Assembly: GCA_002781745.1 (NCBI GenBank)
Contig: PFFW01000093.1
Coordinates: 4,435-68,434 of the forward strand
Length of the DNA: 64,000 nt
Origin: Rhodospirillales bacterium CG15_BIG_FIL_POST_REV_8_21_14_020_66_15
GTDB lineage: Bacteria; Pseudomonadota; Alphaproteobacteria; Rhodospirillales; Casp-alpha2
Direction: 5' to 3'
A model generated the notes under the pieces. That model worked only from the letters and a program-made list of their open reading frames with translations. It was not told the DNA's origin and made no database searches. Positions 1-64,000 of the stretch are shown piece after piece. Both the position numbers and the translations under genes were made by a program. The number at the start of each line of letters is the position of its first letter. Positions within the stretch are counted from its first letter, which is position 1.

Positions 1-456
1 CTCGTCATGGCGTCGGACCGCGCGATCTACACCAAGAAAGTGGTCGCCCGCCTGGCCGCGAAAGAGAAGGTGATCACGGCGTCCGAACACTTCGAGGACG
101 AGAAGGCCCTGCCGCTGCCGGCGCAGATGTTCCGCTTCGGCTCGGAAATGGTGTCGTCCAAGACGGACAAGTTCGCCTACCAGCTCCTCTCGCTCTGGCC
201 GATCAACAAGCAGAACGCGCCGCGCACCGAGGTCGAGAAGAAGGGCCTCGCCTTCATTGCCGAGAACAAGGGAGAGAAACCCTTCTACGGCGAGGAAGAG
301 TTGGGCGGGAAGAAGTACTTCACCGCCGTCTATGCCGACGTCGCCGTGGCCGGTCCCTGCGTCAACTGCCACAACGCGCACAAGGATTCGCCCCGCACGG
401 ATTTCAAGCTCGGCGAGGTGATGGGCGGCGTCGTCATCCGCGTGCCCATGAAGTAA
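1..456 (+). CDS. DUF3365/Tll0287-like heme-binding protein, 5' partial
   Basis: The reading frame is open to the left edge of the window, so the N-terminus (probably with a signal peptide or membrane anchor) is missing; an internal ATG at position 7 is unlikely to be the true start. About 150 residues are visible. The segment with ALPLPAQMFR followed by YQLLSLWPIN, and one CVNCHN heme c motif near the C-terminus, match the DUF3365 (Tll0287-like) fold, which binds one c-type heme and often serves as a periplasmic sensor or redox protein. It lies just upstream of a globin and the nitrate assimilation operon on the same strand, so a role in sensing redox state or nitrogen oxides is possible but is inference. 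The family call is fairly sure; the function is not known. Confidence 0.75.
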   Translation, partial: LVMASDRAIYTKKVVARLAAKEKVITASEHFEDEKALPLPAQMFRFGSEMVSSKTDKFAYQLLSLWPINKQNAPRTEVEKKGLAFIAENKGEKPFYGEEELGGKKYFTAVYADVAVAGPCVNCHNAHKDSPRTDFKLGEVMGGVVIRVPMK

Positions 457-527
457 GCGGGCCGGGCCCGGCGCCGCGCGCGTGGCCGGGCTGCCCGCCG
501 ACCCCCATGCCATCGAAAGGAACGAAC

Positions 528-941
528 ATGACACCCGAACAGATCAAACTGGTCCAGGACAGCTTCAAGTCCGTCGCCCCCATCGCCGCCACGGCCGCCG
601 ACATCTTCTACGGCCGCCTATTCGAGGTGGCGCCGCAGTTGCGCCCCCTATTCCCCCAGGACATGAGCGAGCAGAAGAAGAAGCTGATGCAGATGATCGG
701 CGTCGCCGTGACCAACCTGCACCAGGTCGAAACCATCGCCGGCGCGGTCCAGGACCTGGGCCGCCGCCACGTCGGCTACGGCGTCAGGGACGAGCACTAC
801 GACATCGTCGGCGGCGCGCTTCTGTGGACGCTCGGCAAGGGCCTGGGCGACGCCTTCACGGCGGACGTGGAAAGCGCCTGGGCCGAGGCCTACGGCCTGC
901 TTGCCTCCGTGATGAAGGACGCGGCGGCCGAAGCGGCGTGA
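528..941 (+). CDS. single-domain bacterial globin
   Basis: This 137-residue protein has the globin fold over its whole length. It opens [20 protein letters not shown], and the stretch [20 protein letters not shown] carries the likely proximal histidine region and F/G helices. There is no reductase domain, so it is a single-domain globin of the flavohemoglobin-related type rather than a full Hmp. The ATG at 528 is preferred over that at 507 because AAAGGAA lies at the right distance before it. It sits 43 bp ahead of the nitrate-binding protein gene in the nitrate assimilation operon. In that context it probably removes nitric oxide made as a by-product of nitrite reduction; this is inference from family and neighbourhood. 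Confidence 0.85.
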
Positions 942-984
942 TCGTCGCTCCATCCATCCCCCCCCAGGACGCAGGAGAAAGCAG

Positions 985-2385
985 ATGACCAGGACCAACG
1001 ACAACAAGCGTTACATTCTGAAAATCCTCGCGGCGGCGGCCGTCGCGCTGGGCACCGGCGCCCTGACCGGCGGACCTGCGCAGGCGGCCAAGCTGACGCC
1101 GGAGAAAGAGGAGCTGAAGTTCGGCTTCATCAAGCTGACCGACATGGCGCCGCTCGCCATCGCCTACGAGAAGGGCTACTTCGAGGACGAAGGCCTGTTC
1201 GTGACCCTGGAGCCCCAGGCCAACTGGAAGGTGCTGCTCGACCGCGTCATCGACGGGCAGCTCGACGGGGCCCACATGCTGGCCGGCCAGCCGCTCGGCG
1301 CGACCATCGGCTTCGGCACCCAGGCGCACGTCATCACGCCCTTTTCCATGGACCTCAACGGCAACGGGATCACCGTTTCCAACGAAGTCTGGGCCAAGAT
1401 GAAAAAACACATTCCGCACAAGGACGGCAAGCCGGTCCACCCGATCAAGGCCGACTACCTGAAACCCGTGGTCGCCGAATACAAGGCCGCCGGCAAGCCC
1501 TTCAAGATGGGCATGGTGTTCCCCGTCTCGACCCACAACTACGAACTGCGCTACTGGCTGGCGGCGGGCGGGATCCACCCCGGCTACTACTCCAAGACGG
1601 ACATCTCGGGCCAGATCAAGGCCGACGCCCTGTTGTCCGTGACGCCGCCGCCGCAGATGCCCGCGACCATGGAGGCCGGCACCATCTTCGGCTACTGCGT
1701 GGGCGAGCCGTGGAACCAGCAGGCCGTGTTCAAGGGCATCGGCGTGCCGGTCGTCACCGACTACGAGATATGGAAGGACAATCCGGAAAAGGTGTTCGGC
1801 ATCACCAAGGCGTTCTCCGAAAAGTATCCCAACACCACCCTGGCCCTGACCAAGGCCCTGATCCGCGCCGCCATGTGGCTTGACGCGAACGGCGACGCCA
1901 ACCGCAAGGAAGCCGTGAAGATCCTGGCCAAAAGCGAATATGTCGGCGCCGACTACGAGGTCATCGCCAACTCCATGACCGGCACCTTCGAATACGAGAA
2001 GGGCGACAAGCGGCCACTGCCGGACTTCAACGTATTCTTCCGCTACTTCGCCACATATCCCTATCTGTCCGACGCCGTCTGGTACCTGACGCAGATGCGC
2101 CGCTGGGGCCAGATCCCCGAGGGCAAGCCGGACACTTGGTACCACGCCATCGCCAAGAAGGTGTACCGCCCGGACATCTACCTGAAGGCGGCCAAGATGT
2201 TGGTCGACGAGGGCAAGGCGGCCAAGGCCGACTTCCCGTGGGACACGGACGGCTACCGCGCGCCGCAGACCGAGTTCATCGACGGCGTCGCCTTCGACGG
2301 CCGCAAGCCCAACGAGTACCTAGAGAAGTTCCCGATCGGCCTGAAGCAGAACCAGGTCGTGGTCGGCGCCGAGGTGCAGGGCTGA
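985..2385 (+). CDS. nrtA: nitrate ABC transporter substrate-binding protein (NrtA-like)
   Basis: A 466-residue exported protein with an N-terminal signal segment (hydrophobic residues about 11-35, ending near GGPAQA). The mature part, from [20 protein letters not shown] onward, is the NrtA/CmpA-type solute-binding fold that captures nitrate, nitrite or bicarbonate for an ABC importer. Length fits NrtA (about 440-470 residues). An AGGAG-type ribosome site stands 7-8 bases before the ATG. It is followed by the permease and ATPase genes of the same importer and by nitrite and nitrate reductases, which makes nitrate/nitrite the likely substrate rather than bicarbonate. A GC-rich hairpin follows the stop codon and may raise its expression above that of the membrane components. 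Confidence 0.9.
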
Positions 2386-2391
2386 TCCCAT

Positions 2392-2437
2392 GACCGGACG
2401 GGGCGGGGTCGCGTCGCCGCTCCGTCCCGCCCCGGTC
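2392..2437 (+). other. GC-rich stem-loop between nrtA and nrtB
   Basis: GGGGCGGG at 2400-2407 pairs with CCCGCCCC at 2426-2433, and outer GACCGG can pair with the GGTC end. No T tract follows, so it is unlikely to be a full terminator. Hairpins after a binding-protein gene commonly stabilise that part of the message or cause partial termination, giving excess binding protein over permease; that role is inferred here. Confidence 0.5.
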
Positions 2438-2468
2438 GAACGCCTGAACGATTGAAAGAGAGAGTGCC

Positions 2469-3494
2469 ATGACTGCCATCACCGCAACCCGGGTCAACAA
2501 CGTCCTGACCTTGATCGGCCTGACCTGGTTCACGCCGGTCATACGGATGATCGCCGGCGAGAATCCGCGCCACGAACTGGTGCAGTTGTGGCGCCTCCTC
2601 GGCATCCCCGTGATCGCCTTCACCGTGTTCCTGGGCCTGTGGTCGCAACTGGCCCAGCAGGTGGAGACCAGCCTGGGCAAGATTCCCGGGCCGGTCGCCG
2701 TCTACGAGGAGGCGGTCAGCCTGTGGGAAGATCACAAGATTCAGCGCGAAAAGCAGGATGCCTTCTACGAACGCCAGGAAAAGCGAAACGCCGCCAAGCT
2801 GGCCGAGGACCCCAACACCGAAGTGAAATGGCGCACCTACACGGGAAAGCCCAGCTACGTCGACCAGATCGTCACCAGCCTGAAGACCGTGTTCATGGGC
2901 TTCCTGATCGCGACCCTGTTCGCCGTGCCCATCGGCATCCTGTGCGGTCTGTCGCCGGTGTTCAATTCGGCCATGAACCCGCTGATCCAGATATTCAAGC
3001 CGGTGTCGCCGCTCGCTTGGCTGCCCATCGTCACCATGGTGGTCAGCGCCGTCTACGTGACCGACGACCCGGTTTTCGAGAAATCGTTCCTCAACTCGGC
3101 GATCACGGTGACGCTGTGCTCGCTATGGCCGACCCTGATCAACACCTCGGTCGGCGTCGCCTCCATCGATCGCGACCTCGTCAACGTGGGCCGCGTGCTG
3201 CAGCTCAACTGGACGACCAAGGTCATGAAGATGGTCCTGCCGTCGGCCCTGCCGCTGATTTTCACGGGCCTGCGGCTGTCGCTCGGGGTCGGCTGGATGG
3301 TGCTGATCGCGGCCGAGATGCTGGCCCAGAACCCGGGGCTCGGCAAGTTCGTGTGGGATGAATTCCAGAACGGCTCCTCCCATTCGTTGGGCAAGATCAT
3401 GGTCGCCGTGTTCACCATCGGGATCATCGGCTTCCTGCTCGACCGGGTCATGCAGACCCTGCAGGGGCTGCTGACCTTCTCGGACAAACGCTAG
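2469..3494 (+). CDS. nrtB: nitrate ABC transporter permease (NrtB-like)
   Basis: A 341-residue inner-membrane permease of the NrtB/SsuC/TauC type. The N-terminal ~130 residues hold one membrane segment (around residues 45-60) and a charged extension with KIQREKQDAFYERQEK. The transport domain starts near SYVDQIVTSLKTVFMGFLIA. The cytoplasmic EAA-type loop, where the ATPase docks, is seen around NVGRVLQLNWTTKVMKMVLP. It lies between the binding protein and the double ATPase. The charged N-terminal insert makes it longer than a minimal permease (about 270 residues), which is usual for nitrate-type NrtB proteins. Confidence in the family is high; the substrate is inferred from the operon. Confidence 0.9.
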   Translation: MTAITATRVNNVLTLIGLTWFTPVIRMIAGENPRHELVQLWRLLGIPVIAFTVFLGLWSQLAQQVETSLGKIPGPVAVYEEAVSLWEDHKIQREKQDAFYERQEKRNAAKLAEDPNTEVKWRTYTGKPSYVDQIVTSLKTVFMGFLIATLFAVPIGILCGLSPVFNSAMNPLIQIFKPVSPLAWLPIVTMVVSAVYVTDDPVFEKSFLNSAITVTLCSLWPTLINTSVGVASIDRDLVNVGRVLQLNWTTKVMKMVLPSALPLIFTGLRLSLGVGWMVLIAAEMLAQNPGLGKFVWDEFQNGSSHSLGKIMVAVFTIGIIGFLLDRVMQTLQGLLTFSDKR

Positions 3495-3512
3495 GACAAA
3501 GGACGGAAAGCC

Positions 3513-5219
3513 ATGGCATTCCTGGAACTGCAAGGCATCGCCAAGTCCTACGGCTCGGGTGCCGCCAAGACCGACGTCCTCAAGGACATCAATCTTTCCA
3601 TCGAGGAAGGCGAGTTCGTCGCCATCGTCGGGTTTTCCGGGTCGGGCAAGACGACCCTGATTTCGGCCATGGCCGGGCTGATCAAGCCCGACGCCGGACG
3701 CATCGTCATGAAGGGCAAGGACATCGACGGGCCCGCGCCGGAACGGGGCGTCGTGTTCCAGAACTATTCCCTGATGCCCTGGCTGTCCGTGGCGGGGAAC
3801 ATCGGCCTTGCCGTCGATGTTCTGTTCAAGGACGAGACCAAGGCCCAGCGTCGGGCGCGGGTCGAGAAATACGTCGACATGGTCGGCCTCGGCCATGCCA
3901 TCACACGCAAGCCGGCCGAACTGTCCGGCGGCATGCGCCAGCGCGTCGCCGTGGCACGCGCCCTCGCCATGGAGCCGGAGGTCCTGCTGCTGGACGAACC
4001 CCTCAGCGCCCTCGACGCCCTGACCCGGGCCAACCTGCAGGACGAGATCGAGGAAATCTGGAGCCGCGACAAGAAGACCGTGGTCCTCATCACCAACGAC
4101 GTGGACGAGGCGATCCTGCTGGCCGACCGCATCATCCCGCTCAACCCCGGGCCGGGGGCGACCTTCGGGCCGGAATTCAAGGTCGCCATCCCGCGCCCCC
4201 GCGACCGCGCGGCGATGAACCACGACGCCGCGTTCAAGGCGCTGCGCCGCGACGTGACGCAGTACCTGATGTCGGTCGGCGTCGACCGCGGGTCCGAGGC
4301 TGAGGACGACCTGATCCTGCCCAACGTGGTACCCATCGACCTGCACACCAAGCTGCCACAGGTCGCCCGGGACGCGGCCCAGCCGCGCATGCCGCACGAC
4401 GAACGTTATTGCGACTTCGCCAAGATTTCCAAGGTCTATCCCACGCCCAAGGGGCCGCTGACCGTGGTCGAGGGCTTCGACCTGCGCATGAAGCGGGGCG
4501 AGTTCATCTCGATCATCGGCCATTCGGGCTGCGGCAAGTCGACGGTGCTGTCCATGGCGGCGGGGCTCAACCCGATCTCCGAGGGCGGCATCATCCTGGA
4601 TGGGCGCGAGGTGTCGGACGCCGGGCCCGACCGCGGCGTGGTGTTCCAGGCGCCGAGCCTGTTCCCCTGGCTGACGGCCCTGGAGAACGTGGCGCTCGGC
4701 GTCGACAAGGTCTACCCCCACGCGACCCAGCCGGAGCGCGAGGCCATCGTGCGCTACTACCTGTCGCGGGTCGGCCTGTCCGCCGCCGCCGACAAGCCGG
4801 CCTGCGAGCTGTCCAACGGCATGAAGCAGCGCGTCGGCATCGCCCGCGCCTTCGCGCTGTCGCCCAAGCTTTTGCTGCTGGACGAGCCCTTCGGGATGCT
4901 CGACAGCCTGACGCGCTGGGAGCTGCAGGAGGTCCTGATGGAGGTCTGGACCCGAACCCAGGTCACGGCGATCTGCGTCACCCATGACGTGGACGAGGCG
5001 ATCCTGCTGGCCGACCGGGTCATCATGATGACCAACGGGCCGAACGCCCGGGTCGGCAAGATCATGGACGTGGACCTGCCGCGTCCGCGCTCGCGCAAGC
5101 AGCTTCTCGAACATCCCAAGTACTACGAATACCGGGCCGAACTCCTCGACTTCCTCGAGGAGTACGAACACGGCCATCAGGGCAAAAGCGGTTCGCCAAC
5201 AACGGAGGAGGCAGCGTGA
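3513..5219 (+). CDS. nitrate ABC transporter, fused double ATPase (NrtC/NrtD-like)
   Basis: A 568-residue protein with two complete ABC ATPase domains in one chain (about 1-235 and 295-545), replacing separate NrtC and NrtD. Domain 1 has Walker A GFSGSGKT, signature [15 protein letters not shown] and Walker [13 protein letters not shown]. Domain 2 has Walker A GHSGCGKS, signature [15 protein letters not shown] and Walker [13 protein letters not shown]. The switch histidine is present in domain 2 (CVTHDVDEA) but is asparagine in domain 1 (LITNDVDEA), so the two nucleotide sites are probably unequal. It lacks the C-terminal NrtA-like sensor domain of cyanobacterial NrtC. Its stop codon overlaps the nirB start by one base, indicating translational coupling. 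Confidence 0.9.
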
Positions 5220-7681
5220 TGAGCCAGACAAAGCCTAAGAAACTTGTCGTCATCGGCAACGGCATGGCGCCGGGCCGGGTGCTCGACCACCTGTTCGAAA
5301 AGGCCCCCGGCGCCTACGAGGTGACGATCTTCAACGCCGAACCGCGTGTCAACTACGACCGCATCATGCTGTCGCCGGTGCTGTCCGGCGAAAAGGCGTT
5401 TGAGGACATCATCATCCACGACGACGCCTGGTACGAAAAACACGGCGTGACCCTGCATAAGGGCAAGAAGGTCATGGAGATCGACCGCGCCGAGCGCAAG
5501 GTGGTGGCCGAGGACGGGACCGAGGCCGAGTACGATAAGTTGCTGATCGCCACCGGCTCCTCGCCCTTCGTCATTCCCGTGCCGGGCAAGGACCTTTCGG
5601 GCGTCGTCACCTACCGCGATCTGGACGACGTGGACGCCATGCTGGACGCCGCAAAATCGGGCGGCCATGTGGTGGTGATCGGCGGCGGGCTGCTGGGGCT
5701 GGAGGCCGCCTACGGCCTGAAGCGCCAGGGCATGGAGGTCACGGTCCTGCACCTGATGCCGACGCTGATGGAACGCCAGTTGGACGCATCAGCCGGATAC
5801 CTTCTGGAAAAGGCGCTGGCCGACCGCGACATCAAAATCATCACCCGCGCCAATACCAAGGAAATCACCGGCAAGGAAGGCAAGGTCGCGGGCGTGGTGC
5901 TGGAAGATGGCACGGCGCTTCCCGCCGACATCGTCGTGATGGCCGTGGGTATCCGGCCCAACGCCCAGCTCGCCGACGACGCCGGGCTGGAGGTTGGGCG
6001 CGGCATCCTGGTCGACGATCACTTGCGGACCAGCGATCCGGACATCCTGGCCGTCGGCGAATGCGTCGAACACCGGGGACAGTGCTACGGCCTGGTCGCC
6101 CCCCTCTACGACATGGCCAAGGTCATCGCATCCAATCTGGCCGGGGACGCGGCGCCGGAATACACGGGCTCGGTCACCGCGACCAAGCTGAAGGTCACGG
6201 GCATCGATCTGTACTCGGCCGGCGACTTCGCCGAAGCCGAGGACCGCGAGGAGATCGTCCTGCGCGACGCCGCGGGCGGCGTCTACAAGCGCCTGGTGCT
6301 GAAGGACAACAGGATCATCGGCGCGGTGCTGTATGGCGATACCGCCGACGGCGCCTGGTTCTTCGACATGTTGAAGAAGGGCACGGACATTTCCGAGTTG
6401 CGGGAAACCCTGATCTTCGGCCAGGCCTATGCGGGGGGCTCCCCGCTGGACCCTACGGCGGCCGTTGCAGCCTTACCGGATGACGCGGAAATCTGCGGCT
6501 GCAACGGCGTGTGCAAGGGAACCATCGTTCAGGCCATCTCGGACAAGGGCCTGACCGACGTCGACGGCGTGCGGGCGCACACCAAGGCGTCCGGCAGTTG
6601 CGGCACCTGCACGGGGCTGGTCGAGCAGCTTCTCAAGTTCACCCTGGGCGACGCCTTCCAGCCCGATGCCGTTCAGCCCATGTGCGGCTGCACGGACCTG
6701 GGGCATGACGACGTGCGGCGGCTGATCGTCGCCCAGGAACTGAAATCCATTCCCGCCGTCGTGCAGGAACTGAACTGGAAGACGTCCTGCGGCTGCGCCA
6801 AATGCCGCCCGGCCCTCAACTACTACCTGCTGGCGACCTGGCCCGGCGAATACGTCGACGACAAGCAGTCGCGGTTCATCAACGAACGGGTTCACGCCAA
6901 CATTCAGAAAGACGGCACCTATTCCGTGGTGCCGCGCATGTGGGGCGGCATCACCACACCGGACGAACTGCGCGCCATCGCCGACGTGGCCGACAAGTTC
7001 CGGATCCCGACGGTCAAGGTCACCGGCGGCCAGCGCATCGATTTGCTGGGCGTGAAGAAGGAAGACCTGCCCGCCGTATGGGCTGACCTCAACGCGGCGG
7101 GGATGGTATCGGGCCATGCCTACGGCAAGTCGCTGCGCACGGTGAAGACCTGCGTCGGCACGGATTGGTGCCGTTTCGGCACGCAGGACTCGACGGGCCT
7201 CGGCATCATGCTGGAACGATTCCTGTGGGGCTCCTGGACGCCGCACAAGGTGAAATTGGCGGTGTCCGGTTGCCCGCGCAACTGCGCCGAAGCGACCTGC
7301 AAGGACATCGGCGTGGTCTGCGTCGACAGTGGCTACGAAATCCACTTCGCCGGGGCCGCCGGCATGCACGTCAAGGGCACGGAGCTTCTGTGCACCGTCG
7401 CGACCGAGGGTGAGGTCCTGGAATACGTCGGCGCCCTCATGCAGCTTTACCGTGAACAAGGCCACTATCTGGAACGCATCTACAAATGGGCGGATCGGGT
7501 CGGCCTCGGCGTGGCCCGCGAACAGGTGGTGGAAAACGCCGAGCGGCGCAAGGAGTTGAACGCCCGCTTCGTCTACTCGCAGAAATTCATGCAGAACGAT
7601 CCCTGGGCCGAACGCGCCCAGGGCAAGGACGCGGAAGAATTCACCTCCTTCCGTCTGGCGCATTTAGGGAAAGTGGCGTGA
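5219..7681 (+). CDS. nirB: assimilatory nitrite reductase large subunit
   Basis: An 820-residue NirB, which reduces nitrite to ammonium with NAD(P)H in the cytoplasm. Order of parts: an FAD/NADH oxidoreductase region (residues 1-~400, with the second dinucleotide fold at VVVIGGGLLGLEAAYGL), two BFD-like [2Fe-2S] segments (CGCNGVCKG with CGTC, then CGC with CGCAKC), and the siroheme/[4Fe-4S] nitrite reductase part (residues ~550-800) with CVGTDWCRFGTQDS and GCPRNC. Length is normal for the family. The ATG at 5219 follows GGAGGAGG and overlaps the transporter ATPase stop as TGATG. It is translationally coupled to NirD downstream. The siroheme it needs is supplied by the CysG-type enzyme at the end of the operon. 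Confidence 0.97.
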   Translation: MSQTKPKKLVVIGNGMAPGRVLDHLFEKAPGAYEVTIFNAEPRVNYDRIMLSPVLSGEKAFEDIIIHDDAWYEKHGVTLHKGKKVMEIDRAERKVVAEDGTEAEYDKLLIATGSSPFVIPVPGKDLSGVVTYRDLDDVDAMLDAAKSGGHVVVIGGGLLGLEAAYGLKRQGMEVTVLHLMPTLMERQLDASAGYLLEKALADRDIKIITRANTKEITGKEGKVAGVVLEDGTALPADIVVMAVGIRPNAQLADDAGLEVGRGILVDDHLRTSDPDILAVGECVEHRGQCYGLVAPLYDMAKVIASNLAGDAAPEYTGSVTATKLKVTGIDLYSAGDFAEAEDREEIVLRDAAGGVYKRLVLKDNRIIGAVLYGDTADGAWFFDMLKKGTDISELRETLIFGQAYAGGSPLDPTAAVAALPDDAEICGCNGVCKGTIVQAISDKGLTDVDGVRAHTKASGSCGTCTGLVEQLLKFTLGDAFQPDAVQPMCGCTDLGHDDVRRLIVAQELKSIPAVVQELNWKTSCGCAKCRPALNYYLLATWPGEYVDDKQSRFINERVHANIQKDGTYSVVPRMWGGITTPDELRAIADVADKFRIPTVKVTGGQRIDLLGVKKEDLPAVWADLNAAGMVSGHAYGKSLRTVKTCVGTDWCRFGTQDSTGLGIMLERFLWGSWTPHKVKLAVSGCPRNCAEATCKDIGVVCVDSGYEIHFAGAAGMHVKGTELLCTVATEGEVLEYVGALMQLYREQGHYLERIYKWADRVGLGVAREQVVENAERRKELNARFVYSQKFMQNDPWAERAQGKDAEEFTSFRLAHLGKVA

Positions 7682-8028
7682 TGAACGAAATGAGCATCAG
7701 CACGAAAACGCAGGTCTGGATCGAGGTCTGCCGGTTGGAAGACATCCCGCCGCAGGGGGCCCGCGTGGTCCGGGCGACGCTCGGCTGCGTCGCCCTGTTC
7801 CGTACTGCCACCGACCGGGTCTTCGCGTTGGAAGACCGCTGTCCGCACAAGGGCGGGCCGCTCAGCCAGGGGATCGTGCACGAAAACGGCGTGACCTGTC
7901 CGCTGCACAACTGGGTTGTCGACATGGAAACCGGCCGCGCCAAGGCGCCGGACGAGGGGCGCGTGCGCACCTTCCCGGTGCAGGTCGACGACGGCCGCGT
8001 GCTGATCGACCGGGCGTTGCTGGCTTAA
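7681..8028 (+). CDS. nirD: nitrite reductase small subunit, Rieske type
   Basis: A 115-residue NirD subunit that partners NirB. It keeps all four Rieske [2Fe-2S] ligands in CPHKGGP and CPLHNW, unlike enterobacterial NirD, which has lost them, so it may carry electrons itself. The ATG at 7681 overlaps the nirB stop by one base (TGATG); a longer upstream reading in the same frame would be translated out of frame through nirB and is not credible. The next gene, the nitrate reductase, begins 15 bases later. Confidence 0.93.
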   Translation: MNEMSISTKTQVWIEVCRLEDIPPQGARVVRATLGCVALFRTATDRVFALEDRCPHKGGPLSQGIVHENGVTCPLHNWVVDMETGRAKAPDEGRVRTFPVQVDDGRVLIDRALLA

Positions 8029-8043
8029 GGGGGGGTAGGGCGG

Positions 8044-10713
8044 ATGACCGACGACACGGCGACAACCTGCCCCTATTGCGGGGTCGGCTGCGGCGTTAAG
8101 GCCACCGTGACCGCCGATGGCGCCGTCACCATCAAGGGCGACCCCGACCACCCGGCGAATTTCGGGAGGCTCTGCTCCAAGGGCACCAACCTGGGTCAGA
8201 CGCTGTCTTACGACGACCGATTGCTGCACCCGGAGATCGGGGGGCGGCAGGCATCCTGGGATGACGCCTTGGATCTTGTCGCCTGCCGGTTCCATGCCGC
8301 GATCGACGAACATGGGCCTGATTCCGTCGCCTTCTACGTCTCCGGCCAGTTGCTGACCGAGGACTATTACGTCGCCAACAAGCTGATGAAGGGTTTCATC
8401 GGCTCGGCCAACATCGACACCAATTCCAGGCTTTGCATGGCGTCCTCGGTGGCCGGGCACAAGCGCGCCTTCGGTACGGACACGGTGCCGGGCCTGTACG
8501 CGGACCTGGAACAGGCCGATCTGGTCGTCATGGTCGGCTCCAACCTGGCGTGGTGCCATCCCGTGCTGTACCAGCGCCTTCAGGCCGCTCGCAAGGCGCG
8601 CGGCACGCGCGTCGTGGTGATCGACCCCCGGCGCACGGCCACGGCGGAAACCGCCGACATGCATCTGGCGATTGCGCCGGGATCGGACGTGGCCCTGTTC
8701 AACGGGCTGCTGTCCTGGCTGGCGCAGAACGGCGGGTTCGACGGGACCTTCATCGCCGACCATACGGCGGGGGTCACGGCGGCCCTGCGCACGGCGGAGG
8801 CGACGGACCCGGAATGGGTGGCGGCGCGCTGCGGCCTGACCCTTGATCAGGTCCTGGCCTTCTACAAATTGTTCGTGCGCATGGAGCGCACGGTCACCGT
8901 CTACAGCCAGGGCGTCAACCAGTCCTCGGCGGGCACGGACAAGGTCAACGCGATCATCAACTGCCATCTCGCCACCGGGCGCATCGGCCGTCCCGGCATG
9001 GGGCCGTTCTCGGTCACCGGACAGCCCAACGCCATGGGCGGGCGGGAAACGGGCGGGCTGGCCAATCAGCTCGCCTGCCATCTGGAATTGGAGAACCCCG
9101 CCCACCGCGCCCTGGTCAAGGACTTCTGGGCCAGCCCCGCCATCGCCAATACATCGGGTCTGAAGGCCGTCGACCTGTTCGACGCCGTGGCCGATGGGCG
9201 GATCAAGGCGCTGTGGATCATGGCGACCAACCCGGCGGTCAGCCTGCCCGACGCCGACCGCGTGCGCGACGCCATCGCCCGATGCCCCTTCGTCGCGGTG
9301 TCGGACGTGACGCGGGCGACGGACACGGCGGCGCTCGCCCATGTTCTGCTGCCGGCCCAGGCCTGGGGCGAGAAGGAGGGCACGGTGACCAATTCGGAGC
9401 GCCGCATCTCGCGCCAGCGAACCTTCCTGCCGACCCCGGGCGAGGCGCGCGCCGACTGGTGGATGGTCGCCGAGGTCGCAAAGCGCCTGGGCCACGGCGC
9501 GGCCTTCGACTATGCGGGTCCGGCCGACATCTTCCGCGAATACGCGGCCCTGACCGCCGCCGCCAACGCCGCCCTGGCCCGCGACCTGGACCTGGGCGCC
9601 ATGGCGGCGATCGACGACGCGGCCTATGACGCGCTTACGCCGACGCTGTGGCCGCAACGCGCCGCCGGCGGGTCGGAAGAACGGTTCTTCGCCGAGGGCG
9701 GGTTCTTCACCAATGACGGGCGCGGGCGGTTCGTCGCGGTTGAGGACCGCGCGCCCGCGTCCACACCCGGCCCGGCCTGTCCCCTGGTCCTCAATACGGG
9801 GCGCATCCGCGACCAGTGGCACACCATGACGCGCACGGGCCTGTCGCCCACGCTGTCCCGCCACCTGGCGGAACCATTCCTGGAAATCTCGCCCGACGAC
9901 GCCGAGCGCCTGGGACTGGCTCCGGCGACACTGGCCCGCGTGACAAGCCCCCGAGGCGAATGCCTGGTGCGCGTGCTGATCACCCGCCGTGTCAAGCCCG
10001 GCCAGGTTTTCATGCCCATGCACTGGAACGACCAGTGGTCGGGCAGGGCCAGGGTCGACGCCCTGGTGGCACCCCATGTCGATCCCGTCTCGGGCCAGCC
10101 CGAGACCAAGTACACCGCCGTCGCCGTTAAGCCCTTCGCCGCCGAGGTTTATGCCTATGCCGTTTCCACGGCGCGGCCCGCGACGGCGGCGGCGGACTAT
10201 TGGGCCCTGGCCCGCGTCGAGGGCGGCTGGCGGGCCGAGATCGCGCTGGCCCGAACGCCGGAGGACCGGCAGGCCTGGGCGCTTTCCGTTCTCGGCGTCG
10301 ATCCTGCCGACGGACCGCTCCACGTCATGGCCAGCGAGGACCGCGCCGCCAACGGATACCGTCTGGCGGTGTTCCGGGGGGACGTCCTGGCGGGCGCCCT
10401 CTATGCCGCCCGTAGCCCCGTCGCCGTCGATCGGGCCTGGGTGGCGGAGCAACTGGGCAGCGTGACGGCGTCGCCCGCGGGCCGCATGGCCGTGCTGGCC
10501 GGGCGGCGGGCCGCCGACAAGGCCGATCCCGGCGCCGTCGTCTGCACCTGCATGTTCGTCGGCGCCAACGACATCCGTCGCGCCATCGTGGACCAGGGCT
10601 GCGCCACGGTCGACGCCGTGGGGGCCTGCACCGGGGCCGGCATCACCTGCGGGTCGTGCCGCCCGGAAATCGAGGTGCTGATCGCCGATGCAGAACTCAG
10701 GGAAGCGAGCTGA
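8044..10713 (+). CDS. nasA: assimilatory nitrate reductase, molybdopterin type with C-terminal [2Fe-2S] domain
   Basis: An 889-residue cytoplasmic nitrate reductase of the NasA/NarB family that reduces nitrate to nitrite. The N-terminus has the [4Fe-4S] ligands CPYCGVGC and a fourth cysteine in LCSKG. A cysteine in SRLCMASSV is the probable molybdenum ligand, and the molybdopterin dinucleotide-binding domain follows (residues ~600-710). After ~710 residues it adds a BFD-like [2Fe-2S] domain (VCTCMF and CGSCRPE near the end), as in NasA enzymes that take electrons from a dedicated flavoprotein or ferredoxin. No separate NasB-type electron-transfer subunit follows it in the window, so the electron donor may be encoded elsewhere. 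Confidence 0.95.
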   Translation: MTDDTATTCPYCGVGCGVKATVTADGAVTIKGDPDHPANFGRLCSKGTNLGQTLSYDDRLLHPEIGGRQASWDDALDLVACRFHAAIDEHGPDSVAFYVSGQLLTEDYYVANKLMKGFIGSANIDTNSRLCMASSVAGHKRAFGTDTVPGLYADLEQADLVVMVGSNLAWCHPVLYQRLQAARKARGTRVVVIDPRRTATAETADMHLAIAPGSDVALFNGLLSWLAQNGGFDGTFIADHTAGVTAALRTAEATDPEWVAARCGLTLDQVLAFYKLFVRMERTVTVYSQGVNQSSAGTDKVNAIINCHLATGRIGRPGMGPFSVTGQPNAMGGRETGGLANQLACHLELENPAHRALVKDFWASPAIANTSGLKAVDLFDAVADGRIKALWIMATNPAVSLPDADRVRDAIARCPFVAVSDVTRATDTAALAHVLLPAQAWGEKEGTVTNSERRISRQRTFLPTPGEARADWWMVAEVAKRLGHGAAFDYAGPADIFREYAALTAAANAALARDLDLGAMAAIDDAAYDALTPTLWPQRAAGGSEERFFAEGGFFTNDGRGRFVAVEDRAPASTPGPACPLVLNTGRIRDQWHTMTRTGLSPTLSRHLAEPFLEISPDDAERLGLAPATLARVTSPRGECLVRVLITRRVKPGQVFMPMHWNDQWSGRARVDALVAPHVDPVSGQPETKYTAVAVKPFAAEVYAYAVSTARPATAAADYWALARVEGGWRAEIALARTPEDRQAWALSVLGVDPADGPLHVMASEDRAANGYRLAVFRGDVLAGALYAARSPVAVDRAWVAEQLGSVTASPAGRMAVLAGRRAADKADPGAVVCTCMFVGANDIRRAIVDQGCATVDAVGACTGAGITCGSCRPEIEVLIADAELREAS

Positions 10714-10714
10714 C

Positions 10715-12130
10715 ATGACGCGACGGCCGGAAGAGCGCAAACCGGGCGCGATGGCGAACCTTGCCGTGCTTCCCCTGTTCCATGACCTGAAGGGCCGTCG
10801 CGCCGTCGTCTGGGGGGCGACGGACGCGGCCGGCTGGAAATCCGATCTCGTCACCGCCGCCGGAGCGACGGTATTGCGGGTCACCGACGGCCGTCCCTGG
10901 GACGAAGGCGACCTTACCGGCTGTGCGCTCGCCGTCGCCGATGCGACGGACGACGACCAGGCCGCGCGCCTGGCCGCCGCCGCGCGGGCGGCGGGGGTGC
11001 CGGTCAACATCATCGACCGCCCGGCCCATTGCGATTTCTCCTTCGGCGCCATCGTCAACCGCTCGCCGGTGGTGGTCGGGATCTCGACCGCCGGGGCGGC
11101 GCCCGTGCTGTGCCAGGCCGTACGCCGGCGCATCGAAACCCTGTTGCCGCCCGGCATCGCCCGCTGGGCGCAGGCGGCGGCCGGCCTGCGCGCCCGCATG
11201 CGCGACCTGATGCCCGAGGCCGCGCGCCGCCGCCGCTTCTGGCGGGTGCAGGCCGAACGCGCCTTCGCCGAGCCGGACCATCCCGCGCCGGAAACCCTCA
11301 TGGACCCGGCCAACCTGACGGTCCGCGACGCCGGGGGGATGGGCCGCGTGACCCTGGTCGGCGCCGGGCCGGGCGACGCGGAACTGCTGACCCTCAAGGC
11401 CGTGCGCGCCCTGCAGGTCGCCGACGTGATCCTGTACGACGATCTGGTGTCCGACGAGGTTCTGGAACTGGCGCGCCGCGAAGCCAAGCGTCTTCTGGTC
11501 GGCAAGCGCGGCAACCGGCCGTCCTGCCGCCAGGACGAGATCAACGGTCTGATGATCAAGCTGGCCGGTCAGGGAAAGCAGGTGGTGCGCCTGAAATCGG
11601 GCGATCCCATGATCTTCGGCCGCGCCGGCGAGGAGATCGCGGACCTGCGCGCCCACGGCATCGCCGTCGACGTGGTGCCGGGCATCACGGCGGCGCTGGG
11701 GGCGGCGGCGGCGCTCGGCGTGTCGCTGACCCACCGCGATCATGCGCGTTCGGTGCGCTTCGTCACCGGCCATGGTCATGCGGGCGGCCTGCCCGACGAT
11801 CTCGACTGGCGCGGCCTGGCCGACGTAGGCACGACCCTGATGGTCTACATGGCCGGACGCACCGCAGGCACGCTGGCGCGGCGGCTGATCGAGATGGGCC
11901 GCGCCCCCGGCACGCCGACGGTCCTGATCTGCAATGTCAGCCGCAGGGGTGAGACGCGCGAGGTGCGCACGCTGGGCTACCTGGCAGGGCAGGCGCCCGA
12001 GGCCGGCGAGGGGCCGGTTCTGATCGGTATCGGCGAAGTGTTCGCCGATCTGCGCGCCGCGGCGGTGGTTCCGCAGACTTCGGACCCGGCGCTCGCGGTG
12101 TCCGACGTCCCGACCGTCATCAAGGCGTGA
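10715..12130 (+). CDS. cysG: siroheme synthase, CysG-type fusion with altered N-terminal domain
   Basis: About 471 residues. The C-terminal ~255 residues are a clear uroporphyrinogen-III C-methyltransferase (VTLVGAGPGDAELLTLKA, VRLKSGDPMIFGRAGEE, VPGITAALGAA). The N-terminal ~200 residues align with the precorrin-2 dehydrogenase/ferrochelatase half of CysG, but the usual GGGxVAxRK dinucleotide motif is replaced by WGATDAAGWKSDLV, so NAD-dependent oxidation may be weakened. The ATG at 10715 sits two bases after the nasA stop with AGGGAAGCG before it; an earlier ATG at 10688 lies inside nasA. Placement at the end of the operon fits siroheme supply for NirB. It ends exactly against the convergent gene that follows. 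Confidence 0.88.
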   Translation: MTRRPEERKPGAMANLAVLPLFHDLKGRRAVVWGATDAAGWKSDLVTAAGATVLRVTDGRPWDEGDLTGCALAVADATDDDQAARLAAAARAAGVPVNIIDRPAHCDFSFGAIVNRSPVVVGISTAGAAPVLCQAVRRRIETLLPPGIARWAQAAAGLRARMRDLMPEAARRRRFWRVQAERAFAEPDHPAPETLMDPANLTVRDAGGMGRVTLVGAGPGDAELLTLKAVRALQVADVILYDDLVSDEVLELARREAKRLLVGKRGNRPSCRQDEINGLMIKLAGQGKQVVRLKSGDPMIFGRAGEEIADLRAHGIAVDVVPGITAALGAAAALGVSLTHRDHARSVRFVTGHGHAGGLPDDLDWRGLADVGTTLMVYMAGRTAGTLARRLIEMGRAPGTPTVLICNVSRRGETREVRTLGYLAGQAPEAGEGPVLIGIGEVFADLRAAAVVPQTSDPALAVSDVPTVIKA

Positions 12131-12838
12131 TCAGGGGAAAAGCGACGTCACCACCGTCGCGCCGCCCAGGCCCACGGTCACGAAGCCGATGGCGGCCTGC
12201 AGGCCGTTATGGGCCCAGGTGAGGGAGCGCGCGGCGCTGAGCGGCAGGCTGATGGCGGCGGTGAAGGCGGCCATGCCGACCATGGAGCCGATGCCGAACA
12301 GGGCGACGTAGGCGAGCGCCAGCCACGGCGAGGTCGCGGTCTGCGCCGTCATCACGGCGAGCGCCGCCGACCCGGCCATTCCGTGCATCAGCCCGACGAC
12401 GAAGAACCGGAACGGGAAGCTTGCCGCGCGAACATGGCCGTGGTCATGCATCCGGGGATGGACCGAATGCGCCGGCTCGTGCTTGTGGGAATGGGCGTGG
12501 AAGTGGGTCCTGCCGTCGGCATGGCGATGGGCATGGAAATGGATGCGGTCGCGGATCACGCGGCGGATGACCGTGGCGCCCAGCCCGATCAGCAGGACGC
12601 CCACGGCGGCCTCCATCATGCGCGCCGCGAAGTCGGAGACCGCCGTCTCCATGAAGATGACGACCCCGCAGATCAGGAACAGGGTAGTCGTATGCCCCAG
12701 GCCCCAGACCGCGCCCTGGCGCAGGGTCTGGCGCAGGGACGTCCTGCCCGACACCAGCGCCGTGACGGCGGCCAGGTGGTCCGGCTCGAAGGCATGTCGG
12801 ATGCCGATCAGGAAACCCAGAACCAGGATCGAGGTCAT
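12131..12838 (-). CDS. nickel/cobalt permease-like (UreH/NicO-type) membrane protein
   Basis: A 235-residue polytopic membrane protein. It opens with a hydrophobic segment followed by RHAFEPDHLAAVTALV, a variant of the metal-binding helix (RHAxDxDH) of the HoxN/NixA/UreH permeases. A cytoplasmic loop around residues 95-135 is packed with histidines (HFHAHRHADGRTHFHAHSHK), as in nickel/cobalt transporters and RcnA-like efflux proteins, and the second half has the GLMHGMAGSAAL repeat. It is convergent with the nitrate operon (stop codons abut) and has no urease or hydrogenase partner in the window. Transition-metal transport is likely; direction and metal are not resolvable. Confidence 0.75.
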   Translation of the reverse strand: MTSILVLGFLIGIRHAFEPDHLAAVTALVSGRTSLRQTLRQGAVWGLGHTTTLFLICGVVIFMETAVSDFAARMMEAAVGVLLIGLGATVIRRVIRDRIHFHAHRHADGRTHFHAHSHKHEPAHSVHPRMHDHGHVRAASFPFRFFVVGLMHGMAGSAALAVMTAQTATSPWLALAYVALFGIGSMVGMAAFTAAISLPLSAARSLTWAHNGLQAAIGFVTVGLGGATVVTSLFP

Positions 12839-12927
12839 GCGTCAGTACCTATTGTTTCCGGGGGCGTGCGCCTGTGCACGGCAGGAGGCCCTTTTTGACG
12901 GAAATCAGGCCGCCGATCCAGCGGTTG

Positions 12928-13647
12928 TTATTCCACGCAGCCGACCGACATGCCGCCGCAGACGAACAGCGTCTGGCCCGTCACGAACCCGCTGTCCTTT
13001 TTCAGGAAGAACGTCACGGCGTTGGCGATGTCCTCGGGCTCGCCCAGGCGCTTGACCGGCACGCCTTCGATGATCTTCTGCGTCTTGGGGCTGTCGGCCG
13101 GGTTCACTTCCTTGAACAGTTCGGTCGCGATGGGGCCGGGGGCCACCGTGTTCACGGTGATGCCGTGTTCCGCCAGCTCCAGGGCCCAGACCTTGGTCAT
13201 GGCGGCGATGCCGCCCTTGGTCCCGGCATAGGCCGTGCGCAGTTCCTTGCCCAGGATGACGCGGCTGGAGATGTTGACGATGCGACCCCAGCCCGCGCGC
13301 TTCATGCTCTCGACCGCGAATTTGGCGCAGATCGCCGGCGCCACCAGGTTGAGGGGAACGACCTTGGCGAAATCTTCCGGCTCCGTCTCGCTCAGGGATT
13401 TGGAAAGCGACATGCCGGCGTTGTTGACCAGGCCGACGATCTCGAACGCCGCGGCGATGTTGGCGAACACGCCCTGGATACTGCCGTGATCGCAGAGGTC
13501 GATCTCATGGAACGTGACGCCCGGCAGATCGGCGAGCGGCTTGCGGTCCAGGCTGACGACCTTGACGCCGGATGCGGCGACGGCTTCGACGCAGGCGCGG
13601 CCGATGCCGCTGCTGCCGCCGGTGACGACAACGCATTGTTCCCCCAT
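12928..13647 (-). CDS. short-chain dehydrogenase/reductase (SDR)
   Basis: A 239-residue classical SDR with the dinucleotide motif TGGSSGIG at residues ~9-16, the NNAG motif (VNNAGMS), and the catalytic Ser and Tyr-x3-Lys (NISS, YAGTK). The C-terminus (GEPEDIANAVTFFL, VTGQTLFVCGG) is like 3-oxoacyl-ACP reductases and 3-hydroxyacyl or secondary-alcohol dehydrogenases. AAGGAGG lies seven bases ahead of the ATG. It is transcribed divergently from the GrdB-like/CoA-transferase/IclR/dioxygenase genes and shares with them a ~190-bp promoter region with inverted repeats, so it is probably part of the same pathway. The exact substrate cannot be told. Confidence 0.85.
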   Translation of the reverse strand: MGEQCVVVTGGSSGIGRACVEAVAASGVKVVSLDRKPLADLPGVTFHEIDLCDHGSIQGVFANIAAAFEIVGLVNNAGMSLSKSLSETEPEDFAKVVPLNLVAPAICAKFAVESMKRAGWGRIVNISSRVILGKELRTAYAGTKGGIAAMTKVWALELAEHGITVNTVAPGPIATELFKEVNPADSPKTQKIIEGVPVKRLGEPEDIANAVTFFLKKDSGFVTGQTLFVCGGMSVGCVE

Positions 13648-13771
13648 GGGCTGGGCCTCCTTATTGGGTTTCGATCAGGGACCGATTCCGTTTAGCGGAT
13701 TTACGGCCCGGTGAACAGGCGCGCTCCGGAATCGCCGGCGCTGTTCGGAGGGTCCGGGATTTGCAGCGATT

Positions 13772-13813
13772 TTGTTCTGTTTTTCGGAATATACGTTCTA
13801 TATAACAGAACAA
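13772..13813. promoter_or_regulatory. inverted repeats in divergent promoter, candidate IclR operator
   Basis: TTGTTCTGTT at 13772-13781 is the exact inverse of AACAGAACAA at 13804-13813. A second, shorter dyad GTTCT (13795-13799)/AGAAC (13807-13811) is nested at the right side. They lie 26-67 bases before the GrdB-like start at 13839 and between divergent genes. An IclR-family regulator is encoded in the downstream operon, so autogenous local control through these dyads is a reasonable inference. Confidence 0.55.
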
Positions 13814-13838
13814 CTGAAAAACTCCGAGGACACCAGGA

Positions 13839-14795
13839 ATGACGTCGATCAAGGCGGACCGCGACCTGGGCTTCGCGCCCGAACTGGACCAGCCTGTCCC
13901 CTACATGCAACGCACGCGCGACTGGTACCTCGCCCTGGGTTACGGCAATCCCTACGTCTGGGCGCACTACGTCGACGTGCCCTTCACGCCGCTGACCAGG
14001 CCGCTTGCCGAAACGCGGCTCACATTCATCACCACGGCGGCCCCCTACCAGCCCGACAAGGGGCCGCAAGGCCCGGGCGCGCCCTACAACTCGGCCGCCA
14101 AATTCTACACGGTCTATTCCGGCGCCACCGACCGGGACCACGACCTCCGTATCGCCCATGTCGGCATCGACCGCATCCACACCAGCATGGAGGACGCGCG
14201 CTGCTGGTTCCCGCTGGAGAGCTTACGCGCCGCCGTGGCGGCCGGACGCATCGGCGGCCTGACCCGGCGCTTTCACGGCGCCCCCACCAACCGCAGCCAG
14301 CAGCATACGCTGGACGTCGACTGCCCGGAAATCCTCGCCCGCTGCCGCGAGGACGGGGCCGAGGCGGCAGTCCTGGTGCCCAACTGCCCTGTCTGCCACC
14401 AGACCCTCTGCCTCGTCGCCCGTCACCTGGAAGCGAACGGCATTCCCACCGTAGTCCTGGGCTGCGCCAAGGACATTGTCGAATACTGCGGCGTGCCGCG
14501 CTTCCTGTTCAGCGACTTCCCCCTGGGCAATGCCTGCGGCCGGCCGCACGATCCCACGTCCCAGGCGGAGACGCTGGAACGGGGGCTGGGCGTCCTGGAA
14601 TCGGCGATTGGGCCGCGCACCACTGTGCAGTCACCGCTGCGCTGGTCCGACGACCCGGACTGGAAGGGCGACTATTGCAACATCGAACGCCGCTCGCCTG
14701 AGGAGGTGGCGGCGCTGCGCGCCGAGGCGGAACAGGCCCGCATCGTCGCCAGGGAACTGCGGGCAAAGGAACTGAAGGCCGGAGGGACGGCATGA
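13839..14795 (+). CDS. glycine reductase selenoprotein B-like (GrdB-like) protein, cysteine form
   Basis: A 318-residue soluble protein resembling the GrdB/PrdB family (glycine, sarcosine, betaine and proline reductase catalytic subunits). The relevant segment reads VPNCPVCHQTLCLVARHLE and then GIPTVVLGCAKDIVEYCG, at the position of the GrdB redox motif where selenocysteine occurs; here cysteines CPVC replace it. It has no signal peptide, so its CPVCH is not a heme site. No other Grd subunits are present. Cysteine-only relatives of this kind are found in aerobic bacteria without assigned function. It overlaps the CoA-transferase gene by four bases (ATGA). A role in thiol or C-S/C-N bond chemistry is plausible but not shown. 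Confidence 0.65.
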   Translation: MTSIKADRDLGFAPELDQPVPYMQRTRDWYLALGYGNPYVWAHYVDVPFTPLTRPLAETRLTFITTAAPYQPDKGPQGPGAPYNSAAKFYTVYSGATDRDHDLRIAHVGIDRIHTSMEDARCWFPLESLRAAVAAGRIGGLTRRFHGAPTNRSQQHTLDVDCPEILARCREDGAEAAVLVPNCPVCHQTLCLVARHLEANGIPTVVLGCAKDIVEYCGVPRFLFSDFPLGNACGRPHDPTSQAETLERGLGVLESAIGPRTTVQSPLRWSDDPDWKGDYCNIERRSPEEVAALRAEAEQARIVARELRAKELKAGGTA

Positions 14796-16000
14796 CCCGG
14801 CCCGAGATACGTCCCTTTGACGGCATTCGCATCCTCGACTTCACGCGCTTCTTTGCCGGACCTTTCGGGACCTATCAGTTCGCGCTGCAGGGGGCCGACG
14901 TCGTCAAGATCGAACCCCTGGAGGGCGAGGACAACCGCCGCGCCCAGTTGAGCGAAGAGTGGGTCGAGCGCAACATGGCGCCTGCCTTCATGTCGATCAA
15001 CGCCAACAAGCGCAGCCTGACCCTCGACCTGAAGAAGCCGCAGGCGCAGGAGATCGTGAAGCGACTGGCCAGGGACGCCGACGTGGTGTGGGAGAACTTT
15101 CGCCCCGGCGTCATGGACCGCTTCGGCCTCGGCTACGACGCGCTCACGGAGATCAACCCGCGCCTGATCTACTGCGCCGTTTCGGGTTTCGGTCACACGG
15201 GGCCGGAGCGCGCCAAAGCCGCCTTCGACGGCAAGATTCAGGCCATGTCCGGCATCATGTCCATCACCGGCGAGCCCGAGGGCGGGCCCATGCGCGCGGG
15301 TTTCGCCGCCTGCGACATGATCGGCGGCATGATGGGAGCCTTCGCGGTCTCGGCCGCCCTGCACCAGCGTGCGCGGACGGGCAAGGGCCAATTCGTCGAC
15401 GTCGCCATGCTGGATTCGACCCTCAACTTCCTGGCCCAGCACGTGACCGAATACACGGTCGCCGGCTTCGTGCAGCGCCAGTACGGCAACCTGTCCGTCA
15501 CCCGCAAGGTGACTGCCGACCGCTTCCGCTGCGGCGACGGCTACATCGTCCTGGCGATCCTGCTGGAAAAGCAGTTCGTCAACCTGATGAAGTCCCTGGG
15601 GCGCGAGGACACCCTTTCCGACCCGCGCTTCAAGGACTGGCCCGCGCGCACCGAGAACGCGGGTGCCCTGAGGGACGTCATCGAAGGGGCCATGCGGGAC
15701 GGCGATCCGGAAACCTGGGAGACGCGTCTGACCGAGGCCGACGTGCCCTGTGCCACGGTCAAGTCCATCGACGAGATCGTCGCCCATCCCCAGGTGGCCG
15801 AACGCGGCCTGCTGCAGGAAGTGGACTCACCGTTCGGTCCCCTGCGTCTGGTCGGACCGGGGTTCCGGCTGACCCACGGATCGGGCGGCATCGACACGCC
15901 GCCGCCGCTGGTCGGCGAGCATACCGAGGCGATCCTTGCCGAGGCCGGCTACGGATCGGACGATATCTCCCGATGGCGGGCCGAGGGCGTGATCTCGTGA
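14792..16000 (+). CDS. class III CoA-transferase (CaiB/BaiF family)
   Basis: A 402-residue protein with the family hallmarks: opening GIRILDFTRFFAGPFGTYQF, the nucleotide/CoA-binding region around NANKRSLTLDLKKPQ, VWENFRPGVMDRFGLGYDAL, and the SMTGEP-like SITGEPEGGPMRAG. The catalytic aspartate is expected in VDVAMLDSTL. These enzymes move CoA from one acyl-CoA to a carboxylic acid. Start and stop overlap the neighbouring genes (ATGA at 14792, GTGA at 15997), so all four genes are probably co-translated. Together with the dioxygenase-like gene two places downstream it could activate a sulfinate such as 3-sulfinopropionate, but formyl-, succinyl- or other CoA donors and acceptors are equally open. 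Confidence 0.88.
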   Translation: MTRPEIRPFDGIRILDFTRFFAGPFGTYQFALQGADVVKIEPLEGEDNRRAQLSEEWVERNMAPAFMSINANKRSLTLDLKKPQAQEIVKRLARDADVVWENFRPGVMDRFGLGYDALTEINPRLIYCAVSGFGHTGPERAKAAFDGKIQAMSGIMSITGEPEGGPMRAGFAACDMIGGMMGAFAVSAALHQRARTGKGQFVDVAMLDSTLNFLAQHVTEYTVAGFVQRQYGNLSVTRKVTADRFRCGDGYIVLAILLEKQFVNLMKSLGREDTLSDPRFKDWPARTENAGALRDVIEGAMRDGDPETWETRLTEADVPCATVKSIDEIVAHPQVAERGLLQEVDSPFGPLRLVGPGFRLTHGSGGIDTPPPLVGEHTEAILAEAGYGSDDISRWRAEGVIS

Positions 16001-16854
16001 ACAACACGCTGGTCAACGGCATGGCACTTCTCGAGGTCCTGGCCCGCAGCGACCGGGCTTTGGGTGTGTCGGAACTGGCGGCGCGCGTGAACCTGGGCAA
16101 GAGCAACGCCCACCGCCTGCTGCAGACCCTGACGGAACTGGGCTACGTGCACCGCGACGCGGCCACGGGCACCTACCGTGCCGCCATCCGCCTGTGGGAA
16201 CTGGGTACGGCCATGCTGGCCCACATCGACCTGCGGCCGCTGGCCCTGCCGGCCATGGAGATGCTGCTCGCCCGTACGCGCGAAAGCGTGCACCTGTCGA
16301 TGCTGGACGGCGACGAGGTCGTCTACCTGCACAAACTGGAAAGCCCCGAGCCGGTGCGCGCCTATTCCGCCATCGGCGGCCGCGCGCCGGCCTGCTGCGT
16401 CGCCACGGGCAAGGCCATGGTGGCGGCGCTGGACCCGGCGGCGCAGCGCACCCTGGCGGCAGGCCTGCGGGCCTTCACCCCGAAAAGCATCGTCGACGCC
16501 GGCGCTTTCCTCCGCGAGATGGCGGACATCCGCGCCCGCGGCTATGCCGTCAACGCCGGCGAATGGCAGGACACCGTGTGCGGTGTCGCCGCCCCCATTC
16601 ATGATCCGGCGGGCGGCGTGATCGCCGCCATCGGCGTGTCGGGTCCGGCCGAACGCCTGCGCCCGGCGCGCTTCAAGGACCTGGGCGCCGACGTGACCGC
16701 CGCCGCCGCCGCCGTGGAGCGCGCCCTTGCCGGCGGCGTCCCGCCGCAGATTCCCGCCGATCCCTGCGCCATCGGCGCGTCGCCGCCGAGGCAGCGCCCG
16801 GCCCCGATCTCTCCCTCCCCGCGACTTCAAGACAGACCGAGGACTTCCGAATGA
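15997..16854 (+). CDS. IclR-family transcriptional regulator
   Basis: A 285-residue IclR regulator. An N-terminal winged helix-turn-helix (residues ~10-70: LGVSELAARVNLGKSNAHRL) is followed by the effector-binding domain (residues ~80-255; the family region AYSAIGGRAPACCVATGKAM is clear). The GTG at 15997 overlaps the CoA-transferase stop (GTGA); an ATG at 16021 would cut only eight residues. The final ~35 residues are proline-rich and not part of the conserved fold. It probably controls this operon and the divergent SDR through dyads at 13772-13813; IclR proteins generally respond to a pathway acid or CoA ester. Confidence 0.9.
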   Translation: MNNTLVNGMALLEVLARSDRALGVSELAARVNLGKSNAHRLLQTLTELGYVHRDAATGTYRAAIRLWELGTAMLAHIDLRPLALPAMEMLLARTRESVHLSMLDGDEVVYLHKLESPEPVRAYSAIGGRAPACCVATGKAMVAALDPAAQRTLAAGLRAFTPKSIVDAGAFLREMADIRARGYAVNAGEWQDTVCGVAAPIHDPAGGVIAAIGVSGPAERLRPARFKDLGADVTAAAAAVERALAGGVPPQIPADPCAIGASPPRQRPAPISPSPRLQDRPRTSE

Positions 16855-17468
16855 CCGCTCCCGCCGACACCATCGCCCCGCTGCGCGACTTCGTCGTCGC
16901 CATGACCCATCTGGTTTCGCGCACCGACGACGAGGACACGCTGATCGCCGAGGGACGCAAGCTCCTGGAAATCCTCGTCTCGCGCGACGACTGGCTGCCC
17001 GAGGCCTATACCAGGCCGCATCCCGAGTACTATCAGCAGTACCTGCTGCATGCGGATCCGCTGGAACGCTTCTCGGTCGTCAGCTTCGTCTGGGGCCCGG
17101 GCCAGAAGACGCCCGTCCACGACCACACGGTCTGGGGCTTGATCGGCATGCTGCGGGGGGCGGAGAAGGAAGTCCGTTTCGAACGCGACGCCGGCGGAAA
17201 GCTGGTCCAGGCCGGGGCCGAGGCGGAACTGCGGCCCGGCCAGGTCGAGGCCGTGTCGCCCACCATCGGCGATATCCACGTGGTCGCCAATTCCTTCGCC
17301 GACAAGCCGTCGATCAGCATCCACGTCTACGGCGCCAACATCGGCGCCGTCGCCCGCCACGTATTCAAGCCGGACACGGGCGAAGTGAAGCCTTTCGTCT
17401 CCGGCTATTCGTCGACCGCCGTGCCCAACCTGTGGGACCGCTCGGCGGCCGTGCGGGCGACGCTGTAA
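16851..17468 (+). CDS. thiol dioxygenase-type cupin (cysteine / 3-mercaptopropionate dioxygenase family)
   Basis: A 205-residue single-domain cupin. The first cupin motif, FVWGPGQKTPVHDHTVWGLI, supplies two iron-ligand histidines (HDH), and SPTIGDIHVVAN supplies the third. This combination and length match the bacterial thiol dioxygenases that use mononuclear iron to turn cysteine or 3-mercaptopropionate into the sulfinic acid; the HDHTVWG form resembles the 3-mercaptopropionate-preferring branch. It overlaps the IclR gene by four bases. With the CoA-transferase it suggests the route thiol acid to sulfinate to sulfinyl-CoA. The desulfinase that would complete that route is not in the window. 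Confidence 0.78.
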   Translation: MTAPADTIAPLRDFVVAMTHLVSRTDDEDTLIAEGRKLLEILVSRDDWLPEAYTRPHPEYYQQYLLHADPLERFSVVSFVWGPGQKTPVHDHTVWGLIGMLRGAEKEVRFERDAGGKLVQAGAEAELRPGQVEAVSPTIGDIHVVANSFADKPSISIHVYGANIGAVARHVFKPDTGEVKPFVSGYSSTAVPNLWDRSAAVRATL

Positions 17469-17478
17469 AGCCCTCGCC

Positions 17479-20265
<2,787 letters not shown>

Positions 20266-20479
20266 CTCGGCTCCTTTGCCTGGCGGCAGCGTCTCCAGTT
20301 TCCCGATCATCGCGCGGGGGCGGGGCCATTGGCCAGGGGAACCTGTCCGTGAACTTGGTGTCGCCCGCCCCGCGCAATGTCTGCTATCAGCCACTCTCCG
20401 GTTTGGCAAACCCTGATCGGGGGCGTCTGTTTTTGCAGGTATCGCGCCGTAGGCGACCAGAAACGAATAGGATCACGAC

Positions 20480-21223
20480 ATGACCGACCACCTGATCATC
20501 ACCACGACCGCCGGCGCCACCGAGATCACCCTGAACCGGGCCGATCGGGCCAACGCCCTCGGCCCGGGACTGGTCGAGGGTCTGCTGGGCGCCGTCGACG
20601 CGGCAACGTGGGACGGCACGCGGCTCCTGGTTCTCAGGGGCGAGGGCAAGAGCTTCTGTTCCGGCTTCGACCTTTCGGACCTGGAGGACGTTTCCGACGG
20701 CGATCTGGTGCACCGCCTGATCCGTATCGAGACCCTGTTGCAGGCCGTCTACCATGCGCCGTTCCCGACCCTGGCGCTCGCCCACGGGCGGGTGTTCGGC
20801 GCCGGCGCCGACCTGTTCTGCGCCTGCAGCCGCCGCATCGCCGCTCCCGGGACGGCGTTCCGCATGCCGGGCCTGGGTTTCGGGATCGTGCTCGGCACCC
20901 GGCGGCTCCAGGTCCGTGTCGGCGAGGACCAGGCGCGGCGCATCCAGAACTCGGGCCTGACCTTCGGCGCGGCGGAGGCGCTCGACCTGGGCTTCGCGAC
21001 GGAGATCGCGGAACCCGCCGCCTGGCCCGCCTTGATCGACGCGGAACGGGCGGCCGCCCACACCCTGACACCCCAGGCCACGGCGGACCTGTTCCGCGTG
21101 ACCGCGACGGACACCCGCGACGCCGACATGGCCGACATCGCCCGTACGGCTTCGGTTCCCGGGCTCAGGGCGCGGATCGCGGCCTACCGGGAACAGGCCC
21201 TGAAGGCGGCCGGGAAGAAATAA
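20480..21223 (+). CDS. enoyl-CoA hydratase/isomerase (crotonase) family protein
   Basis: A 247-residue crotonase-fold protein. The oxyanion-hole regions are visible (GEGKSFCSGFDLSDLE and AHGRVFGAGADLFCAC), but the two glutamates that hydrate the double bond in true enoyl-CoA hydratases are not at their usual places: the second region reads FRMPGLGFGIVLGTRRL without the PE pair. It may therefore be an isomerase, a hydrolase or another acyl-CoA enzyme. It is a single gene divergent from ppc across a ~200-bp spacer and does not belong to a visible pathway. Confidence 0.8.
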   Translation: MTDHLIITTTAGATEITLNRADRANALGPGLVEGLLGAVDAATWDGTRLLVLRGEGKSFCSGFDLSDLEDVSDGDLVHRLIRIETLLQAVYHAPFPTLALAHGRVFGAGADLFCACSRRIAAPGTAFRMPGLGFGIVLGTRRLQVRVGEDQARRIQNSGLTFGAAEALDLGFATEIAEPAAWPALIDAERAAAHTLTPQATADLFRVTATDTRDADMADIARTASVPGLRARIAAYREQALKAAGKK

Positions 21224-21245
21224 ACCGGGCCGTGCGGCCGGCCAG

Positions 21246-21259
21246 GTGATCTGGATCAA
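21246..21259 (+). promoter_or_regulatory. CRP/FNR-type box before DUF6455 gene
   Basis: GTGATCTGGATCAA is a near-perfect dyad of the FNR/Anr type (consensus TTGAT-N4-ATCAA, one mismatch in the left half). Its centre is ~65 bases before the ATG at 21318, suited to a class II activated promoter. Confidence 0.55.
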
Positions 21260-21317
21260 TGTCGGGACCGTTGTCGGTGGTAAAAATGATGCCGATAGAC
21301 ACTGACGGAGTATCGTT

Positions 21318-21569
21318 ATGTATCAGATGTTCCCGTCCGGTGAGGCTCCGCAGTCGCCCCTGATGCGTGAGGCCATGAAGGTGCATGGTGTCGACGGTGC
21401 CGACGTGCCGGATGGGCTTTTGCGCCTTGCCAATGCGCGCTGCCTCAAGTGCCAGGACGCCGATGCCTGCTTCGCCTGGCTCACCGGCAAGAGCGACGCC
21501 GGCGCCTACCGCTGGTTCTGCCCCAACGCCAAGCTGTTCGACGGTCTGCCGAAGACGCAGAAGCACTGA
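21318..21569 (+). CDS. DUF6455 family small protein
   Basis: An 83-residue cytoplasmic protein with the DUF6455 pattern: RCLKCQDADACFAWL, then FCPNAKLF, giving four cysteines able to bind a metal or iron-sulfur cluster. The family is mostly alphaproteobacterial and has no firm function. It is monocistronic behind an FNR-like box, which suggests induction when oxygen is low. The start ATG is supported by GGAG seven to ten bases upstream. Confidence 0.75.
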   Translation: MYQMFPSGEAPQSPLMREAMKVHGVDGADVPDGLLRLANARCLKCQDADACFAWLTGKSDAGAYRWFCPNAKLFDGLPKTQKH

Positions 21570-21662
21570 CGGCGGCGGCAGGAGATCCGGTCGGACGCGA
21601 CGAACTCGTGGAACGGGCTCGACAAGTCGATTAATTTGTGGCCTTGAGTGAGCCATCGACGG

Positions 21663-21679
21663 CCTTCGGTTGCCGAAGG
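21663..21679. other. perfect small hairpin
   Basis: CCTTCGG, loop TTG, CCGAAGG. It lies between the DUF6455 gene and the GNAT-C39 gene. No T tract follows on either strand, so it is not a standard terminator; it may be an RNA processing or stabilising element. Confidence 0.3.
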
Positions 21680-21789
21680 TGAAGCGGGCTCGGATTCGGA
21701 TGGTCGCAAAGGCGCAACGCAATTCCACAAGCCGGCAGCCCGTACTCCCCCGGGGAGGCGGGCCCGGGGACCGTCCGGGGGCGGGCGCG

Positions 21790-22896
21790 GTGATTCGTGC
21801 CGCCACCCTGGAGGACGTCCCCGCTCTTGCCGACCTGGAACAGGAATGCTTCGAGACCGACCGGCTGTCGCTGCGCAGCTTTCGCCACCTCCTGACCCGG
21901 GGGAACGCGTCCCTCATCGTGGACGAGGCGGAAAAGGGCGCGATCGCCGGCTACAGCCTGGTCCTGTTCCACCGCAATACCTCCATGGCGCGGCTCTATT
22001 CCCTTGCCGTGTTGCCGCGCTGGCGCAAGGGCGGCATCGCGCGCGCGCTGTTGGAGGCGTCGGAAAAGATCGCCCTCGAAGCCGGCACGGTGACGATGCG
22101 GCTTGAGGTGCGCCGCGACAACGCGCGGGCCATCGCGTTCTACGAGCGGGCCGGCTACCGGCAGTTTTCGACCTATCCCGACTACTACGAGGATCATGTC
22201 GACGCGGTTCGCATGGAAAAGGCGCTCGCGCCCCATCTTTCCGCCGAGGACACCCCCGTTCCCTATTACGCCCAGACGCTGGAGTTCACCTGCGGCCCGG
22301 CCTGCCTGATGATGGCGATGAAGGCGCAGGAGCCCGGCCTCGTCCTCGACCGGGCGTTCGAATTGCGGCTGTGGCGGGAATCGACCACCATCTACATGAC
22401 TTCCGGCCATGGCGGATGCGGCCCGTTCGGCCTGGCGTTGTCCGCCTGGAAGCGGGGCTTCGCAGTCGACCTGTTCGTCAGCGAGGACGAGGCCCTGTTC
22501 GTCGACAGCGTGCGCAGCGAGGAGAAGAAGGAGGTGATTCGCCTGGTTCAGGCCGATTTCCTGGCGGAGATCGCGAAAACCGGCATTCGCGTCCGCCACG
22601 CGCCGCCGACCCTGGCCCAACTGCGCCGGCGCTTCGAGAAGGGCTGGATTCCCGTCGTCCTGGTCAGCGCGTACCGGCTGACAGGCTACAAGGCGCCGCA
22701 CTGGATGGCGATCACCGGGTTCGACGACCGCTTCGTCTATGTCCACGAGCCCTATGTCGACGTGGAGGAGGGGGAAACCGAAACCGTGTGCTTCGGGATT
22801 CCCATCCGCCTTGGGGAATTCGACCGCATGATGCGTTACGGCGGGTCCAAGCAGTTTGCGGTGGTCGTCGTGGGACCGAAAAGAGAGAACGCCTGA
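21790..22896 (+). CDS. GNAT acetyltransferase fused to C39-like peptidase
   Basis: About 368 residues. Residues ~1-150 form a GNAT N-acetyltransferase (RAATLEDVPALADLE; acetyl-CoA loop around LYSLAVLPRWRKGGIARALL; RRDNARAIAFYERAGY), close to the RimI type. Residues ~160-368 form a papain-like C39-family peptidase (YAQTLEFTCGPACLMMAM with the catalytic cysteine, and PHWMAITGFDDRFVYVHEP with the histidine). The GTG at 21790 is preferred because upstream codons in frame are arginine-rich and begin in a hairpin, but the start is uncertain. It overlaps the ATP-grasp ligase gene by one base group (TGATG). The pairing suggests a peptide or amide-forming and trimming system for an unknown substrate. 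Confidence 0.8.
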   Translation: MIRAATLEDVPALADLEQECFETDRLSLRSFRHLLTRGNASLIVDEAEKGAIAGYSLVLFHRNTSMARLYSLAVLPRWRKGGIARALLEASEKIALEAGTVTMRLEVRRDNARAIAFYERAGYRQFSTYPDYYEDHVDAVRMEKALAPHLSAEDTPVPYYAQTLEFTCGPACLMMAMKAQEPGLVLDRAFELRLWRESTTIYMTSGHGGCGPFGLALSAWKRGFAVDLFVSEDEALFVDSVRSEEKKEVIRLVQADFLAEIAKTGIRVRHAPPTLAQLRRRFEKGWIPVVLVSAYRLTGYKAPHWMAITGFDDRFVYVHEPYVDVEEGETETVCFGIPIRLGEFDRMMRYGGSKQFAVVVVGPKRENA

Positions 22897-24380
22897 TGGC
22901 CCGCAGCGTCATCGTCGTCGACCGGTTGTCGGACTGGCAGTGGAGCCAGGAAGGCCTGACCATCCAGACGGTCGACGCCTTCATCGCCGAAAAGCGCGCC
23001 CGCAACAAGCGACCGCTCCGCGTCATCAACCTGTGCCGGCGCTACGGTTACCTGACCGCCGGGTACTATTGCTCGCTGTTGTCCGAATCCCGCGGCGACC
23101 TGCCCATGCCCACGGTGGTCGACATCATCGACCTGGCAAAGCAAGGCTCCTACGCCTATGCGGTGCCTGACCTGGAACGCATCCTGCAAAGCACCATGAA
23201 GCGGCTGGCCAGTCCGCCCACGGCGGATTTCGTCCTGCACGTGTTCTTCGGGCGCCCGGACGACGTGCGGTTCCGGCGTCTCGCCGCGGAGGTGTTCGAC
23301 GCCTTCCGCTATCCCGTCCTGGAAATCCACATCCGCCGCGAAAAGAGGTGGCGGATCCGCGCGATCCGCCCATCCGGCATCAACAAGGTAAAGGAGACCC
23401 TGGCGCCCGTGTTCGAGGCGGCGCTCCGCGCCTACGTCCGCGTGCCCCGATCGGCGCGCAAGACCCGTCCCTCGGCGCTTTACGAACTGGCGGTACTGGT
23501 CGACCCCAACGAGAAGCTGCCGCCGTCGGACGAGTCGGCCTTGCGGCGCCTGGTCAGGGCAGGAGCCGAGCGGCGGGTCGAGGTCGAGATCGTCACCGCC
23601 AAGGACCTGCAACGCATTCCCGAGTTCGATGCGCTGTTCATCCGCGAGACGACGGCCCTCGATCACCATACCTTCCGCTTCTCCCGCAAGGCGGAGGTCG
23701 AGGGCATTCCCGTCATCGATGATCCACGCTCCATCATGCGCTGTACCAACAAGGTCTACCTGGCGGAGGCGCTGAAGGCGGCCAACGTCCCGACCCCCGC
23801 GACCGAGCTTCTCAACCGCGCCACCTTCGACGACGAGCGGCTGGCCGAGGTCGAGGCCGCGCTGGGCTATCCGGTGGTCCTGAAGATCCCCGACGGCTCG
23901 TTCTCCCGCGGGGTGGAGAAGGCGGAGAACCGCAAGCAGTTCCTTGGATTCGCGGACAGGTTGTTCGAACGATCGCGCGTCATCCTGGCCCAGGAATACA
24001 TGTACACGCCGTTCGACTGGCGCATCGGGCTGATCGGCGGCGAGCCGCTGTTCGCCTGTCAGTATTTCATGTCGCGCGCCCATTGGCAGATCTACCGCCA
24101 CGCCGACAGCGGCAAGACCGTCGGCGGCGCCTGGGAGACCCTGCCCGTCGACGCGGCCCCGCCGGCGGTGGTGGAGACCGCGCGTCGCGCCGCGGGCCTG
24201 ATCGGCGACGGGCTCTACGGCGTGGACCTGAAGGAGACGGAGAACGGCGTGTTCGTCATCGAAGTCAACGACAACCCCAACATCGACGCCGGGGTCGAGG
24301 ACAAGGTGCTGAAGGGCGCCCTCTATGGTCGCGTGATCGACGAATTCATCCGCCGCATCGACAAGGCGCGGAGCGGGTGA
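22896..24380 (+). CDS. RimK-type ATP-grasp ligase with N-terminal RLAN domain
   Basis: A 494-residue protein. The first ~190 residues match the RLAN region found only ahead of some RimK-like ATP-grasps (INLCRRYGYLTAGYYCSLLS). The rest is the ATP-grasp fold: pre-grasp part, NKVYLAEALKAANVPTPAT, VVLKIPDGSFSRGVEK (ATP-binding lysine and glycine loop), and metal ligands in GVDLKETENGVFVIEVNDNPN. These enzymes join an amino acid, typically glutamate, to a carboxylate of a protein or small molecule. Overlap with the GNAT-C39 gene argues that the two act together. The substrate is unknown. Confidence 0.88.
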   Translation: MARSVIVVDRLSDWQWSQEGLTIQTVDAFIAEKRARNKRPLRVINLCRRYGYLTAGYYCSLLSESRGDLPMPTVVDIIDLAKQGSYAYAVPDLERILQSTMKRLASPPTADFVLHVFFGRPDDVRFRRLAAEVFDAFRYPVLEIHIRREKRWRIRAIRPSGINKVKETLAPVFEAALRAYVRVPRSARKTRPSALYELAVLVDPNEKLPPSDESALRRLVRAGAERRVEVEIVTAKDLQRIPEFDALFIRETTALDHHTFRFSRKAEVEGIPVIDDPRSIMRCTNKVYLAEALKAANVPTPATELLNRATFDDERLAEVEAALGYPVVLKIPDGSFSRGVEKAENRKQFLGFADRLFERSRVILAQEYMYTPFDWRIGLIGGEPLFACQYFMSRAHWQIYRHADSGKTVGGAWETLPVDAAPPAVVETARRAAGLIGDGLYGVDLKETENGVFVIEVNDNPNIDAGVEDKVLKGALYGRVIDEFIRRIDKARSG

Positions 24381-24733
24381 ACCCGCGGCCGAGCTTTCCG
24401 GTGCACGACCGGCCGCGCAAGTTCTGCATTCGGGTCCGGTCAAGGGAAGGAAACCGTCAGGGCGGGGACAGGCCGTTGCCGATCGGCGATTCGCGAGCCG
24501 TGATCAAATTTCGAAGAGTCGTCGCCGGAACTTGACCCAGGTCAAGGAAGCGGAAGACGGGAACGCGCTTTTCTGACGGATATTCGAAATCGGCATTGCC
24601 GGTCTGTCGGCGAGGAACGATCAAGAAGCTTCGCCAAGTATGCCGCGGCATCGGTGCCGCCATATTCGGTCGATCCGCCGGGCCCGGCCCGGCACCGTGC
24701 GGTCGGCACAGCAAGATGCATTGGAGTGCAGAT
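24381..24733. other. 353-bp gene-free spacer at left border of cytochrome island
   Basis: No credible coding region was found here. It separates the GC-rich ATP-grasp gene from the first island cytochrome and contains one FNR-like box (24532-24545). Base composition looks less GC-rich than to the left. No direct repeats, tRNA end or integrase remnant marking an insertion site could be seen. Confidence 0.6.
24532..24545 (+). promoter_or_regulatory. CRP/FNR-type box upstream of diheme cytochrome gene
   Basis: TTGACCCAGGTCAA is a perfect dyad, TTGAC-N4-GTCAA, of the Dnr/Anr/FNR type. It lies ~195 bases before the ATG at 24734, implying a ~150-base leader if it acts at -41. Confidence 0.6.
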
Positions 24734-25534
24734 ATGGATCCATCCATTAAAGCGGGAACGGTCGGGTTCCTCCTGGCGATCTCCGTCGCGGCATCCGCCG
24801 CCCGGGCGGCGGATGTCGATTTGGGCAGATATTCCGATTTCACGCCCTATCAGGAACGCTGGCTGAAGGAGGAACCCGCGCAGGCGTCGCCGGATTGGCT
24901 GATTTCCTACGGCGGGCGCCTGTACGACAAATGGTTTGCTCTCCTGGGCCAATGGGTGCCGAAATCGACCCACCCGTCCTACCCCGAAACCGGCAAGCAA
25001 AAGGGGCCGGACACCTGGCGCTGCAAGGAGTGCCACGGCTGGGATTACCTGGGGAAGGACGGTGTTTACGGGAAACCGGGGGCGAGCCATTTCACGGGCA
25101 TCAAGGGGATTCAGGGATACCGCGGCAAGGATCCCAGGGCGGTCGTGAAAATCCTGAGGGACGCGACGCATCAATACGATCAGCGGATCATACCGAAATT
25201 CGCCGCCGAACGTCTGGCCCTGTTCGTGACCCAGGGTCAGTTCGACGTCACCCGCTTCATCAATGGCAAGAAAGTGAAGGGTGATCCTGCGAAAGGCATC
25301 AACGCGTTCCAGAACCAATGCGCGGTCTGTCACGGCTATGATGGGAAATCCATCAACTTCGGCAGCCCGACAAAACCGCAATTCCTCGGAGCGGTGGCGG
25401 TGAACAATCCCTGGGAAGCCTTTCACAAGGCGCGGAACGGCCATCCCGGAGCGATCATGCCTTCCTTGCGATGGGCGCCGCTCGAGTCGATCGCCGATAT
25501 TCTTTCCTATGCCCAGACCCTGCCGGTCGAATGA
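24734..25534 (+). CDS. periplasmic diheme c-type cytochrome
   Basis: A 266-residue exported protein with a signal peptide (MDPSIKAGTVGFLLAISVAA, cleavage after ARA). Two heme c motifs, CKECH (residue ~98) and CAVCH (residue ~195), lie in two cytochrome c domains; a methionine for the second heme is available in GAIMPSLRW. The ATG at 24734 has GGAG seven bases upstream; longer in-frame readings lack a signal peptide at the N-terminus. It is the first cytochrome of the island and stands behind an FNR-like box. It is related to thiosulfate-dehydrogenase- or c4-like diheme proteins only loosely; its partner is unknown. Confidence 0.85.
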   Translation: MDPSIKAGTVGFLLAISVAASAARAADVDLGRYSDFTPYQERWLKEEPAQASPDWLISYGGRLYDKWFALLGQWVPKSTHPSYPETGKQKGPDTWRCKECHGWDYLGKDGVYGKPGASHFTGIKGIQGYRGKDPRAVVKILRDATHQYDQRIIPKFAAERLALFVTQGQFDVTRFINGKKVKGDPAKGINAFQNQCAVCHGYDGKSINFGSPTKPQFLGAVAVNNPWEAFHKARNGHPGAIMPSLRWAPLESIADILSYAQTLPVE

Positions 25535-25589
25535 CCCCGGCCACGTGCCGTGCGCGGTTGGGCACGATGCGGAAAAAGCACCTTGGGCC

Positions 25590-25603
25590 TTGACCTACAT
25601 CAA
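25590..25603 (+). promoter_or_regulatory. CRP/FNR-type box upstream of hemA
   Basis: TTGACCTACATCAA fits TTGAY-N4-ATCAA. Its centre is ~122 bases before the hemA ATG at 25719, so a -41 placement would give an ~80-base leader. FNR-type control of heme synthesis genes is well known in alphaproteobacteria. Confidence 0.6.
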
Positions 25604-25718
25604 GGTGGGGGAAGGTGCGGCCATTATATTTTCCGACCAAATCCGGGCGGGCGGCCGCGGCGTGTCGGTTGTGGCGGGGCAACGGGTGGAACAGCTTCGA
25701 TCGTGATCGGGGGCGAAA

Positions 25719-26933
25719 ATGAACTACGAAGCGTTCTTCAGGAAATCCGTGGGCCGAATCAAGGGTGAAGGCCGCTACCGGGTGTTCGCCGACCTTCAAC
25801 GTCATGCCGGAAACTATCCCCATGCGACGAACCGGCGCGGGGGAACGGCCGAGGAGGTCGTGGTCTGGTGCTCCAACGACTATCTGGGCATGAGCCAGAG
25901 CCCCGTTGTGCTGGATGCCTTGACCGAGGCCGCGAAAACCTTCGGGTGTGGCTCCGGGGGCACGCGGAACATCGCGGGGACGACGCATCTGCACGTGGTG
26001 CTGGAACGGGAATTGGCGGCGTTGCACGGCAAGGAAGCGGCGCTTTTATTCACATCCGGCTATGTTTCCAACGACGCAGGCATATCGACCATCGCCAATC
26101 TTCTGCCCGATTGCGTCATCTTTTCGGATGCCTGGAATCATGCCTCGATGATCGCGGGGATCCGGAACAGCCGGTGCGAAAAGCGGATCTACGACCATTG
26201 CGACCTCGGGCACCTGGAACGCCTGCTGAAGGCCACCCCCGCCGACCGGCCGAAATTGATCGTCTTCGAGTCCGTATATTCCATGGACGGAGACGTCTCG
26301 CCGATCGCGGGCATCTGCGACCTGGCCGACAAATACAATGCCATGACCTATATCGACGAAGTGCATGCAGTGGGATTGTATGGCCGGAACGGCGGTGGGA
26401 TATCCGAGCGCGAAGGCATCGCGCACCGCCTTACGGTGATCGAGGGAACCCTTGCCAAGGGGTTCGGTCTCAGCGGCGGATATATCGCCGGCTCCGCGGC
26501 GCTGATCGATGCCGTGCGGTCCAACGCGCCCGGTTTCATCTTTACGACCACCCTGCCGCCGCCGATCGTCGGCGCCGCCATTGCTTCCGTTCGCCATGTC
26601 CGCGAACACAACGACCTGCGGGTCAGGCATCAGGAACGCGCCAATAAGCTCAAACAGATGCTGAGGGATGCCGGGCTCCCGCTTATGGAGGACTCCGTGA
26701 CCCATGTCGTCCCGGTCCTGGTCGGGGATCCGGTGCTGTGCAAAAGGGCGACGGACATGTTGCTCGCGGACTTCAATATCTATATCCAGCCGATCAACTA
26801 TCCGACGGTTCCGAAAGGGACGGAAAGGCTGCGGATCACGCCCACGCCGTTGCATGCGGACCCGTTGATGAACGATCTGGTTGACGCCCTGTGCCAGGTG
26901 TGGGGGACACTCAGATTGCGCAACGCGGCCTAG
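25719..26933 (+). CDS. hemA: 5-aminolevulinate synthase
   Basis: A 404-residue pyridoxal-phosphate enzyme that condenses glycine and succinyl-CoA to 5-aminolevulinate, the first step of heme synthesis in alphaproteobacteria (Shemin path). Family markers are [53 protein letters not shown], and the PLP lysine in [19 protein letters not shown]. The N-terminus [11 protein letters not shown] is typical. It stands inside the cytochrome island behind an FNR-like box rather than beside other heme genes, so it may be a second, dedicated copy that supports heavy heme demand; whether the genome has another copy cannot be seen. Confidence 0.96.
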
Positions 26934-27097
26934 TAATCACGTAATCATGGCGGTGTTCAGGAACTCCATGCGACGGTAAAACTCACCGGGAATCCGGGCG
27001 GGAATAGTCCGGGAGGACGTTCGCTCATCGGAATGCCGACCATGAAGGGGGATATGGGATCCGATAAATAACGGTAACATAAACAAAGAGGTCCGTG

Positions 27098-27138
27098 CGA
27101 ATGTCACGTTCGGGCGGAACGGCCAGGAGTAACATTCG
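27098..27138. repeat. nested inverted repeats before cytochrome c gene
   Basis: Outer arms CGAATGT (27098-27104) and ACATTCG (27132-27138) enclose inner arms GTTC (27108-27111) and GAAC (27117-27120). They lie ~60-100 bases before the ATG at 27200 and could be a regulator site or a leader hairpin. No matching regulator can be named. Confidence 0.35.
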
Positions 27139-27199
27139 AGAGTGTCAATTGGCGAAGAATGTCCGGAACGTACCGGCATAGAGAAACGGAGTGAATTTC

Positions 27200-27580
27200 A
27201 TGAATAGACTTCTCTGCAACCTTCTCGCAGGCGTTTTCATCGTCGCCGTATCCACGGCGGCTGCGCAAGCCGGCGACGCCGCCAAGGGCGAAAAAGTGTT
27301 CAACAAGTGCAAAGCATGCCACACCGCCGAAAAGGGCGGCAAAAACAAGGTGGGCCCGAACCTGCACGGCGTTGTCGGCCGCAAGGCGGGCGGCGTTGAC
27401 GGGTTCAAGTATTCCAGCGCCATGACGGCGTCCGGCCTGACCTGGGATGAAGCGACGCTGGACAAATACCTGGAGAAGCCGAAGGACGTGGTGCCGAAGA
27501 CCAAGATGTCCTTCCCCGGCTTGAAAAAGGCCGACGAACGCGCGGATGTCATCGCCTTTCTGAAGCAGAGCGGCAAGTAG
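27200..27580 (+). CDS. class I monoheme cytochrome c (c2/c550 type)
   Basis: A 126-residue soluble cytochrome with a signal peptide ([17 protein letters not shown], cleavage after AQA). The heme site is [19 protein letters not shown] is the classic Class I sequence, and the axial methionine is in [14 protein letters not shown] lies eight bases ahead of the ATG at 27200; an in-frame GTG at 27191 overlaps that ribosome site. It is monocistronic, closed by a strong terminator, and probably shuttles electrons in the periplasm between membrane complexes and the island cytochromes. Confidence 0.95.
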
Positions 27581-27603
27581 CCTTCCCCACTCTTGCAAAC
27601 GGG

Positions 27604-27635
27604 AAAGCCTGGCCCCTTCGGGGCCAGGCTTTTTT
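27604..27635 (+). terminator. rho-independent terminator after cytochrome c gene
   Basis: AAGCCTGGCCCC (27605-27616) pairs with GGGGCCAGGCTT (27620-27631) around a TTC loop, and the right arm runs into TTTTTT (27630-27635). It lies ~25 bases after the cytochrome c stop codon. Confidence 0.9.
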
Positions 27636-27748
27636 GTATGGATCGCCGCTGGGAAAATCCGTGCCCGGAAGATAATGTGTAGCCAATTACCCGGCAGGGA
27701 ATTCGGAGCATGCCGTGATGTTCCGTATCTTGGTGAGCGCGGTCCGAT

Positions 27749-29158
27749 ATGGCCTTCAATCTTCTACGATATTTTTCCCTGGCCAGCGCCGTGGTGGTGA
27801 TTTTGTCGTGTATCGCCCTTGGCTTCATATACCGAAGTTTTGCCGTCGCCGAATCGATCCGGGTGAGCGAGCGGCATAATGTCGAACTGGCACGCAGTTT
27901 CGCCAATGCGCTGTGGCCTCGCTATTCCGCTTTCCTGACCGCGTCGCGCCATGGGCCCGCCGAGGAACTCAGGCGCCCCCCTGAAATAGGGGAGATCGGC
28001 GAATTCCTGAAATCGATCACGACGGGCCTGTCGATCCTGAAGGTGAAGATCTACAACGCGCACGGATTGACGGTTTACTCGTCGGAGGCGGCCCAGATCG
28101 GCGAAAGCAAAGCCAAGGACGACGGATTCATGACCGTCATCCGGGAGGGCGTGATCCGCACAAGTGCCTCGCGCCGAGACAAGTTTTCAGCGTTTTCCGG
28201 CGAGGCACTGAACCGCGACGTGGTCGAAACGTATATTCCGATTCACGGCGAGGACGGCAAGGTCCAGGGCGTCTTTGAAATCTATTCCGATGTCACCGAC
28301 GAGATGGAAAGAGTGGACAGGAACACGCGCCGTGTCCTGACCGGTTATCTGCTGGCCGCGGTCGTTCTCTATCTCGCGCTATGGTTCATCGTCCGCAGAG
28401 CCGACCGCGTCATTCGCCGACAGTCCGAGGAAATCCACGAAAGCGCATCGGAATTGGCGCGCCAGTTGCGCAACCAGTTGGTGACCGAACAAACGCGGAT
28501 GAAGGACGTACTGAACCTCGCCGGCGGCATTGCCCATGAGATTTCCAATCCCTTCACCTCCCTGACGGCCGAACTGGACGTCATCGAACGACGCTGCCGC
28601 GAGGACGAAGCCGTCTCGAACCGGTGGCTGACGGAGCGTCTTGGCCGTCTGCAGGCGGCGATAGGCCGCATATCCTCGGTTCTCAACCGGCTGTCGGCCT
28701 TTCCCGATGCCGACGAAGGGGACGGCAAGACGCGGGCCTTTGACATCAATCAGCTAGTCGGGTCTGTCCTGGACATCATCCGGATCAGTGACCGTTCCCG
28801 TCAGATCGAGTTCCGCACAAGCCTATCGCCCGACGTGCCGCCCGTCCAAGGCACTCGATCCCAGGTCATGCTGTCCCTGTTCGTCGTCATGACGGCGCTC
28901 GTCGATTCCGCTGAGGGGCGACCACATGATCTCGAGATCGCCACCGGTGCCGGCGACGACGGAGTCGACCTGACCCTTGATCTGAATGGCAGGAATCTCG
29001 GGTCCGCGCCGCTGCGGGCGGTCGAGCGATCCGACGTCAAATTTGAATTCGGACGCGGGCTGCTGCAATCCTCGGGAAGCGAACTCACCGTCGAGCGAAA
29101 GGCGGACGGCTTTCGCGTCGGGGTCCGATTGCCGGCTTTCTCCCGCGACGCCGCATAA
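27749..29158 (+). CDS. membrane sensor kinase-like protein with degenerate ATPase domain
   Basis: A 469-residue protein. Membrane segments at residues ~8-30 and ~200-220 enclose a ~165-residue periplasmic sensor region. A coiled linker leads to the phospho-acceptor box (LAGGIAHEISNPFTSLTAEL), so His is present. The C-terminal ~130 residues, where the ATP-binding domain should be, lack the N box (reads LSLFVVMTALVDSAEG with no asparagine pair), the DxGxG loop and the GxGLGL lid. It is therefore probably unable to bind ATP normally and may act as a pseudokinase or phosphatase partner of the intact kinase at 58095. No response regulator is adjacent. It ends facing the left-going cytochrome operon. 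Confidence 0.8.
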   Translation: MAFNLLRYFSLASAVVVILSCIALGFIYRSFAVAESIRVSERHNVELARSFANALWPRYSAFLTASRHGPAEELRRPPEIGEIGEFLKSITTGLSILKVKIYNAHGLTVYSSEAAQIGESKAKDDGFMTVIREGVIRTSASRRDKFSAFSGEALNRDVVETYIPIHGEDGKVQGVFEIYSDVTDEMERVDRNTRRVLTGYLLAAVVLYLALWFIVRRADRVIRRQSEEIHESASELARQLRNQLVTEQTRMKDVLNLAGGIAHEISNPFTSLTAELDVIERRCREDEAVSNRWLTERLGRLQAAIGRISSVLNRLSAFPDADEGDGKTRAFDINQLVGSVLDIIRISDRSRQIEFRTSLSPDVPPVQGTRSQVMLSLFVVMTALVDSAEGRPHDLEIATGAGDDGVDLTLDLNGRNLGSAPLRAVERSDVKFEFGRGLLQSSGSELTVERKADGFRVGVRLPAFSRDAA

Positions 29159-29200
29159 AACGGGACCCCGGAATCCGTGATGAACGCACGCGGCGCGGCG

Positions 29201-29584
29201 TTACCAGCGCCCGGGGCCGCCGGTTTGCGCGCCGCCTTTTATCCCGGTTTTCAATCCGGGTAATCCGGAGTGGCAGAGATCGCAGTTTTCGACGCCCCAG
29301 GCGACGTCGTTGTTATGGCATATTCCGCAATACTTGCCGTCGATGATGGCGCTCATGGAGATATCGTTCGCTCCGGCCCGCATCTTGAACCCCAATTCGT
29401 GGTGACAGACCTTGCAGCGGAACCTGATCCGGTGGAACCAGTGCGGATAGATCACCGGCCGCATGCCCTGTTTTTCGGCGCGCTTGTTCAGGACCACGTC
29501 GGCGTATTCGGCATTGCCGGAGCCGGTGTGGAATATTCCTGCGATCAGGACGATGACTGCGGCATAGATTATCGAAGGCTTCAT
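29201..29584 (-). CDS. small triheme c7-type cytochrome
   Basis: A 127-residue exported protein with a signal peptide ending near GNA. Three heme c motifs (CKVCH, CGICH, CDLCH) are spaced as in c7-type triheme domains, and extra histidines for bis-His ligation stand in YPHWFHRIRF. AGGA precedes the ATG at 29584 by six to seven bases. It is the last gene of the left-going operon and is clearly paralogous to the triheme protein at 48630 (shared PHWFHRIRFRCKVCH). Small triheme cytochromes usually act as fast periplasmic electron carriers; the partner here is unknown. Confidence 0.88.
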   Translation of the reverse strand: MKPSIIYAAVIVLIAGIFHTGSGNAEYADVVLNKRAEKQGMRPVIYPHWFHRIRFRCKVCHHELGFKMRAGANDISMSAIIDGKYCGICHNNDVAWGVENCDLCHSGLPGLKTGIKGGAQTGGPGRW

Positions 29585-29592
29585 GGTCATTC

Positions 29593-30315
29593 CTATTTCG
29601 GCCTTACCACGACCTTGTTCTTCGATTCGGCGAGGGCTTTCTTGAAATCCCGGTGAAGGACGCTGTGGCATCGATTGCATTCGGTCAGCGGGAAGGCCAC
29701 CGCGCCGTGGCATTGGCCGCAATACTTCCCTTCGAGAATGTCCGTCATCGTGATGGGCGTCGCGCCCGCCTTCTTCTTGAAAATCTGCTCGTGGCAGTTC
29801 TCACAATCGAGCCACATCGTATGTTGGCGGTGCGGGAATTTCACGATTGGCAGCGCGCCGTTCAGGCTCAGGAATATGTCCAGGTCGAGGACGTTTATGT
29901 GCGTGTCCGGGCGAATGTTGGTGCGCGGATTGATCAGTCCCTGATCGAGCGCGGCGATCCAATCCACCTTGTTGCCGGCCTCGTCCGAGGGTAGCGGAGC
30001 CAATGCCTCGGCGGGCTGTTGTAGAAGTTTTATCGCGGGACTTCTCGGATCATGCAGGCCGTCCGCCGTCAGCGATTTCCATTTCTCGCTCCTGGATGCG
30101 GCCGGAGAGGACGGTGCCGCGACCGCGGCATTCTCCGTCGGCGCCGAAGCAGACGGCGGCGATGGGGTCGAGATCGATTTGAGCGTTTCCGTGTTGCAGG
30201 CCACAAGCAGGGCGAACAGCGTGGAGAGCGCGCAAACCACCGGCCAACTCCGGGCGACGGTCCAGGTATCCGATGAGAACGAGGCGGCCGTGCGCCGGCG
30301 TCTGAACCGTGTCAT
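29593..30315 (-). CDS. triheme c7-type cytochrome lipoprotein
   Basis: About 240 residues with a lipoprotein signal (hydrophobic stretch ending FALLVAC). A ~90-residue low-complexity linker precedes the C-terminal triheme domain with CENCH, CGQCH and CNRCH; FPHRQHTMWLDC supplies the histidine ligands and ITMTDILEGKYCGQCH matches the c7 triheme pattern. The ATG at 30315 overlaps the stop of the upstream gene (ATGA); an ATG at 30345 is also possible. The C-terminal half and the segment VLDLDIFLSLNGALPIVKFPH parallel the pentaheme protein at 49040, of which this looks like a version without the two added monoheme domains. Confidence 0.85.
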   Translation of the reverse strand: MTRFRRRRTAASFSSDTWTVARSWPVVCALSTLFALLVACNTETLKSISTPSPPSASAPTENAAVAAPSSPAASRSEKWKSLTADGLHDPRSPAIKLLQQPAEALAPLPSDEAGNKVDWIAALDQGLINPRTNIRPDTHINVLDLDIFLSLNGALPIVKFPHRQHTMWLDCENCHEQIFKKKAGATPITMTDILEGKYCGQCHGAVAFPLTECNRCHSVLHRDFKKALAESKNKVVVRPK

Positions 30316-30926
30316 CTTGCCGGCCTCTCTCTGGCGGGAATCCATGAGTAGGCCCTCCGTTCCGCCTCTACGACGTCATTTCTGGACATGCGTGGGAGGA
30401 GGCTGCGCCTGTCAATCAGCACGGTTGCTTTCTGGTCGCTGGCCACTTGTCGGCTGGCAATCGTGTACCAACTATAGGCCTCGATCCGCTGCTCCTTGGT
30501 GGCTCCGTCCGCGCTCAGAAGCTCGGCCAGCGCCAATTGCGCCTCGGTCGATCCCTGGTTCGCCGCCCGTCTGAACCAATATGCGCTTTCGACCGGGTCC
30601 CGGGTCACGCCGATGCCCCAGGCGTACAAACTGGCCAGGTCCCTTTGAGCTTCCATCAATCCGCCTTCGGCCGCTTTGAAATACCACTTTGCGGCCTGGT
30701 TGTAGTCAATGTCGAACCCTTCGCCGTTGGCATACATTCGCGCGAGATAGAGCTGGCTCTTCGGGTCGCCCTTTTCCGCGAGTTTAAGGAAATCCTTGGC
30801 CGCCTGCATGTAACGGCTCTTATGATAGGCTTCAAGCCCGCGTTCAAAGTAGGCTTGGGGCCCCGGGTCCGGCGCGCACGCCGTGAGCAGGCAGACAAGG
30901 GCTGACACGCTTCGCCATAATCGCAT
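30312..30926 (-). CDS. Sel1-repeat lipoprotein
   Basis: About 204 residues. A short lipoprotein signal (MRLWRSVSALVCLLTAC) leads to three to four Sel1-type TPR repeats, seen as SQLYLARMYANGEGFDIDYN, AQRDLASLYAWGIGV and AQLALAELLSADG. Such repeats make protein-binding scaffolds. An upstream in-frame ATG at 30977 is possible, but the later start gives a clean lipobox. It overlaps the triheme lipoprotein gene by four bases, and another Sel1 protein is encoded at 39927. Its likely role is assembly or tethering of cytochromes at the outer membrane; this is inference. Confidence 0.85.
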   Translation of the reverse strand: MRLWRSVSALVCLLTACAPDPGPQAYFERGLEAYHKSRYMQAAKDFLKLAEKGDPKSQLYLARMYANGEGFDIDYNQAAKWYFKAAEGGLMEAQRDLASLYAWGIGVTRDPVESAYWFRRAANQGSTEAQLALAELLSADGATKEQRIEAYSWYTIASRQVASDQKATVLIDRRSLLPRMSRNDVVEAERRAYSWIPARERPAR

Positions 30927-30985
30927 CGGCGGCACTTCCGGGTTTTCTCGTTGTGTATCAGAAGGCTGTACGACCATAACGCGGA

Positions 30986-31960
30986 TTACCTCTGCACGCC
31001 GCCGGGTTGTTGCGGCACGCGGTCGAAAAAGGCCTTTTCAACGTAGGCGGCGACCGCGGCGATCTGATCTTCGGTCATCACTCTTTTCCATGCCGACATG
31101 GAGGTGCCCGACAATCCATCGCGGATGACCCTGATCACGGACCCGTGGTCGAGCCGGGCGCGCAGTTCGGGGTCGTTCAGGTTTCTCGCGGGTGGATCCA
31201 GGAACGCGCCGATCCAATTGCCGCCCGAGCCGTCCATCGCATGACAGAAGGCGCAGTTCGCCTGATAAAGCTCTTCTCCACGCCTCTCCTGTGCGGACAG
31301 TCCGGTGATGACGGGGGCCCGGTTGTGGACGTCATACGGGGTGGCAGGGGCGCCGCCGGCCGAATCCCGGGCGCCGTCCTTGCGCCAGGGGAAGTCGATA
31401 CGGCCGTCACGATGGCACACCACGCCGCAGCCCTGGTCCGAAAGGGGGTACTTGCTCCACGCTTCTCCGGAGGCCTTCGATTCCCGTCCCGCATGACAGG
31501 TGATGCAGGTTTTTTTGAACAGCGCCAGACCATGCCGCTGTTCAGGCGTCATCGTCGTGGGGGCTTTGTCTATTGCGATTTCCCGTTTCACGAAAGGGTA
31601 GGCGGCCGCATACCGCTCGCGGTGACGGGGCCATCCATTCTCCTTCGTGTGGTAGAAGGTATTGACCGCCGCCTTGGTGACGAATTCGGATTCGATGAAA
31701 CGCGCGACGTCCTCGATTTCCTCCGGCGACAGGGTCTTGGCGAAGCTTTTCATGGCGGTGCCTTTCACGCCGTGCCGGAGCACTTGCATGATCTTCGGTG
31801 CCGTCAGGTGCTTCGCCGTCGTGAAGTCGGCCGGTTTCGGCGACAGGTATTCGGCCGCTTCGGTCGCGGCGTCGCCATTGTATCCGTGGCAGAAATAGCA
31901 CCGGAAATTATATACCTTCCGCCCGCGTTCGACCGGCGTCGCGGGGTCGTCCTGCGCCAT
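30986..31960 (-). CDS. cytochrome c, three CxxCH plus one CxxxCH, no signal peptide
   Basis: A 324-residue protein that starts MAQDDPATPVERGRKVYNFR and runs straight into its first heme motif CYFCH, without any signal peptide. Further motifs are CITCH, CAFCH and a CGVVCH (CxxxCH) variant, in cytochrome c domains with methionines in GTAMKSF and GTSMSAW. c-Type heme is attached only outside the cytoplasm, so as an independent product it could not mature. Its ATG overlaps the stop of the exported triheme cytochrome gene by one base, directly after an A9 run containing A AAA AAC. It is best read as the second half of a longer cytochrome made by -1 frameshifting, or as one gene broken by a homopolymer error. 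Confidence 0.85.
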   Translation of the reverse strand: MAQDDPATPVERGRKVYNFRCYFCHGYNGDAATEAAEYLSPKPADFTTAKHLTAPKIMQVLRHGVKGTAMKSFAKTLSPEEIEDVARFIESEFVTKAAVNTFYHTKENGWPRHRERYAAAYPFVKREIAIDKAPTTMTPEQRHGLALFKKTCITCHAGRESKASGEAWSKYPLSDQGCGVVCHRDGRIDFPWRKDGARDSAGGAPATPYDVHNRAPVITGLSAQERRGEELYQANCAFCHAMDGSGGNWIGAFLDPPARNLNDPELRARLDHGSVIRVIRDGLSGTSMSAWKRVMTEDQIAAVAAYVEKAFFDRVPQQPGGVQR

Positions 31961-31972
31961 CAGTTTTTTTTT
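31958..31972 (-). other. A9 run with slippery heptamer at junction of two cytochrome genes
   Basis: On the minus strand nine A's (31972-31964) are followed by C, TGA (31962-31960) and ATG (31960-31958). The zero frame reads AAA AAC TGA, and the heptamer A AAA AAC (31969-31963) is a classic -1 slippage site. A -1 shift reads through as CTG ATG GCG into the next cytochrome. Transcriptional slippage on A9 would have the same effect. Confidence 0.6.
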
Positions 31973-33216
31973 GAGGGAGGCTCGGCGCGATCCTCCGCCG
32001 GTGCGCCGCCGCCTTCTCCGTTCTCTTTGAAGAGTTTGGACGGCGACTGCCTGGCGTCGGCCATGATGAAGCGGCTGAAGATGAATTCGGCCACATCGGC
32101 GATCTGCTGGTCCGTCAGAACGGTCGCCCAGGCCGGCATTACCGTTCCCGTGATTCCCTTGGCAATGCTTTGGAACAGATGCGGGCGGTTGAGTTCGGCC
32201 CTTGCGCGTTTTCCCGTGAAATTTTCCGGCCGGGGAAAGATGAAATAGGCGCGGGGGCCGTCACCGTTGCCTTGTACGCCGTGACATGCCGAACAATTGC
32301 TCTGATAGAGTTTCTTTCCTCGGGTCACATCGCCCGAAAGTCCGCCCGCAAACGCCCGCGCCATTTCGTGCGAGCCGCCTTCGTGGTTGTGTCCATGTCC
32401 GCCGGGCGGAGAGCCGGCGGGAGGCGTCTTGCCTTCGTCGGCCAGCTTTTCCGGGAAGATGAAAGCCTGACGAATGTAATCGACGACGGCGGCGATTTCA
32501 TTTTGCGACAGCTGCGTCGCAAAGCCCACCATGGCGCTCTTTTCCGATCCATAGGTCACGGTGTTGATCATGTGCCGCCGGGAAAGTTTTTTCGCCTTGT
32601 ACGAGGTGAAGTCGAAAGGCGGCGGGTCCAGGCTGTTCTTCGCCCAGGACGCCGCGTTTCCGCGGTCACCGTGACACACGCTGCAGGTGCGGGCGAAAAT
32701 CTTTCGGCCGACACTGGCATCGGCGGTTCCGCTCGGCAGCATGAACGCGTCCCCGATGAAATCGACGACGTCCTTTGCGTCCTGTTCGGACAGCGGGGAT
32801 TTGCCGTCTTTTCCGGCCGCCGTCCCGTGCCCCTGGCGCAGCGCCGTCAACATGCGTGCCGCGGTATAGGTGACGAGCGCTTGCGGTGCCGTGAAGTCCG
32901 GCACGGGTTTGTCGAGGCCTGCCGCGGCGGGGCCCTGACCGTCGCCCTGCCTGCCGTGGCAGGAAACGCAGCGGTCGCGATAGACCTGCGACCCGCGGAC
33001 CGCCCGAATGCCCTCCTTCAGGGGCTTGAATGGAGTTGCCGCCGGGGCGGTCTCGCCCGCGTGGCCGGGCGCGTGCCGATGCCCTTCGTCGGCACGGAGC
33101 CCGGGCGCGCCCGCAACCGAAGCGGCGAGAATCCCCAATACCAGAAGGATGCGCACGACGCGTGAGTTTGTCGGTTGCGGGCGGATATTCGAATTCCGGC
33201 AAACGGCGCGTTTCAA
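31960..33216 (-). CDS. exported triheme cytochrome c (first half of probable fused cytochrome)
   Basis: A 418-residue protein with a long-headed signal peptide (hydrophobic RILLVLGILAASVAGAPG). Three cytochrome c domains each have one heme motif: CVSCH, CSVCH and CSACH, with domain-typical PPPFDF, TGTVMPAWA and similar methionine regions. A histidine-rich linker (HGHNHEGGSH) lies between domains 2 and 3. The TTG at 33216 is chosen because GAGG lies five bases before it. The gene ends at an A9 slippery site next to a signal-less cytochrome gene, so frameshifting would give a ~740-residue six- or seven-heme protein. Confidence 0.85.
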   Translation of the reverse strand: MKRAVCRNSNIRPQPTNSRVVRILLVLGILAASVAGAPGLRADEGHRHAPGHAGETAPAATPFKPLKEGIRAVRGSQVYRDRCVSCHGRQGDGQGPAAAGLDKPVPDFTAPQALVTYTAARMLTALRQGHGTAAGKDGKSPLSEQDAKDVVDFIGDAFMLPSGTADASVGRKIFARTCSVCHGDRGNAASWAKNSLDPPPFDFTSYKAKKLSRRHMINTVTYGSEKSAMVGFATQLSQNEIAAVVDYIRQAFIFPEKLADEGKTPPAGSPPGGHGHNHEGGSHEMARAFAGGLSGDVTRGKKLYQSNCSACHGVQGNGDGPRAYFIFPRPENFTGKRARAELNRPHLFQSIAKGITGTVMPAWATVLTDQQIADVAEFIFSRFIMADARQSPSKLFKENGEGGGAPAEDRAEPPSKKN

Positions 33217-33286
33217 TGATACCTCGGAATGACTGCGGTTGGTTTCATACTGGGAGTGACTCGCCTATCCGGAAAATCGATGCGTC

Positions 33287-34372
33287 TCAGCTGGACAGTT
33301 TCGGTTTGCCGAGGCTGGCGGGGCGGTACACCTCGAGTTTCGAAAAAAACTGGTCGACTACGTAAATCCGCCCGTCGGTCCGGTCGACGGTCAACCCCGA
33401 GGGAAGCATGAACTTGCCCGGGCCGTTGATGGTCGAACGCTCGCCGATCCACATCAGAAGTTCGCCCTTCGGGTTGAATATCTGAATGTTCCCGAACGCG
33501 GCATCGGTCACATAGATGTTGTTCTGCGCATCGACGGCGACGCTTTTCGGGCGGGCGAACTGACCCGAGCGGGTGCCGACGGTGCCGATCGAGAACTTGT
33601 ACTTACCTGACTGGTCAAACGCCTGGACGCGGAAGTTGCCGCCATCGACGACGTACAAGGTGCCGTCGGGCCCGATGGTCGCCGTGAGCGGAAGGTTGAA
33701 TTCCCCTGCCTTGTCGCCGCGCTTGCCGATGTCATAGAGATGCTTGCCCGAGGGGGCCATGACGATCACCCGATGCTTGTTCGAGGTCACGCCGCCCGTG
33801 TCGACGATGAAAACCTTGCTGCCGTCACCGCTGACCGCAATTCCGGTCGGGCGTTCGAAGATTTCGCGTCCGTCGATCGAGTTGATGTAATTGCCGTCGA
33901 AATCGTAGATGACCACGCGCTTTGCCGTCGCGTCCACGACGTAAAGCTGGCCCTTGTCGTCCAACGCGATGCCCAGCGGCTTGGCCAGGGAACCGACGCC
34001 TTCAGTGCCGATTTCAAAATGCCTTTTTGCTTTGGTGTCGAAGGCGTGAACCAAGCGGGAGACGCTGTCGCCGACGAAGATGCGGCCGTTCCTGATCTCG
34101 ACGCCGAACGGCTTCGACAGTGAGTCCGAGGCACCGCTGGCTCCGGTGGCCATTGCCCGGAGCTTTTGCGCCGTCGTCAGTTCGACGACGTCCCTGCTGC
34201 TGTGTATTACCTTCTCGAAGTAGAACCGGGGATCGGCTGGTTTCGCCGGCCACGTCGTCTGGACGGCGGCAGTGTTGGCCGGGCCTGTCGTCTGACATGC
34301 GGCGATGGAAAGGGCGAGCACGGGAACCATCGCAAGATTCTTCGCCCATTTGTGAAACGTCGTATCGGTCAT
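33287..34372 (-). CDS. NHL-repeat beta-propeller lipoprotein
   Basis: About 361 residues. A lipoprotein signal (VPVLALSIAAC) is followed by about six NHL repeats forming a beta-propeller: GIALDDKGQLYVVDATAKRV, GIAVSGDGSKVFIVDTGG, SVAVDAQNNIYVTDAAFG and GLTVDRTDGRIYVVDQFF are typical blades. AAGGGG stands nine bases before the ATG at 34372; the ATG at 34378 is too close. Its paralogue is the NHL lipoprotein at 51608. NHL proteins accompany multiheme cytochrome and conduit clusters in Geobacter-type bacteria. The work done by the propeller is not known; a surface or periplasmic scaffold is the usual guess. Confidence 0.88.
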   Translation of the reverse strand: MTDTTFHKWAKNLAMVPVLALSIAACQTTGPANTAAVQTTWPAKPADPRFYFEKVIHSSRDVVELTTAQKLRAMATGASGASDSLSKPFGVEIRNGRIFVGDSVSRLVHAFDTKAKRHFEIGTEGVGSLAKPLGIALDDKGQLYVVDATAKRVVIYDFDGNYINSIDGREIFERPTGIAVSGDGSKVFIVDTGGVTSNKHRVIVMAPSGKHLYDIGKRGDKAGEFNLPLTATIGPDGTLYVVDGGNFRVQAFDQSGKYKFSIGTVGTRSGQFARPKSVAVDAQNNIYVTDAAFGNIQIFNPKGELLMWIGERSTINGPGKFMLPSGLTVDRTDGRIYVVDQFFSKLEVYRPASLGKPKLSS

Positions 34373-34481
34373 GTTCATCTACCCCTTCAATCGTTTCTGG
34401 TCGTCGCCCGCTTGACACGCGACCCCGGCAAGTTGGCTGGCTGCCCTGATCAGGAATCCGATCAGGACTGGGGGACCAGGT

Positions 34482-34802
34482 TCATTTTGCGGCCTCGTTG
34501 CACCTGAATTTCCCAAGCACCTTTTTTTCCGGTCCGCTGGCGGACGAATCCCGGATGATCACTTCGGATACGTCGGATATTTTGTGCTTCGCGAGCAGAC
34601 GACAGGAAACCTGGGACATGAAATTGTAGTCGGCGCCGACATTGATGACCTCGATATCGAGCCTGCCGGATTTCACCTCCGTCTTGGTGACCCCGTGAAC
34701 GGTGGCGTTGATTTCCTCCAGCGCGGCCTTCTCATCCGCGACCGTCGGCGCGGAAAAAAAAGCGACCGCAAGAAAAACTGGCAATACCTTCATAACTCGC
34801 AT
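34482..34802 (-). CDS. small secreted protein of unknown function
   Basis: A 106-residue exported protein with a signal peptide (MKVLPVFLAVAFFSA, cleavage after VADE region). The mature ~85 residues have two cysteines (SCRLLAK and KFRCNE) likely to form a disulfide, and alternating beta-like segments (LDIEVINVGADYNFMSQV). No family was recognised. GGAGG precedes the ATG at 34802 by about seven bases. It lies in the left-going operon between the NHL lipoprotein and a diheme cytochrome. Confidence 0.7.
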   Translation of the reverse strand: MRVMKVLPVFLAVAFFSAPTVADEKAALEEINATVHGVTKTEVKSGRLDIEVINVGADYNFMSQVSCRLLAKHKISDVSEVIIRDSSASGPEKKVLGKFRCNEAAK

Positions 34803-34890
34803 CATTCGTCCTCCGATGCATGAACCCGGCCCGGGGAAAGGATTCCGGACCTGTCGAATCCCCACTTCATCGCACTTGCCGATCGGCGAC

Positions 34891-35505
34891 TCATTTCTTC
34901 GCCTGGGATTGCAGGTAACCGATGATCTTTTCCTTTTGATCGTTGCTCGCGACGATCCGCCCCATGGATTTCATGTGACCCACCATCCGGTACACCGTGT
35001 TCCGCCAGGCTTCGCCCTTGTGAAGTTTCGGGTCGGGAAGCTGATGGCACTGGTTGCAGATCTGCGTGTATTCCTTGGCGCCTTCTTCCTTCAGCGGGAC
35101 GTCGTTGAAGTTGACGCCGTGCATGGCGTACCGCGCCATGTATTTCTCGATGACGTGGCCTTCCTCGTAGGTCGGCCCTTCGTACTCCTTGAATTGAGCG
35201 GCGACCACTTGCAGGCGCCAGTACATGCGCCACACAACCTGCTTCCACTCGGCCGCGGTATGCATGCCGGGGCCTGGGGCGTTATGACACTGGACGCAGT
35301 ATTTGAAGACCAGCTTCGCCCCATGAGAATCCGGCGCAGGCAGGTCGGATCGTTCCAGCGTAGGGAGAAGGCCGCCCATGTTTCCGAAGTGAACCAGATG
35401 GGGAAGTTTCTGCTGGTCCGGTCTTGGATCCGCCGCGCGGACGTCCTGGGAGACCGCCACGCAACCAAACGCAAGCGCCACGAATAGACCTAAAATCTTA
35501 TGCAT
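34891..35505 (-). CDS. diheme c-type cytochrome
   Basis: About 204 residues with a signal peptide (MHKILGLFVALAFGCVAV, cleavage near VRAAD). The two heme motifs are CVQCH (residue ~75) and CNQCH (residue ~150), each followed by a region with HMK or methionine-containing helices (VYRMVGHMKSMGR). The domain LVFKYCVQCHNAPGPGMHTA resembles diheme cytochromes of the c4/c5-like group. GGGAG lies about seven bases before the ATG at 35505. It lies downstream of the M1-like peptidase in the same operon. Confidence 0.85.
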   Translation of the reverse strand: MHKILGLFVALAFGCVAVSQDVRAADPRPDQQKLPHLVHFGNMGGLLPTLERSDLPAPDSHGAKLVFKYCVQCHNAPGPGMHTAAEWKQVVWRMYWRLQVVAAQFKEYEGPTYEEGHVIEKYMARYAMHGVNFNDVPLKEEGAKEYTQICNQCHQLPDPKLHKGEAWRNTVYRMVGHMKSMGRIVASNDQKEKIIGYLQSQAKK

Positions 35506-35684
35506 CGGATGCTCCCTCTCCATCGTCTCAAGGTGGCGATTGTATCGCCATGTAAGGCCCAGTATCAACGGCAGTCCGAAAAATAGCAATAAGAACAACG
35601 CATTATGTCGAATTTCGTCCGGCGGCGCGCCGACCTCCAAAGGCCCGCGACGGTCTCCTGCAAGACCGGTCGCAGGGCTCGTCC

Positions 35685-37685
35685 TCACTCCTGGAACCGA
35701 TATGCCAAAGGCCCCTCCGTGACTTGCCAAACGCCCTTTTCGATAACCTTATGCCCTTCAAAGACAAGGAAGCTCTGATGCCGGTAATGCGGCAGGAGCC
35801 GCGCCAGGCTGGCCAGGTCCGCTGCCGAATTCGCGGTAATGATCAGCATCCCGGGATGGTTCGGGGCCGGCTGTGTCCAGGCCCGGCCGGTGCCCCTGGC
35901 CAGGATGTCCGGCGCGTCGCCCGGACCCTCAAGCTTCCTCCAGGCGTCGTATTCCGACGTGGTGCCGATGAACAGCAGCGGGCGGTCCTTCGCCCGCTGA
36001 CCGGGTTCGGAAATGACCGTCATGTCGCGTTCCAACAGGGCGTGTCCTATCGCCGCCGCCGTCGTCGCGACCCGCTTGTCCTTCGAGGGAACGGCGACGA
36101 CCGTTGCCGACGACAGGGTAATGTCGCGGAAGACCGTCGGCGCTTCGCCTGAAAGAAGCAATCGGAAGATGTTGAAATCCGGATCGACGCGTAGCGACAC
36201 CGCGCCACTCGGGACCGGGATCCGGAACGCCTGCCGTCGCGCCGTCATCGTCACGCTCTTTCTGACCTCGCCGGAGGCGGTTTCGATCACGATGGGGACG
36301 TGGGCGCGGAAGACACGGCCCCCCTGATCAAGTTCGAAGGCAATCAGATGCTGACCGTTCTCCGTGGTGCGGGCCGCACTTTCCAAGGAGACCTTCGGCG
36401 CGCCACGTTCGTTGATCCATTGCTCGAAGAACCACCGAAGATCGGAACCGGCGCTTTTTTCAAACGCCGCTCTCAGGTCCCGCCAGCCGGCGATGCGGAA
36501 TTTGTTGGCGCGCCAGAATTCCCGCAGGCCCGAATCAAATGCCGCATCGCCGATTTCCCGGCGCAGCATGTGAAAGATGAAGGCGACCTTCGAATACCCG
36601 ATCGCTTGCGCGCGATCATGGGTTTTCGACACGAATCGGAGGACGGGAACATCGAGTTCCGGCGGTACGGCCGCGAACGACTGAAGCCATCTAAGGCGCA
36701 TTTCGCGCGCGGCGTCGGGTCCCTGGGTCTCGGCCAGCGCGTAATCCGCCAGATAGGTGGTCAGGCCTTCGGCCCAATTGCCGTTCATGAAATCGATGCC
36801 GACGGCATTCCCCCACCAGTTGTGCATGATCTCATGGGCGAGGGACCGGCCGCGCATGAACGGCAGATGCAATATCCGCGCGCTGACGTAGGTTGCGCCG
36901 GGAAATCCGAGGCCCACCGGAATGGGAGCCGCGATGACATGGAATTCCGTATAGGGATAGGCGCCGATACGACGGGAATATTGGGCAATGTATGCGGCTG
37001 CCTGGCGCAGGTATTCCTCCGCCAGCGAGACCGATCGTTCGGGAAAATAGGTCCGCAGCCGCACGCCGTCCGACATCAGTTCGTTCACCACGTACTCGCC
37101 CGCGAACACGGTCGGATACTCGGTCGGATAATCGGCCTCGAAGGTTGCCGTGTAGCGGCCGTCCCGGGTTTCCTCGGAAATCAGCCGGCCCGTGGCCACG
37201 GCTCGATAGGCCGCGGGCACCGAGACCTGCAGACGAAATCGAATCCACGGCACGTCGACGTAGGCGATCCAAGGTTCCGCCATGGGGAGATAACTGCCCG
37301 CTCGACCGGAGAAACCGGCATTGCCCGCACGTGCGCCTGGCTGGTCGTTCAGTGGCGGCAGTCCGCCGCTGATCGTCAACGTGACTTCCCGACCCGGCGG
37401 ACCGTTGCCCGGTACATACCAATAACCGTCCTGCTGGCGGATTTCGCGGTTCTGGCCGTCGATGCTGGCGCGGGTTACCTTCAGCCATCCGGCGAGCCTG
37501 AACTTGATCGGGCCCCGGCCGGCCCACTGGAACGTGTCACGGACCTTCATATTGCCGGTCGCGGGATCCAGCGACAGGTCGATGCCATGGTGGATTTCCG
37601 GGGGCAGCGCGGCGAGCGCGCCGTGGCTGGATATCCATGCAAGGAGAACTGCAAGCAGCAATACCGGTCGGGTCGACATCACCAT
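35685..37685 (-). CDS. M1-family metallopeptidase-like exported protein
   Basis: About 666 residues with a signal peptide (PVLLLAVLLAWISSHGALA). The zinc site is intact: HEIMHNWWG at residues ~290-300, with the third ligand in NWAEGLTTYLADY. The N-terminal beta domain (residues ~40-230) fits M1. The aminopeptidase signature GxMEN is missing, with GLGFPGATY at that place, so it may be an endopeptidase or have a restricted substrate. GGAGGG stands eight bases before the ATG at 37685, and the upstream stop is TGACATG. Within the cytochrome island a role in trimming or clearing exported proteins is possible. Confidence 0.85.
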   Translation of the reverse strand: MVMSTRPVLLLAVLLAWISSHGALAALPPEIHHGIDLSLDPATGNMKVRDTFQWAGRGPIKFRLAGWLKVTRASIDGQNREIRQQDGYWYVPGNGPPGREVTLTISGGLPPLNDQPGARAGNAGFSGRAGSYLPMAEPWIAYVDVPWIRFRLQVSVPAAYRAVATGRLISEETRDGRYTATFEADYPTEYPTVFAGEYVVNELMSDGVRLRTYFPERSVSLAEEYLRQAAAYIAQYSRRIGAYPYTEFHVIAAPIPVGLGFPGATYVSARILHLPFMRGRSLAHEIMHNWWGNAVGIDFMNGNWAEGLTTYLADYALAETQGPDAAREMRLRWLQSFAAVPPELDVPVLRFVSKTHDRAQAIGYSKVAFIFHMLRREIGDAAFDSGLREFWRANKFRIAGWRDLRAAFEKSAGSDLRWFFEQWINERGAPKVSLESAARTTENGQHLIAFELDQGGRVFRAHVPIVIETASGEVRKSVTMTARRQAFRIPVPSGAVSLRVDPDFNIFRLLLSGEAPTVFRDITLSSATVVAVPSKDKRVATTAAAIGHALLERDMTVISEPGQRAKDRPLLFIGTTSEYDAWRKLEGPGDAPDILARGTGRAWTQPAPNHPGMLIITANSAADLASLARLLPHYRHQSFLVFEGHKVIEKGVWQVTEGPLAYRFQE

Positions 37686-37686
37686 G

Positions 37687-39006
37687 TCACTCGCCCTCCG
37701 GTGGGAATTTTGCCACCAAATCAAAGGTTTCGTCGCCGCGCTTGACGGTCAACGGAAGCCATGTCCCAGGCGCCTGGCGTTTCACGATCCTGATCAGGTC
37801 GGCGTTCGTGACGATCGGGGTGGCGGCTGCGGACACCAGGATGTCCCCCTCCCGCAGGCCGGTCTGAAACGCCACGCTGTCGTTCATGACCTTCGTGACG
37901 ACGACGATTCCGGGATCCTGACGAAGCATGACCCCCAGCCTGGGCTTCGCGGGCGTGGCGATTTCATCGGGTTCGGCGGGCGTGACGAATACCGCGTCGG
38001 CCAGGGTTTTCTCCATGGCCTTGCAGGTCTCGTTCTCAGGCAGCGGCAGGACGACCGAGACGTCTTCCACGCCCAATGCGGCAAGTTGATGCGGCACGCC
38101 GTATCGGTGTTCAAGGTGTCCCCTGCCTATCACCGCGATGACCAGGGCATCCGGATGCGTGGCGCGCGCATCTCGGATCGCTTCCGCCATGGCGCGGTCC
38201 CAAAACGACTGTGCCTCGACGAACCGCCGGAAATCGGCATCGTCCGATACGTCCGGGCTTGAACCGGAAACGACGGCATTCTCCGCTTCCGGATCGACCT
38301 CAGCGGCGCGCCGTTTCGCCTTTTCCAGAAACACCGTCGCCAGATACTCCCGGTAACCGGCCGATACGGGAGCCGGCGTGCCGACCCCCATGCGGTCTTC
38401 GGCCGGCACGCCGTCGAATCCCTCGCGCGCGATCCGGGCGACGATGTCTCGTCTGACATTGAGCGCCACCATGGGCAACCTGTTCATGCGGGCAAAATGG
38501 AACAAGGGCAGATAGTCCGCCTCCCTGTAGCCCCAGACCTCGTTCCAATGGGATGCTTCCAAAAACGCCCGTTCCGTCAGGCGGCCGTCACGCCAGGCAT
38601 CGAGGGCATCCTGCACGTGGCGGGGAAACATTTCGAAACCGAGAACGACCTGCGCCCGGTGCGCATACAGTCCGGCCATCACCTGCAACTGCCAGCGATG
38701 ATCGTCGGATGAAGAATGGATCTCGCCCAACAGGACCACATTCTTGCGCGCCAACGCCTCCATCACCGTTCCACGCACGAGCACACGTCCGTCGGACGGC
38801 GTGATCCATTCGCCCTGCCGGGGGCAGGCAGGCGAGGCGTCCGCCCGGGCGGGCGACGCCGGCCAAACCGAACAAAGAGACGCTTGCACCAGGGTCGTCA
38901 AGACCAGGGCCGAGAACGGTCTCCGGCGGTCGGGAAATTCCCGAACCGCGCGGTGCCCCGTATCGGGGAGGGGGCTGCGCATCGATTGGGGCGAGGGTAT
39001 CGGCAT
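37687..39006 (-). CDS. ChaN-like heme-binding domain plus PDZ domain protein
   Basis: A 439-residue exported protein. After a signal region (hydrophobic around residues 33-50) comes a ChaN/Tiki-fold domain (residues ~75-320) with VVLLGEIHSSSDDH, LGFEMFPRHVQ and AVIGRGHLEHRYG, the family's heme- or metal-binding points. A PDZ domain fills residues ~340-439 (LGVMLRQDPGIVVVTKV, GLREGDILVS). ChaN proteins bind heme at the membrane and are linked to iron/heme uptake; relatives are proteases. With a second ChaN-like gene at 40705 it suggests periplasmic heme handling for the cytochromes here. Confidence 0.82.
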   Translation of the reverse strand: MPIPSPQSMRSPLPDTGHRAVREFPDRRRPFSALVLTTLVQASLCSVWPASPARADASPACPRQGEWITPSDGRVLVRGTVMEALARKNVVLLGEIHSSSDDHRWQLQVMAGLYAHRAQVVLGFEMFPRHVQDALDAWRDGRLTERAFLEASHWNEVWGYREADYLPLFHFARMNRLPMVALNVRRDIVARIAREGFDGVPAEDRMGVGTPAPVSAGYREYLATVFLEKAKRRAAEVDPEAENAVVSGSSPDVSDDADFRRFVEAQSFWDRAMAEAIRDARATHPDALVIAVIGRGHLEHRYGVPHQLAALGVEDVSVVLPLPENETCKAMEKTLADAVFVTPAEPDEIATPAKPRLGVMLRQDPGIVVVTKVMNDSVAFQTGLREGDILVSAAATPIVTNADLIRIVKRQAPGTWLPLTVKRGDETFDLVAKFPPEGE

Positions 39007-39009
39007 CGG

Positions 39010-39930
39010 CTAGAACGCATACTTTGGGCTGATGGCGCGCAGCGCCTGCGTGAGAAGACGGTTGGCGTTTTCCATCACGCCGATCGCGGGTTCGATCCTG
39101 TTCTCTCCGACCATCTTCTGCGCCTCGACGAAATACTTCCGACTTTCCTGCTGATAAGCGCGGACGAGTTTGCGGACGGAAGGCGGCGGGTTATGCTCGA
39201 GCAACAGGGTGTCGATAAGAACGATGAAGCTGTTGTTGCGTTCCTTTTCGTATTCGTATTCGTCCCAGGGCACGTCGAACTTCAATTCATAGACGATCGT
39301 CTCTTTGTCCCTCAGGGCGGTAACGAGCTGCACCGCAAGTTTGTAGGCCTTCGTCAAATGCTCGTTGGCCTGGCCGAACGCCCCCTGTCGTGCCGCGGTT
39401 TCCGCGAGTTCGGAATGGCGCAGGATTTCATTCTGCGTGGTCGAGCTGAATTCGGATCTGCCCTTAGCCGCTTCTGCATCGCGGACCGCGTTCAGGTATC
39501 CGTTGATTCCGGCCAGAAGCTCGCGGTACCGCCGCCTTTCCCGGCCGGTATCGGCCTGGGACCTGGCGCGGCTGCCGATGGCCGCCAACGAGGCAACTTT
39601 CTTCATGGCGGCATTGAAACTGGTCTCGCTTTCGGCGAGCGCGCCTTTTTCCGCATGCATGCAGCCCGTGTTCATGAGATCTTCGATCTCATCGCGCAGT
39701 TCCCGGGCGGCGGATCCGCCCAGGCTGAGGGCCGATTTCACGGTTTCCGAGGACAAGACCGTCAGGATGAGCCTTTTCTTCTGCAGGACCAGGCGGTTGG
39801 CGTCGTCTTGCGGCGCACCGGTTCCGGCTTCCGATGCGGCAAAGGCCGGCACGAGTGACGCCAGCGCCAAAAGCCCGAACAAGGCGACGGTGAAGGTTCT
39901 GGAGACGTGCCGGGACCGGTTGGATTTCAA
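39010..39930 (-). CDS. secreted helical protein, novel family copy 1
   Basis: About 306 residues with a signal peptide (TFTVALFGLLALASLVPAFA). The rest is largely alpha-helical, rich in alanine, glutamate and arginine, with TPR-like spacing but no recognised domain. The segment YELKFDVPWDEYEYEKERNN is also found, in variant form, in the protein at 50577 (RELKFETPKDEYLYEIDRND), so the two form an unnamed family. The TTG at 39930 is chosen because GGAGG lies eight bases before it and it overlaps the upstream stop (TTGA). It sits between a Sel1 protein and a ChaN-PDZ protein. Confidence 0.75.
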   Translation of the reverse strand: MKSNRSRHVSRTFTVALFGLLALASLVPAFAASEAGTGAPQDDANRLVLQKKRLILTVLSSETVKSALSLGGSAARELRDEIEDLMNTGCMHAEKGALAESETSFNAAMKKVASLAAIGSRARSQADTGRERRRYRELLAGINGYLNAVRDAEAAKGRSEFSSTTQNEILRHSELAETAARQGAFGQANEHLTKAYKLAVQLVTALRDKETIVYELKFDVPWDEYEYEKERNNSFIVLIDTLLLEHNPPPSVRKLVRAYQQESRKYFVEAQKMVGENRIEPAIGVMENANRLLTQALRAISPKYAF

Positions 39931-40514
39931 TGCCGGGACCTCCATGCGCCCAATTGAAATTCGGCGTCGACGATCTGCTTTCGGGTCAGCCGGGCCGCCA
40001 CCTCGGCCCGTTTCGCCAGGGCTTCGCGATGAACGACCTTGTCGTCCGTTTCGCCGGCGACGACGGACAGCCAGAAATAGGCTTCCGCGTCGTCTCCGAC
40101 CCCGCTTCCGCCGTCGGCCAGCAACAGGCCGAGACGGTATTGGGCGAGAACGTCCCCTTGGATTGCCGCGAGTTGGTACCAGACGGCCGCGGCGGCCGGG
40201 TCCCGGTCGACCCCCAGGCCTTCCTCGTGCAACACCCCGAGATTGTATTGGGCGATCGAGAGACCCTGTTCGGCGGCGGCGGTGTACCATCTCGCCGCCG
40301 TTTTCATATCCCGCTTCACGACCTCGCCGTTCGCATACATCACGGCGAGGTTGTTCTGCGCGGAGGCATCCCCCATCAACGCCCGTTCCGTGAATTTCTT
40401 GAGCGCGAGCGCGAGTTCCCCGCGTTCGTAGGCGTGAATGCCGTTATCCGCGCGGACGGAAGGAGAGAAAGCCAAGCACCAGAAGGCAAGACCGGCCAAA
40501 AATATCCACCTCAT
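39927..40514 (-). CDS. Sel1-repeat periplasmic protein
   Basis: A 195-residue exported protein with a signal peptide (MRWIFLAGLAFWCLAFSPSV). Three to four Sel1 repeats follow: AQNNLAVMYANGEVVKRDMK, AQYNLGVLHEEGLGVDRDPA and AQYRLGLLLADGGSGV, ending with FWLSVVAGE. It resembles the Sel1 lipoprotein at 30312 but lacks the lipobox. It is the first gene after a strong sigma-54 promoter match at 40591-40606, so a separate transcript may start here. Confidence 0.87.
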   Translation of the reverse strand: MRWIFLAGLAFWCLAFSPSVRADNGIHAYERGELALALKKFTERALMGDASAQNNLAVMYANGEVVKRDMKTAARWYTAAAEQGLSIAQYNLGVLHEEGLGVDRDPAAAAVWYQLAAIQGDVLAQYRLGLLLADGGSGVGDDAEAYFWLSVVAGETDDKVVHREALAKRAEVAARLTRKQIVDAEFQLGAWRSRH

Positions 40515-40590
40515 GAAACTGGCGTCCCCTTTCGGTGCGGTTTCTTAATCGGCATCGGTTCGGACATCGGCCCCGATCCTGATTGTCCAG

Positions 40591-40606
40591 GCAATCGACG
40601 TGCCAA
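40591..40606 (-). promoter_or_regulatory. sigma-54 (RpoN) promoter candidate
   Basis: On the minus strand TTGGCACGTCGATTGC matches the RpoN consensus (TTGGCACG-N4-TTGC) at every conserved position, with GG and GC ten bases apart. The transcript would start ~12 bases beyond and give a ~65-base leader to the Sel1 gene at 40514. The island's NtrC-type activator is the natural partner. Confidence 0.72.
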
Positions 40607-40704
40607 CTGCGCGGCAAACCGGTGTTGGAAAAATAATGATATATGCCAACTTGTTACGACCTTTCCACCATCCGATCCGCGCGTTCGACGAGGGCGAATT
40701 CCCA

Positions 40705-41778
40705 CTATTGCGAAAGCTTCTTCACGGAACGTTCGATTCGTTCTTTCAGTTCGTCTTCGTCGTCATGACCCATCTTCGGCGTAAACCAGACAAAATCGAA
40801 CGGCAGCGTCGACGCGGCCGGAAAACCTTCGACATATTCGTCCGCGCGGTGAAGTTCTTCTTTGACTTCCATCAAGCCGATGGAAATTACGTTCGTCGAA
40901 GCTCCGGACCGTCGCAGGTGTTTCGGAACCCCCACGTCTGATCGGACATGTCCGGTGCCGGCGATCAGAACGGCGCTATCGGTCTGGGTCAGCCGTCTGG
41001 CGTTGACTGTCGCGCGCGCCATCTTTGCGTCCTTGGCGATCTGCATGTCGACGATCTTCCCGATGACGTTCGCCGGCATGACTCCGAGGTGGCCGACCGC
41101 AATCGCCTGCTGGATGGTCGCCCGGGACGCGGCGTCGACCGGGACGTCCAGCCCGAGCGCCCTGATTTCGCTTTCGCCGATCACGGATCTTCCCATGCGG
41201 ACCATGCGGGATATCGTGGAACGCGGAAATCCGCCCGGCAGGATCGGCATCCCGTACATCAGCGCGGCGTCGGCGATCGGCTGGTAGATGGCCCAATTGG
41301 GCCACGCCGTTTGCGACCAACCGACGGCGATTCCCAGCCCCGCCGCGGATCGAGGGTTTCCGTTAAGAAACCGCGAAAGCGCGACCTGCTGATCGTCGGA
41401 CAGCATTTCGAACACGACCGCCGGCCTTTTGCCCCGCTCCATCAGAGATTTCAGTACCCAGCTTTGGATGCGGTGGTGATCGACGTTGTCGTGCTGCTCG
41501 CCCAGGAGCACGAAATCGGCCGCGACCGCGGCGTCAATCAGCCGCGCCGGTGCGACGAAACGGTTTTGTGACGGCGCCCACACCCGTCCGACGAGCGGAT
41601 GATCTTTCAAAATCTTGGCATGCCATCCGCTTCCCGATTGGCCCGGAACTGCGGCGGGTATCCGGGGAACGTAGGTCACGCAGCCGGTCAGGGCGGAGAT
41701 GACAAGGATGGCGAAAGCGAGAAGCAATGCGGAACCGCGGCCATGCCGGGGTCGATCGCGTCGGACGGCAGTCGTCAT
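40705..41778 (-). CDS. ChaN-like lipoprotein
   Basis: A 357-residue lipoprotein (signal ALLLAFAILVISALTGC). The ChaN/Tiki-fold domain has FVLLGEQHDNVDHH, VVFEMLSDDQQVAL, AAVGWSQTAWPNW-like IAVGWSQTAWPNWAIYQPIA and the C-terminal LIAGTGHVRSDVGVP, matching ChaN heme-binding lipoproteins more closely than the copy at 37687, and it has no PDZ domain. Likely anchored in the outer membrane, it may bind heme or take part in exported-protein turnover. The C-terminal ~45 residues are polar and end in EDELKERIERSVKKL, a coil. Confidence 0.85.
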   Translation of the reverse strand: MTTAVRRDRPRHGRGSALLLAFAILVISALTGCVTYVPRIPAAVPGQSGSGWHAKILKDHPLVGRVWAPSQNRFVAPARLIDAAVAADFVLLGEQHDNVDHHRIQSWVLKSLMERGKRPAVVFEMLSDDQQVALSRFLNGNPRSAAGLGIAVGWSQTAWPNWAIYQPIADAALMYGMPILPGGFPRSTISRMVRMGRSVIGESEIRALGLDVPVDAASRATIQQAIAVGHLGVMPANVIGKIVDMQIAKDAKMARATVNARRLTQTDSAVLIAGTGHVRSDVGVPKHLRRSGASTNVISIGLMEVKEELHRADEYVEGFPAASTLPFDFVWFTPKMGHDDEDELKERIERSVKKLSQ

Positions 41779-41781
41779 CGT

Positions 41782-42357
41782 TCAGGGCGCCGCTTCATCG
41801 GCGGACGGCAGGTTACCTGGAATCTGCCTGCGGAGCCGGCCGATCGTATGCAGGATATTCTTGGGGGTCGGCCCGTCCTGCTCGAACGCCTTGGATAACG
41901 CCTCCATCTCGTCCCGGAGCAGCTTGTGACGCTCGTTTTCCGTGATGGTCCATTCGAGAACGGAATCCAAGATCCGGTGACGCCCTTCGCTGTTCTGTCG
42001 GATTCTGAAATCCAGCCTGGACATCCGTTGCAGCTGTTCGCGGAAATCCTTCAGCACTCGGCGTACGAAAAAGACCCAGATCCGGTCGGCCACCACCAGG
42101 GCCGCGATGTTGACGACAAGGATGACCAGCAACACCTCGCCCAGCGACGTCAGCATCAGCTCCAATAACGTCGGCCCGTTCGTATCGGCGTGAATCCGGT
42201 AGAGGTTGGCGTCGATGATCGTCGTATACCGATTGTACAGGACGCCGATACCGCCAAGCGTAAGCGTGGCCTCCATGACCACCAGGGCGATCAGCATCAC
42301 GCCTTGTATCCTGTTGTCCAGGTAGATCTCGTGGTGGTCGCCGGGTGAATTCATCAT
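41782..42357 (-). CDS. two-helix membrane protein with HAMP-like region
   Basis: About 191 residues. Membrane segments GVMLIALVVMEATLTLGGIG (residues ~20-40) and LLVILVVNIAALVVADRIWV (residues ~80-100) bracket a short outer loop. They are followed by a HAMP-like helical pair (VLKDFREQLQRMSRLDFRIR) and a coiled tail. No kinase, cyclase or methyl-accepting domain follows. The start is one of two tandem ATGs just after the multiheme cytochrome stop (42371). It pairs with the similar protein at 43146 on the other side of that cytochrome, so it may couple the cytochrome to the membrane or sense its state. Confidence 0.68.
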   Translation of the reverse strand: MMNSPGDHHEIYLDNRIQGVMLIALVVMEATLTLGGIGVLYNRYTTIIDANLYRIHADTNGPTLLELMLTSLGEVLLVILVVNIAALVVADRIWVFFVRRVLKDFREQLQRMSRLDFRIRQNSEGRHRILDSVLEWTITENERHKLLRDEMEALSKAFEQDGPTPKNILHTIGRLRRQIPGNLPSADEAAP

Positions 42358-42370
42358 CCGAAACGTATCC

Positions 42371-43165
42371 TCATAGGTCGTGACATAGGGTGCTGCACAT
42401 TCCGGGATAGGGGCGGACGAGTTTTCCGTGATCGTGGCTGTAACCCAGATGGCAGGATGTGCAGGACAACCGGCCTTCCGGCAGCAGGACCTGCTCCGGA
42501 AGGCTGTTGACGGGACGGTAACCGCCGAACGCAAAGGCGCGGCGATAGGAAACGCCCACCGGATGGTTGGACGATCCGCTGGCGTGCCGAACGACGCCCC
42601 GATTGTCGATGATGACATTGGGGGCCGTCAGCTCCTTGTTGTGGCATTCAATGCAAAGAAGCGTGTAGCCATCGATGTTCTGGACGGTCGCTGACGTATC
42701 CTGCAGGTGCCCGGCGTTCATCAGCGAGGCGCCGCCGTCGCGGATGCCCTTGAAAAAATTGGGCTCGTGGCACATCTGGCAGAATTCCCGGCCCTTTTTC
42801 GCGGTTCGCATCAACCCGGGCGCGGGGCTGTGTATGGTGTGACACGTGCTGCATGTCATGTCGCCTTTCCAGTCCAGCGGAAGTTCCGCAGGCGTTCCGC
42901 GTTTGACGGGGATTCCCGACGGATGGCTGGCCTTCATCGCTTCGGCGTGACAGCGGTTGCAGAGTTTCTCCTGCGAGGCGATCAATTTCCCGGCGTTCTG
43001 AGACGTCACGGGCCCGCCCCCCACGTGGCACCCCGCGCAGTCCTCGTTCAGCAGATGACCGTTGCCGCCGGCGGCCAGCCGCTCCGATTGCGCGGATGAC
43101 CCGGACGGGTGCGTCGCGATCAGAAGCAGAACCGCGAAAAGTTTTCTAAAGTCGCGCAAGGTCAA
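42371..43165 (-). CDS. multiheme cytochrome c, six CxxCH plus one CxxxCH
   Basis: About 264 residues with a signal peptide (KLFAVLLLIATHPSGSSA). Heme motifs CAGCH, CNRCH, CSTCH, CQMCH, CIECH and CTSCH are close-packed in the doubled-CxxCH/NrfB-like style, with CSTLCH (CxxxCH) at the very end. Between them lie histidines suited to bis-His ligation (HTIHSP, MNAGHLQ, SNHPVGVSY). The TTG at 43165 is chosen because AGGAAA lies before it; it overlaps the upstream gene by 20 bases. It is flanked by two small HAMP-like membrane proteins. Such cytochromes pass electrons from the quinol pool or through the periplasm. Confidence 0.85.
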   Translation of the reverse strand: MTLRDFRKLFAVLLLIATHPSGSSAQSERLAAGGNGHLLNEDCAGCHVGGGPVTSQNAGKLIASQEKLCNRCHAEAMKASHPSGIPVKRGTPAELPLDWKGDMTCSTCHTIHSPAPGLMRTAKKGREFCQMCHEPNFFKGIRDGGASLMNAGHLQDTSATVQNIDGYTLLCIECHNKELTAPNVIIDNRGVVRHASGSSNHPVGVSYRRAFAFGGYRPVNSLPEQVLLPEGRLSCTSCHLGYSHDHGKLVRPYPGMCSTLCHDL

Positions 43166-43706
43166 CGGCTTTCCTGAGGTCCTCAAACGCCTTTCGCGCC
43201 GGCGGTGCGGCGGCGCCGTGGTCTTCGACCGCCTGTTCAAGGCGTCCGCAGAGGCTGGCAATCTCGTCGTGATGAGCCGATATGACGTCGGCGGTCTTGT
43301 TCAGGAGTTCGGCCTCGTCCCGAAGGCGACCGTCCTCGCGCGAGGCCACGTACGGAACGCGCCCGTTCTGTCGCCCGGCGTCGATGTTACGCGAAAATCC
43401 GTAGATCGGGCCGGCGATCCGGAACGCGGAGTAGACCGCGACCAACCAAGTGCCGCCGGCCGTGATCCCGATCGTGATGAGGGCGGACAGCACGGTGACC
43501 GGCAGCAGGTTTTCGTGGGCGAATCCCGTCGCCGTGATGATTTCGAGGTAATTCGTTTCCGGTTCGCTGGCGAGCATCATCACCAGTGCGACGAGCAATA
43601 ACGCCGAAACCGCCTGGGCGATGAGGGCGATTTCGGCGATGAACTTGAGTTTGCCGAGGATATAGGGCGTGACATCCGCGCCGGAATTCTTGCGATCTTC
43701 GTTCAT
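43146..43706 (-). CDS. two-helix membrane protein with HAMP-like region, first gene of left-going operon
   Basis: A 186-residue protein. Two membrane segments (IALIAQAVSALLLVALVMML and VTVLSALITIGITAGGTWLVA) are followed by a HAMP-like turn (VYSAFRIAGPIYGFSRNIDA) and coiled coil with HHDEIASLCGRLEQAVEDH. There is no output domain. It resembles the protein at 41782 in layout. It is the first gene of the long left-going cytochrome operon; upstream stand a weak sigma-54-like match (43807-43821) and an FNR-like box (43897-43910). Confidence 0.68.
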   Translation of the reverse strand: MNEDRKNSGADVTPYILGKLKFIAEIALIAQAVSALLLVALVMMLASEPETNYLEIITATGFAHENLLPVTVLSALITIGITAGGTWLVAVYSAFRIAGPIYGFSRNIDAGRQNGRVPYVASREDGRLRDEAELLNKTADVISAHHDEIASLCGRLEQAVEDHGAAAPPARKAFEDLRKAVDLARL

Positions 43707-43806
43707 CGAATCCGATGGCCTGTCCGCCTCCGCCGAATGGACGGCAGTGGCATGTTTCGTGCGTTACCGAATCCCCATGCACAGAGGATGCCGTTCGTCA
43801 CTTGCG

Positions 43807-43821
43807 GCAATCCGAAACCCG
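43807..43821 (-). promoter_or_regulatory. weak sigma-54-like promoter before left-going operon
   Basis: On the minus strand GG-N10-GC spacing is met by TCGGGTTTCGGATTGC, with the -12 TTGC exact but the -24 part poor. It would start transcription ~90 bases before the ATG at 43706. It is weaker than the other two candidates. Confidence 0.3.
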
Positions 43822-43841
43822 AAATTTGCGCGCGCCCCACG

Positions 43842-44339
43842 ATGTCTTTTGCGAAGCACGAACACTCGAACCATAGGACCGACCGGCGGGCGGTCATTGA
43901 TCGGTGTCAAGTTCTGGCCTTCTGCGCGCTTCTTGCCGGGTGTGACCTGGCCGCCAATGCGTTGGTCCAGTCGGCAGCGATGGGCAGCAAATATTTCAAC
44001 GCCAGGGACAAGGCGAACCTGACGCTGGATGACGTGGTTCCGGAAAACACGATTGCCTACCCCAATGCGCTTTTCAACGGCGACGTGGTCTCCATCGCGT
44101 TCGTGTCCGAGCCGAACGGAGTGGAGGCAGTCGTCGTCGTGACCACGGTCGCGGGGCGAACGCCGGGCGGTGACGTTCTCATTTCCGGGCGACCGGGATC
44201 TCCCGTCAGGCTGACGTTCGACGACGTCTCGCGCCGTTATCGCGTCGATGGCGGGAACAGGGACGCGGCCGACAAACGCCCTTCCAGGGAGGGGGATTAT
44301 GTGGAATTGCGAGGTGCGCTTCGTGTTCGGAAATTCTGA
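43842..44339 (+). CDS. hypothetical lipoprotein upstream of M48 peptidase
   Basis: About 165 residues. A lipobox (VLAFCALLAGC) stands after a ~24-residue charged head from the ATG at 43842; earlier in-frame ATGs exist at 43737, 43752 and 43788 and the true start is uncertain. The mature part has a beta-rich look (DVVSIAFVSEPNGVEAVVVV, DYVELRGALRVRKF) and no recognised family. It is 12 bases ahead of the M48 lipoprotein gene and probably co-transcribed with it. An FNR-like box falls in its signal-coding region and may instead serve the divergent operon. Confidence 0.55.
   Translation: MSFAKHEHSNHRTDRRAVIDRCQVLAFCALLAGCDLAANALVQSAAMGSKYFNARDKANLTLDDVVPENTIAYPNALFNGDVVSIAFVSEPNGVEAVVVVTTVAGRTPGGDVLISGRPGSPVRLTFDDVSRRYRVDGGNRDAADKRPSREGDYVELRGALRVRKF
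43897..43910. promoter_or_regulatory. CRP/FNR-type box near divergent start of the left-going operon
   Basis: TTGATCGGTGTCAA fits TTGAT-N4-GTCAA. It lies ~190 bases before the left-going operon start (43706) and inside the likely 5' coding part of the lipoprotein gene. If active at -41 on the minus strand it would start a ~155-base leader. Confidence 0.45.
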
Positions 44340-44351
44340 CACCGGCGGCGC

Positions 44352-45401
44352 TTGTCGGGCGTGAATCGCGTGTTGCCCGCACGCACCCTGATACAGGCGT
44401 TCGTCCTGCTGTCCGTCCCGCTTATGGCGCCGGGTTGCTCCGCGATTCCGGCGACGGGGGATTCCGGATTCACCCCCTTCATGAGTCCGGAAGAGGAGAG
44501 CCGGATCGGCGAGGCCGAGCACAAACGGATCGTTGCCGAACACAATGGGATTTACCGAGATCCGCAATTACAGGCCTATGTGGACGCGGTCGGCCGGCGG
44601 ATTGCCGAGGTTACCGAGACCCCGGACGCGGCTTTCAGGTTCACGATTCTGGATACGATCGCCGCAAATGCCTATGCCCTGCCGGGGGGATACATCTACG
44701 TCACCCGCGGGTTGCTGGCGTTGCTGGAAGACGAGGCGGAACTGGCGGGCATCCTGGCGCACGAGATCGCCCATGTGACGTCGCGGCATGCGGCGCAGGC
44801 GTACAGCAGCAAGACCGCAAGCTCCGTCTCTTTCATGATCCTTTCCGTGCTCACCGCGGGCTTGAGCGAAATCGTCGAGCGGGGAGCGAAATACTATTTC
44901 CGATCCTACGGCCGCGACCAGGAACGCGAGGCGGACGCCATCGGTCTTACCTACCTGCAACGCGGGAAATATGATCCACGAGGCCTGCAGCGCGCCCTGT
45001 CGCGGATGCGCGAATATGACGCCTTGACCATCGAATCGATTCACCGCGAAAGGGCCGGGGAAGGCAGCGGGTTGTCTACACATCCCGCCGTCGAGGAACG
45101 GGCCGCCACCCTGGAATCGACGATTGCGGAATCGCGCGAGATCGGACCGTGGAGACGGGGCCGCGACGATTACCTCGCGCGCATCGACGGTCTCCCGCTT
45201 TTTTTCCACGCCCTCAAGGGCATCGCACGGATCCGGCTTGTCGAAGCGGGGAACGCGACGTCGGTCGACATTATCGCCGGCGACCCTTCCGCCGCCGTCG
45301 ATGAAAGCTGGATCAATGTCCTGAACGGGCTTGCCCCGGGGCAGCGCGTTCGCCGAGGCGAGCGGATAAAAACCGTCGTCTTCGAAAGCAAAGACCGCTG
45401 A
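44352..45401 (+). CDS. M48-family metallopeptidase lipoprotein
   Basis: About 349 residues. After a lipoprotein signal (IQAFVLLSVPLMAPGC) comes an M48 peptidase domain like BepA/LoiP: LAGILAHEIAHVTSRHAAQ has the HExxH site, and QEREADAIGLTYL gives the third ligand. The C-terminal ~90 residues form an extra domain (LARIDGLPLFFHALKG to the end, with GLAPGQRVRRGERIKTVV). The start is uncertain: TTG 44352 or GTG 44361. BepA-like enzymes repair or degrade outer-membrane proteins, which would suit an island with a large beta-barrel and surface cytochromes. Confidence 0.85.
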   Translation: MSGVNRVLPARTLIQAFVLLSVPLMAPGCSAIPATGDSGFTPFMSPEEESRIGEAEHKRIVAEHNGIYRDPQLQAYVDAVGRRIAEVTETPDAAFRFTILDTIAANAYALPGGYIYVTRGLLALLEDEAELAGILAHEIAHVTSRHAAQAYSSKTASSVSFMILSVLTAGLSEIVERGAKYYFRSYGRDQEREADAIGLTYLQRGKYDPRGLQRALSRMREYDALTIESIHRERAGEGSGLSTHPAVEERAATLESTIAESREIGPWRRGRDDYLARIDGLPLFFHALKGIARIRLVEAGNATSVDIIAGDPSAAVDESWINVLNGLAPGQRVRRGERIKTVVFESKDR

Positions 45402-45595
45402 AGGCGGTGACGATATTCACCGCAACGGCGATCCATTCCTGGTTCCGGGAATCTTGGCGCGGTCAATTCCCGAATTTGGCAACGAATTGGAAAGTGAGGA
45501 TAGTGTCGATCGCGATCGGCCGGGGACCGCGAATCGGTTCCGCGCGCGGACGTGGGGAAAGGATGGCCCCTTGTCTGACGCGGGCGGTCGCCATG

Positions 45596-46264
45596 CTATT
45601 TGCAGCTGAGGTGCGAATAGTATTCGGCGAGTTCTGGAATATCCGTTCCCTGCAATTTCATTGCCTGCGGCGTCATGACCGGATGGAAGCGGCCGGAATC
45701 TTCGTTCTTGCCGAAGCCCCGTTCGCCCTCGCGGCGGAACGCACGCAACTGGATTTCGATGTATTCGCGTCGTTGTCCGGCAAGGTTCGGAATCTCCGAA
45801 TCGGCGCTGATGCCGTCGGTTCCATGGCATGGAACGCAGGTGCCCGCAGCCTTGGGGGCGACCGGTTCCTTGGCCCTCTGGGTAAGGGAACACGATTGCG
45901 AAGAGTAGTATGTCGTCAAAACGTCGATCGTTTCATCGCTCAGGTTCTTAGCCTTGGCATTCATCATGCCGAAATAGCGGCGGGCCATCTCCGCAAATTT
46001 CGGATCTCCCGAATCCGCTTGCCGAAAGCTGCGTAACTGATTGACGAGGTAGTCTTTTTTCTGGCCCGCCAGATTGGGATATCGGGGATTGATGCTGATG
46101 CCGAACGTACCGTGGCATTCCGCGCAGCCATGGGTTTCCACGACCGCCTTGCCGGGAGGAGGTTCGCTCGCCGAATCGGTGCATGCGACCAGGGTCGCGG
46201 CAAGGACCGCGCCGCAGGCGGCGAACAAAATTAAGCGAATGGATGCCTGACCGCGCGTGTTCAT
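45596..46264 (-). CDS. diheme cytochrome c4-type lipoprotein
   Basis: About 222 residues. The lipobox is AVLAATLVAC. Two homologous halves, each with a heme (CAECH, CVPCH) and the pattern YPNLAGQKKDYLVNQL/IPNLAGQRREYIEIQL, are diagnostic of cytochrome c4; methionines in FGMMNAKAKN and HPVMTPQAM are the distal ligands. Cytochrome c4 carries electrons from the bc1 or quinol side to terminal enzymes. As a lipoprotein it would stay membrane-tethered. It diverges from the beta-barrel gene, with an FNR-like half-box between them, and is convergent with the M48 gene. Confidence 0.9.
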   Translation of the reverse strand: MNTRGQASIRLILFAACGAVLAATLVACTDSASEPPPGKAVVETHGCAECHGTFGISINPRYPNLAGQKKDYLVNQLRSFRQADSGDPKFAEMARRYFGMMNAKAKNLSDETIDVLTTYYSSQSCSLTQRAKEPVAPKAAGTCVPCHGTDGISADSEIPNLAGQRREYIEIQLRAFRREGERGFGKNEDSGRFHPVMTPQAMKLQGTDIPELAEYYSHLSCK

Positions 46265-46308
46265 GTTATGCAATCCATTAGTCGGGGGATGCCGAAACGA
46301 CACCTGAT

Positions 46309-46322
46309 TTTACCTAGATCAA
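46309..46322. promoter_or_regulatory. imperfect CRP/FNR-type box between cytochrome c4 and barrel genes
   Basis: TTTACCTAGATCAA, or TTGATCTAGGTAAA on the other strand, has one perfect half-site and the other half GTAAA. The same TTGAT-N4-GTAAA form recurs at 48546-48559. It lies in the ~140-bp divergent promoter of 46264 (-) and 46408 (+). Confidence 0.4.
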
Positions 46323-46407
46323 TTTTGCGGCCGACGGTCCGCATTAGGATTTGTGGGGGGATTCCTTTTTTCTCTACCAGGAAAATTCTGGGTCACGGTC
46401 ATTATTA

Positions 46408-48345
46408 ATGCGCAGCATCGGCCTGCCAACGAGGAAAGCAACCGGAAAGAGTCTCCTTGTTTGGGGACGAAGCCTTCTTGTCGCCGTGTGCGTTTCGGTG
46501 ACCATGGTGGCGGGCACGGCCCGGGGACAGGACAAGTCCGGATGGTCATTTCCGGATTTTTCCCTGCCCGACCTTTCCCTGCCCGATTGGGTGCCGCCCG
46601 TTCAGACCTTCGGCAACGTCGGATATACCTTCCAGACCGGCAAGAGCGGAGACGACACCCGAACCTTCCGAAATCTCGTGAACGCCACCGTCGTCGGCAA
46701 CAGCTACATCTATCAGCCATGGCTGGCCGCGGTTTCCGGCTCGATGACGGTCTCCGAGACGTTCCAGTCGAGCGGTGAGCAAAGCACCTCGAACGGGATC
46801 GTCACGGGAAATCTGGGGGTTAATCTGCTTCCGATCAGTGACTTCCCGACGACGATAAATTACTCCCGCACCGACACCTCCGTCACCGCGGAAGATTTCG
46901 AGTCGTCGACCGTCACGGATGCGTTCCAGCTCGCGTCGCGGGTCAAATGGGACCAGACGCTGACCGTGCTGACCAATCTCGATTATTCCGACGAAAAGCA
47001 GACCGATGCGGCGGATCAGACATTCGTCGGCGCGACGCTGAACGTGACCAAAAACTTCGACGAGCAACACCTGAACGTCATTTTCGACGTGTCCAACCGG
47101 GCGAAATCGCGTTCGCTCACGGATGGCGCTACGGACCAGGCCACGTACCGTGCCTCACTGCGCCACCGGTTCTCGCCGTGGGACAACGTCAACTATGACA
47201 GCACGTCGAGCATTCTGCTCAATACCGACTCCTCAACCACTCGGGAGACCGAGCAGCTGACAAGCCAGGCATCTTCCACCTTGCGTTGGACGCCAAAGGA
47301 TTCACCGCTTTCAGCCGCCGCGGTTTGGACCGTGTTGTCGGACGATGAGACGACGAATTTCGTCAACGCGGCGACAACGTCCGGCGAGACCCGGAAAAAA
47401 CGCAAAAGCTTCGACGGGCGGATCGGCGCATTTTATGACATATCGGACACCCTGAAGCTCGACGCCTCCCTCGACGGGGCATTGCGGACCCAGAGCACCG
47501 AATCGACGATCGCCACGGATTCGTCCTCGAACAGCGACAGGAACCCGCCGACATTGGTCACCGCCGGGGGATCGGCGGGACTGACCTATCTCCAGGACCC
47601 GATTCCGGTACAGGGGTTCAACTGGACCCTGAACGCCAGCGCCCGCAGCAATGTTTCAGGAGGTACCGGCAGTTCGGCAGAACGAACGGTCGAAGGCGTG
47701 GTCGGTCATGCATTCTATAGAACCTTTGCGACGCCCATCGTCGGTTCCGTCGACTTCAATTTGAGTGAGAGCCTGGATCTGACGCATACGAACGTCGACG
47801 AAACCGTGCCGGTCGTTCCGGCGGTGAGCCATAGCCTGACGCTCGGCCATCAGGAGCAGGAGGGAAACCAGTATACCATTGTCAACCTGACGCTTTCCGA
47901 CAGCCGGACGTTTCTGGGCACCGACCGCAGCGACAGCCAGCTGGCGAACCTCCAAATCAGTAAGGGCCTGGCGACCAGCGAAAAGAGTTCCTGGACGACC
48001 AACCTGTCCGTCCAGGCGACACGCCAGGGGGGCGAAGATTCCTCAAGCGACGGCATCACGACCAGTTCGCAGGGAAGCGTCGTCTATCAATTGCGTGACA
48101 TGTTCGGAGTCAGAAACCTGAATTTTGAATCACGGGTAAATCTGACGTCCAACCAACTGGTGCCCGTTGCCCTGAGCACGGTCTCTCCTCAAGAAGAGGA
48201 TGCCCTCAGTTGGAACCGGGAATGGATAACAAGCGTCATTTACCGGATCGGTCAATTGACCATCGAGGGCAAATTTCGATTGGATCAAGACCAGTCGAGG
48301 GAGGTTACGGACTTCTTCGAACTGCGCATGTTCCGGAATTTTTGA
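46408..48345 (+). CDS. predicted outer-membrane beta-barrel protein
   Basis: About 645 residues with a signal peptide (SLLVAVCVSVTMVAGTARG). The mature protein is almost all alternating amphipathic beta strands separated by Ser/Thr/Asp-rich turns, from FGNVGYTFQTGKSGDDTRTF to the end, and the last residue is phenylalanine after a strand (ELRMFRNF), the usual mark of outer-membrane barrels. It has no CxxCH or cysteine pair. Length and position at the head of the right-going cytochrome genes fit the porin of a porin-cytochrome conduit (MtrB/OmbB-like), though no sequence match to those families is claimed; it also resembles PEP-CTERM-associated barrels. The start is uncertain (no strong ribosome site). 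Confidence 0.7.
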   Translation: MRSIGLPTRKATGKSLLVWGRSLLVAVCVSVTMVAGTARGQDKSGWSFPDFSLPDLSLPDWVPPVQTFGNVGYTFQTGKSGDDTRTFRNLVNATVVGNSYIYQPWLAAVSGSMTVSETFQSSGEQSTSNGIVTGNLGVNLLPISDFPTTINYSRTDTSVTAEDFESSTVTDAFQLASRVKWDQTLTVLTNLDYSDEKQTDAADQTFVGATLNVTKNFDEQHLNVIFDVSNRAKSRSLTDGATDQATYRASLRHRFSPWDNVNYDSTSSILLNTDSSTTRETEQLTSQASSTLRWTPKDSPLSAAAVWTVLSDDETTNFVNAATTSGETRKKRKSFDGRIGAFYDISDTLKLDASLDGALRTQSTESTIATDSSSNSDRNPPTLVTAGGSAGLTYLQDPIPVQGFNWTLNASARSNVSGGTGSSAERTVEGVVGHAFYRTFATPIVGSVDFNLSESLDLTHTNVDETVPVVPAVSHSLTLGHQEQEGNQYTIVNLTLSDSRTFLGTDRSDSQLANLQISKGLATSEKSSWTTNLSVQATRQGGEDSSSDGITTSSQGSVVYQLRDMFGVRNLNFESRVNLTSNQLVPVALSTVSPQEEDALSWNREWITSVIYRIGQLTIEGKFRLDQDQSREVTDFFELRMFRNF

Positions 48346-48387
48346 ACGGCCAATCCGGCATTCGGTTTCCCGGAACTGGGAAGGATG

Positions 48388-48409
48388 GCCCGTCTGTACG
48401 GGCACAGAC
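48388..48409 (+). other. two overlapping alternative hairpins after barrel gene
   Basis: GCCCGT/ACGGGC (48388-48403, loop CTGT) and GTCTGT/ACAGAC (48392-48409, loop ACGGGC) share bases, so only one can form at a time. No T tract follows. They may be a weak terminator or a folding switch downstream of the barrel stop codon. Confidence 0.35.
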
Positions 48410-48442
48410 CGCCGATTTCCGCAGTTTCATTCCCGCTTGATT

Positions 48443-48459
48443 TTGGTCCCGATGTTGCA
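48443..48459 (+). promoter_or_regulatory. sigma-54 (RpoN) promoter candidate before cytochrome operon
   Basis: TTGGTCCCGATGTTGCA has GG and GC exactly ten bases apart, a full TTGG at -24 and TTGCA at -12. Transcription would start near 48470 and give a ~160-base leader to the triheme gene at 48630; the leader would contain the dyad at 48539-48566. Confidence 0.65.
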
Positions 48460-48538
48460 TTCACCGGTGCAAGGGGCCTTGACGCCTTGTCCTGGCGTGG
48501 ATGCTGTGCGCCTGGACGAACGCCTGGAAAAAAAATCA

Positions 48539-48566
48539 GAGAAAATTGATCCATGTAAATTTTCTC
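48539..48566. promoter_or_regulatory. perfect 9-bp dyad with CRP/FNR-like core
   Basis: GAGAAAATT (48539-48547) and AATTTTCTC (48558-48566) are exact inverse arms around a 10-base spacer. The core TTGATCCATGTAAA (48546-48559) is an FNR-like TTGAT-N4-GTAAA, like the site at 46309. It could bind the NtrC-type activator or a CRP/FNR-type protein, or fold in RNA. Confidence 0.45.
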
Positions 48567-48629
48567 CGGTGACGATCGGTCCATAAGTGGGGCGAGCCAG
48601 GCAGACAAAAAACAACGAGGTAGTTGTCG

Positions 48630-49043
48630 GTGGTCAAAATCTTGAAACGCATCCTGCTCGGCGTGGCAGTAGTCGCCGTCGGCCTTTTCCCCGCGTGGGT
48701 ACGAAACGCCGCGAACGCGGAATATGGCGACGTTGTCATCAACAATTATTCGGACGGGGCGCAGATGGCACCGGCGGTATTTCCGCATTGGTTCCACCGC
48801 ATCAGGTTTCGCTGCAAGGTCTGCCACGCCGACCTGGGCTTCGAGTTCAAGGCGGGCGGCAACGACATCACGATGTTGAAAATCTTCGACGGGGAATTCT
48901 GTGGTGCCTGCCATAACGGTCAGATCGCGTGGTCCGTCGAGAACTGCCCGCTTTGTCACACGGGTAAGCCTGGGACGAAAACCAAGGTTCACACCAATAC
49001 CCTTCTGTTGGTCGCGCCGGCGGCGAAGGCGGCGGGCAAATGA
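48630..49043 (+). CDS. small triheme c7-type cytochrome
   Basis: About 137 residues with a signal peptide (ILLGVAVVAVGLFPAWV, cleavage near NAANA). Heme motifs CKVCH, CGACH and CPLCH are arranged as in c7 triheme domains; FPHWFHRIRFRCKVCH is almost identical to the copy at 29201. The GTG at 48630 is used because GAGG (48617-48620) lies nine bases before it. It overlaps the pentaheme gene by four bases. It is probably a periplasmic shuttle. Confidence 0.88.
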   Translation: MVKILKRILLGVAVVAVGLFPAWVRNAANAEYGDVVINNYSDGAQMAPAVFPHWFHRIRFRCKVCHADLGFEFKAGGNDITMLKIFDGEFCGACHNGQIAWSVENCPLCHTGKPGTKTKVHTNTLLLVAPAAKAAGK

Positions 49044-50515
49044 CCGTATTCAGTTTGATCAACCGGTCGTCGGGTTTTGTTCTGATCGCCGGTGTTTTCC
49101 TGGTTTCCCTGTCGTGCGGCCCGGAGGCCGCCCACGCCGAAACGGCGAAAGTCGGCGCCCCTTCGTCCAAGAAGGCAACGACCAAGGAAGGGAAGGCGGC
49201 TCCCAGCCAGGCCAACCGGTTCAACAGGCTGTTCAAGGGGGCGGCTGGGTTCAACCTGCCGCCGACGGAAGACGGAATCCACGATCCCGACTCCGTCGGA
49301 ACCCAGGCCCTTCAGCCGCCGAAGCAAGCCTTCGAGGATCTTCCGAAAGGGAAGGCGGGAAACCGCGTTGACTGGGTCCAGGCACTGGACATCGGGGTCA
49401 TCCAGCCGCGCACCGACAAAGCGGGCACGGGCAAGGCGATGACGGTCCTCGACCTCAACATCGTGCGCGAGGTCAAGGGCAGCATGCCGGACGTGGTCTA
49501 CCCCCACAAGCCGCACACCAAGTGGCTGCAGTGCAGCAACTGCCATCCGAAAATCTTCATTCCCAAGAAGGGCGCCAACAAGATCAGCATGGCGGCGATC
49601 CTCGCCGGTCAGTATTGCGGCGTCTGCCATGGCAAGGTCGCGTTTCCGATCTCCGAATGCCGGTTGTGCCACTCGAAGAACAAGACCAAAGAGCAGATCG
49701 CGGCGCAATCGACAAAGCACGTCTCCGCGCGGACGCAAGCCGCCCGCACGGAAGCAAAGGGGACGACAGCGCCCGCGGCGGCGGCCAAGCCGGATTCCGT
49801 TCTTGACGACATGAGCGTGACGAACCTGATGAAGCTGGGGCAGACGATTTATACGGACATCTGTTCCGGGTGCCACGGCGACAAGGGACAGGGCGTGCCA
49901 GGGACCTTTCCGGCGCTCAAGGGAAGCAAGATCGCGAGCGGTGATCCGGCGAAGCATATAGATGTCGTTGTCAACGGCCGGCCCGAAACGGCGATGCAGC
50001 CCTGGAAAGAAGATCTGAACGCGCAGGAGATCGCGGCTGTCATTACGTTCGAACGCGCGTCATGGGGCAACGCCGGAGGGCCGGTCCAGCCCAGGCAGGT
50101 CCATGCGGCGATCTCGGGCGGAAAGGCGGCCGAACCGCCGGCACCGAAGTCCGCGCCCGTCAAGGCGGTTGAAAAGGAAGCCTCCGCCAAGGCGAAGACC
50201 GCCACCCTGTCGAAGGAGCAGCTGATGTCGCAAGGCGCGGCGGTCTATGCGGAAAATTGCAGCGCCTGTCACGGCGAGAAGGGTGAAGGCGTTCCCGATG
50301 TGGCGCCGCCTTTGAAGGGCAGCAAGATCGTCTCCGGCCCTATCGACAAGCACATCGAAATCGTACTCAACGGACGTCCCGAGACGGCCATGCAGGCCTG
50401 GAACGAAATCCTGAGCCCCGAGGCCACGGCCGCGGTGATTACGTTCGAACGGAATTCCTGGGGGAACGCCGCGGGCGACACGGTCCAACCGTCGGAGATT
50501 GCGAAAGGTCGGTGA
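49040..50515 (+). CDS. pentaheme cytochrome: triheme c7 domain plus two COX2-like cytochrome c domains
   Basis: A 491-residue exported protein (signal VLIAGVFLVSLSCGPEAAHA, possibly lipidated at Cys). A ~100-residue linker leads to a c7 triheme domain (CSNCH, CGVCH, CRLCH; residues ~155-220), then two ~85-residue monoheme domains (CSGCH and CSACH) that are near copies of each other, both with LKGSKI, NGRPETAMQ and AVITFER-SWGN. That last motif is like the cytochrome c domain on caa3 oxidase subunit II. The first part is paralogous to the triheme lipoprotein at 29593. The protein looks built by fusion and internal duplication. Confidence 0.88.
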   Translation: MTVFSLINRSSGFVLIAGVFLVSLSCGPEAAHAETAKVGAPSSKKATTKEGKAAPSQANRFNRLFKGAAGFNLPPTEDGIHDPDSVGTQALQPPKQAFEDLPKGKAGNRVDWVQALDIGVIQPRTDKAGTGKAMTVLDLNIVREVKGSMPDVVYPHKPHTKWLQCSNCHPKIFIPKKGANKISMAAILAGQYCGVCHGKVAFPISECRLCHSKNKTKEQIAAQSTKHVSARTQAARTEAKGTTAPAAAAKPDSVLDDMSVTNLMKLGQTIYTDICSGCHGDKGQGVPGTFPALKGSKIASGDPAKHIDVVVNGRPETAMQPWKEDLNAQEIAAVITFERASWGNAGGPVQPRQVHAAISGGKAAEPPAPKSAPVKAVEKEASAKAKTATLSKEQLMSQGAAVYAENCSACHGEKGEGVPDVAPPLKGSKIVSGPIDKHIEIVLNGRPETAMQAWNEILSPEATAAVITFERNSWGNAAGDTVQPSEIAKGR

Positions 50516-50576
50516 AGTGGGTGATCCGCCCCTGGGAAACGGCGATGCCAATCAAGCCTCAGCCAGCGAGAATGTC

Positions 50577-51458
50577 ATGAGATCATTTCTGTTGTTCAGT
50601 GCGTTGTTGTTATTCGCCGTCGCCGGGGGACCAGCCGGTGCCGACGCTGCGGAAAAACGCTTGCCCGTCAATACGGACACCGTGATGCAGAAGTTGGCCT
50701 ATTCGAAAAATCTCCTGGAAAACGGCGCGATCGCCAAGGCAATCGTGCAAAGCAATGATCCTGCGGCGTTGGAGAGGCTCCAAAAATCGAAGGCGATTTT
50801 GAAGGCGGCCGAAGAAGACGCCCGCGCCGGCAGGTTGGTCGAGGCGGACGACAAGATCGGCCAGGCGTTGGCCATGGTCCGCTCTGCAATGCCCAATATT
50901 CAAACGGAAGACGCGAAACATCTGCGACAACTGAAATCCTATAACTCACGTCGCGACTCGGTGCTCGCCTTCCTGACCACCTACGACCGGGTGGCCAAAG
51001 AAAAATCGCTGGGCGCACACGCGACGGCGATAAGCCGTGAAGTCAAGGCGCGCCTTGCCAAGGCGGACGGACTGGTGACGTCGGGCGATGTCGAACAGGG
51101 CGCACGGGAACTCGAGAAGGCCTACGCCGTGGTCACGTCGGCGACCGCGCAGCTCCGACAGGGCGACACCCTGGTGCGGGAACTCAAGTTCGAGACCCCC
51201 AAGGACGAATACCTTTACGAGATCGATCGCAACGACAGTTTGGCGTCCGTCTTGAAGATGACGATTGCCGAGAAGAAGCCAGATCCCCGGTTTCTTGCCC
51301 AGATCGAAAAACTCAAGGCAGACGCCGACAAGGTCCGGGCCGAGGCGGAAGATCAGGCGAACGCCGGACGGTTCGATCAGGCGATCGAAACGTTGGGCAG
51401 GGCGGCGAAGTTATTGATCACGGCGATCCGCATGAGCGGCCTTTTCATCCCCGGATAG
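50577..51458 (+). CDS. secreted helical protein, novel family copy 2
   Basis: About 293 residues with a signal peptide (FLLFSALLLFAVAGGPAGADA). The mature part is alpha-helical, charged, with coil-like stretches (QKSKAILKAAEEDARAGRL-type heptads) and no known domain. RELKFETPKDEYLYEIDRND matches YELKFDVPWDEYEYEKERNN of the protein at 39010, and both then end in a helical ~70-residue tail (SLASVLKM, FIVLIDTL). It follows the pentaheme gene and precedes the NHL lipoprotein, as its paralogue stands near the equivalent genes on the left. Confidence 0.75.
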   Translation: MRSFLLFSALLLFAVAGGPAGADAAEKRLPVNTDTVMQKLAYSKNLLENGAIAKAIVQSNDPAALERLQKSKAILKAAEEDARAGRLVEADDKIGQALAMVRSAMPNIQTEDAKHLRQLKSYNSRRDSVLAFLTTYDRVAKEKSLGAHATAISREVKARLAKADGLVTSGDVEQGARELEKAYAVVTSATAQLRQGDTLVRELKFETPKDEYLYEIDRNDSLASVLKMTIAEKKPDPRFLAQIEKLKADADKVRAEAEDQANAGRFDQAIETLGRAAKLLITAIRMSGLFIPG

Positions 51459-51607
51459 GCGGCCAGTCGCGTCGCCGCGGATTGCCGAGATGTCTAAATA
51501 TGCTAGGATTCAGCAGCTTCAAGAGGATCGATTGCCTTAAACAGGTGCGGTGAATCGGCTTCAAATCCGGGAAGCGACACGGCGAAGCGGAGTGCGAACA
51601 AATCCGT

Positions 51608-52672
51608 ATGAAGTTCATACACCTCCTTTTCGTTACGGTGCTCCTGACGGCCTGCTCCATCGGGCCAGAGACAGTCGTCCCAAAATTCGAACCCCAAGCC
51701 TCCGGCCCGGTCTGGCCGCTTCCGCCGGATGCGCCCCGCTACGCCTATGCGGGAACGCTGATAGGCGAGCGCAATTTTCTGAAACAGGAAGACAAGGTCA
51801 AACAAAAGACGAAATCGTTTTTCGCCTTCGTCGTGGGGCTTGTCTTCGGTGAGCCCGACTATGTCGAATTGCGCCGCCCCGTCAGCGGTCTCGTGGACAA
51901 GCAGGGTCGCATTCTCGTCGTCGACGCCAGCCACAAGGCGGTCATGGTGTTCGATTTGAAGGCCAAGCGGTTATTGAAGTGGGAGCGGACCAGCGAATAC
52001 GCGCGTTTCATCAGTCCCGTCGCGATCGCGGATGACGGCAAAGGCGGGGTTTGGGTGACCGATTCGGAAATGGGCGAAGCCATTCGGCTGGACCCGGCGG
52101 GGGCGCCCATCGCGCGATTGGGAAAGGGAGTTCTGGACCGCCCGACGGGGATTGCCCGAAATCCGGACGACGGTCGGATTTACATATCGGATACCGCGGC
52201 GAACAACATCAAGGTATTTGACCCGTCGGGCAGGCTGATCGACACCATCGGCGGCCCAGGCGTGCAGGCCGGGGAATTCAACACGCCCACGCACCTCTAT
52301 TACAGGTCCGGCCGGCTTTACGTCGCGGACACCCTGAACTTTCGCATTCAGGTTCTTGACGCCCAAAACGACCCGAAGGTCGCATTCGGCCGGGTCGGCA
52401 TCAAGGTCGGCAACATGACCCGGCCGAAGGGCGTCTCCGTCGGCGGGGACGGACGTATATACGTCGTCGAATCCTATTTTGACCATCTCCTGGTCTTTAC
52501 GCCGTCCGGGCAACTCTTGTTGCCCATCGGAGGTACCGGGCGGGGCGCGGGTCAATTCTACCTGCCGGGCGGGGTCTGGACCGACAACCAGAATCGCGTC
52601 TATGTCGCCGACATGTTCAATGGGCGGGTTTCCATCTTCAAGGAATTGACCGCAATGGAGGAACACAAATGA
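51608..52672 (+). CDS. NHL-repeat beta-propeller lipoprotein
   Basis: A 354-residue lipoprotein (MKFIHLLFVTVLLTAC). About six NHL blades follow a ~80-residue proline-rich head: GLVDKQGRILVVDASHKA, IADDGKGGVWVTDSEMGEA, GIARNPDDGRIYISDTAAN, GVSVGGDGRIYVVESYFDH and GVWTDNQNRVYVADMFNG. It is the paralogue of the lipoprotein at 33287. Its stop overlaps the 11-heme cytochrome start (ATGA), so the two are made together and probably bind each other on the outer membrane. Confidence 0.9.
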   Translation: MKFIHLLFVTVLLTACSIGPETVVPKFEPQASGPVWPLPPDAPRYAYAGTLIGERNFLKQEDKVKQKTKSFFAFVVGLVFGEPDYVELRRPVSGLVDKQGRILVVDASHKAVMVFDLKAKRLLKWERTSEYARFISPVAIADDGKGGVWVTDSEMGEAIRLDPAGAPIARLGKGVLDRPTGIARNPDDGRIYISDTAANNIKVFDPSGRLIDTIGGPGVQAGEFNTPTHLYYRSGRLYVADTLNFRIQVLDAQNDPKVAFGRVGIKVGNMTRPKGVSVGGDGRIYVVESYFDHLLVFTPSGQLLLPIGGTGRGAGQFYLPGGVWTDNQNRVYVADMFNGRVSIFKELTAMEEHK

Positions 52673-55059
52673 CGTTCCTGCGGAACGCGCACGCGGTCTG
52701 GCTCCCGGCCTTTCTGGCCGTCTGTCTTTCGTTTGCCGTGACGACGGGCCCGGCGCGCGGCGAACGGATTTCCGACATCGCCAATACCAAGCATAATTTT
52801 TCCGTGACCAGCGGAAATGCGGTGCGGGCAACGGACACCACGGAAATCTGCGTGTTCTGCCACACGCCCCACGGCGCCACGACCAGCGTTCCGGCGCCGC
52901 TCTGGAACCGTTCGCTCAGTCAGGCGAATTACACGCCCTATTCATCGGCCTCGATCGATGCGCTTGGATTGGACCAGCCGGGCGGAAGTTCCAAGATCTG
53001 CCTCTCCTGTCATGACGGAACGATCGCCATCGGTAACGTCAACGTCCTTGGCGGGAACAAGACGGATGGCAATCCCGGGACAGCGGACATCAACATGACA
53101 GGTACGGGCGCGGGGGGGACCATGCCGCAGGGGTCGGGTGCGCAGACCGGCTTCACCCGCATCCTGGGAACCAATCTGACGAACGACCATCCGATTTCGT
53201 TTGCATATGATGACGCCTTGGCGTTGCGCGATGGAGAATTGCGCTCACCTTCCGCGACCGCCCACATCGGCAACCGGGTTCCGGGCATAAAGCCCGACGT
53301 GCCGCTGGAAAACGGTCAGCTCCAGTGCACCTCGTGCCACGATCCGCATATTCGCGATACGACCGAGGCCAACATCAAGTTCCTTCGCCTGAACAGGCTG
53401 CAGAAGAACCCCCCCGCGGGCGGGACCTTCGACAAGGTGAACGATATCGTGTGTCTGGCCTGTCACGATAAGGAGGGATACGTCAATTCGAGCCACGCCG
53501 ACGCAGTCGTCGCCGATGAGACCTATACATCGACGGCGGCGGTCCTGCGGGAATTCCCCGCCAATACCAAGGTCTGGCAGGCGTCCTGCCTCAACTGCCA
53601 TGACCCCCATACGGTCGAGGGCTCGCGCCGGCTTCTCCGGGAAGGAACCGACAGCCCTCTGTCTCCCAAGTCCGGAGGCAGCTCGGCCATGGAGGAAACC
53701 TGTTATCAATGCCATTCGTCGACGGGGGGCGTCCTGGTCAATCAGGGGACGACCGGTTTCCAGGTCCCGAACATAAAGACCGATTTCCAGTCCCTGCGCC
53801 ATATGCCGATCGCCGATCAGCCCGAGGCCCACGACATCGGCACCGCCGCGGTGTCCCAGGCGGGCAAGGATTTCCTCGAATCCCGCCAGAAACTGGGGCT
53901 CGGCGCGCCGACGGACCGCCATGCCGAATGTACCGACTGCCACAATCCGCATCGCGTGACCAAGAACCGGCGGTTCAATGACAATCCCGGGGTTCCCGAT
54001 TCCGCCGGAACCCACGAACATAGCAGCGGCCATACCAATATCGCTTCCGGCGCGCTTCGCGGCACCTGGGGGGTCGAGCCCGTCTACGGGTCGTCGACGT
54101 TTCTTTCGACCCCGATATCGTTCAATCTGAAACGCGGCTATCCGCCGCCGGGGGCGACCACCGACGTGACGAATACATTCGTGACACGGGAATACCAGGT
54201 CTGCCTGAAGTGCCATTCCACGTATGCCTATGCATCGCCACCCACGTTGGGGTGCTGCACGCCGTCCGGCACCAACGGCCTGACCCAGTACACGGATCAG
54301 GCGATGGAGTTCCAGGCGCCTGATTCCGATAAAGGCGAAGGCGGCGGCAACCACCGTTCATGGCATCCCGTGATAGAGGAAACGGGGCGCGATCTGAGCG
54401 TCCGCGGCGGCATGGCCGCATCGTTGTTCCTGTCTCCGTGGAACGGGACGGCCGATGTCGGATCGCAGACCATGTATTGCTCGGATTGCCACGGCTCGGC
54501 GACGGCGAACGGGACGGTGGTTCCGATCGGGAACTCGGGGACCGAGAACGGCGCGCCCTGGGGGCCGCATGGCTCGTCCAAGGACTTCATTCTGAAGGGC
54601 GACTGGACTCAGTCGACGGGCACGGGACAGCAGGACGACCTGTGTTTCAAGTGTCACAACTACACCAACTACGCGACGCGAAATTCGACACGAAGCGGCT
54701 GGTGCTGTGAAAAAGACAACAACCTGCACGGGTTCCATGCCGACAAGATCGGCCGGATGCGGTGCACCTGGTGCCACGTCGCCGTGCCCCACGGCTGGAA
54801 GAACAAGGCGTTCCTGGTCAACCTGAACGATGTCGGGCCCGAGGTCGGCCTGCCCTCCGGGACCCAGGTGCGAAACAACACCACCGCCGGCTACACCAAC
54901 CCGCCTTACTACCTGAACGCCATGCTCAAGGTGCGTACCTTCCGCGCCAGCGGGAACTGGCAGGCAAGCGACTGCGGGTCGTCGGGATCGCCCGGCAACG
55001 GCCAGTCGGGCCGCGACTGGATGCGCGACAGCAGTGAAAACTGCGAAAATCCGCCGTGA
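52669..55059 (+). CDS. 11-heme (undecaheme) c-type cytochrome
   Basis: A 796-residue exported protein (signal AVWLPAFLAVCLSFAVTTGP). I count 11 CxxCH motifs: CVFCH, CLSCH, CTSCH, CLACH, CLNCH, CYQCH, CTDCH, CLKCH, CSDCH, CFKCH and CTWCH. The opening TKHNFSVTSGNAVRATDTTE then CVFCHTPHGA and PLWNR, and CLSCHDGTIAIGN, are typical of large doubled-CxxCH cytochromes of Geobacter-type and related metal reducers. Histidines away from CxxCH (SSHADAVV, LRHMPIAD, THEHSSGH) can serve as distal ligands. Size and context suggest the outer or extracellular member of the system. It overlaps the NHL gene and the ResB gene. Confidence 0.93.
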   Translation: MTFLRNAHAVWLPAFLAVCLSFAVTTGPARGERISDIANTKHNFSVTSGNAVRATDTTEICVFCHTPHGATTSVPAPLWNRSLSQANYTPYSSASIDALGLDQPGGSSKICLSCHDGTIAIGNVNVLGGNKTDGNPGTADINMTGTGAGGTMPQGSGAQTGFTRILGTNLTNDHPISFAYDDALALRDGELRSPSATAHIGNRVPGIKPDVPLENGQLQCTSCHDPHIRDTTEANIKFLRLNRLQKNPPAGGTFDKVNDIVCLACHDKEGYVNSSHADAVVADETYTSTAAVLREFPANTKVWQASCLNCHDPHTVEGSRRLLREGTDSPLSPKSGGSSAMEETCYQCHSSTGGVLVNQGTTGFQVPNIKTDFQSLRHMPIADQPEAHDIGTAAVSQAGKDFLESRQKLGLGAPTDRHAECTDCHNPHRVTKNRRFNDNPGVPDSAGTHEHSSGHTNIASGALRGTWGVEPVYGSSTFLSTPISFNLKRGYPPPGATTDVTNTFVTREYQVCLKCHSTYAYASPPTLGCCTPSGTNGLTQYTDQAMEFQAPDSDKGEGGGNHRSWHPVIEETGRDLSVRGGMAASLFLSPWNGTADVGSQTMYCSDCHGSATANGTVVPIGNSGTENGAPWGPHGSSKDFILKGDWTQSTGTGQQDDLCFKCHNYTNYATRNSTRSGWCCEKDNNLHGFHADKIGRMRCTWCHVAVPHGWKNKAFLVNLNDVGPEVGLPSGTQVRNNTTAGYTNPPYYLNAMLKVRTFRASGNWQASDCGSSGSPGNGQSGRDWMRDSSENCENPP

Positions 55060-56066
55060 TGGCCGGTGCGTCTGCACGGATGCTGAAGATACTCTCCTCG
55101 CTGTGGTTGACGATCGGATTGCTGGTTTCCGTCGCGGTTCTGCTGTCCCTGACACGATTCCTTGAGTTCCGGATCGGCTATGCCCTGGCGATTCCTTTCG
55201 CCGCTTTGTTCATAAATCTCCTTGCGGCTGTCGCGGTCAACGCACGCATCCAGAAAAACATCGGCCTGCTGGTGTTCCACCTGTCGCTTGCGGCGATCGC
55301 GTTGCTCGCCAGTCTGGGGCACCTTATGTCGCTCAAGGGCCACGTCGAGATAACCGAAGGCGCGGCCTTCGAGCCGGCGGATGTCGTCGCCGAAGCCGGC
55401 CCGCTGCACCCGTGGCGTCTGGACGAGGTGAAATTCATCCAGGGCGGGTACGAGATCAAATACCTGCCGGGCATGCGGCGCCGGGACACCCAAAGCCACG
55501 TCATGGTCCCGCAACAGGGCAGATGGCGTTCGGTCGTGGTCGGCGACGATGTCCCGCTCGTCCAGGGGGGGTATCGCTTCTATACCTCGTTCAACAAGGG
55601 CTTTGCGCCGGTATTGACGTTCACCGGCGCGGACGGAGAAAGCCGAACAGGGTCCATTCATATGCCGTCCTATCCCTTGAATTTCGACAATCAAGGGAAC
55701 GAATGGCACCCGCCCAACAGTTCGGCGCCGGTTGTGTTCTGGCTCAAAATCGACAAGCCGGTCCATCGGGAAACCAGCGCCTGGTCCTTCGCGAAACCGG
55801 AAAACCCGCGTCTGGTCGTCAACGACGGGAAGGTGCGTCATGAACTTGCGGTTGGCGATCAGGTTTCCCTTGCCGGGGGCGTTTTAAAGTTCACCGATCT
55901 CAGGACGTGGATGGGATACACGATCTTCTACGATCCCTCGGTGTTCTGGATGCTTGCCGCCGTCGTCGTCGGCGTGTCGGGGCTTGCCTGGCATATCTTC
56001 AATACGCTCAGAAAGACCGCCTGGGACCGTGGTACGCAGGTAAAGGCAGAGGGTCATGCTGACTGA
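55059..56066 (+). CDS. resB: cytochrome c biogenesis protein ResB (System II)
   Basis: A 335-residue membrane protein of the ResB/Ccs1 family. Three N-terminal membrane helices (LWLTIGLLVSVAVLLSLTRF; YALAIPFAALFINLLAAVAV; IGLLVFHLSLAAIALLASLG) precede a large periplasmic domain and a last helix (VFWMLAAVVVGVSGLAWHIF). The YDPSVFWMLAA region matches the conserved ResB end. With CcsA it delivers heme to CxxCH sites. It is shorter than many ResB proteins (450-550) but like those from delta- and epsilonproteobacteria. The ATG at 55059 overlaps the 11-heme stop. It overlaps ccsA by 11 bases. Confidence 0.9.
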   Translation: MAGASARMLKILSSLWLTIGLLVSVAVLLSLTRFLEFRIGYALAIPFAALFINLLAAVAVNARIQKNIGLLVFHLSLAAIALLASLGHLMSLKGHVEITEGAAFEPADVVAEAGPLHPWRLDEVKFIQGGYEIKYLPGMRRRDTQSHVMVPQQGRWRSVVVGDDVPLVQGGYRFYTSFNKGFAPVLTFTGADGESRTGSIHMPSYPLNFDNQGNEWHPPNSSAPVVFWLKIDKPVHRETSAWSFAKPENPRLVVNDGKVRHELAVGDQVSLAGGVLKFTDLRTWMGYTIFYDPSVFWMLAAVVVGVSGLAWHIFNTLRKTAWDRGTQVKAEGHAD

Positions 56067-56889
56067 GCGTATCTGGTTCGTTGTCTCGTCCGGCCTGTAT
56101 TCGGCTGCCGCGGTATGGGCCGTGGCCGCGGCTGCATCGGCGCGGACCCGATATTCGGGCCCCATGGTCCTGCTCGGGGCGGCCATTGCCGCGAATTCCG
56201 TTTCGATTGTTCTCAGATGGCTGCGCCTGGGTCACGGCCCATATGTCGACCTCTATGAAACACTGACCAGCGGTGTCTGGGGATATCATCTGGCGGTCTT
56301 TCTCGCCTGTCTGTTCATTCCCCGCGTGCGGCCCATGCTGGCGATCGTGCTCGTCCTGTTTCAGGTTATGGTGGTTTGGGCGTTGTCCGTACCGACGCCG
56401 GACAGCCCGCTGCCCGTGACCTATGACACGATCTGGCTGCCGGTCCATCTCGTGCTCGGCAAGGCGTTCATCGGCTGCGTGGTCGTCGCCCTGGCATTGG
56501 CCTCGGTCGTCCTGGTGCGCTGGGGCGCCGATGTCGGGGGCGTTCCGGCCGCGGCCCGGATAAGGTTTCCGGCAATGCCGGCCGACGCGTCCCTGGACGA
56601 ATTGGCGTTCCGTTTCATGTTGGTCGCGCTGGTCTTCGAAACACTGATGCTGGTCGCCGGCGCCATCTGGGCCCAGAATGCCTGGGGCCGGTACTGGGAT
56701 TGGGATCCGCTTGAGACCTGGGCGTTCCTGACCTGGACGGCGATGGCGATTTTCCTCCATTTCCGGGTCACCAAACACCCCCCGGCCCCGGTCAGCGCGA
56801 TCCTCATCGTGGTGGTGTTTGCGCTCGGGTTTTACACATTTTTCGGGCTGCCGTTCATTTCCGTTTCGGCGCATAAGGGGGCGGTCTGA
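56056..56889 (+). CDS. ccsA: cytochrome c biogenesis protein CcsA (System II)
   Basis: A 277-residue polytopic protein of the heme-handling family. The tryptophan-rich WWD site WGRYWDWDPLETWAFLTW is intact (residues ~213-230), and conserved histidines stand in WLPVHLVLGKAF and FLHFRVTKH. With ResB it forms the System II synthase that exports heme and ligates it to apocytochromes. Alphaproteobacteria normally use System I (Ccm), so this pair inside a cytochrome island is notable and probably travels with it. Confidence 0.93.
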   Translation: MLTERIWFVVSSGLYSAAAVWAVAAAASARTRYSGPMVLLGAAIAANSVSIVLRWLRLGHGPYVDLYETLTSGVWGYHLAVFLACLFIPRVRPMLAIVLVLFQVMVVWALSVPTPDSPLPVTYDTIWLPVHLVLGKAFIGCVVVALALASVVLVRWGADVGGVPAAARIRFPAMPADASLDELAFRFMLVALVFETLMLVAGAIWAQNAWGRYWDWDPLETWAFLTWTAMAIFLHFRVTKHPPAPVSAILIVVVFALGFYTFFGLPFISVSAHKGAV

Positions 56890-57572
56890 TGGCACGCCGC
56901 CGGAACCGGATCGGGCTTGCCCTGGGCGTCGTCCTCGCCGGCACCCTCGGCGGCGGGCTCGCCCTGCAGTACATGGCCGTCCCCCGGCCGCAATCCCTCG
57001 GTCCGCGGCAGGCGGACGCAACACCTTCCGCGCCCGCCGAGCCGACGGCGGCGAACACTTCCGGCGCCGCTGGCGCGGGCGGCGAGACATCCGGCATGTC
57101 GGCCGCGAGCGCGTTTGATCGGCATTTCCAGGCGGCTGTGAAGCTGCTTCGATCCGGGCGCGCCGCCGAGGCGCTTGAGATGCTGAATCTGGCTCGGCGT
57201 TATCGGCCCCATATGCCTGAGATATATGTCAATTCCGGGTTCGCGCTGCTGCGGCTGGGCCGCCCCGGGGACGCCCGCCTGGCGTTTGAGAAGGCCGTTG
57301 AAATTCGCCCCGGACAGGTGAATGCATATTATGGCCTGGCCGAGAGCCTGGAACGGCTGGGCGACCTGCGCGGCGCGCTGGGCGCGATGCGAACTTACAT
57401 TCACCTTGTCGACAAGGACGACCCCTTCCGCACAAAGGCCATGGCGGCGACCTGGGAATGGGAAGCGGCCTTGGCCAAGGAACAGGCGGCGGCCGAACGG
57501 CCAAGGAACGAACCGCCCGCCGCGATGTCGGGCCCCGGTGCGCCATCGGGTGCCGAGGGTTCCGACAAATGA
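56889..57572 (+). CDS. membrane-anchored TPR protein
   Basis: A 227-residue protein. A single N-terminal hydrophobic segment (IGLALGVVLAGTLGGGLAL) is followed by a disordered Ala/Pro-rich linker (residues ~30-75) and three TPR units (FQAAVKLLRSGRAAEALEML, PEIYVNSGFALLRLGRPGDA, VNAYYGLAESLERLGDLRGA). The layout recalls NrfG/CcmH-like TPR proteins that hold apocytochromes during heme attachment. One-base overlap with ccsA and four-base overlap with the thioredoxin gene support a role in the same assembly line. Confidence 0.82.
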   Translation: MARRRNRIGLALGVVLAGTLGGGLALQYMAVPRPQSLGPRQADATPSAPAEPTAANTSGAAGAGGETSGMSAASAFDRHFQAAVKLLRSGRAAEALEMLNLARRYRPHMPEIYVNSGFALLRLGRPGDARLAFEKAVEIRPGQVNAYYGLAESLERLGDLRGALGAMRTYIHLVDKDDPFRTKAMAATWEWEAALAKEQAAAERPRNEPPAAMSGPGAPSGAEGSDK

Positions 57573-58066
57573 AACGGGCATGGATCGCCGCGGTCGCGGC
57601 CCTGGCCACGGCATCGGCGGCCGTCTTGTGGTGGGTCACGACGGGCAACGAGCCCCGGAAGGCCCTGCCGGACATCGAACTGAGGCGCCTGGAGGGCGGA
57701 TCCGACCGATTGTCCGAATGGCGCGGCAAGACGGTGATCCTGAACGTCTGGGCAACCTGGTGCCCGCCGTGCCGTGTGGAAATGCAGGCCCTCGAAAAGC
57801 TCAGTTTTGACCTTGATCAAGGGCGCTACGCGGTGATTGGTGTATCCGTCGACGACAATCCGGTTTTGGTGCGGGAGTTCTTGCGTGAGAACGTGATTTC
57901 GTTCGCGAAGCACATCGATCCGAAGCGGGAATTGACGCGCGGGATACTGGATGTACACAGTTTGCCGCAGACGTTGATCATCGACGGCGACGGACGGCTT
58001 CGACAACGAGTCGTCGGCGCGAGAGACTGGCATGAAGGGATGCTTCCTTCCGTGGGCGTGGAATGA
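57569..58066 (+). CDS. TlpA/ResA-type thiol-disulfide reductase
   Basis: A 165-residue membrane-anchored thioredoxin-like protein. An N-terminal anchor (WIAAVAALATASAAVLWWV) precedes a redoxin domain with the active site WATWCPPCRVEM and the cis-proline region SLPQTLIID. ResA/CcsX proteins reduce the cysteine pair of CxxCH so heme can be attached; sitting right after ResB-CcsA, it most likely does this. The ATG at 57569 overlaps the TPR stop (ATGA). A TTGACCTTGATCAA string inside it is ordinary codons. Confidence 0.9.
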   Translation: MKRAWIAAVAALATASAAVLWWVTTGNEPRKALPDIELRRLEGGSDRLSEWRGKTVILNVWATWCPPCRVEMQALEKLSFDLDQGRYAVIGVSVDDNPVLVREFLRENVISFAKHIDPKRELTRGILDVHSLPQTLIIDGDGRLRQRVVGARDWHEGMLPSVGVE

Positions 58067-58094
58067 CCGGTGGGATGGGGAAATTGGCGGGCAA

Positions 58095-59654
58095 ATGGGT
58101 TGGATCAAAGATGCCGACGGCAGACCTGAAAACCTGATGGGCGGAGGGGGGTGGAAATTGCGTTTTCCGCGAGGACTCTACGCCAAGGCCGGACTGCTGT
58201 TCGTGTTCATGCTGTCGATCGCTTCAGTCGAAATCGCGCTGGCCTTGTATTTCAAGAAAGAGCTGAAGGAGGATTTCCTCGCGGTTGCGGAATTCGACGA
58301 TCGCGAACGGATATTGCTGAAGGGCATGGCGGCGAGTTCGGAAATCCTCAATGAATTTTCCGTGCCACCGGGGGCCATGGTCTTTTTCCGCGTCAGCCTT
58401 TGGGAAAAGAGGCTTCGCGAGCTCGCTGATCTGGAGCGGGAAATCGCCCGAGATCCCGCTTTCGATCTGGAAAACCCGACGCGGTGCGCCGACGCGGCCA
58501 AGGGCCTGACCCATTTGCTGACATCGGATCCCGACAATGTCGAGCTGCGGGAGTTTTCGGTCCGTGCCAAAAGGTTGATCGGAGCCTTCAATCTCGATCT
58601 TCAGAACGCCTTGACGCGCGTTCGGGAGAACCGCGCGAATCTGGTTTCCCGCTACGGCGTGAAAAGCGATTTTTACGGCTGGATGCTGCTTGTCATCGGC
58701 TTGAACGGCCTTCTCATTGGGTTCATCGTCGGCGGCCTTTTCATGGCCAGGATGCTTGCGTCGTTGAAGAAACTGCAGGAACGCACGGAAAAAATTTCCG
58801 GCGGTGACTACGGCGTCCCCCTGAAGATCGATCGCGACGACGAAATCGGTCTTCTGGTCGGCTCGATCAACAAGATGGCATCATCCCTGGCGGCACGTGA
58901 ACAGGAACTGGAAGGCTTCCATCTACGTATGTACCAGCAGGAAAAGATGTTCACGGTCGGCTCCTTCGCGGCGGGAATGGCCCATGAAATCGGCAACCCG
59001 TTGCAGGCCCTGACGGCGTTGAATTCGAAAGTCATGGACAACTTGGCCCAACTCCCCGGAACGGATGTGCTCGACAAGGCGATAAGCGACTTGGCTTTGA
59101 TGGCCGAGCAGATCGAACGCCTGGGCACGGTAATCAGGGAAGTTCGCGGTTTCGCTTATACGGGCCCGACGGAACCGGAACTGACCGACGTCAATGCGGC
59201 TGCGACGACGGCGACCCGTCTGATCCGCTTCGACAAGCGGTTCGCGAACGTCGACGTCGTTGAGGATCTGTCATCCCAGGTCCCGGCGATCATCGCGGTG
59301 TCGGATCACCTCGTGCAGGTCCTGATCAATCTACTGATCAATTCCGGCGACGCGATGGAGGATCGCCCCGGCGAGGTTGTCGTATCGACCAGGTTCGAAG
59401 ACGACCGCGTCGTGATCAGGGTTTCCGATGACGGGAGGGGAATGGACGACGAGGCCCTGGGCAGGGCTTTTGAGCCGTTCTTCACGACAAAGGGAAAGCA
59501 CAACGGCACGGGACTGGGGCTTGCCGTCTGCAAACAAATCATCGAGGACCACAACGGCGATATCGCAATCAGCAGCCGAGATGGCGGAGGTACCACGGTG
59601 AGAGTTTCCCTGCCGGTCGGGGACGTGAGGGGAGAACGGGAGGCTGCGGAATGA
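58095..59654 (+). CDS. membrane sensor histidine kinase
   Basis: About 519 residues. Two membrane segments (LLFVFMLSIASVEIALALYF and MLLVIGLNGLLIGFIVGGLF) surround a ~160-residue helical periplasmic sensor with one cysteine (RCADAAKG). A HAMP domain, the phospho-acceptor box (AAGMAHEIGNPLQALTALN) and a complete ATPase domain follow: N box LINLLINSGDAMED, VSDDGRGMDD and GTGLGLAVCKQI. It is of the NtrB/ZraS type that serves sigma-54 activators. The start is uncertain (ATGs at 58032, 58095, 58137); 58095 avoids overlap with the thioredoxin gene. It overlaps its cognate regulator gene by four bases. Confidence 0.93.
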   Translation: MGWIKDADGRPENLMGGGGWKLRFPRGLYAKAGLLFVFMLSIASVEIALALYFKKELKEDFLAVAEFDDRERILLKGMAASSEILNEFSVPPGAMVFFRVSLWEKRLRELADLEREIARDPAFDLENPTRCADAAKGLTHLLTSDPDNVELREFSVRAKRLIGAFNLDLQNALTRVRENRANLVSRYGVKSDFYGWMLLVIGLNGLLIGFIVGGLFMARMLASLKKLQERTEKISGGDYGVPLKIDRDDEIGLLVGSINKMASSLAAREQELEGFHLRMYQQEKMFTVGSFAAGMAHEIGNPLQALTALNSKVMDNLAQLPGTDVLDKAISDLALMAEQIERLGTVIREVRGFAYTGPTEPELTDVNAAATTATRLIRFDKRFANVDVVEDLSSQVPAIIAVSDHLVQVLINLLINSGDAMEDRPGEVVVSTRFEDDRVVIRVSDDGRGMDDEALGRAFEPFFTTKGKHNGTGLGLAVCKQIIEDHNGDIAISSRDGGGTTVRVSLPVGDVRGEREAAE

Positions 59655-60997
59655 AAGTCCTGATCATCGAGGACGAAACGGCGTTCCGCCAGGTTCTCGA
59701 AGAAGAATTCCGCGGCGAGGGCGGCGACGTGACCGGCGTCGGAACCGGCAAGGAGGCCCTTCAGGCATTCGAGGACCGCGAATTCGACATCGTGATCACC
59801 GACCTGCGCTTGCCCGACACGGACGGGATCGAAGTGATGAAGGCCGTCCGTGAAGCCGGGATCGAAGTGCCGTTTCTGTTGATGACCGCTTTCGCGTCCG
59901 TACGAACCGCGGTTTCCGCGTTGCAGATGGGCGCCGCCGACTATCTGATCAAGCCGGTACGCGTTGCCGACGTCGTTAGGCGGGTCAAGCAGATCCACGA
60001 GTTGGATCGGTTGCAGCGTGAAAACACGTTGCTGAAGCGGATGGTCCGCCAGGACTACAGTCACTACTGGTATCCGGACACGCCCGTCAGCCAGCAGGTC
60101 CAGCAGTTGATTTCAAAAGTCTGCGACACCGACCTCACGATATTGATCGTCGGCGAAACCGGAACCGGAAAGGGAATGACGGCGCGGCTCCTTCATTCCG
60201 TCGGCCCACGCTCGGACCGCCCCTTCGTATCGGTCAATTGCGGCGCGATCCCCGAAAACCTCGTCGAAAGCGAATTGTTCGGTCACGCGAAAGGTGCGTT
60301 CACAAGCGCGGACAAGGCGACCGATGGTCTGATCAAGGCGGCCCACGGCGGAACTTTGTTCCTCGACGAAATCGGTGAATTGCCGCTTCCGGTCCAGGTC
60401 AAGTTCCTGACGTTCCTAGAGGAGAAAATCGTCCGGCCGGTCGGGTCGGTGAAGGATATCAAGGTCGATTGCCGGATCATCGCGGCGACGAACCGGAACC
60501 TCGAGGATCTGGTCGCGGAGGGTAAATTCCGCCGCGATCTTTATTTCCGCCTGAACGTTTTCCAGATTTCCCTCCCGCCGCTGCGGGAACAGAAGGAAGC
60601 GCTTCCGTCCCTGATGAATTTCACGATCGAGAAGTACAAGCAGAGTTTCGACATCGGCGAAGTCGTCGTTCCCGACGAGGTCCGGGACCTCCTTTACTCC
60701 TATTCGTGGCCGGGCAACATTCGCGAATTCGACAACGCCATGGAGCGGGCGTTATTGTTGCGCGAGAACAAGGAAATCACGGTCAATGATCTGCCGCCGG
60801 CGATTGCCTCCGCCGCGGTCGGGACGAGCGGGATGCTCTCGCCGGACAGCGTGTCGGGAAGCTTCAAATCCCGCGTCGAGACATTCGAACGCCATGTCAT
60901 CGCCGAGGCGATCAAGGCCGCGGGCGGCGATCGCCGGGCGGCGGCGCAATCCCTGGGTATTGGGCTTTCGACCCTCTACAGAAAACTGGAGTCGTGA
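59651..60997 (+). CDS. NtrC-family sigma-54 response regulator
   Basis: A 448-residue activator. The receiver domain (residues 1-120) has acidic pair EDE and phospho-aspartate in IVITDLRLPD; the lysine is in LIKPV. The AAA+ domain has Walker A GETGTGKG, the sigma-54-contact loop GAFTSA, Walker B GGTLFLDEIGE and arginine finger region FRRDLYFRLNV. The C-terminal Fis-type helix-turn-helix ends RRAAAQSLGIGLSTLYRKLE. It is co-translated with the kinase at 58095. RpoN promoter matches at 40591 and 48443 are its likely targets. Confidence 0.95.
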   Translation: MKVLIIEDETAFRQVLEEEFRGEGGDVTGVGTGKEALQAFEDREFDIVITDLRLPDTDGIEVMKAVREAGIEVPFLLMTAFASVRTAVSALQMGAADYLIKPVRVADVVRRVKQIHELDRLQRENTLLKRMVRQDYSHYWYPDTPVSQQVQQLISKVCDTDLTILIVGETGTGKGMTARLLHSVGPRSDRPFVSVNCGAIPENLVESELFGHAKGAFTSADKATDGLIKAAHGGTLFLDEIGELPLPVQVKFLTFLEEKIVRPVGSVKDIKVDCRIIAATNRNLEDLVAEGKFRRDLYFRLNVFQISLPPLREQKEALPSLMNFTIEKYKQSFDIGEVVVPDEVRDLLYSYSWPGNIREFDNAMERALLLRENKEITVNDLPPAIASAAVGTSGMLSPDSVSGSFKSRVETFERHVIAEAIKAAGGDRRAAAQSLGIGLSTLYRKLES

Positions 60998-60998
60998 C

Positions 60999-61313
60999 AT
61001 GCGCCGATGGTGCTTTGGTTTGTTGGTCGCTACCGTCGTGAGCGGGGTCGGTCCCGCCGTCGCCGGTGATCCCATCGCCGGGAAAAGGGTCTGGGAGACG
61101 AATTCCTGTCCCAGCTGCCACGGCGTCGACGGGCGTCCGGTCGTGCCGGGCGTGCCGGATTTTTCCAAGGGTGATTCGATGATCAAACCCGATTCGAGGC
61201 TGATCGAGAGCATCGCGAAGGGAGGCCGGATCATGCCGGCCTTTCGCGGATTGCTCAAACCTCAGCAGATGATCGATGTCGTCGTCTATATCCGCACCTT
61301 AAGACGCAGATGA
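60999..61313 (+). CDS. small monoheme cytochrome c
   Basis: A 104-residue exported cytochrome (signal CFGLLVATVVSGVGPAVA). One heme motif CPSCH with downstream methionine in GGRIMPAFRGLLKP; the layout is that of short c5/c8-like Class I cytochromes. It starts one base after the regulator's stop codon and ends with a basic LRRR tail. It is a likely periplasmic electron carrier to or from the larger cytochromes. Confidence 0.88.
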   Translation: MRRWCFGLLVATVVSGVGPAVAGDPIAGKRVWETNSCPSCHGVDGRPVVPGVPDFSKGDSMIKPDSRLIESIAKGGRIMPAFRGLLKPQQMIDVVVYIRTLRRR

Positions 61314-61323
61314 GAGAAATAAA

Positions 61324-62442
61324 TTGAAACCCTCCCTATCGTTCCCCGCGCGGGGATTTCCCTGCCTGCTTCTCAGCCTTTTGGTGTCCTTTGCGCCGGT
61401 CCTCCTCCATGCGGCGGACAGGCCCAAGCCGCGTCTGACCGAAGTCTATCGTATCGGCAGCAATGCCTATGTACGGGCCCTTGCCGTCGACGAATCGCGT
61501 GACAGCCTGTGGGTGGGAACCTCCGTCGGTGCGATGGAGGTCGACCTTAAAACGAAAAACCTGAAAAGCGTCTACACGCGGAACGAGGGGCTGGCGAACG
61601 AATATGTCTTCGCCATCGGCATTGATCCGAAAAACCGCGTGTGGTTGGGAACCAACGCTGGCGGAGTCAGCCGGTCGAAACAGGACGGCGGCTGGAAGAC
61701 CTATTTCCCCATGCACGGCCTTGCCGACTATTGGGTCTATTCGATCATCTTCGACAAGGCGGGAAACGCCTGGTTCGGCACCTGGGACGGCGCGAGCTAC
61801 CTGCCGGCCGGCAGCGAGACGTTTACGAACTTCCGGGAACAACTGATCAACATCTGGGTTTACGGGATCGATATCGATTCCAGGGGACGGGTATGGATGG
61901 GGACCGAGGGCGGGGTTTCCATGTTCGACCAGGGGAAGTGGTCGTCCTGGACCCACGAGGACGGACTGGGCGCGGCCAACGTGGACGATCTGCCGAAAAG
62001 CGCCAATACGGGTCTTGGCACGCGGACTCGGCACGACCTGTCCGTTGTCAGCGGCACCGGGCAGGAAACCTATAACCCGAATTACGTTTTCGCCGCCAAG
62101 GTCGACCAAAGGGACGGGAACATCTGGTTCGGCACCTGGGGCGGCGGCGCCAGCCGATTTGACGGCAAGGGGAACTGGCGGAACCTGACTACGAAGGACG
62201 GCTTGGCGGGGAACATCGTCTATTCCATCGCCCAGGAAAAGGACGGCACGTTGTGGTTCGGAACCAACAAGGGTGCCAGCCGCTTCGACGGTAAGACCTG
62301 GCAGAATTTCGACCGCGGCACCGGACTGCTCGGCGACAATGTCTTCGCGATCGCCATCGATCCCAATGACGAGGTTTGGCTTGGCACGAAGGGCGGTGTC
62401 AGCCGAATCTCCTATTCGCCAAAATCTGAAGGGGCCAAGTGA
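61324..62442 (+). CDS. exported regulator-type beta-propeller protein, copy 1
   Basis: A 372-residue exported protein (signal FPCLLLSLLVSFAPVLLHA). Seven or so Reg_prop-type blades follow, seen as SLWVGTSVGAMEVDL, RVWLGTNAGGVSRSK, NAWFGTWDGASYLPA, RVWMGTEGGVSMFDQ, NIWFGTWGGGASRFDG and TLWFGTNKGASRFDG. The family is the sensor propeller of hybrid two-component proteins, here as a free-standing periplasmic protein without kinase. The start is a TTG with a weak site. The next gene encodes a paralogue. Confidence 0.83.
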   Translation: MKPSLSFPARGFPCLLLSLLVSFAPVLLHAADRPKPRLTEVYRIGSNAYVRALAVDESRDSLWVGTSVGAMEVDLKTKNLKSVYTRNEGLANEYVFAIGIDPKNRVWLGTNAGGVSRSKQDGGWKTYFPMHGLADYWVYSIIFDKAGNAWFGTWDGASYLPAGSETFTNFREQLINIWVYGIDIDSRGRVWMGTEGGVSMFDQGKWSSWTHEDGLGAANVDDLPKSANTGLGTRTRHDLSVVSGTGQETYNPNYVFAAKVDQRDGNIWFGTWGGGASRFDGKGNWRNLTTKDGLAGNIVYSIAQEKDGTLWFGTNKGASRFDGKTWQNFDRGTGLLGDNVFAIAIDPNDEVWLGTKGGVSRISYSPKSEGAK

Positions 62443-62446
62443 ACAA

Positions 62447-63694
62447 ATGAACAAATATGCGATCTTTGGCGCCGCGGTTGCGGTGACGGTCGGCGCGGCG
62501 CTCGCCATCTCCTCCTGGCGGTACGGCGGCGAAACCGTGACGGCGCCTGCGACTGCTGACAAGGCTGCGCCCTCGGGCGCCCAGCCGCTGGGCTCGCGAA
62601 AGCCCGAAGCGCCGTCGGTCGCCGTGCAGGAGGCCACGGCACCGGAGGTGTCCGCACCCTTCAAGTACGATCATTTCCGCGTCGGCAAGCGCAACATCAA
62701 GGCGATGTTGGCGGACGGCCCGATCATGTGGGTCGGGACTTCCGGCGGGGTCATCAGGTACAACATCGCCAACGACGACTACAAACTCTACAACAATAAG
62801 AACGGCCTGTTGTCGAACGGGGTGTTTCATCTCGGCAAGGTGGACGGCGAGCTTTGGGTCGGGACCTATGGGGGCGGCTTGTCGATCCTGTCCCCGGATA
62901 CCGGCAAGTGGCGAAACTACAACATTCCCAGCGGCATGGGAGACGCGTTCGTCTACGACGCACTGAAGGCGTCCAACGGCGACGTCTGGATCGCCACGTG
63001 GTCCGGCGCCAACAGGATTCCGCAAGGGCGCATGGATCACCTGGAAAACTGGGAACTCTATACCGTCGAGAACACGAAAGGCGGTCTCGCCAACGATTGG
63101 GTCTACGGCCTAGCGGAAGGCCGGAACGGTGACATCTGGCTGGCGACCGAGGGCGGCGTATCGCTATACAGGAACGGCGTCTGGCGGACCTGGAACCATA
63201 AGGACGGACTTGGCGCGGATATTGAAACAGTGCGGGCGGACATTCCGTTCCGAAACGACCCGGGGACCCAGTCGAGCCACCACGCCACTCAAAAACAGGA
63301 ACAGGGCTTGGGCGACGTCGACATCGCCTATAACCCCAACTATGTGATCTCGCTTGTCTATGACAAGAAGGGCCGCGTCTGGGCCGGGACCTGGGGTGCC
63401 GGGTTGTCGATGTTCGACGGCGAGACCTGGAAAACCTATACGAAGAAGGATGGCCTGCCCGCCAACCACGTGTTCATGCTCTACGAAGACGAAGACGGGA
63501 TGTTATGGATCGGGACGAACGATGGGTTGGCCAGGTTCGACGGAACGAAATTCGAAAAATTCACCACCCGCGACGGCCTGTTTTCGAACACCGTGTTTTC
63601 CATGGATACTGCCCGGGACGGGACCATGTGGGTCGGCAGTTACGGCGGGGTGGCGCGCTTCTATCAGGGGCTGAAGCCGCAGGCCTCAAAATAA
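62447..63694 (+). CDS. membrane-anchored regulator-type beta-propeller protein, copy 2
   Basis: About 415 residues. An N-terminal hydrophobic anchor (YAIFGAAVAVTVGAALAI) and an Ala/Pro linker precede a Reg_prop-type propeller with blades such as IMWVGTSGGVIRYNI, ELWVGTYGGGLSILS, DIWLATEGGVSLYRN, RVWAGTWGAGLSMFDG and MLWIGTNDGLARFDG. It shares with the preceding protein an insertion ending AYNPNYV near the same blade, so the pair arose by tandem duplication. It has no enzymatic domain. It may sense or scaffold in the periplasm. Confidence 0.82.
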   Translation: MNKYAIFGAAVAVTVGAALAISSWRYGGETVTAPATADKAAPSGAQPLGSRKPEAPSVAVQEATAPEVSAPFKYDHFRVGKRNIKAMLADGPIMWVGTSGGVIRYNIANDDYKLYNNKNGLLSNGVFHLGKVDGELWVGTYGGGLSILSPDTGKWRNYNIPSGMGDAFVYDALKASNGDVWIATWSGANRIPQGRMDHLENWELYTVENTKGGLANDWVYGLAEGRNGDIWLATEGGVSLYRNGVWRTWNHKDGLGADIETVRADIPFRNDPGTQSSHHATQKQEQGLGDVDIAYNPNYVISLVYDKKGRVWAGTWGAGLSMFDGETWKTYTKKDGLPANHVFMLYEDEDGMLWIGTNDGLARFDGTKFEKFTTRDGLFSNTVFSMDTARDGTMWVGSYGGVARFYQGLKPQASK

Positions 63695-63757
63695 GCGCCG
63701 CGACCATACCCGACAGGCCGGAGGACATATGGCTGCAAGCGAGCCGGTCCATCACAT

Positions 63758-64000
63758 CTAGTTCCCGGCAAGGATCGGATTGACGGTGACCGAGGCGCTT
63801 TCCCGCAGGTGTTTCTGAAGCGCGAGCCACTGCTTGTCCGCGGTGATGCGGACATAAAGCGGGTTCACGCGGTCGGCGGCTTCTTCAAAGGTGAGTTCCC
63901 TTGGATTCGAGCGCTCGAACAGCTTGAAGATCGCATATCCCTGAAGAATGCGCACCGGCTCGGAGACCTCGCCCGGCTTCAGGTTATCGACCACTTTCTG
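63758..64000 (-). CDS. parvulin/SurA-like peptidyl-prolyl isomerase, C-terminal part
   Basis: About 80 residues are seen; the gene runs past the right edge. NLKPGEVSEPVRILQGYAIFKLFER is the end of a PpiC-type rotamase domain (the usual form is LKPGEVSEPV-GYHIIKV), followed by a helical C-terminal tail (RVNPLYVRITADKQWLALQK) as in exported prolyl isomerases. It is transcribed toward the cytochrome genes. Prolyl isomerases accompany several cytochrome-filament gene clusters; this one may help fold island products, but general housekeeping is possible. Confidence 0.75.
   Translation of the reverse strand, partial: QKVVDNLKPGEVSEPVRILQGYAIFKLFERSNPRELTFEEAADRVNPLYVRITADKQWLALQKHLRESASVTVNPILAGN

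Follow-up and report, generated by a model that had tools for sequence, protein, structure and literature searches.

The question raised by this locus is whether two adjacent c-type cytochrome genes, which meet on the minus strand at a run of nine adenines (A9), are really two genes or form one gene, the second half of which is reached by a -1 shift of the reading frame. The window, by which we mean the whole 64 kb stretch of DNA that was analysed, contains no other A or T run of at least nine nucleotides than this one at 31964..31972, and runs of eight were found at two other places. On the minus strand the end of the upstream gene and the start of the next frame read TCA AAA AAA AAC TGA TG; the elements of the junction and the two halves are as follows.

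31964..31972, minus strand: A9 slippery run, from the sequence, kept in homologues
31972-31966, minus strand: A_AAA_AAA heptamer, from the sequence
31963..31969, minus strand: A_AAA_AAC heptamer in the upstream reading frame, abutting the stop, from the sequence
31963, minus strand: single C after the A9, from the sequence
31960..31962, minus strand: TGA, stop of the upstream (unshifted) frame, from the sequence
31958..31960, minus strand: ATG in the -1 frame, overlapping the TGA, from the sequence
31960..33216, minus strand: upstream exported triheme cytochrome, 418 aa, with three Cytochrome_CBB3/Cytochrom_C stretches
30986..31960, minus strand: downstream cytochrome half, 324 aa from the ATG, with three CxxCH and CGVVCH, without signal peptide by hydropathy

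An earlier note on this DNA had described a triheme cytochrome ending in AAA AAC TGA inside the A9 run, followed from the overlapping ATG by a cytochrome in the -1 frame without signal peptide; the minus-strand sequence agrees with the first of these statements, and sequence and hydropathy with the second. The product expected there from a -1 slip, about 740 residues with six CxxCH and one CxxxCH, was recovered as well, the computed fusion of the pair being 743 aa long with exactly these motifs.

The upstream protein of the window has a hydrophobic N-terminus and three CxxCH, its length of 418 aa being counted from the TTG start given by the ORF tool. Both halves match the class I cytochrome c families Cytochrome_CBB3 and Cytochrom_C, and in a comparison with NCBIfam models at 1e-5 neither half reached the cut-off. 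Since the homologues of each half are also matched by the other half, in both directions, the predicted fusion resembles related heme domains arranged in tandem. The CGVVCH (CxxxCH) at 31412-31429 on the minus strand lies within an insert of the downstream half and is a possible seventh heme site; at its alignment place it occurs only in the window row and is absent from the other ten rows of the 11-row alignment A1. Only a poor AlphaFold model (mean pLDDT 61.4) was obtained for the downstream half, with 11 sequences as input.

In our preferred reading, to which we give a probability of roughly 0.88, the pair would be a single gene expressed by a programmed -1 recoding fusion; this is deduced from sequences, and neither a fusion protein nor a slipped transcript has been observed. 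The hemes of c-type cytochromes are attached in the periplasm. Translation in the 0 frame would give an exported triheme cytochrome c stopping just past the A9, and a fraction of the expression events would slip at the A9 and continue in the -1 frame, so that a single exported polypeptide of about 743 residues results, carrying six CxxCH hemes (and the CxxxCH in the window). Lacking its own signal peptide, the downstream half would reach the periplasm solely within the fusion; if its export depends on the fusion in this manner, the slip would do two jobs, the export of the second half and the setting of the triheme/hexaheme ratio. The arrangement and its conservation could be read directly, while the production of a fusion, its amount and the agent of the slip are inferred, and the same is true for a control of the ratio between the short and the long cytochrome, for which there are no direct data.

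The conservation of the junction was followed in two surveys. In the first, the downstream half served as query against a single genome collection and 11 loci were obtained, ten of them with the junction: seven had exactly A9 near the upstream stop, the downstream frame at -1 and no signal peptide, and the remaining three had no A run and a downstream gene with its own hydrophobic N-terminus. In the second survey a profile of the downstream half (alignment A1) was run against whole genomes, and matches at E 1e-70 or better were taken. Known genomes included, they were obtained in 37 of 369 genomes of the class sample to which the L008 genome, a Chromatiaceae MAG, belongs, in 4 of 61 genomes from the order that holds the Kiloniellaceae locus L012, in 18/20, 7/8 and 4/4 genomes of three further orders, and in 24 of 398 genomes of the phylum sample; at 1e-60, five of six genomes in the order of L008 matched. 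The window genome was the only one of 385 in its own class sample, the gene being absent from the 384 others at 1e-70, and a single-protein query at 1e-20 likewise gave no match in 60 relatives of that genome. As the relatives lack the gene at the thresholds used, no comparison among close kin was possible; for the same reason the electron-transfer island of the window, described below, may have been acquired horizontally, as far as such an absence can indicate. Among plasmids, the downstream half had no match at E 1e-40.

The resulting junction table holds 91 loci, one per genome, with the window included and duplicates removed; the fragment L018 and the duplicates from repeated searches (L001-L007, L019-L031, L048, L055, L085, L088) were dropped before counting. 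The A-run and GGGAAAG classes were assigned first, from the DNA, and hydropathy then sorted the rest. An A run was found in 51 loci, an A run together with an in-frame GGGAAAG in two and GGGAAAG only in six, namely five loci and L080, where the upstream ORF is cut by the end of the stretch and the class was set by hand, the -1 frame having been checked from the sequence. A downstream half with its own signal peptide, and no A run, was seen in 30 loci, a single in-frame fused gene in one (L061), and one locus (L065), cut by a contig end, was classed as truncated and left out of the tree.

The downstream half lies at -1 in all 58 measurable slip loci (51 with A run, two with both sites, five with GGGAAAG), thus in every one of the 53 A-run loci, and in these it keeps three CxxCH in 52. 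The run is A9 in 43 of the 53, A10 in eight and A8 in two, and it ends at most 54 nt from the upstream stop in all of them and at most 12 nt from it in 48. Of the 30 signal-peptide loci, 13 have a shift of -1, eight of +1 and three of 0, and in six it is unmeasurable. By these counts the A run near the upstream stop is beyond chance, because of its position, because only two other runs of A8 or longer were found in the same two ORFs over all 53 loci, and because none of the 24 measurable signal-peptide loci has such a run in the last 60 codons of the upstream gene. In the same 60 codons of these 24 loci an in-frame GGGAAAG occurs once and any in-frame X_XXY_YYZ seven times, which is the chance level.

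Signal peptides were called by a simple hydropathy window of 11 residues and not by a trained predictor, with a cut-off of 2.0 that was picked after the values were known. The maximum at the downstream N-terminus does not exceed 1.88 in the slip loci (L068 was too short to score) and is at least 2.05 in each of the 30 signal-peptide loci, hence the gap between the classes is narrow; by this measure no signal peptide was detected on the downstream half in the 59 slip loci. On the other side of the junction, the N-terminus of the upstream protein attains 2.0 or more, and so counts as hydrophobic, in 50 of the 53 A-run loci, the other three reaching 1.68-1.70. Since slip loci are without a second signal peptide, and loci without a slip site have either that signal peptide or one ORF, slip site, second signal peptide and fused gene replace each other across the loci, as judged from these calls. 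In the 30 signal-peptide loci the halves are separate exported proteins, therefore the fusion is not needed everywhere. The locus L061, the only one of the 91 with one in-frame gene, has no A run; a homologue with one long gene had been asked for in the earlier note as a check of its idea, and this single ORF provides it. The fusion is thus supported by the -1 frame in 58 of 58 loci, by the missing second signal peptide, by the alternative heptamer in one lineage and by the fused L061. The proposal of that note, a ribosomal -1 fusion exporting the second cytochrome, stands in so far as the homologues predict the fusion, but the ribosome as its agent at the A9 is not settled.

These data have to be weighed against the view that the locus consists of two separate genes linked by translational coupling, the downstream cytochrome being a protein of its own made from the overlapping ATG. 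Coupled reinitiation is possible in the window, where the ATG overlaps the stop, the second gene does have a signal peptide in 30 of the 91 homologous loci, and an overlapping stop-start also results in a -1 relation, as seen in 13 of the 24 measurable signal-peptide loci. Yet a c-type cytochrome begun at the overlapping ATG would remain in the cytoplasm, and no slip locus has a signal peptide there by hydropathy. Moreover, a start codon at least 12 codons before the first heme motif is present in just 23 of the 53 A-run loci, the window included; as the other 30 have no ATG, GTG or TTG in such a position before the first CxxCH, the ATG at 31958..31960 is probably incidental on the evidence of these sequences. 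Coupling also leaves unexplained why the A9, or GGGAAAG in its stead, is conserved, and we regard it as improbable.

A still smaller chance was given to phase variation, in which the A9 would be a contingency run of the DNA and replication slippage would toggle between fused and unfused cells. Homopolymer runs are known as phase-variation sites (PMC3711429), but none of the 53 A-run genomes is in the fused frame, the A8, A9 and A10 loci are all at -1, and the six GGGAAAG-only loci have no run of this kind; with no run found in the fused register, this explanation was rejected. That the junction merely reflects a sequencing or assembly error, or a decaying pseudogene, would be conceivable in a homopolymer, which is error-prone, and in a draft assembly of 198 contigs like that of the window. 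The earlier note itself had worried about a homopolymer error, and this is answered by the A8-A10 junctions of the same kind in 52 other genomes. The three downstream CxxCH kept in 52 of the 53 loci and the second kind of slip site in six further loci speak likewise against error and decay, and both were rejected on conservation, practically no probability being left for them.

A quick maximum-likelihood analysis of the downstream half in 90 rows, without the junction, gave an unrooted tree that bears on the preferred reading, a programmed -1 fusion. Six changes are needed among the slip, signal-peptide and fused states, and the starred branches force at least two for the slip label. The A-run rows require nine changes of run phase or length, and every row stays at -1. 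The window row has a long branch, and its placement is unsure.

An exchange of the slip site itself can be followed in a nine-row clade from the order of genome G145. One member (L081) has only A9, two (L076 and L078) have the A run and GGGAAAG, and six (L053, L064, L079, L080, L086 and L087) have GGGAAAG only; the first three and the six form sister groups with support of 93 and 88. The codons CCG GGA AAG are identical in all eight heptamer-bearing rows of the clade, amid a variable tail. GGGAAAG is, as we assume, the heptamer of the lambda gpG-gpGT frameshift. A G_GGA_AAG sequence is highly shift-prone in E. coli according to PMC5009743, and ribosomal slippage is much the likelier agent in this clade. 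A pattern search for Lys tRNA genes matched none at all in 36 of 73 genomes. Of 51 A-run genomes, 30 were without match and 13, among them that of the window, showed the CUU anticodon, as did 4 of 13 signal-peptide genomes; both genomes with the two sites were without match. In the six GGGAAAG-only genomes (G145, G274, G508, G510, G511, G512) the same search gave CUU in 0/6 and UUU in 6/6. This pattern fits slipping on AAG in the absence of a CUU tRNA, and it is only suggestive, the six genomes being one lineage.

The agent at the A9 is less clear: we lean slightly to RNA polymerase slippage, with ribosomal slippage only a little behind, and both are possible. The run is A9 or A10 in 51 of the 53 A-run loci and no slip locus relies on A7 alone; nine A's point to RNA polymerase, because seven would serve the ribosome (A_AAA_AAC). 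The phase of the run against the frame (0 in 37 loci, 1 in nine and 2 in seven) and the lack of an in-frame A_AAA_AAG in all 53 loci were also counted for RNA polymerase, whereas the stop directly after the run and one C, found in the window and in L012, L058, L059, L060 and L115, was counted for the ribosome. According to section 10 of PMC3711429, a single direction of shift is a sign of ribosomal slippage and both directions among orthologues a sign of transcriptional slippage; the latter criterion is unmet, as only -1 was seen in 53 of 53. No consistent stem-loop was found 3' of the junction: z averages -0.50, compared with -0.09 for 290 control stretches (p 0.07), though it is below -2 in 12% of 58 slip loci against 4% of the controls; for the window z was 1.1 in one computation and -0.56 in another. 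Motifs resembling a Shine-Dalgarno sequence lie upstream in 20 of 58 slip loci against 13.7% of control windows, the rows being related, and a search of the junction for an Rfam family or a promoter gave nothing consistent. The Lys codons within the run are AAA in 144 cases and AAG in none, compared with 318 AAA and 388 AAG in the rest of the upstream ORFs; this count was not used as evidence, since it is partly true by definition, the runs having been chosen for being A.

Ribosomal -1 slippage alone, at A_AAA_AAA/A_AAA_AAC, could make the fusion at the A9 sites; this differs from the preferred reading only in the agent and shares its odds, and we credit it with not quite an even chance. The single direction in 58 of 58 loci, kept at -1 through all nine changes of run phase or length, agrees with it, as do the lineage using G_GGA_AAG, which is not a homopolymer, and the six loci, with that of the window, where run and one C precede the stop. 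It does not account for nine or more A's in 51 of 53 loci and A7 alone in none, where seven would suffice, for the want of a consistent stimulator, or for the missing in-frame A_AAA_AAG.

Several known systems can be compared with the programmed fusion proposed here. The six GGGAAAG-only loci and the lambda gpG/gpGT gene presumably share the same heptamer. The gpG/gpGT tail chaperone of phage lambda is alike in that a -1 slip gives a C-terminally extended form, and unlike in being a phage assembly protein made at a molar ratio of 30:1 and not an exported cytochrome (PMC5009743). In dnaX one gene likewise gives a short and a long product (tau/gamma), and its orthologues use ribosomal or RNA polymerase slippage, depending on the lineage, to the same end; it is, however, a DNA polymerase subunit, and a single ORF covers its long form in E. 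coli and Thermus (PMC5009743 section 21). The magnesium chelatase cluster of frameshifted genes is similar in that two adjacent genes stand at -1 on a poly-A run and fused homologues exist elsewhere, and the 9-A cassette of the magnesium chelatase gene gave 40% frameshifting in E. coli; the protein is a different one, and the section concerned describes neither a shift-dependent export nor a slip-site swap or signal-peptide replacement (PMC3711429 section 24). The main text of the same GeneTack survey, taken without its supplements, does not contain the word cytochrome. Among the literature matches listed, judged by titles and abstract openings and with subscription literature thinly covered, there was no report of a programmed frameshift in a c-type cytochrome, and no match paired a slippery sequence with a c-type cytochrome.

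The possible role of the cytochrome was approached through its neighbours, of which the following stand in the window.

33287..34378, minus strand: NHL-repeat protein, immediately upstream of the pair, with homologues near the pair in other loci
30312..30977, minus strand: Sel1-repeat gene, next downstream
29593..30345, minus strand: triheme c7-type cytochrome (PF14522, TIGR04257)
29201..29722, minus strand: second triheme c7-type cytochrome (PF14522)
52669..55059, plus strand: 11-CxxCH cytochrome of 796 residues, its N-terminal part OmcE-like (PDB 7TFS), UetJ-like by heme number

The 11-heme gene lies about 20 kb from the recoded pair, and the window also has NHL or NHL-like genes. At 49040-50515 on the plus strand a c7-type triheme domain was seen joined to class I cytochrome c stretches, with 5 CxxCH.

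Longer flanks were examined for 27 of the 59 slip loci (L008-L012, L014, L016 and L136-L155, the window excluded), for 22 of the 30 signal-peptide loci and for the fused locus. All 27 slip loci have, upstream and on the opposite strand, an OmcE/Uet-type cytochrome gene of the tetra- or pentaheme kind as well as an NHL gene; in 25 the nearest OmcE/Uet-type match is a pentaheme gene about 2 kb before the downstream half, which by coordinates adjoins the upstream cytochrome gene. The fused locus has the same layout, and c7 genes were not found near the 27 slip loci. Among the 22 signal-peptide loci, 20 have the NHL gene and only 8 the OmcE/Uet-type gene, an absence that is weak because the upstream flank of several of them is shorter than 4 kb; an OmcE/Uet-type pentaheme partner may be tied to the slip organisation. 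Neighbours of L012 and L010 match PDB 7TFS, which is OmcE (PMC12954529).

The window has the undecaheme/OmcE-like cytochrome, the triheme c7 cytochromes and the NHL proteins expected of a Uet/OmcE-type neighbourhood, and these genes suggest an extracellular electron-transfer island; its 11-heme, c7 and NHL genes recall the Uet set (PMC10734462). The Uet complex and the OmcE filaments share with our loci the OmcE-like cytochromes of 4-5 or 11 hemes, the triheme c7 and the NHL proteins (PMC10734462, PMC12954529), although a recoded cytochrome is not named among the Uet parts in PMC10734462, where the word frameshift is absent too. As NHL and OmcE/Uet-type genes adjoin the pair, the recoded cytochrome likely acts in OmcE/Uet-type extracellular electron transfer, its function being inferred from the neighbours. 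Only tentatively, and with rather less than even odds, can it be proposed that slippage sets the triheme/hexaheme stoichiometry and gates the export of the second half in many lineages, that the product works with OmcE/Uet cytochromes, and that within one lineage the A9 was exchanged for a ribosomal G_GGA_AAG site without loss of the -1 fusion.

If the fusion is real, annotation based on ORFs would turn a single respiratory protein into two entries in dozens of genomes, an exported triheme cytochrome and a seemingly unexported orphan, and redox carriers of extracellular electron transfer join the cellular proteins made by programmed recoding. With recoding, paired signal peptides and a single fused ORF standing in for one another, the loci would then amount to a natural experiment, which includes the replacement of A9 by G_GGA_AAG in a clade with dual-site members; the importance of the ratio of short to long carrier for electron transfer would become testable.

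A separate observation was made in L083, where the -1 frame is open for 1,093 nt upstream of the stop and the downstream frame alone resembles an ORF of 671 codons. Such an open -1 frame is a trap for gene callers.
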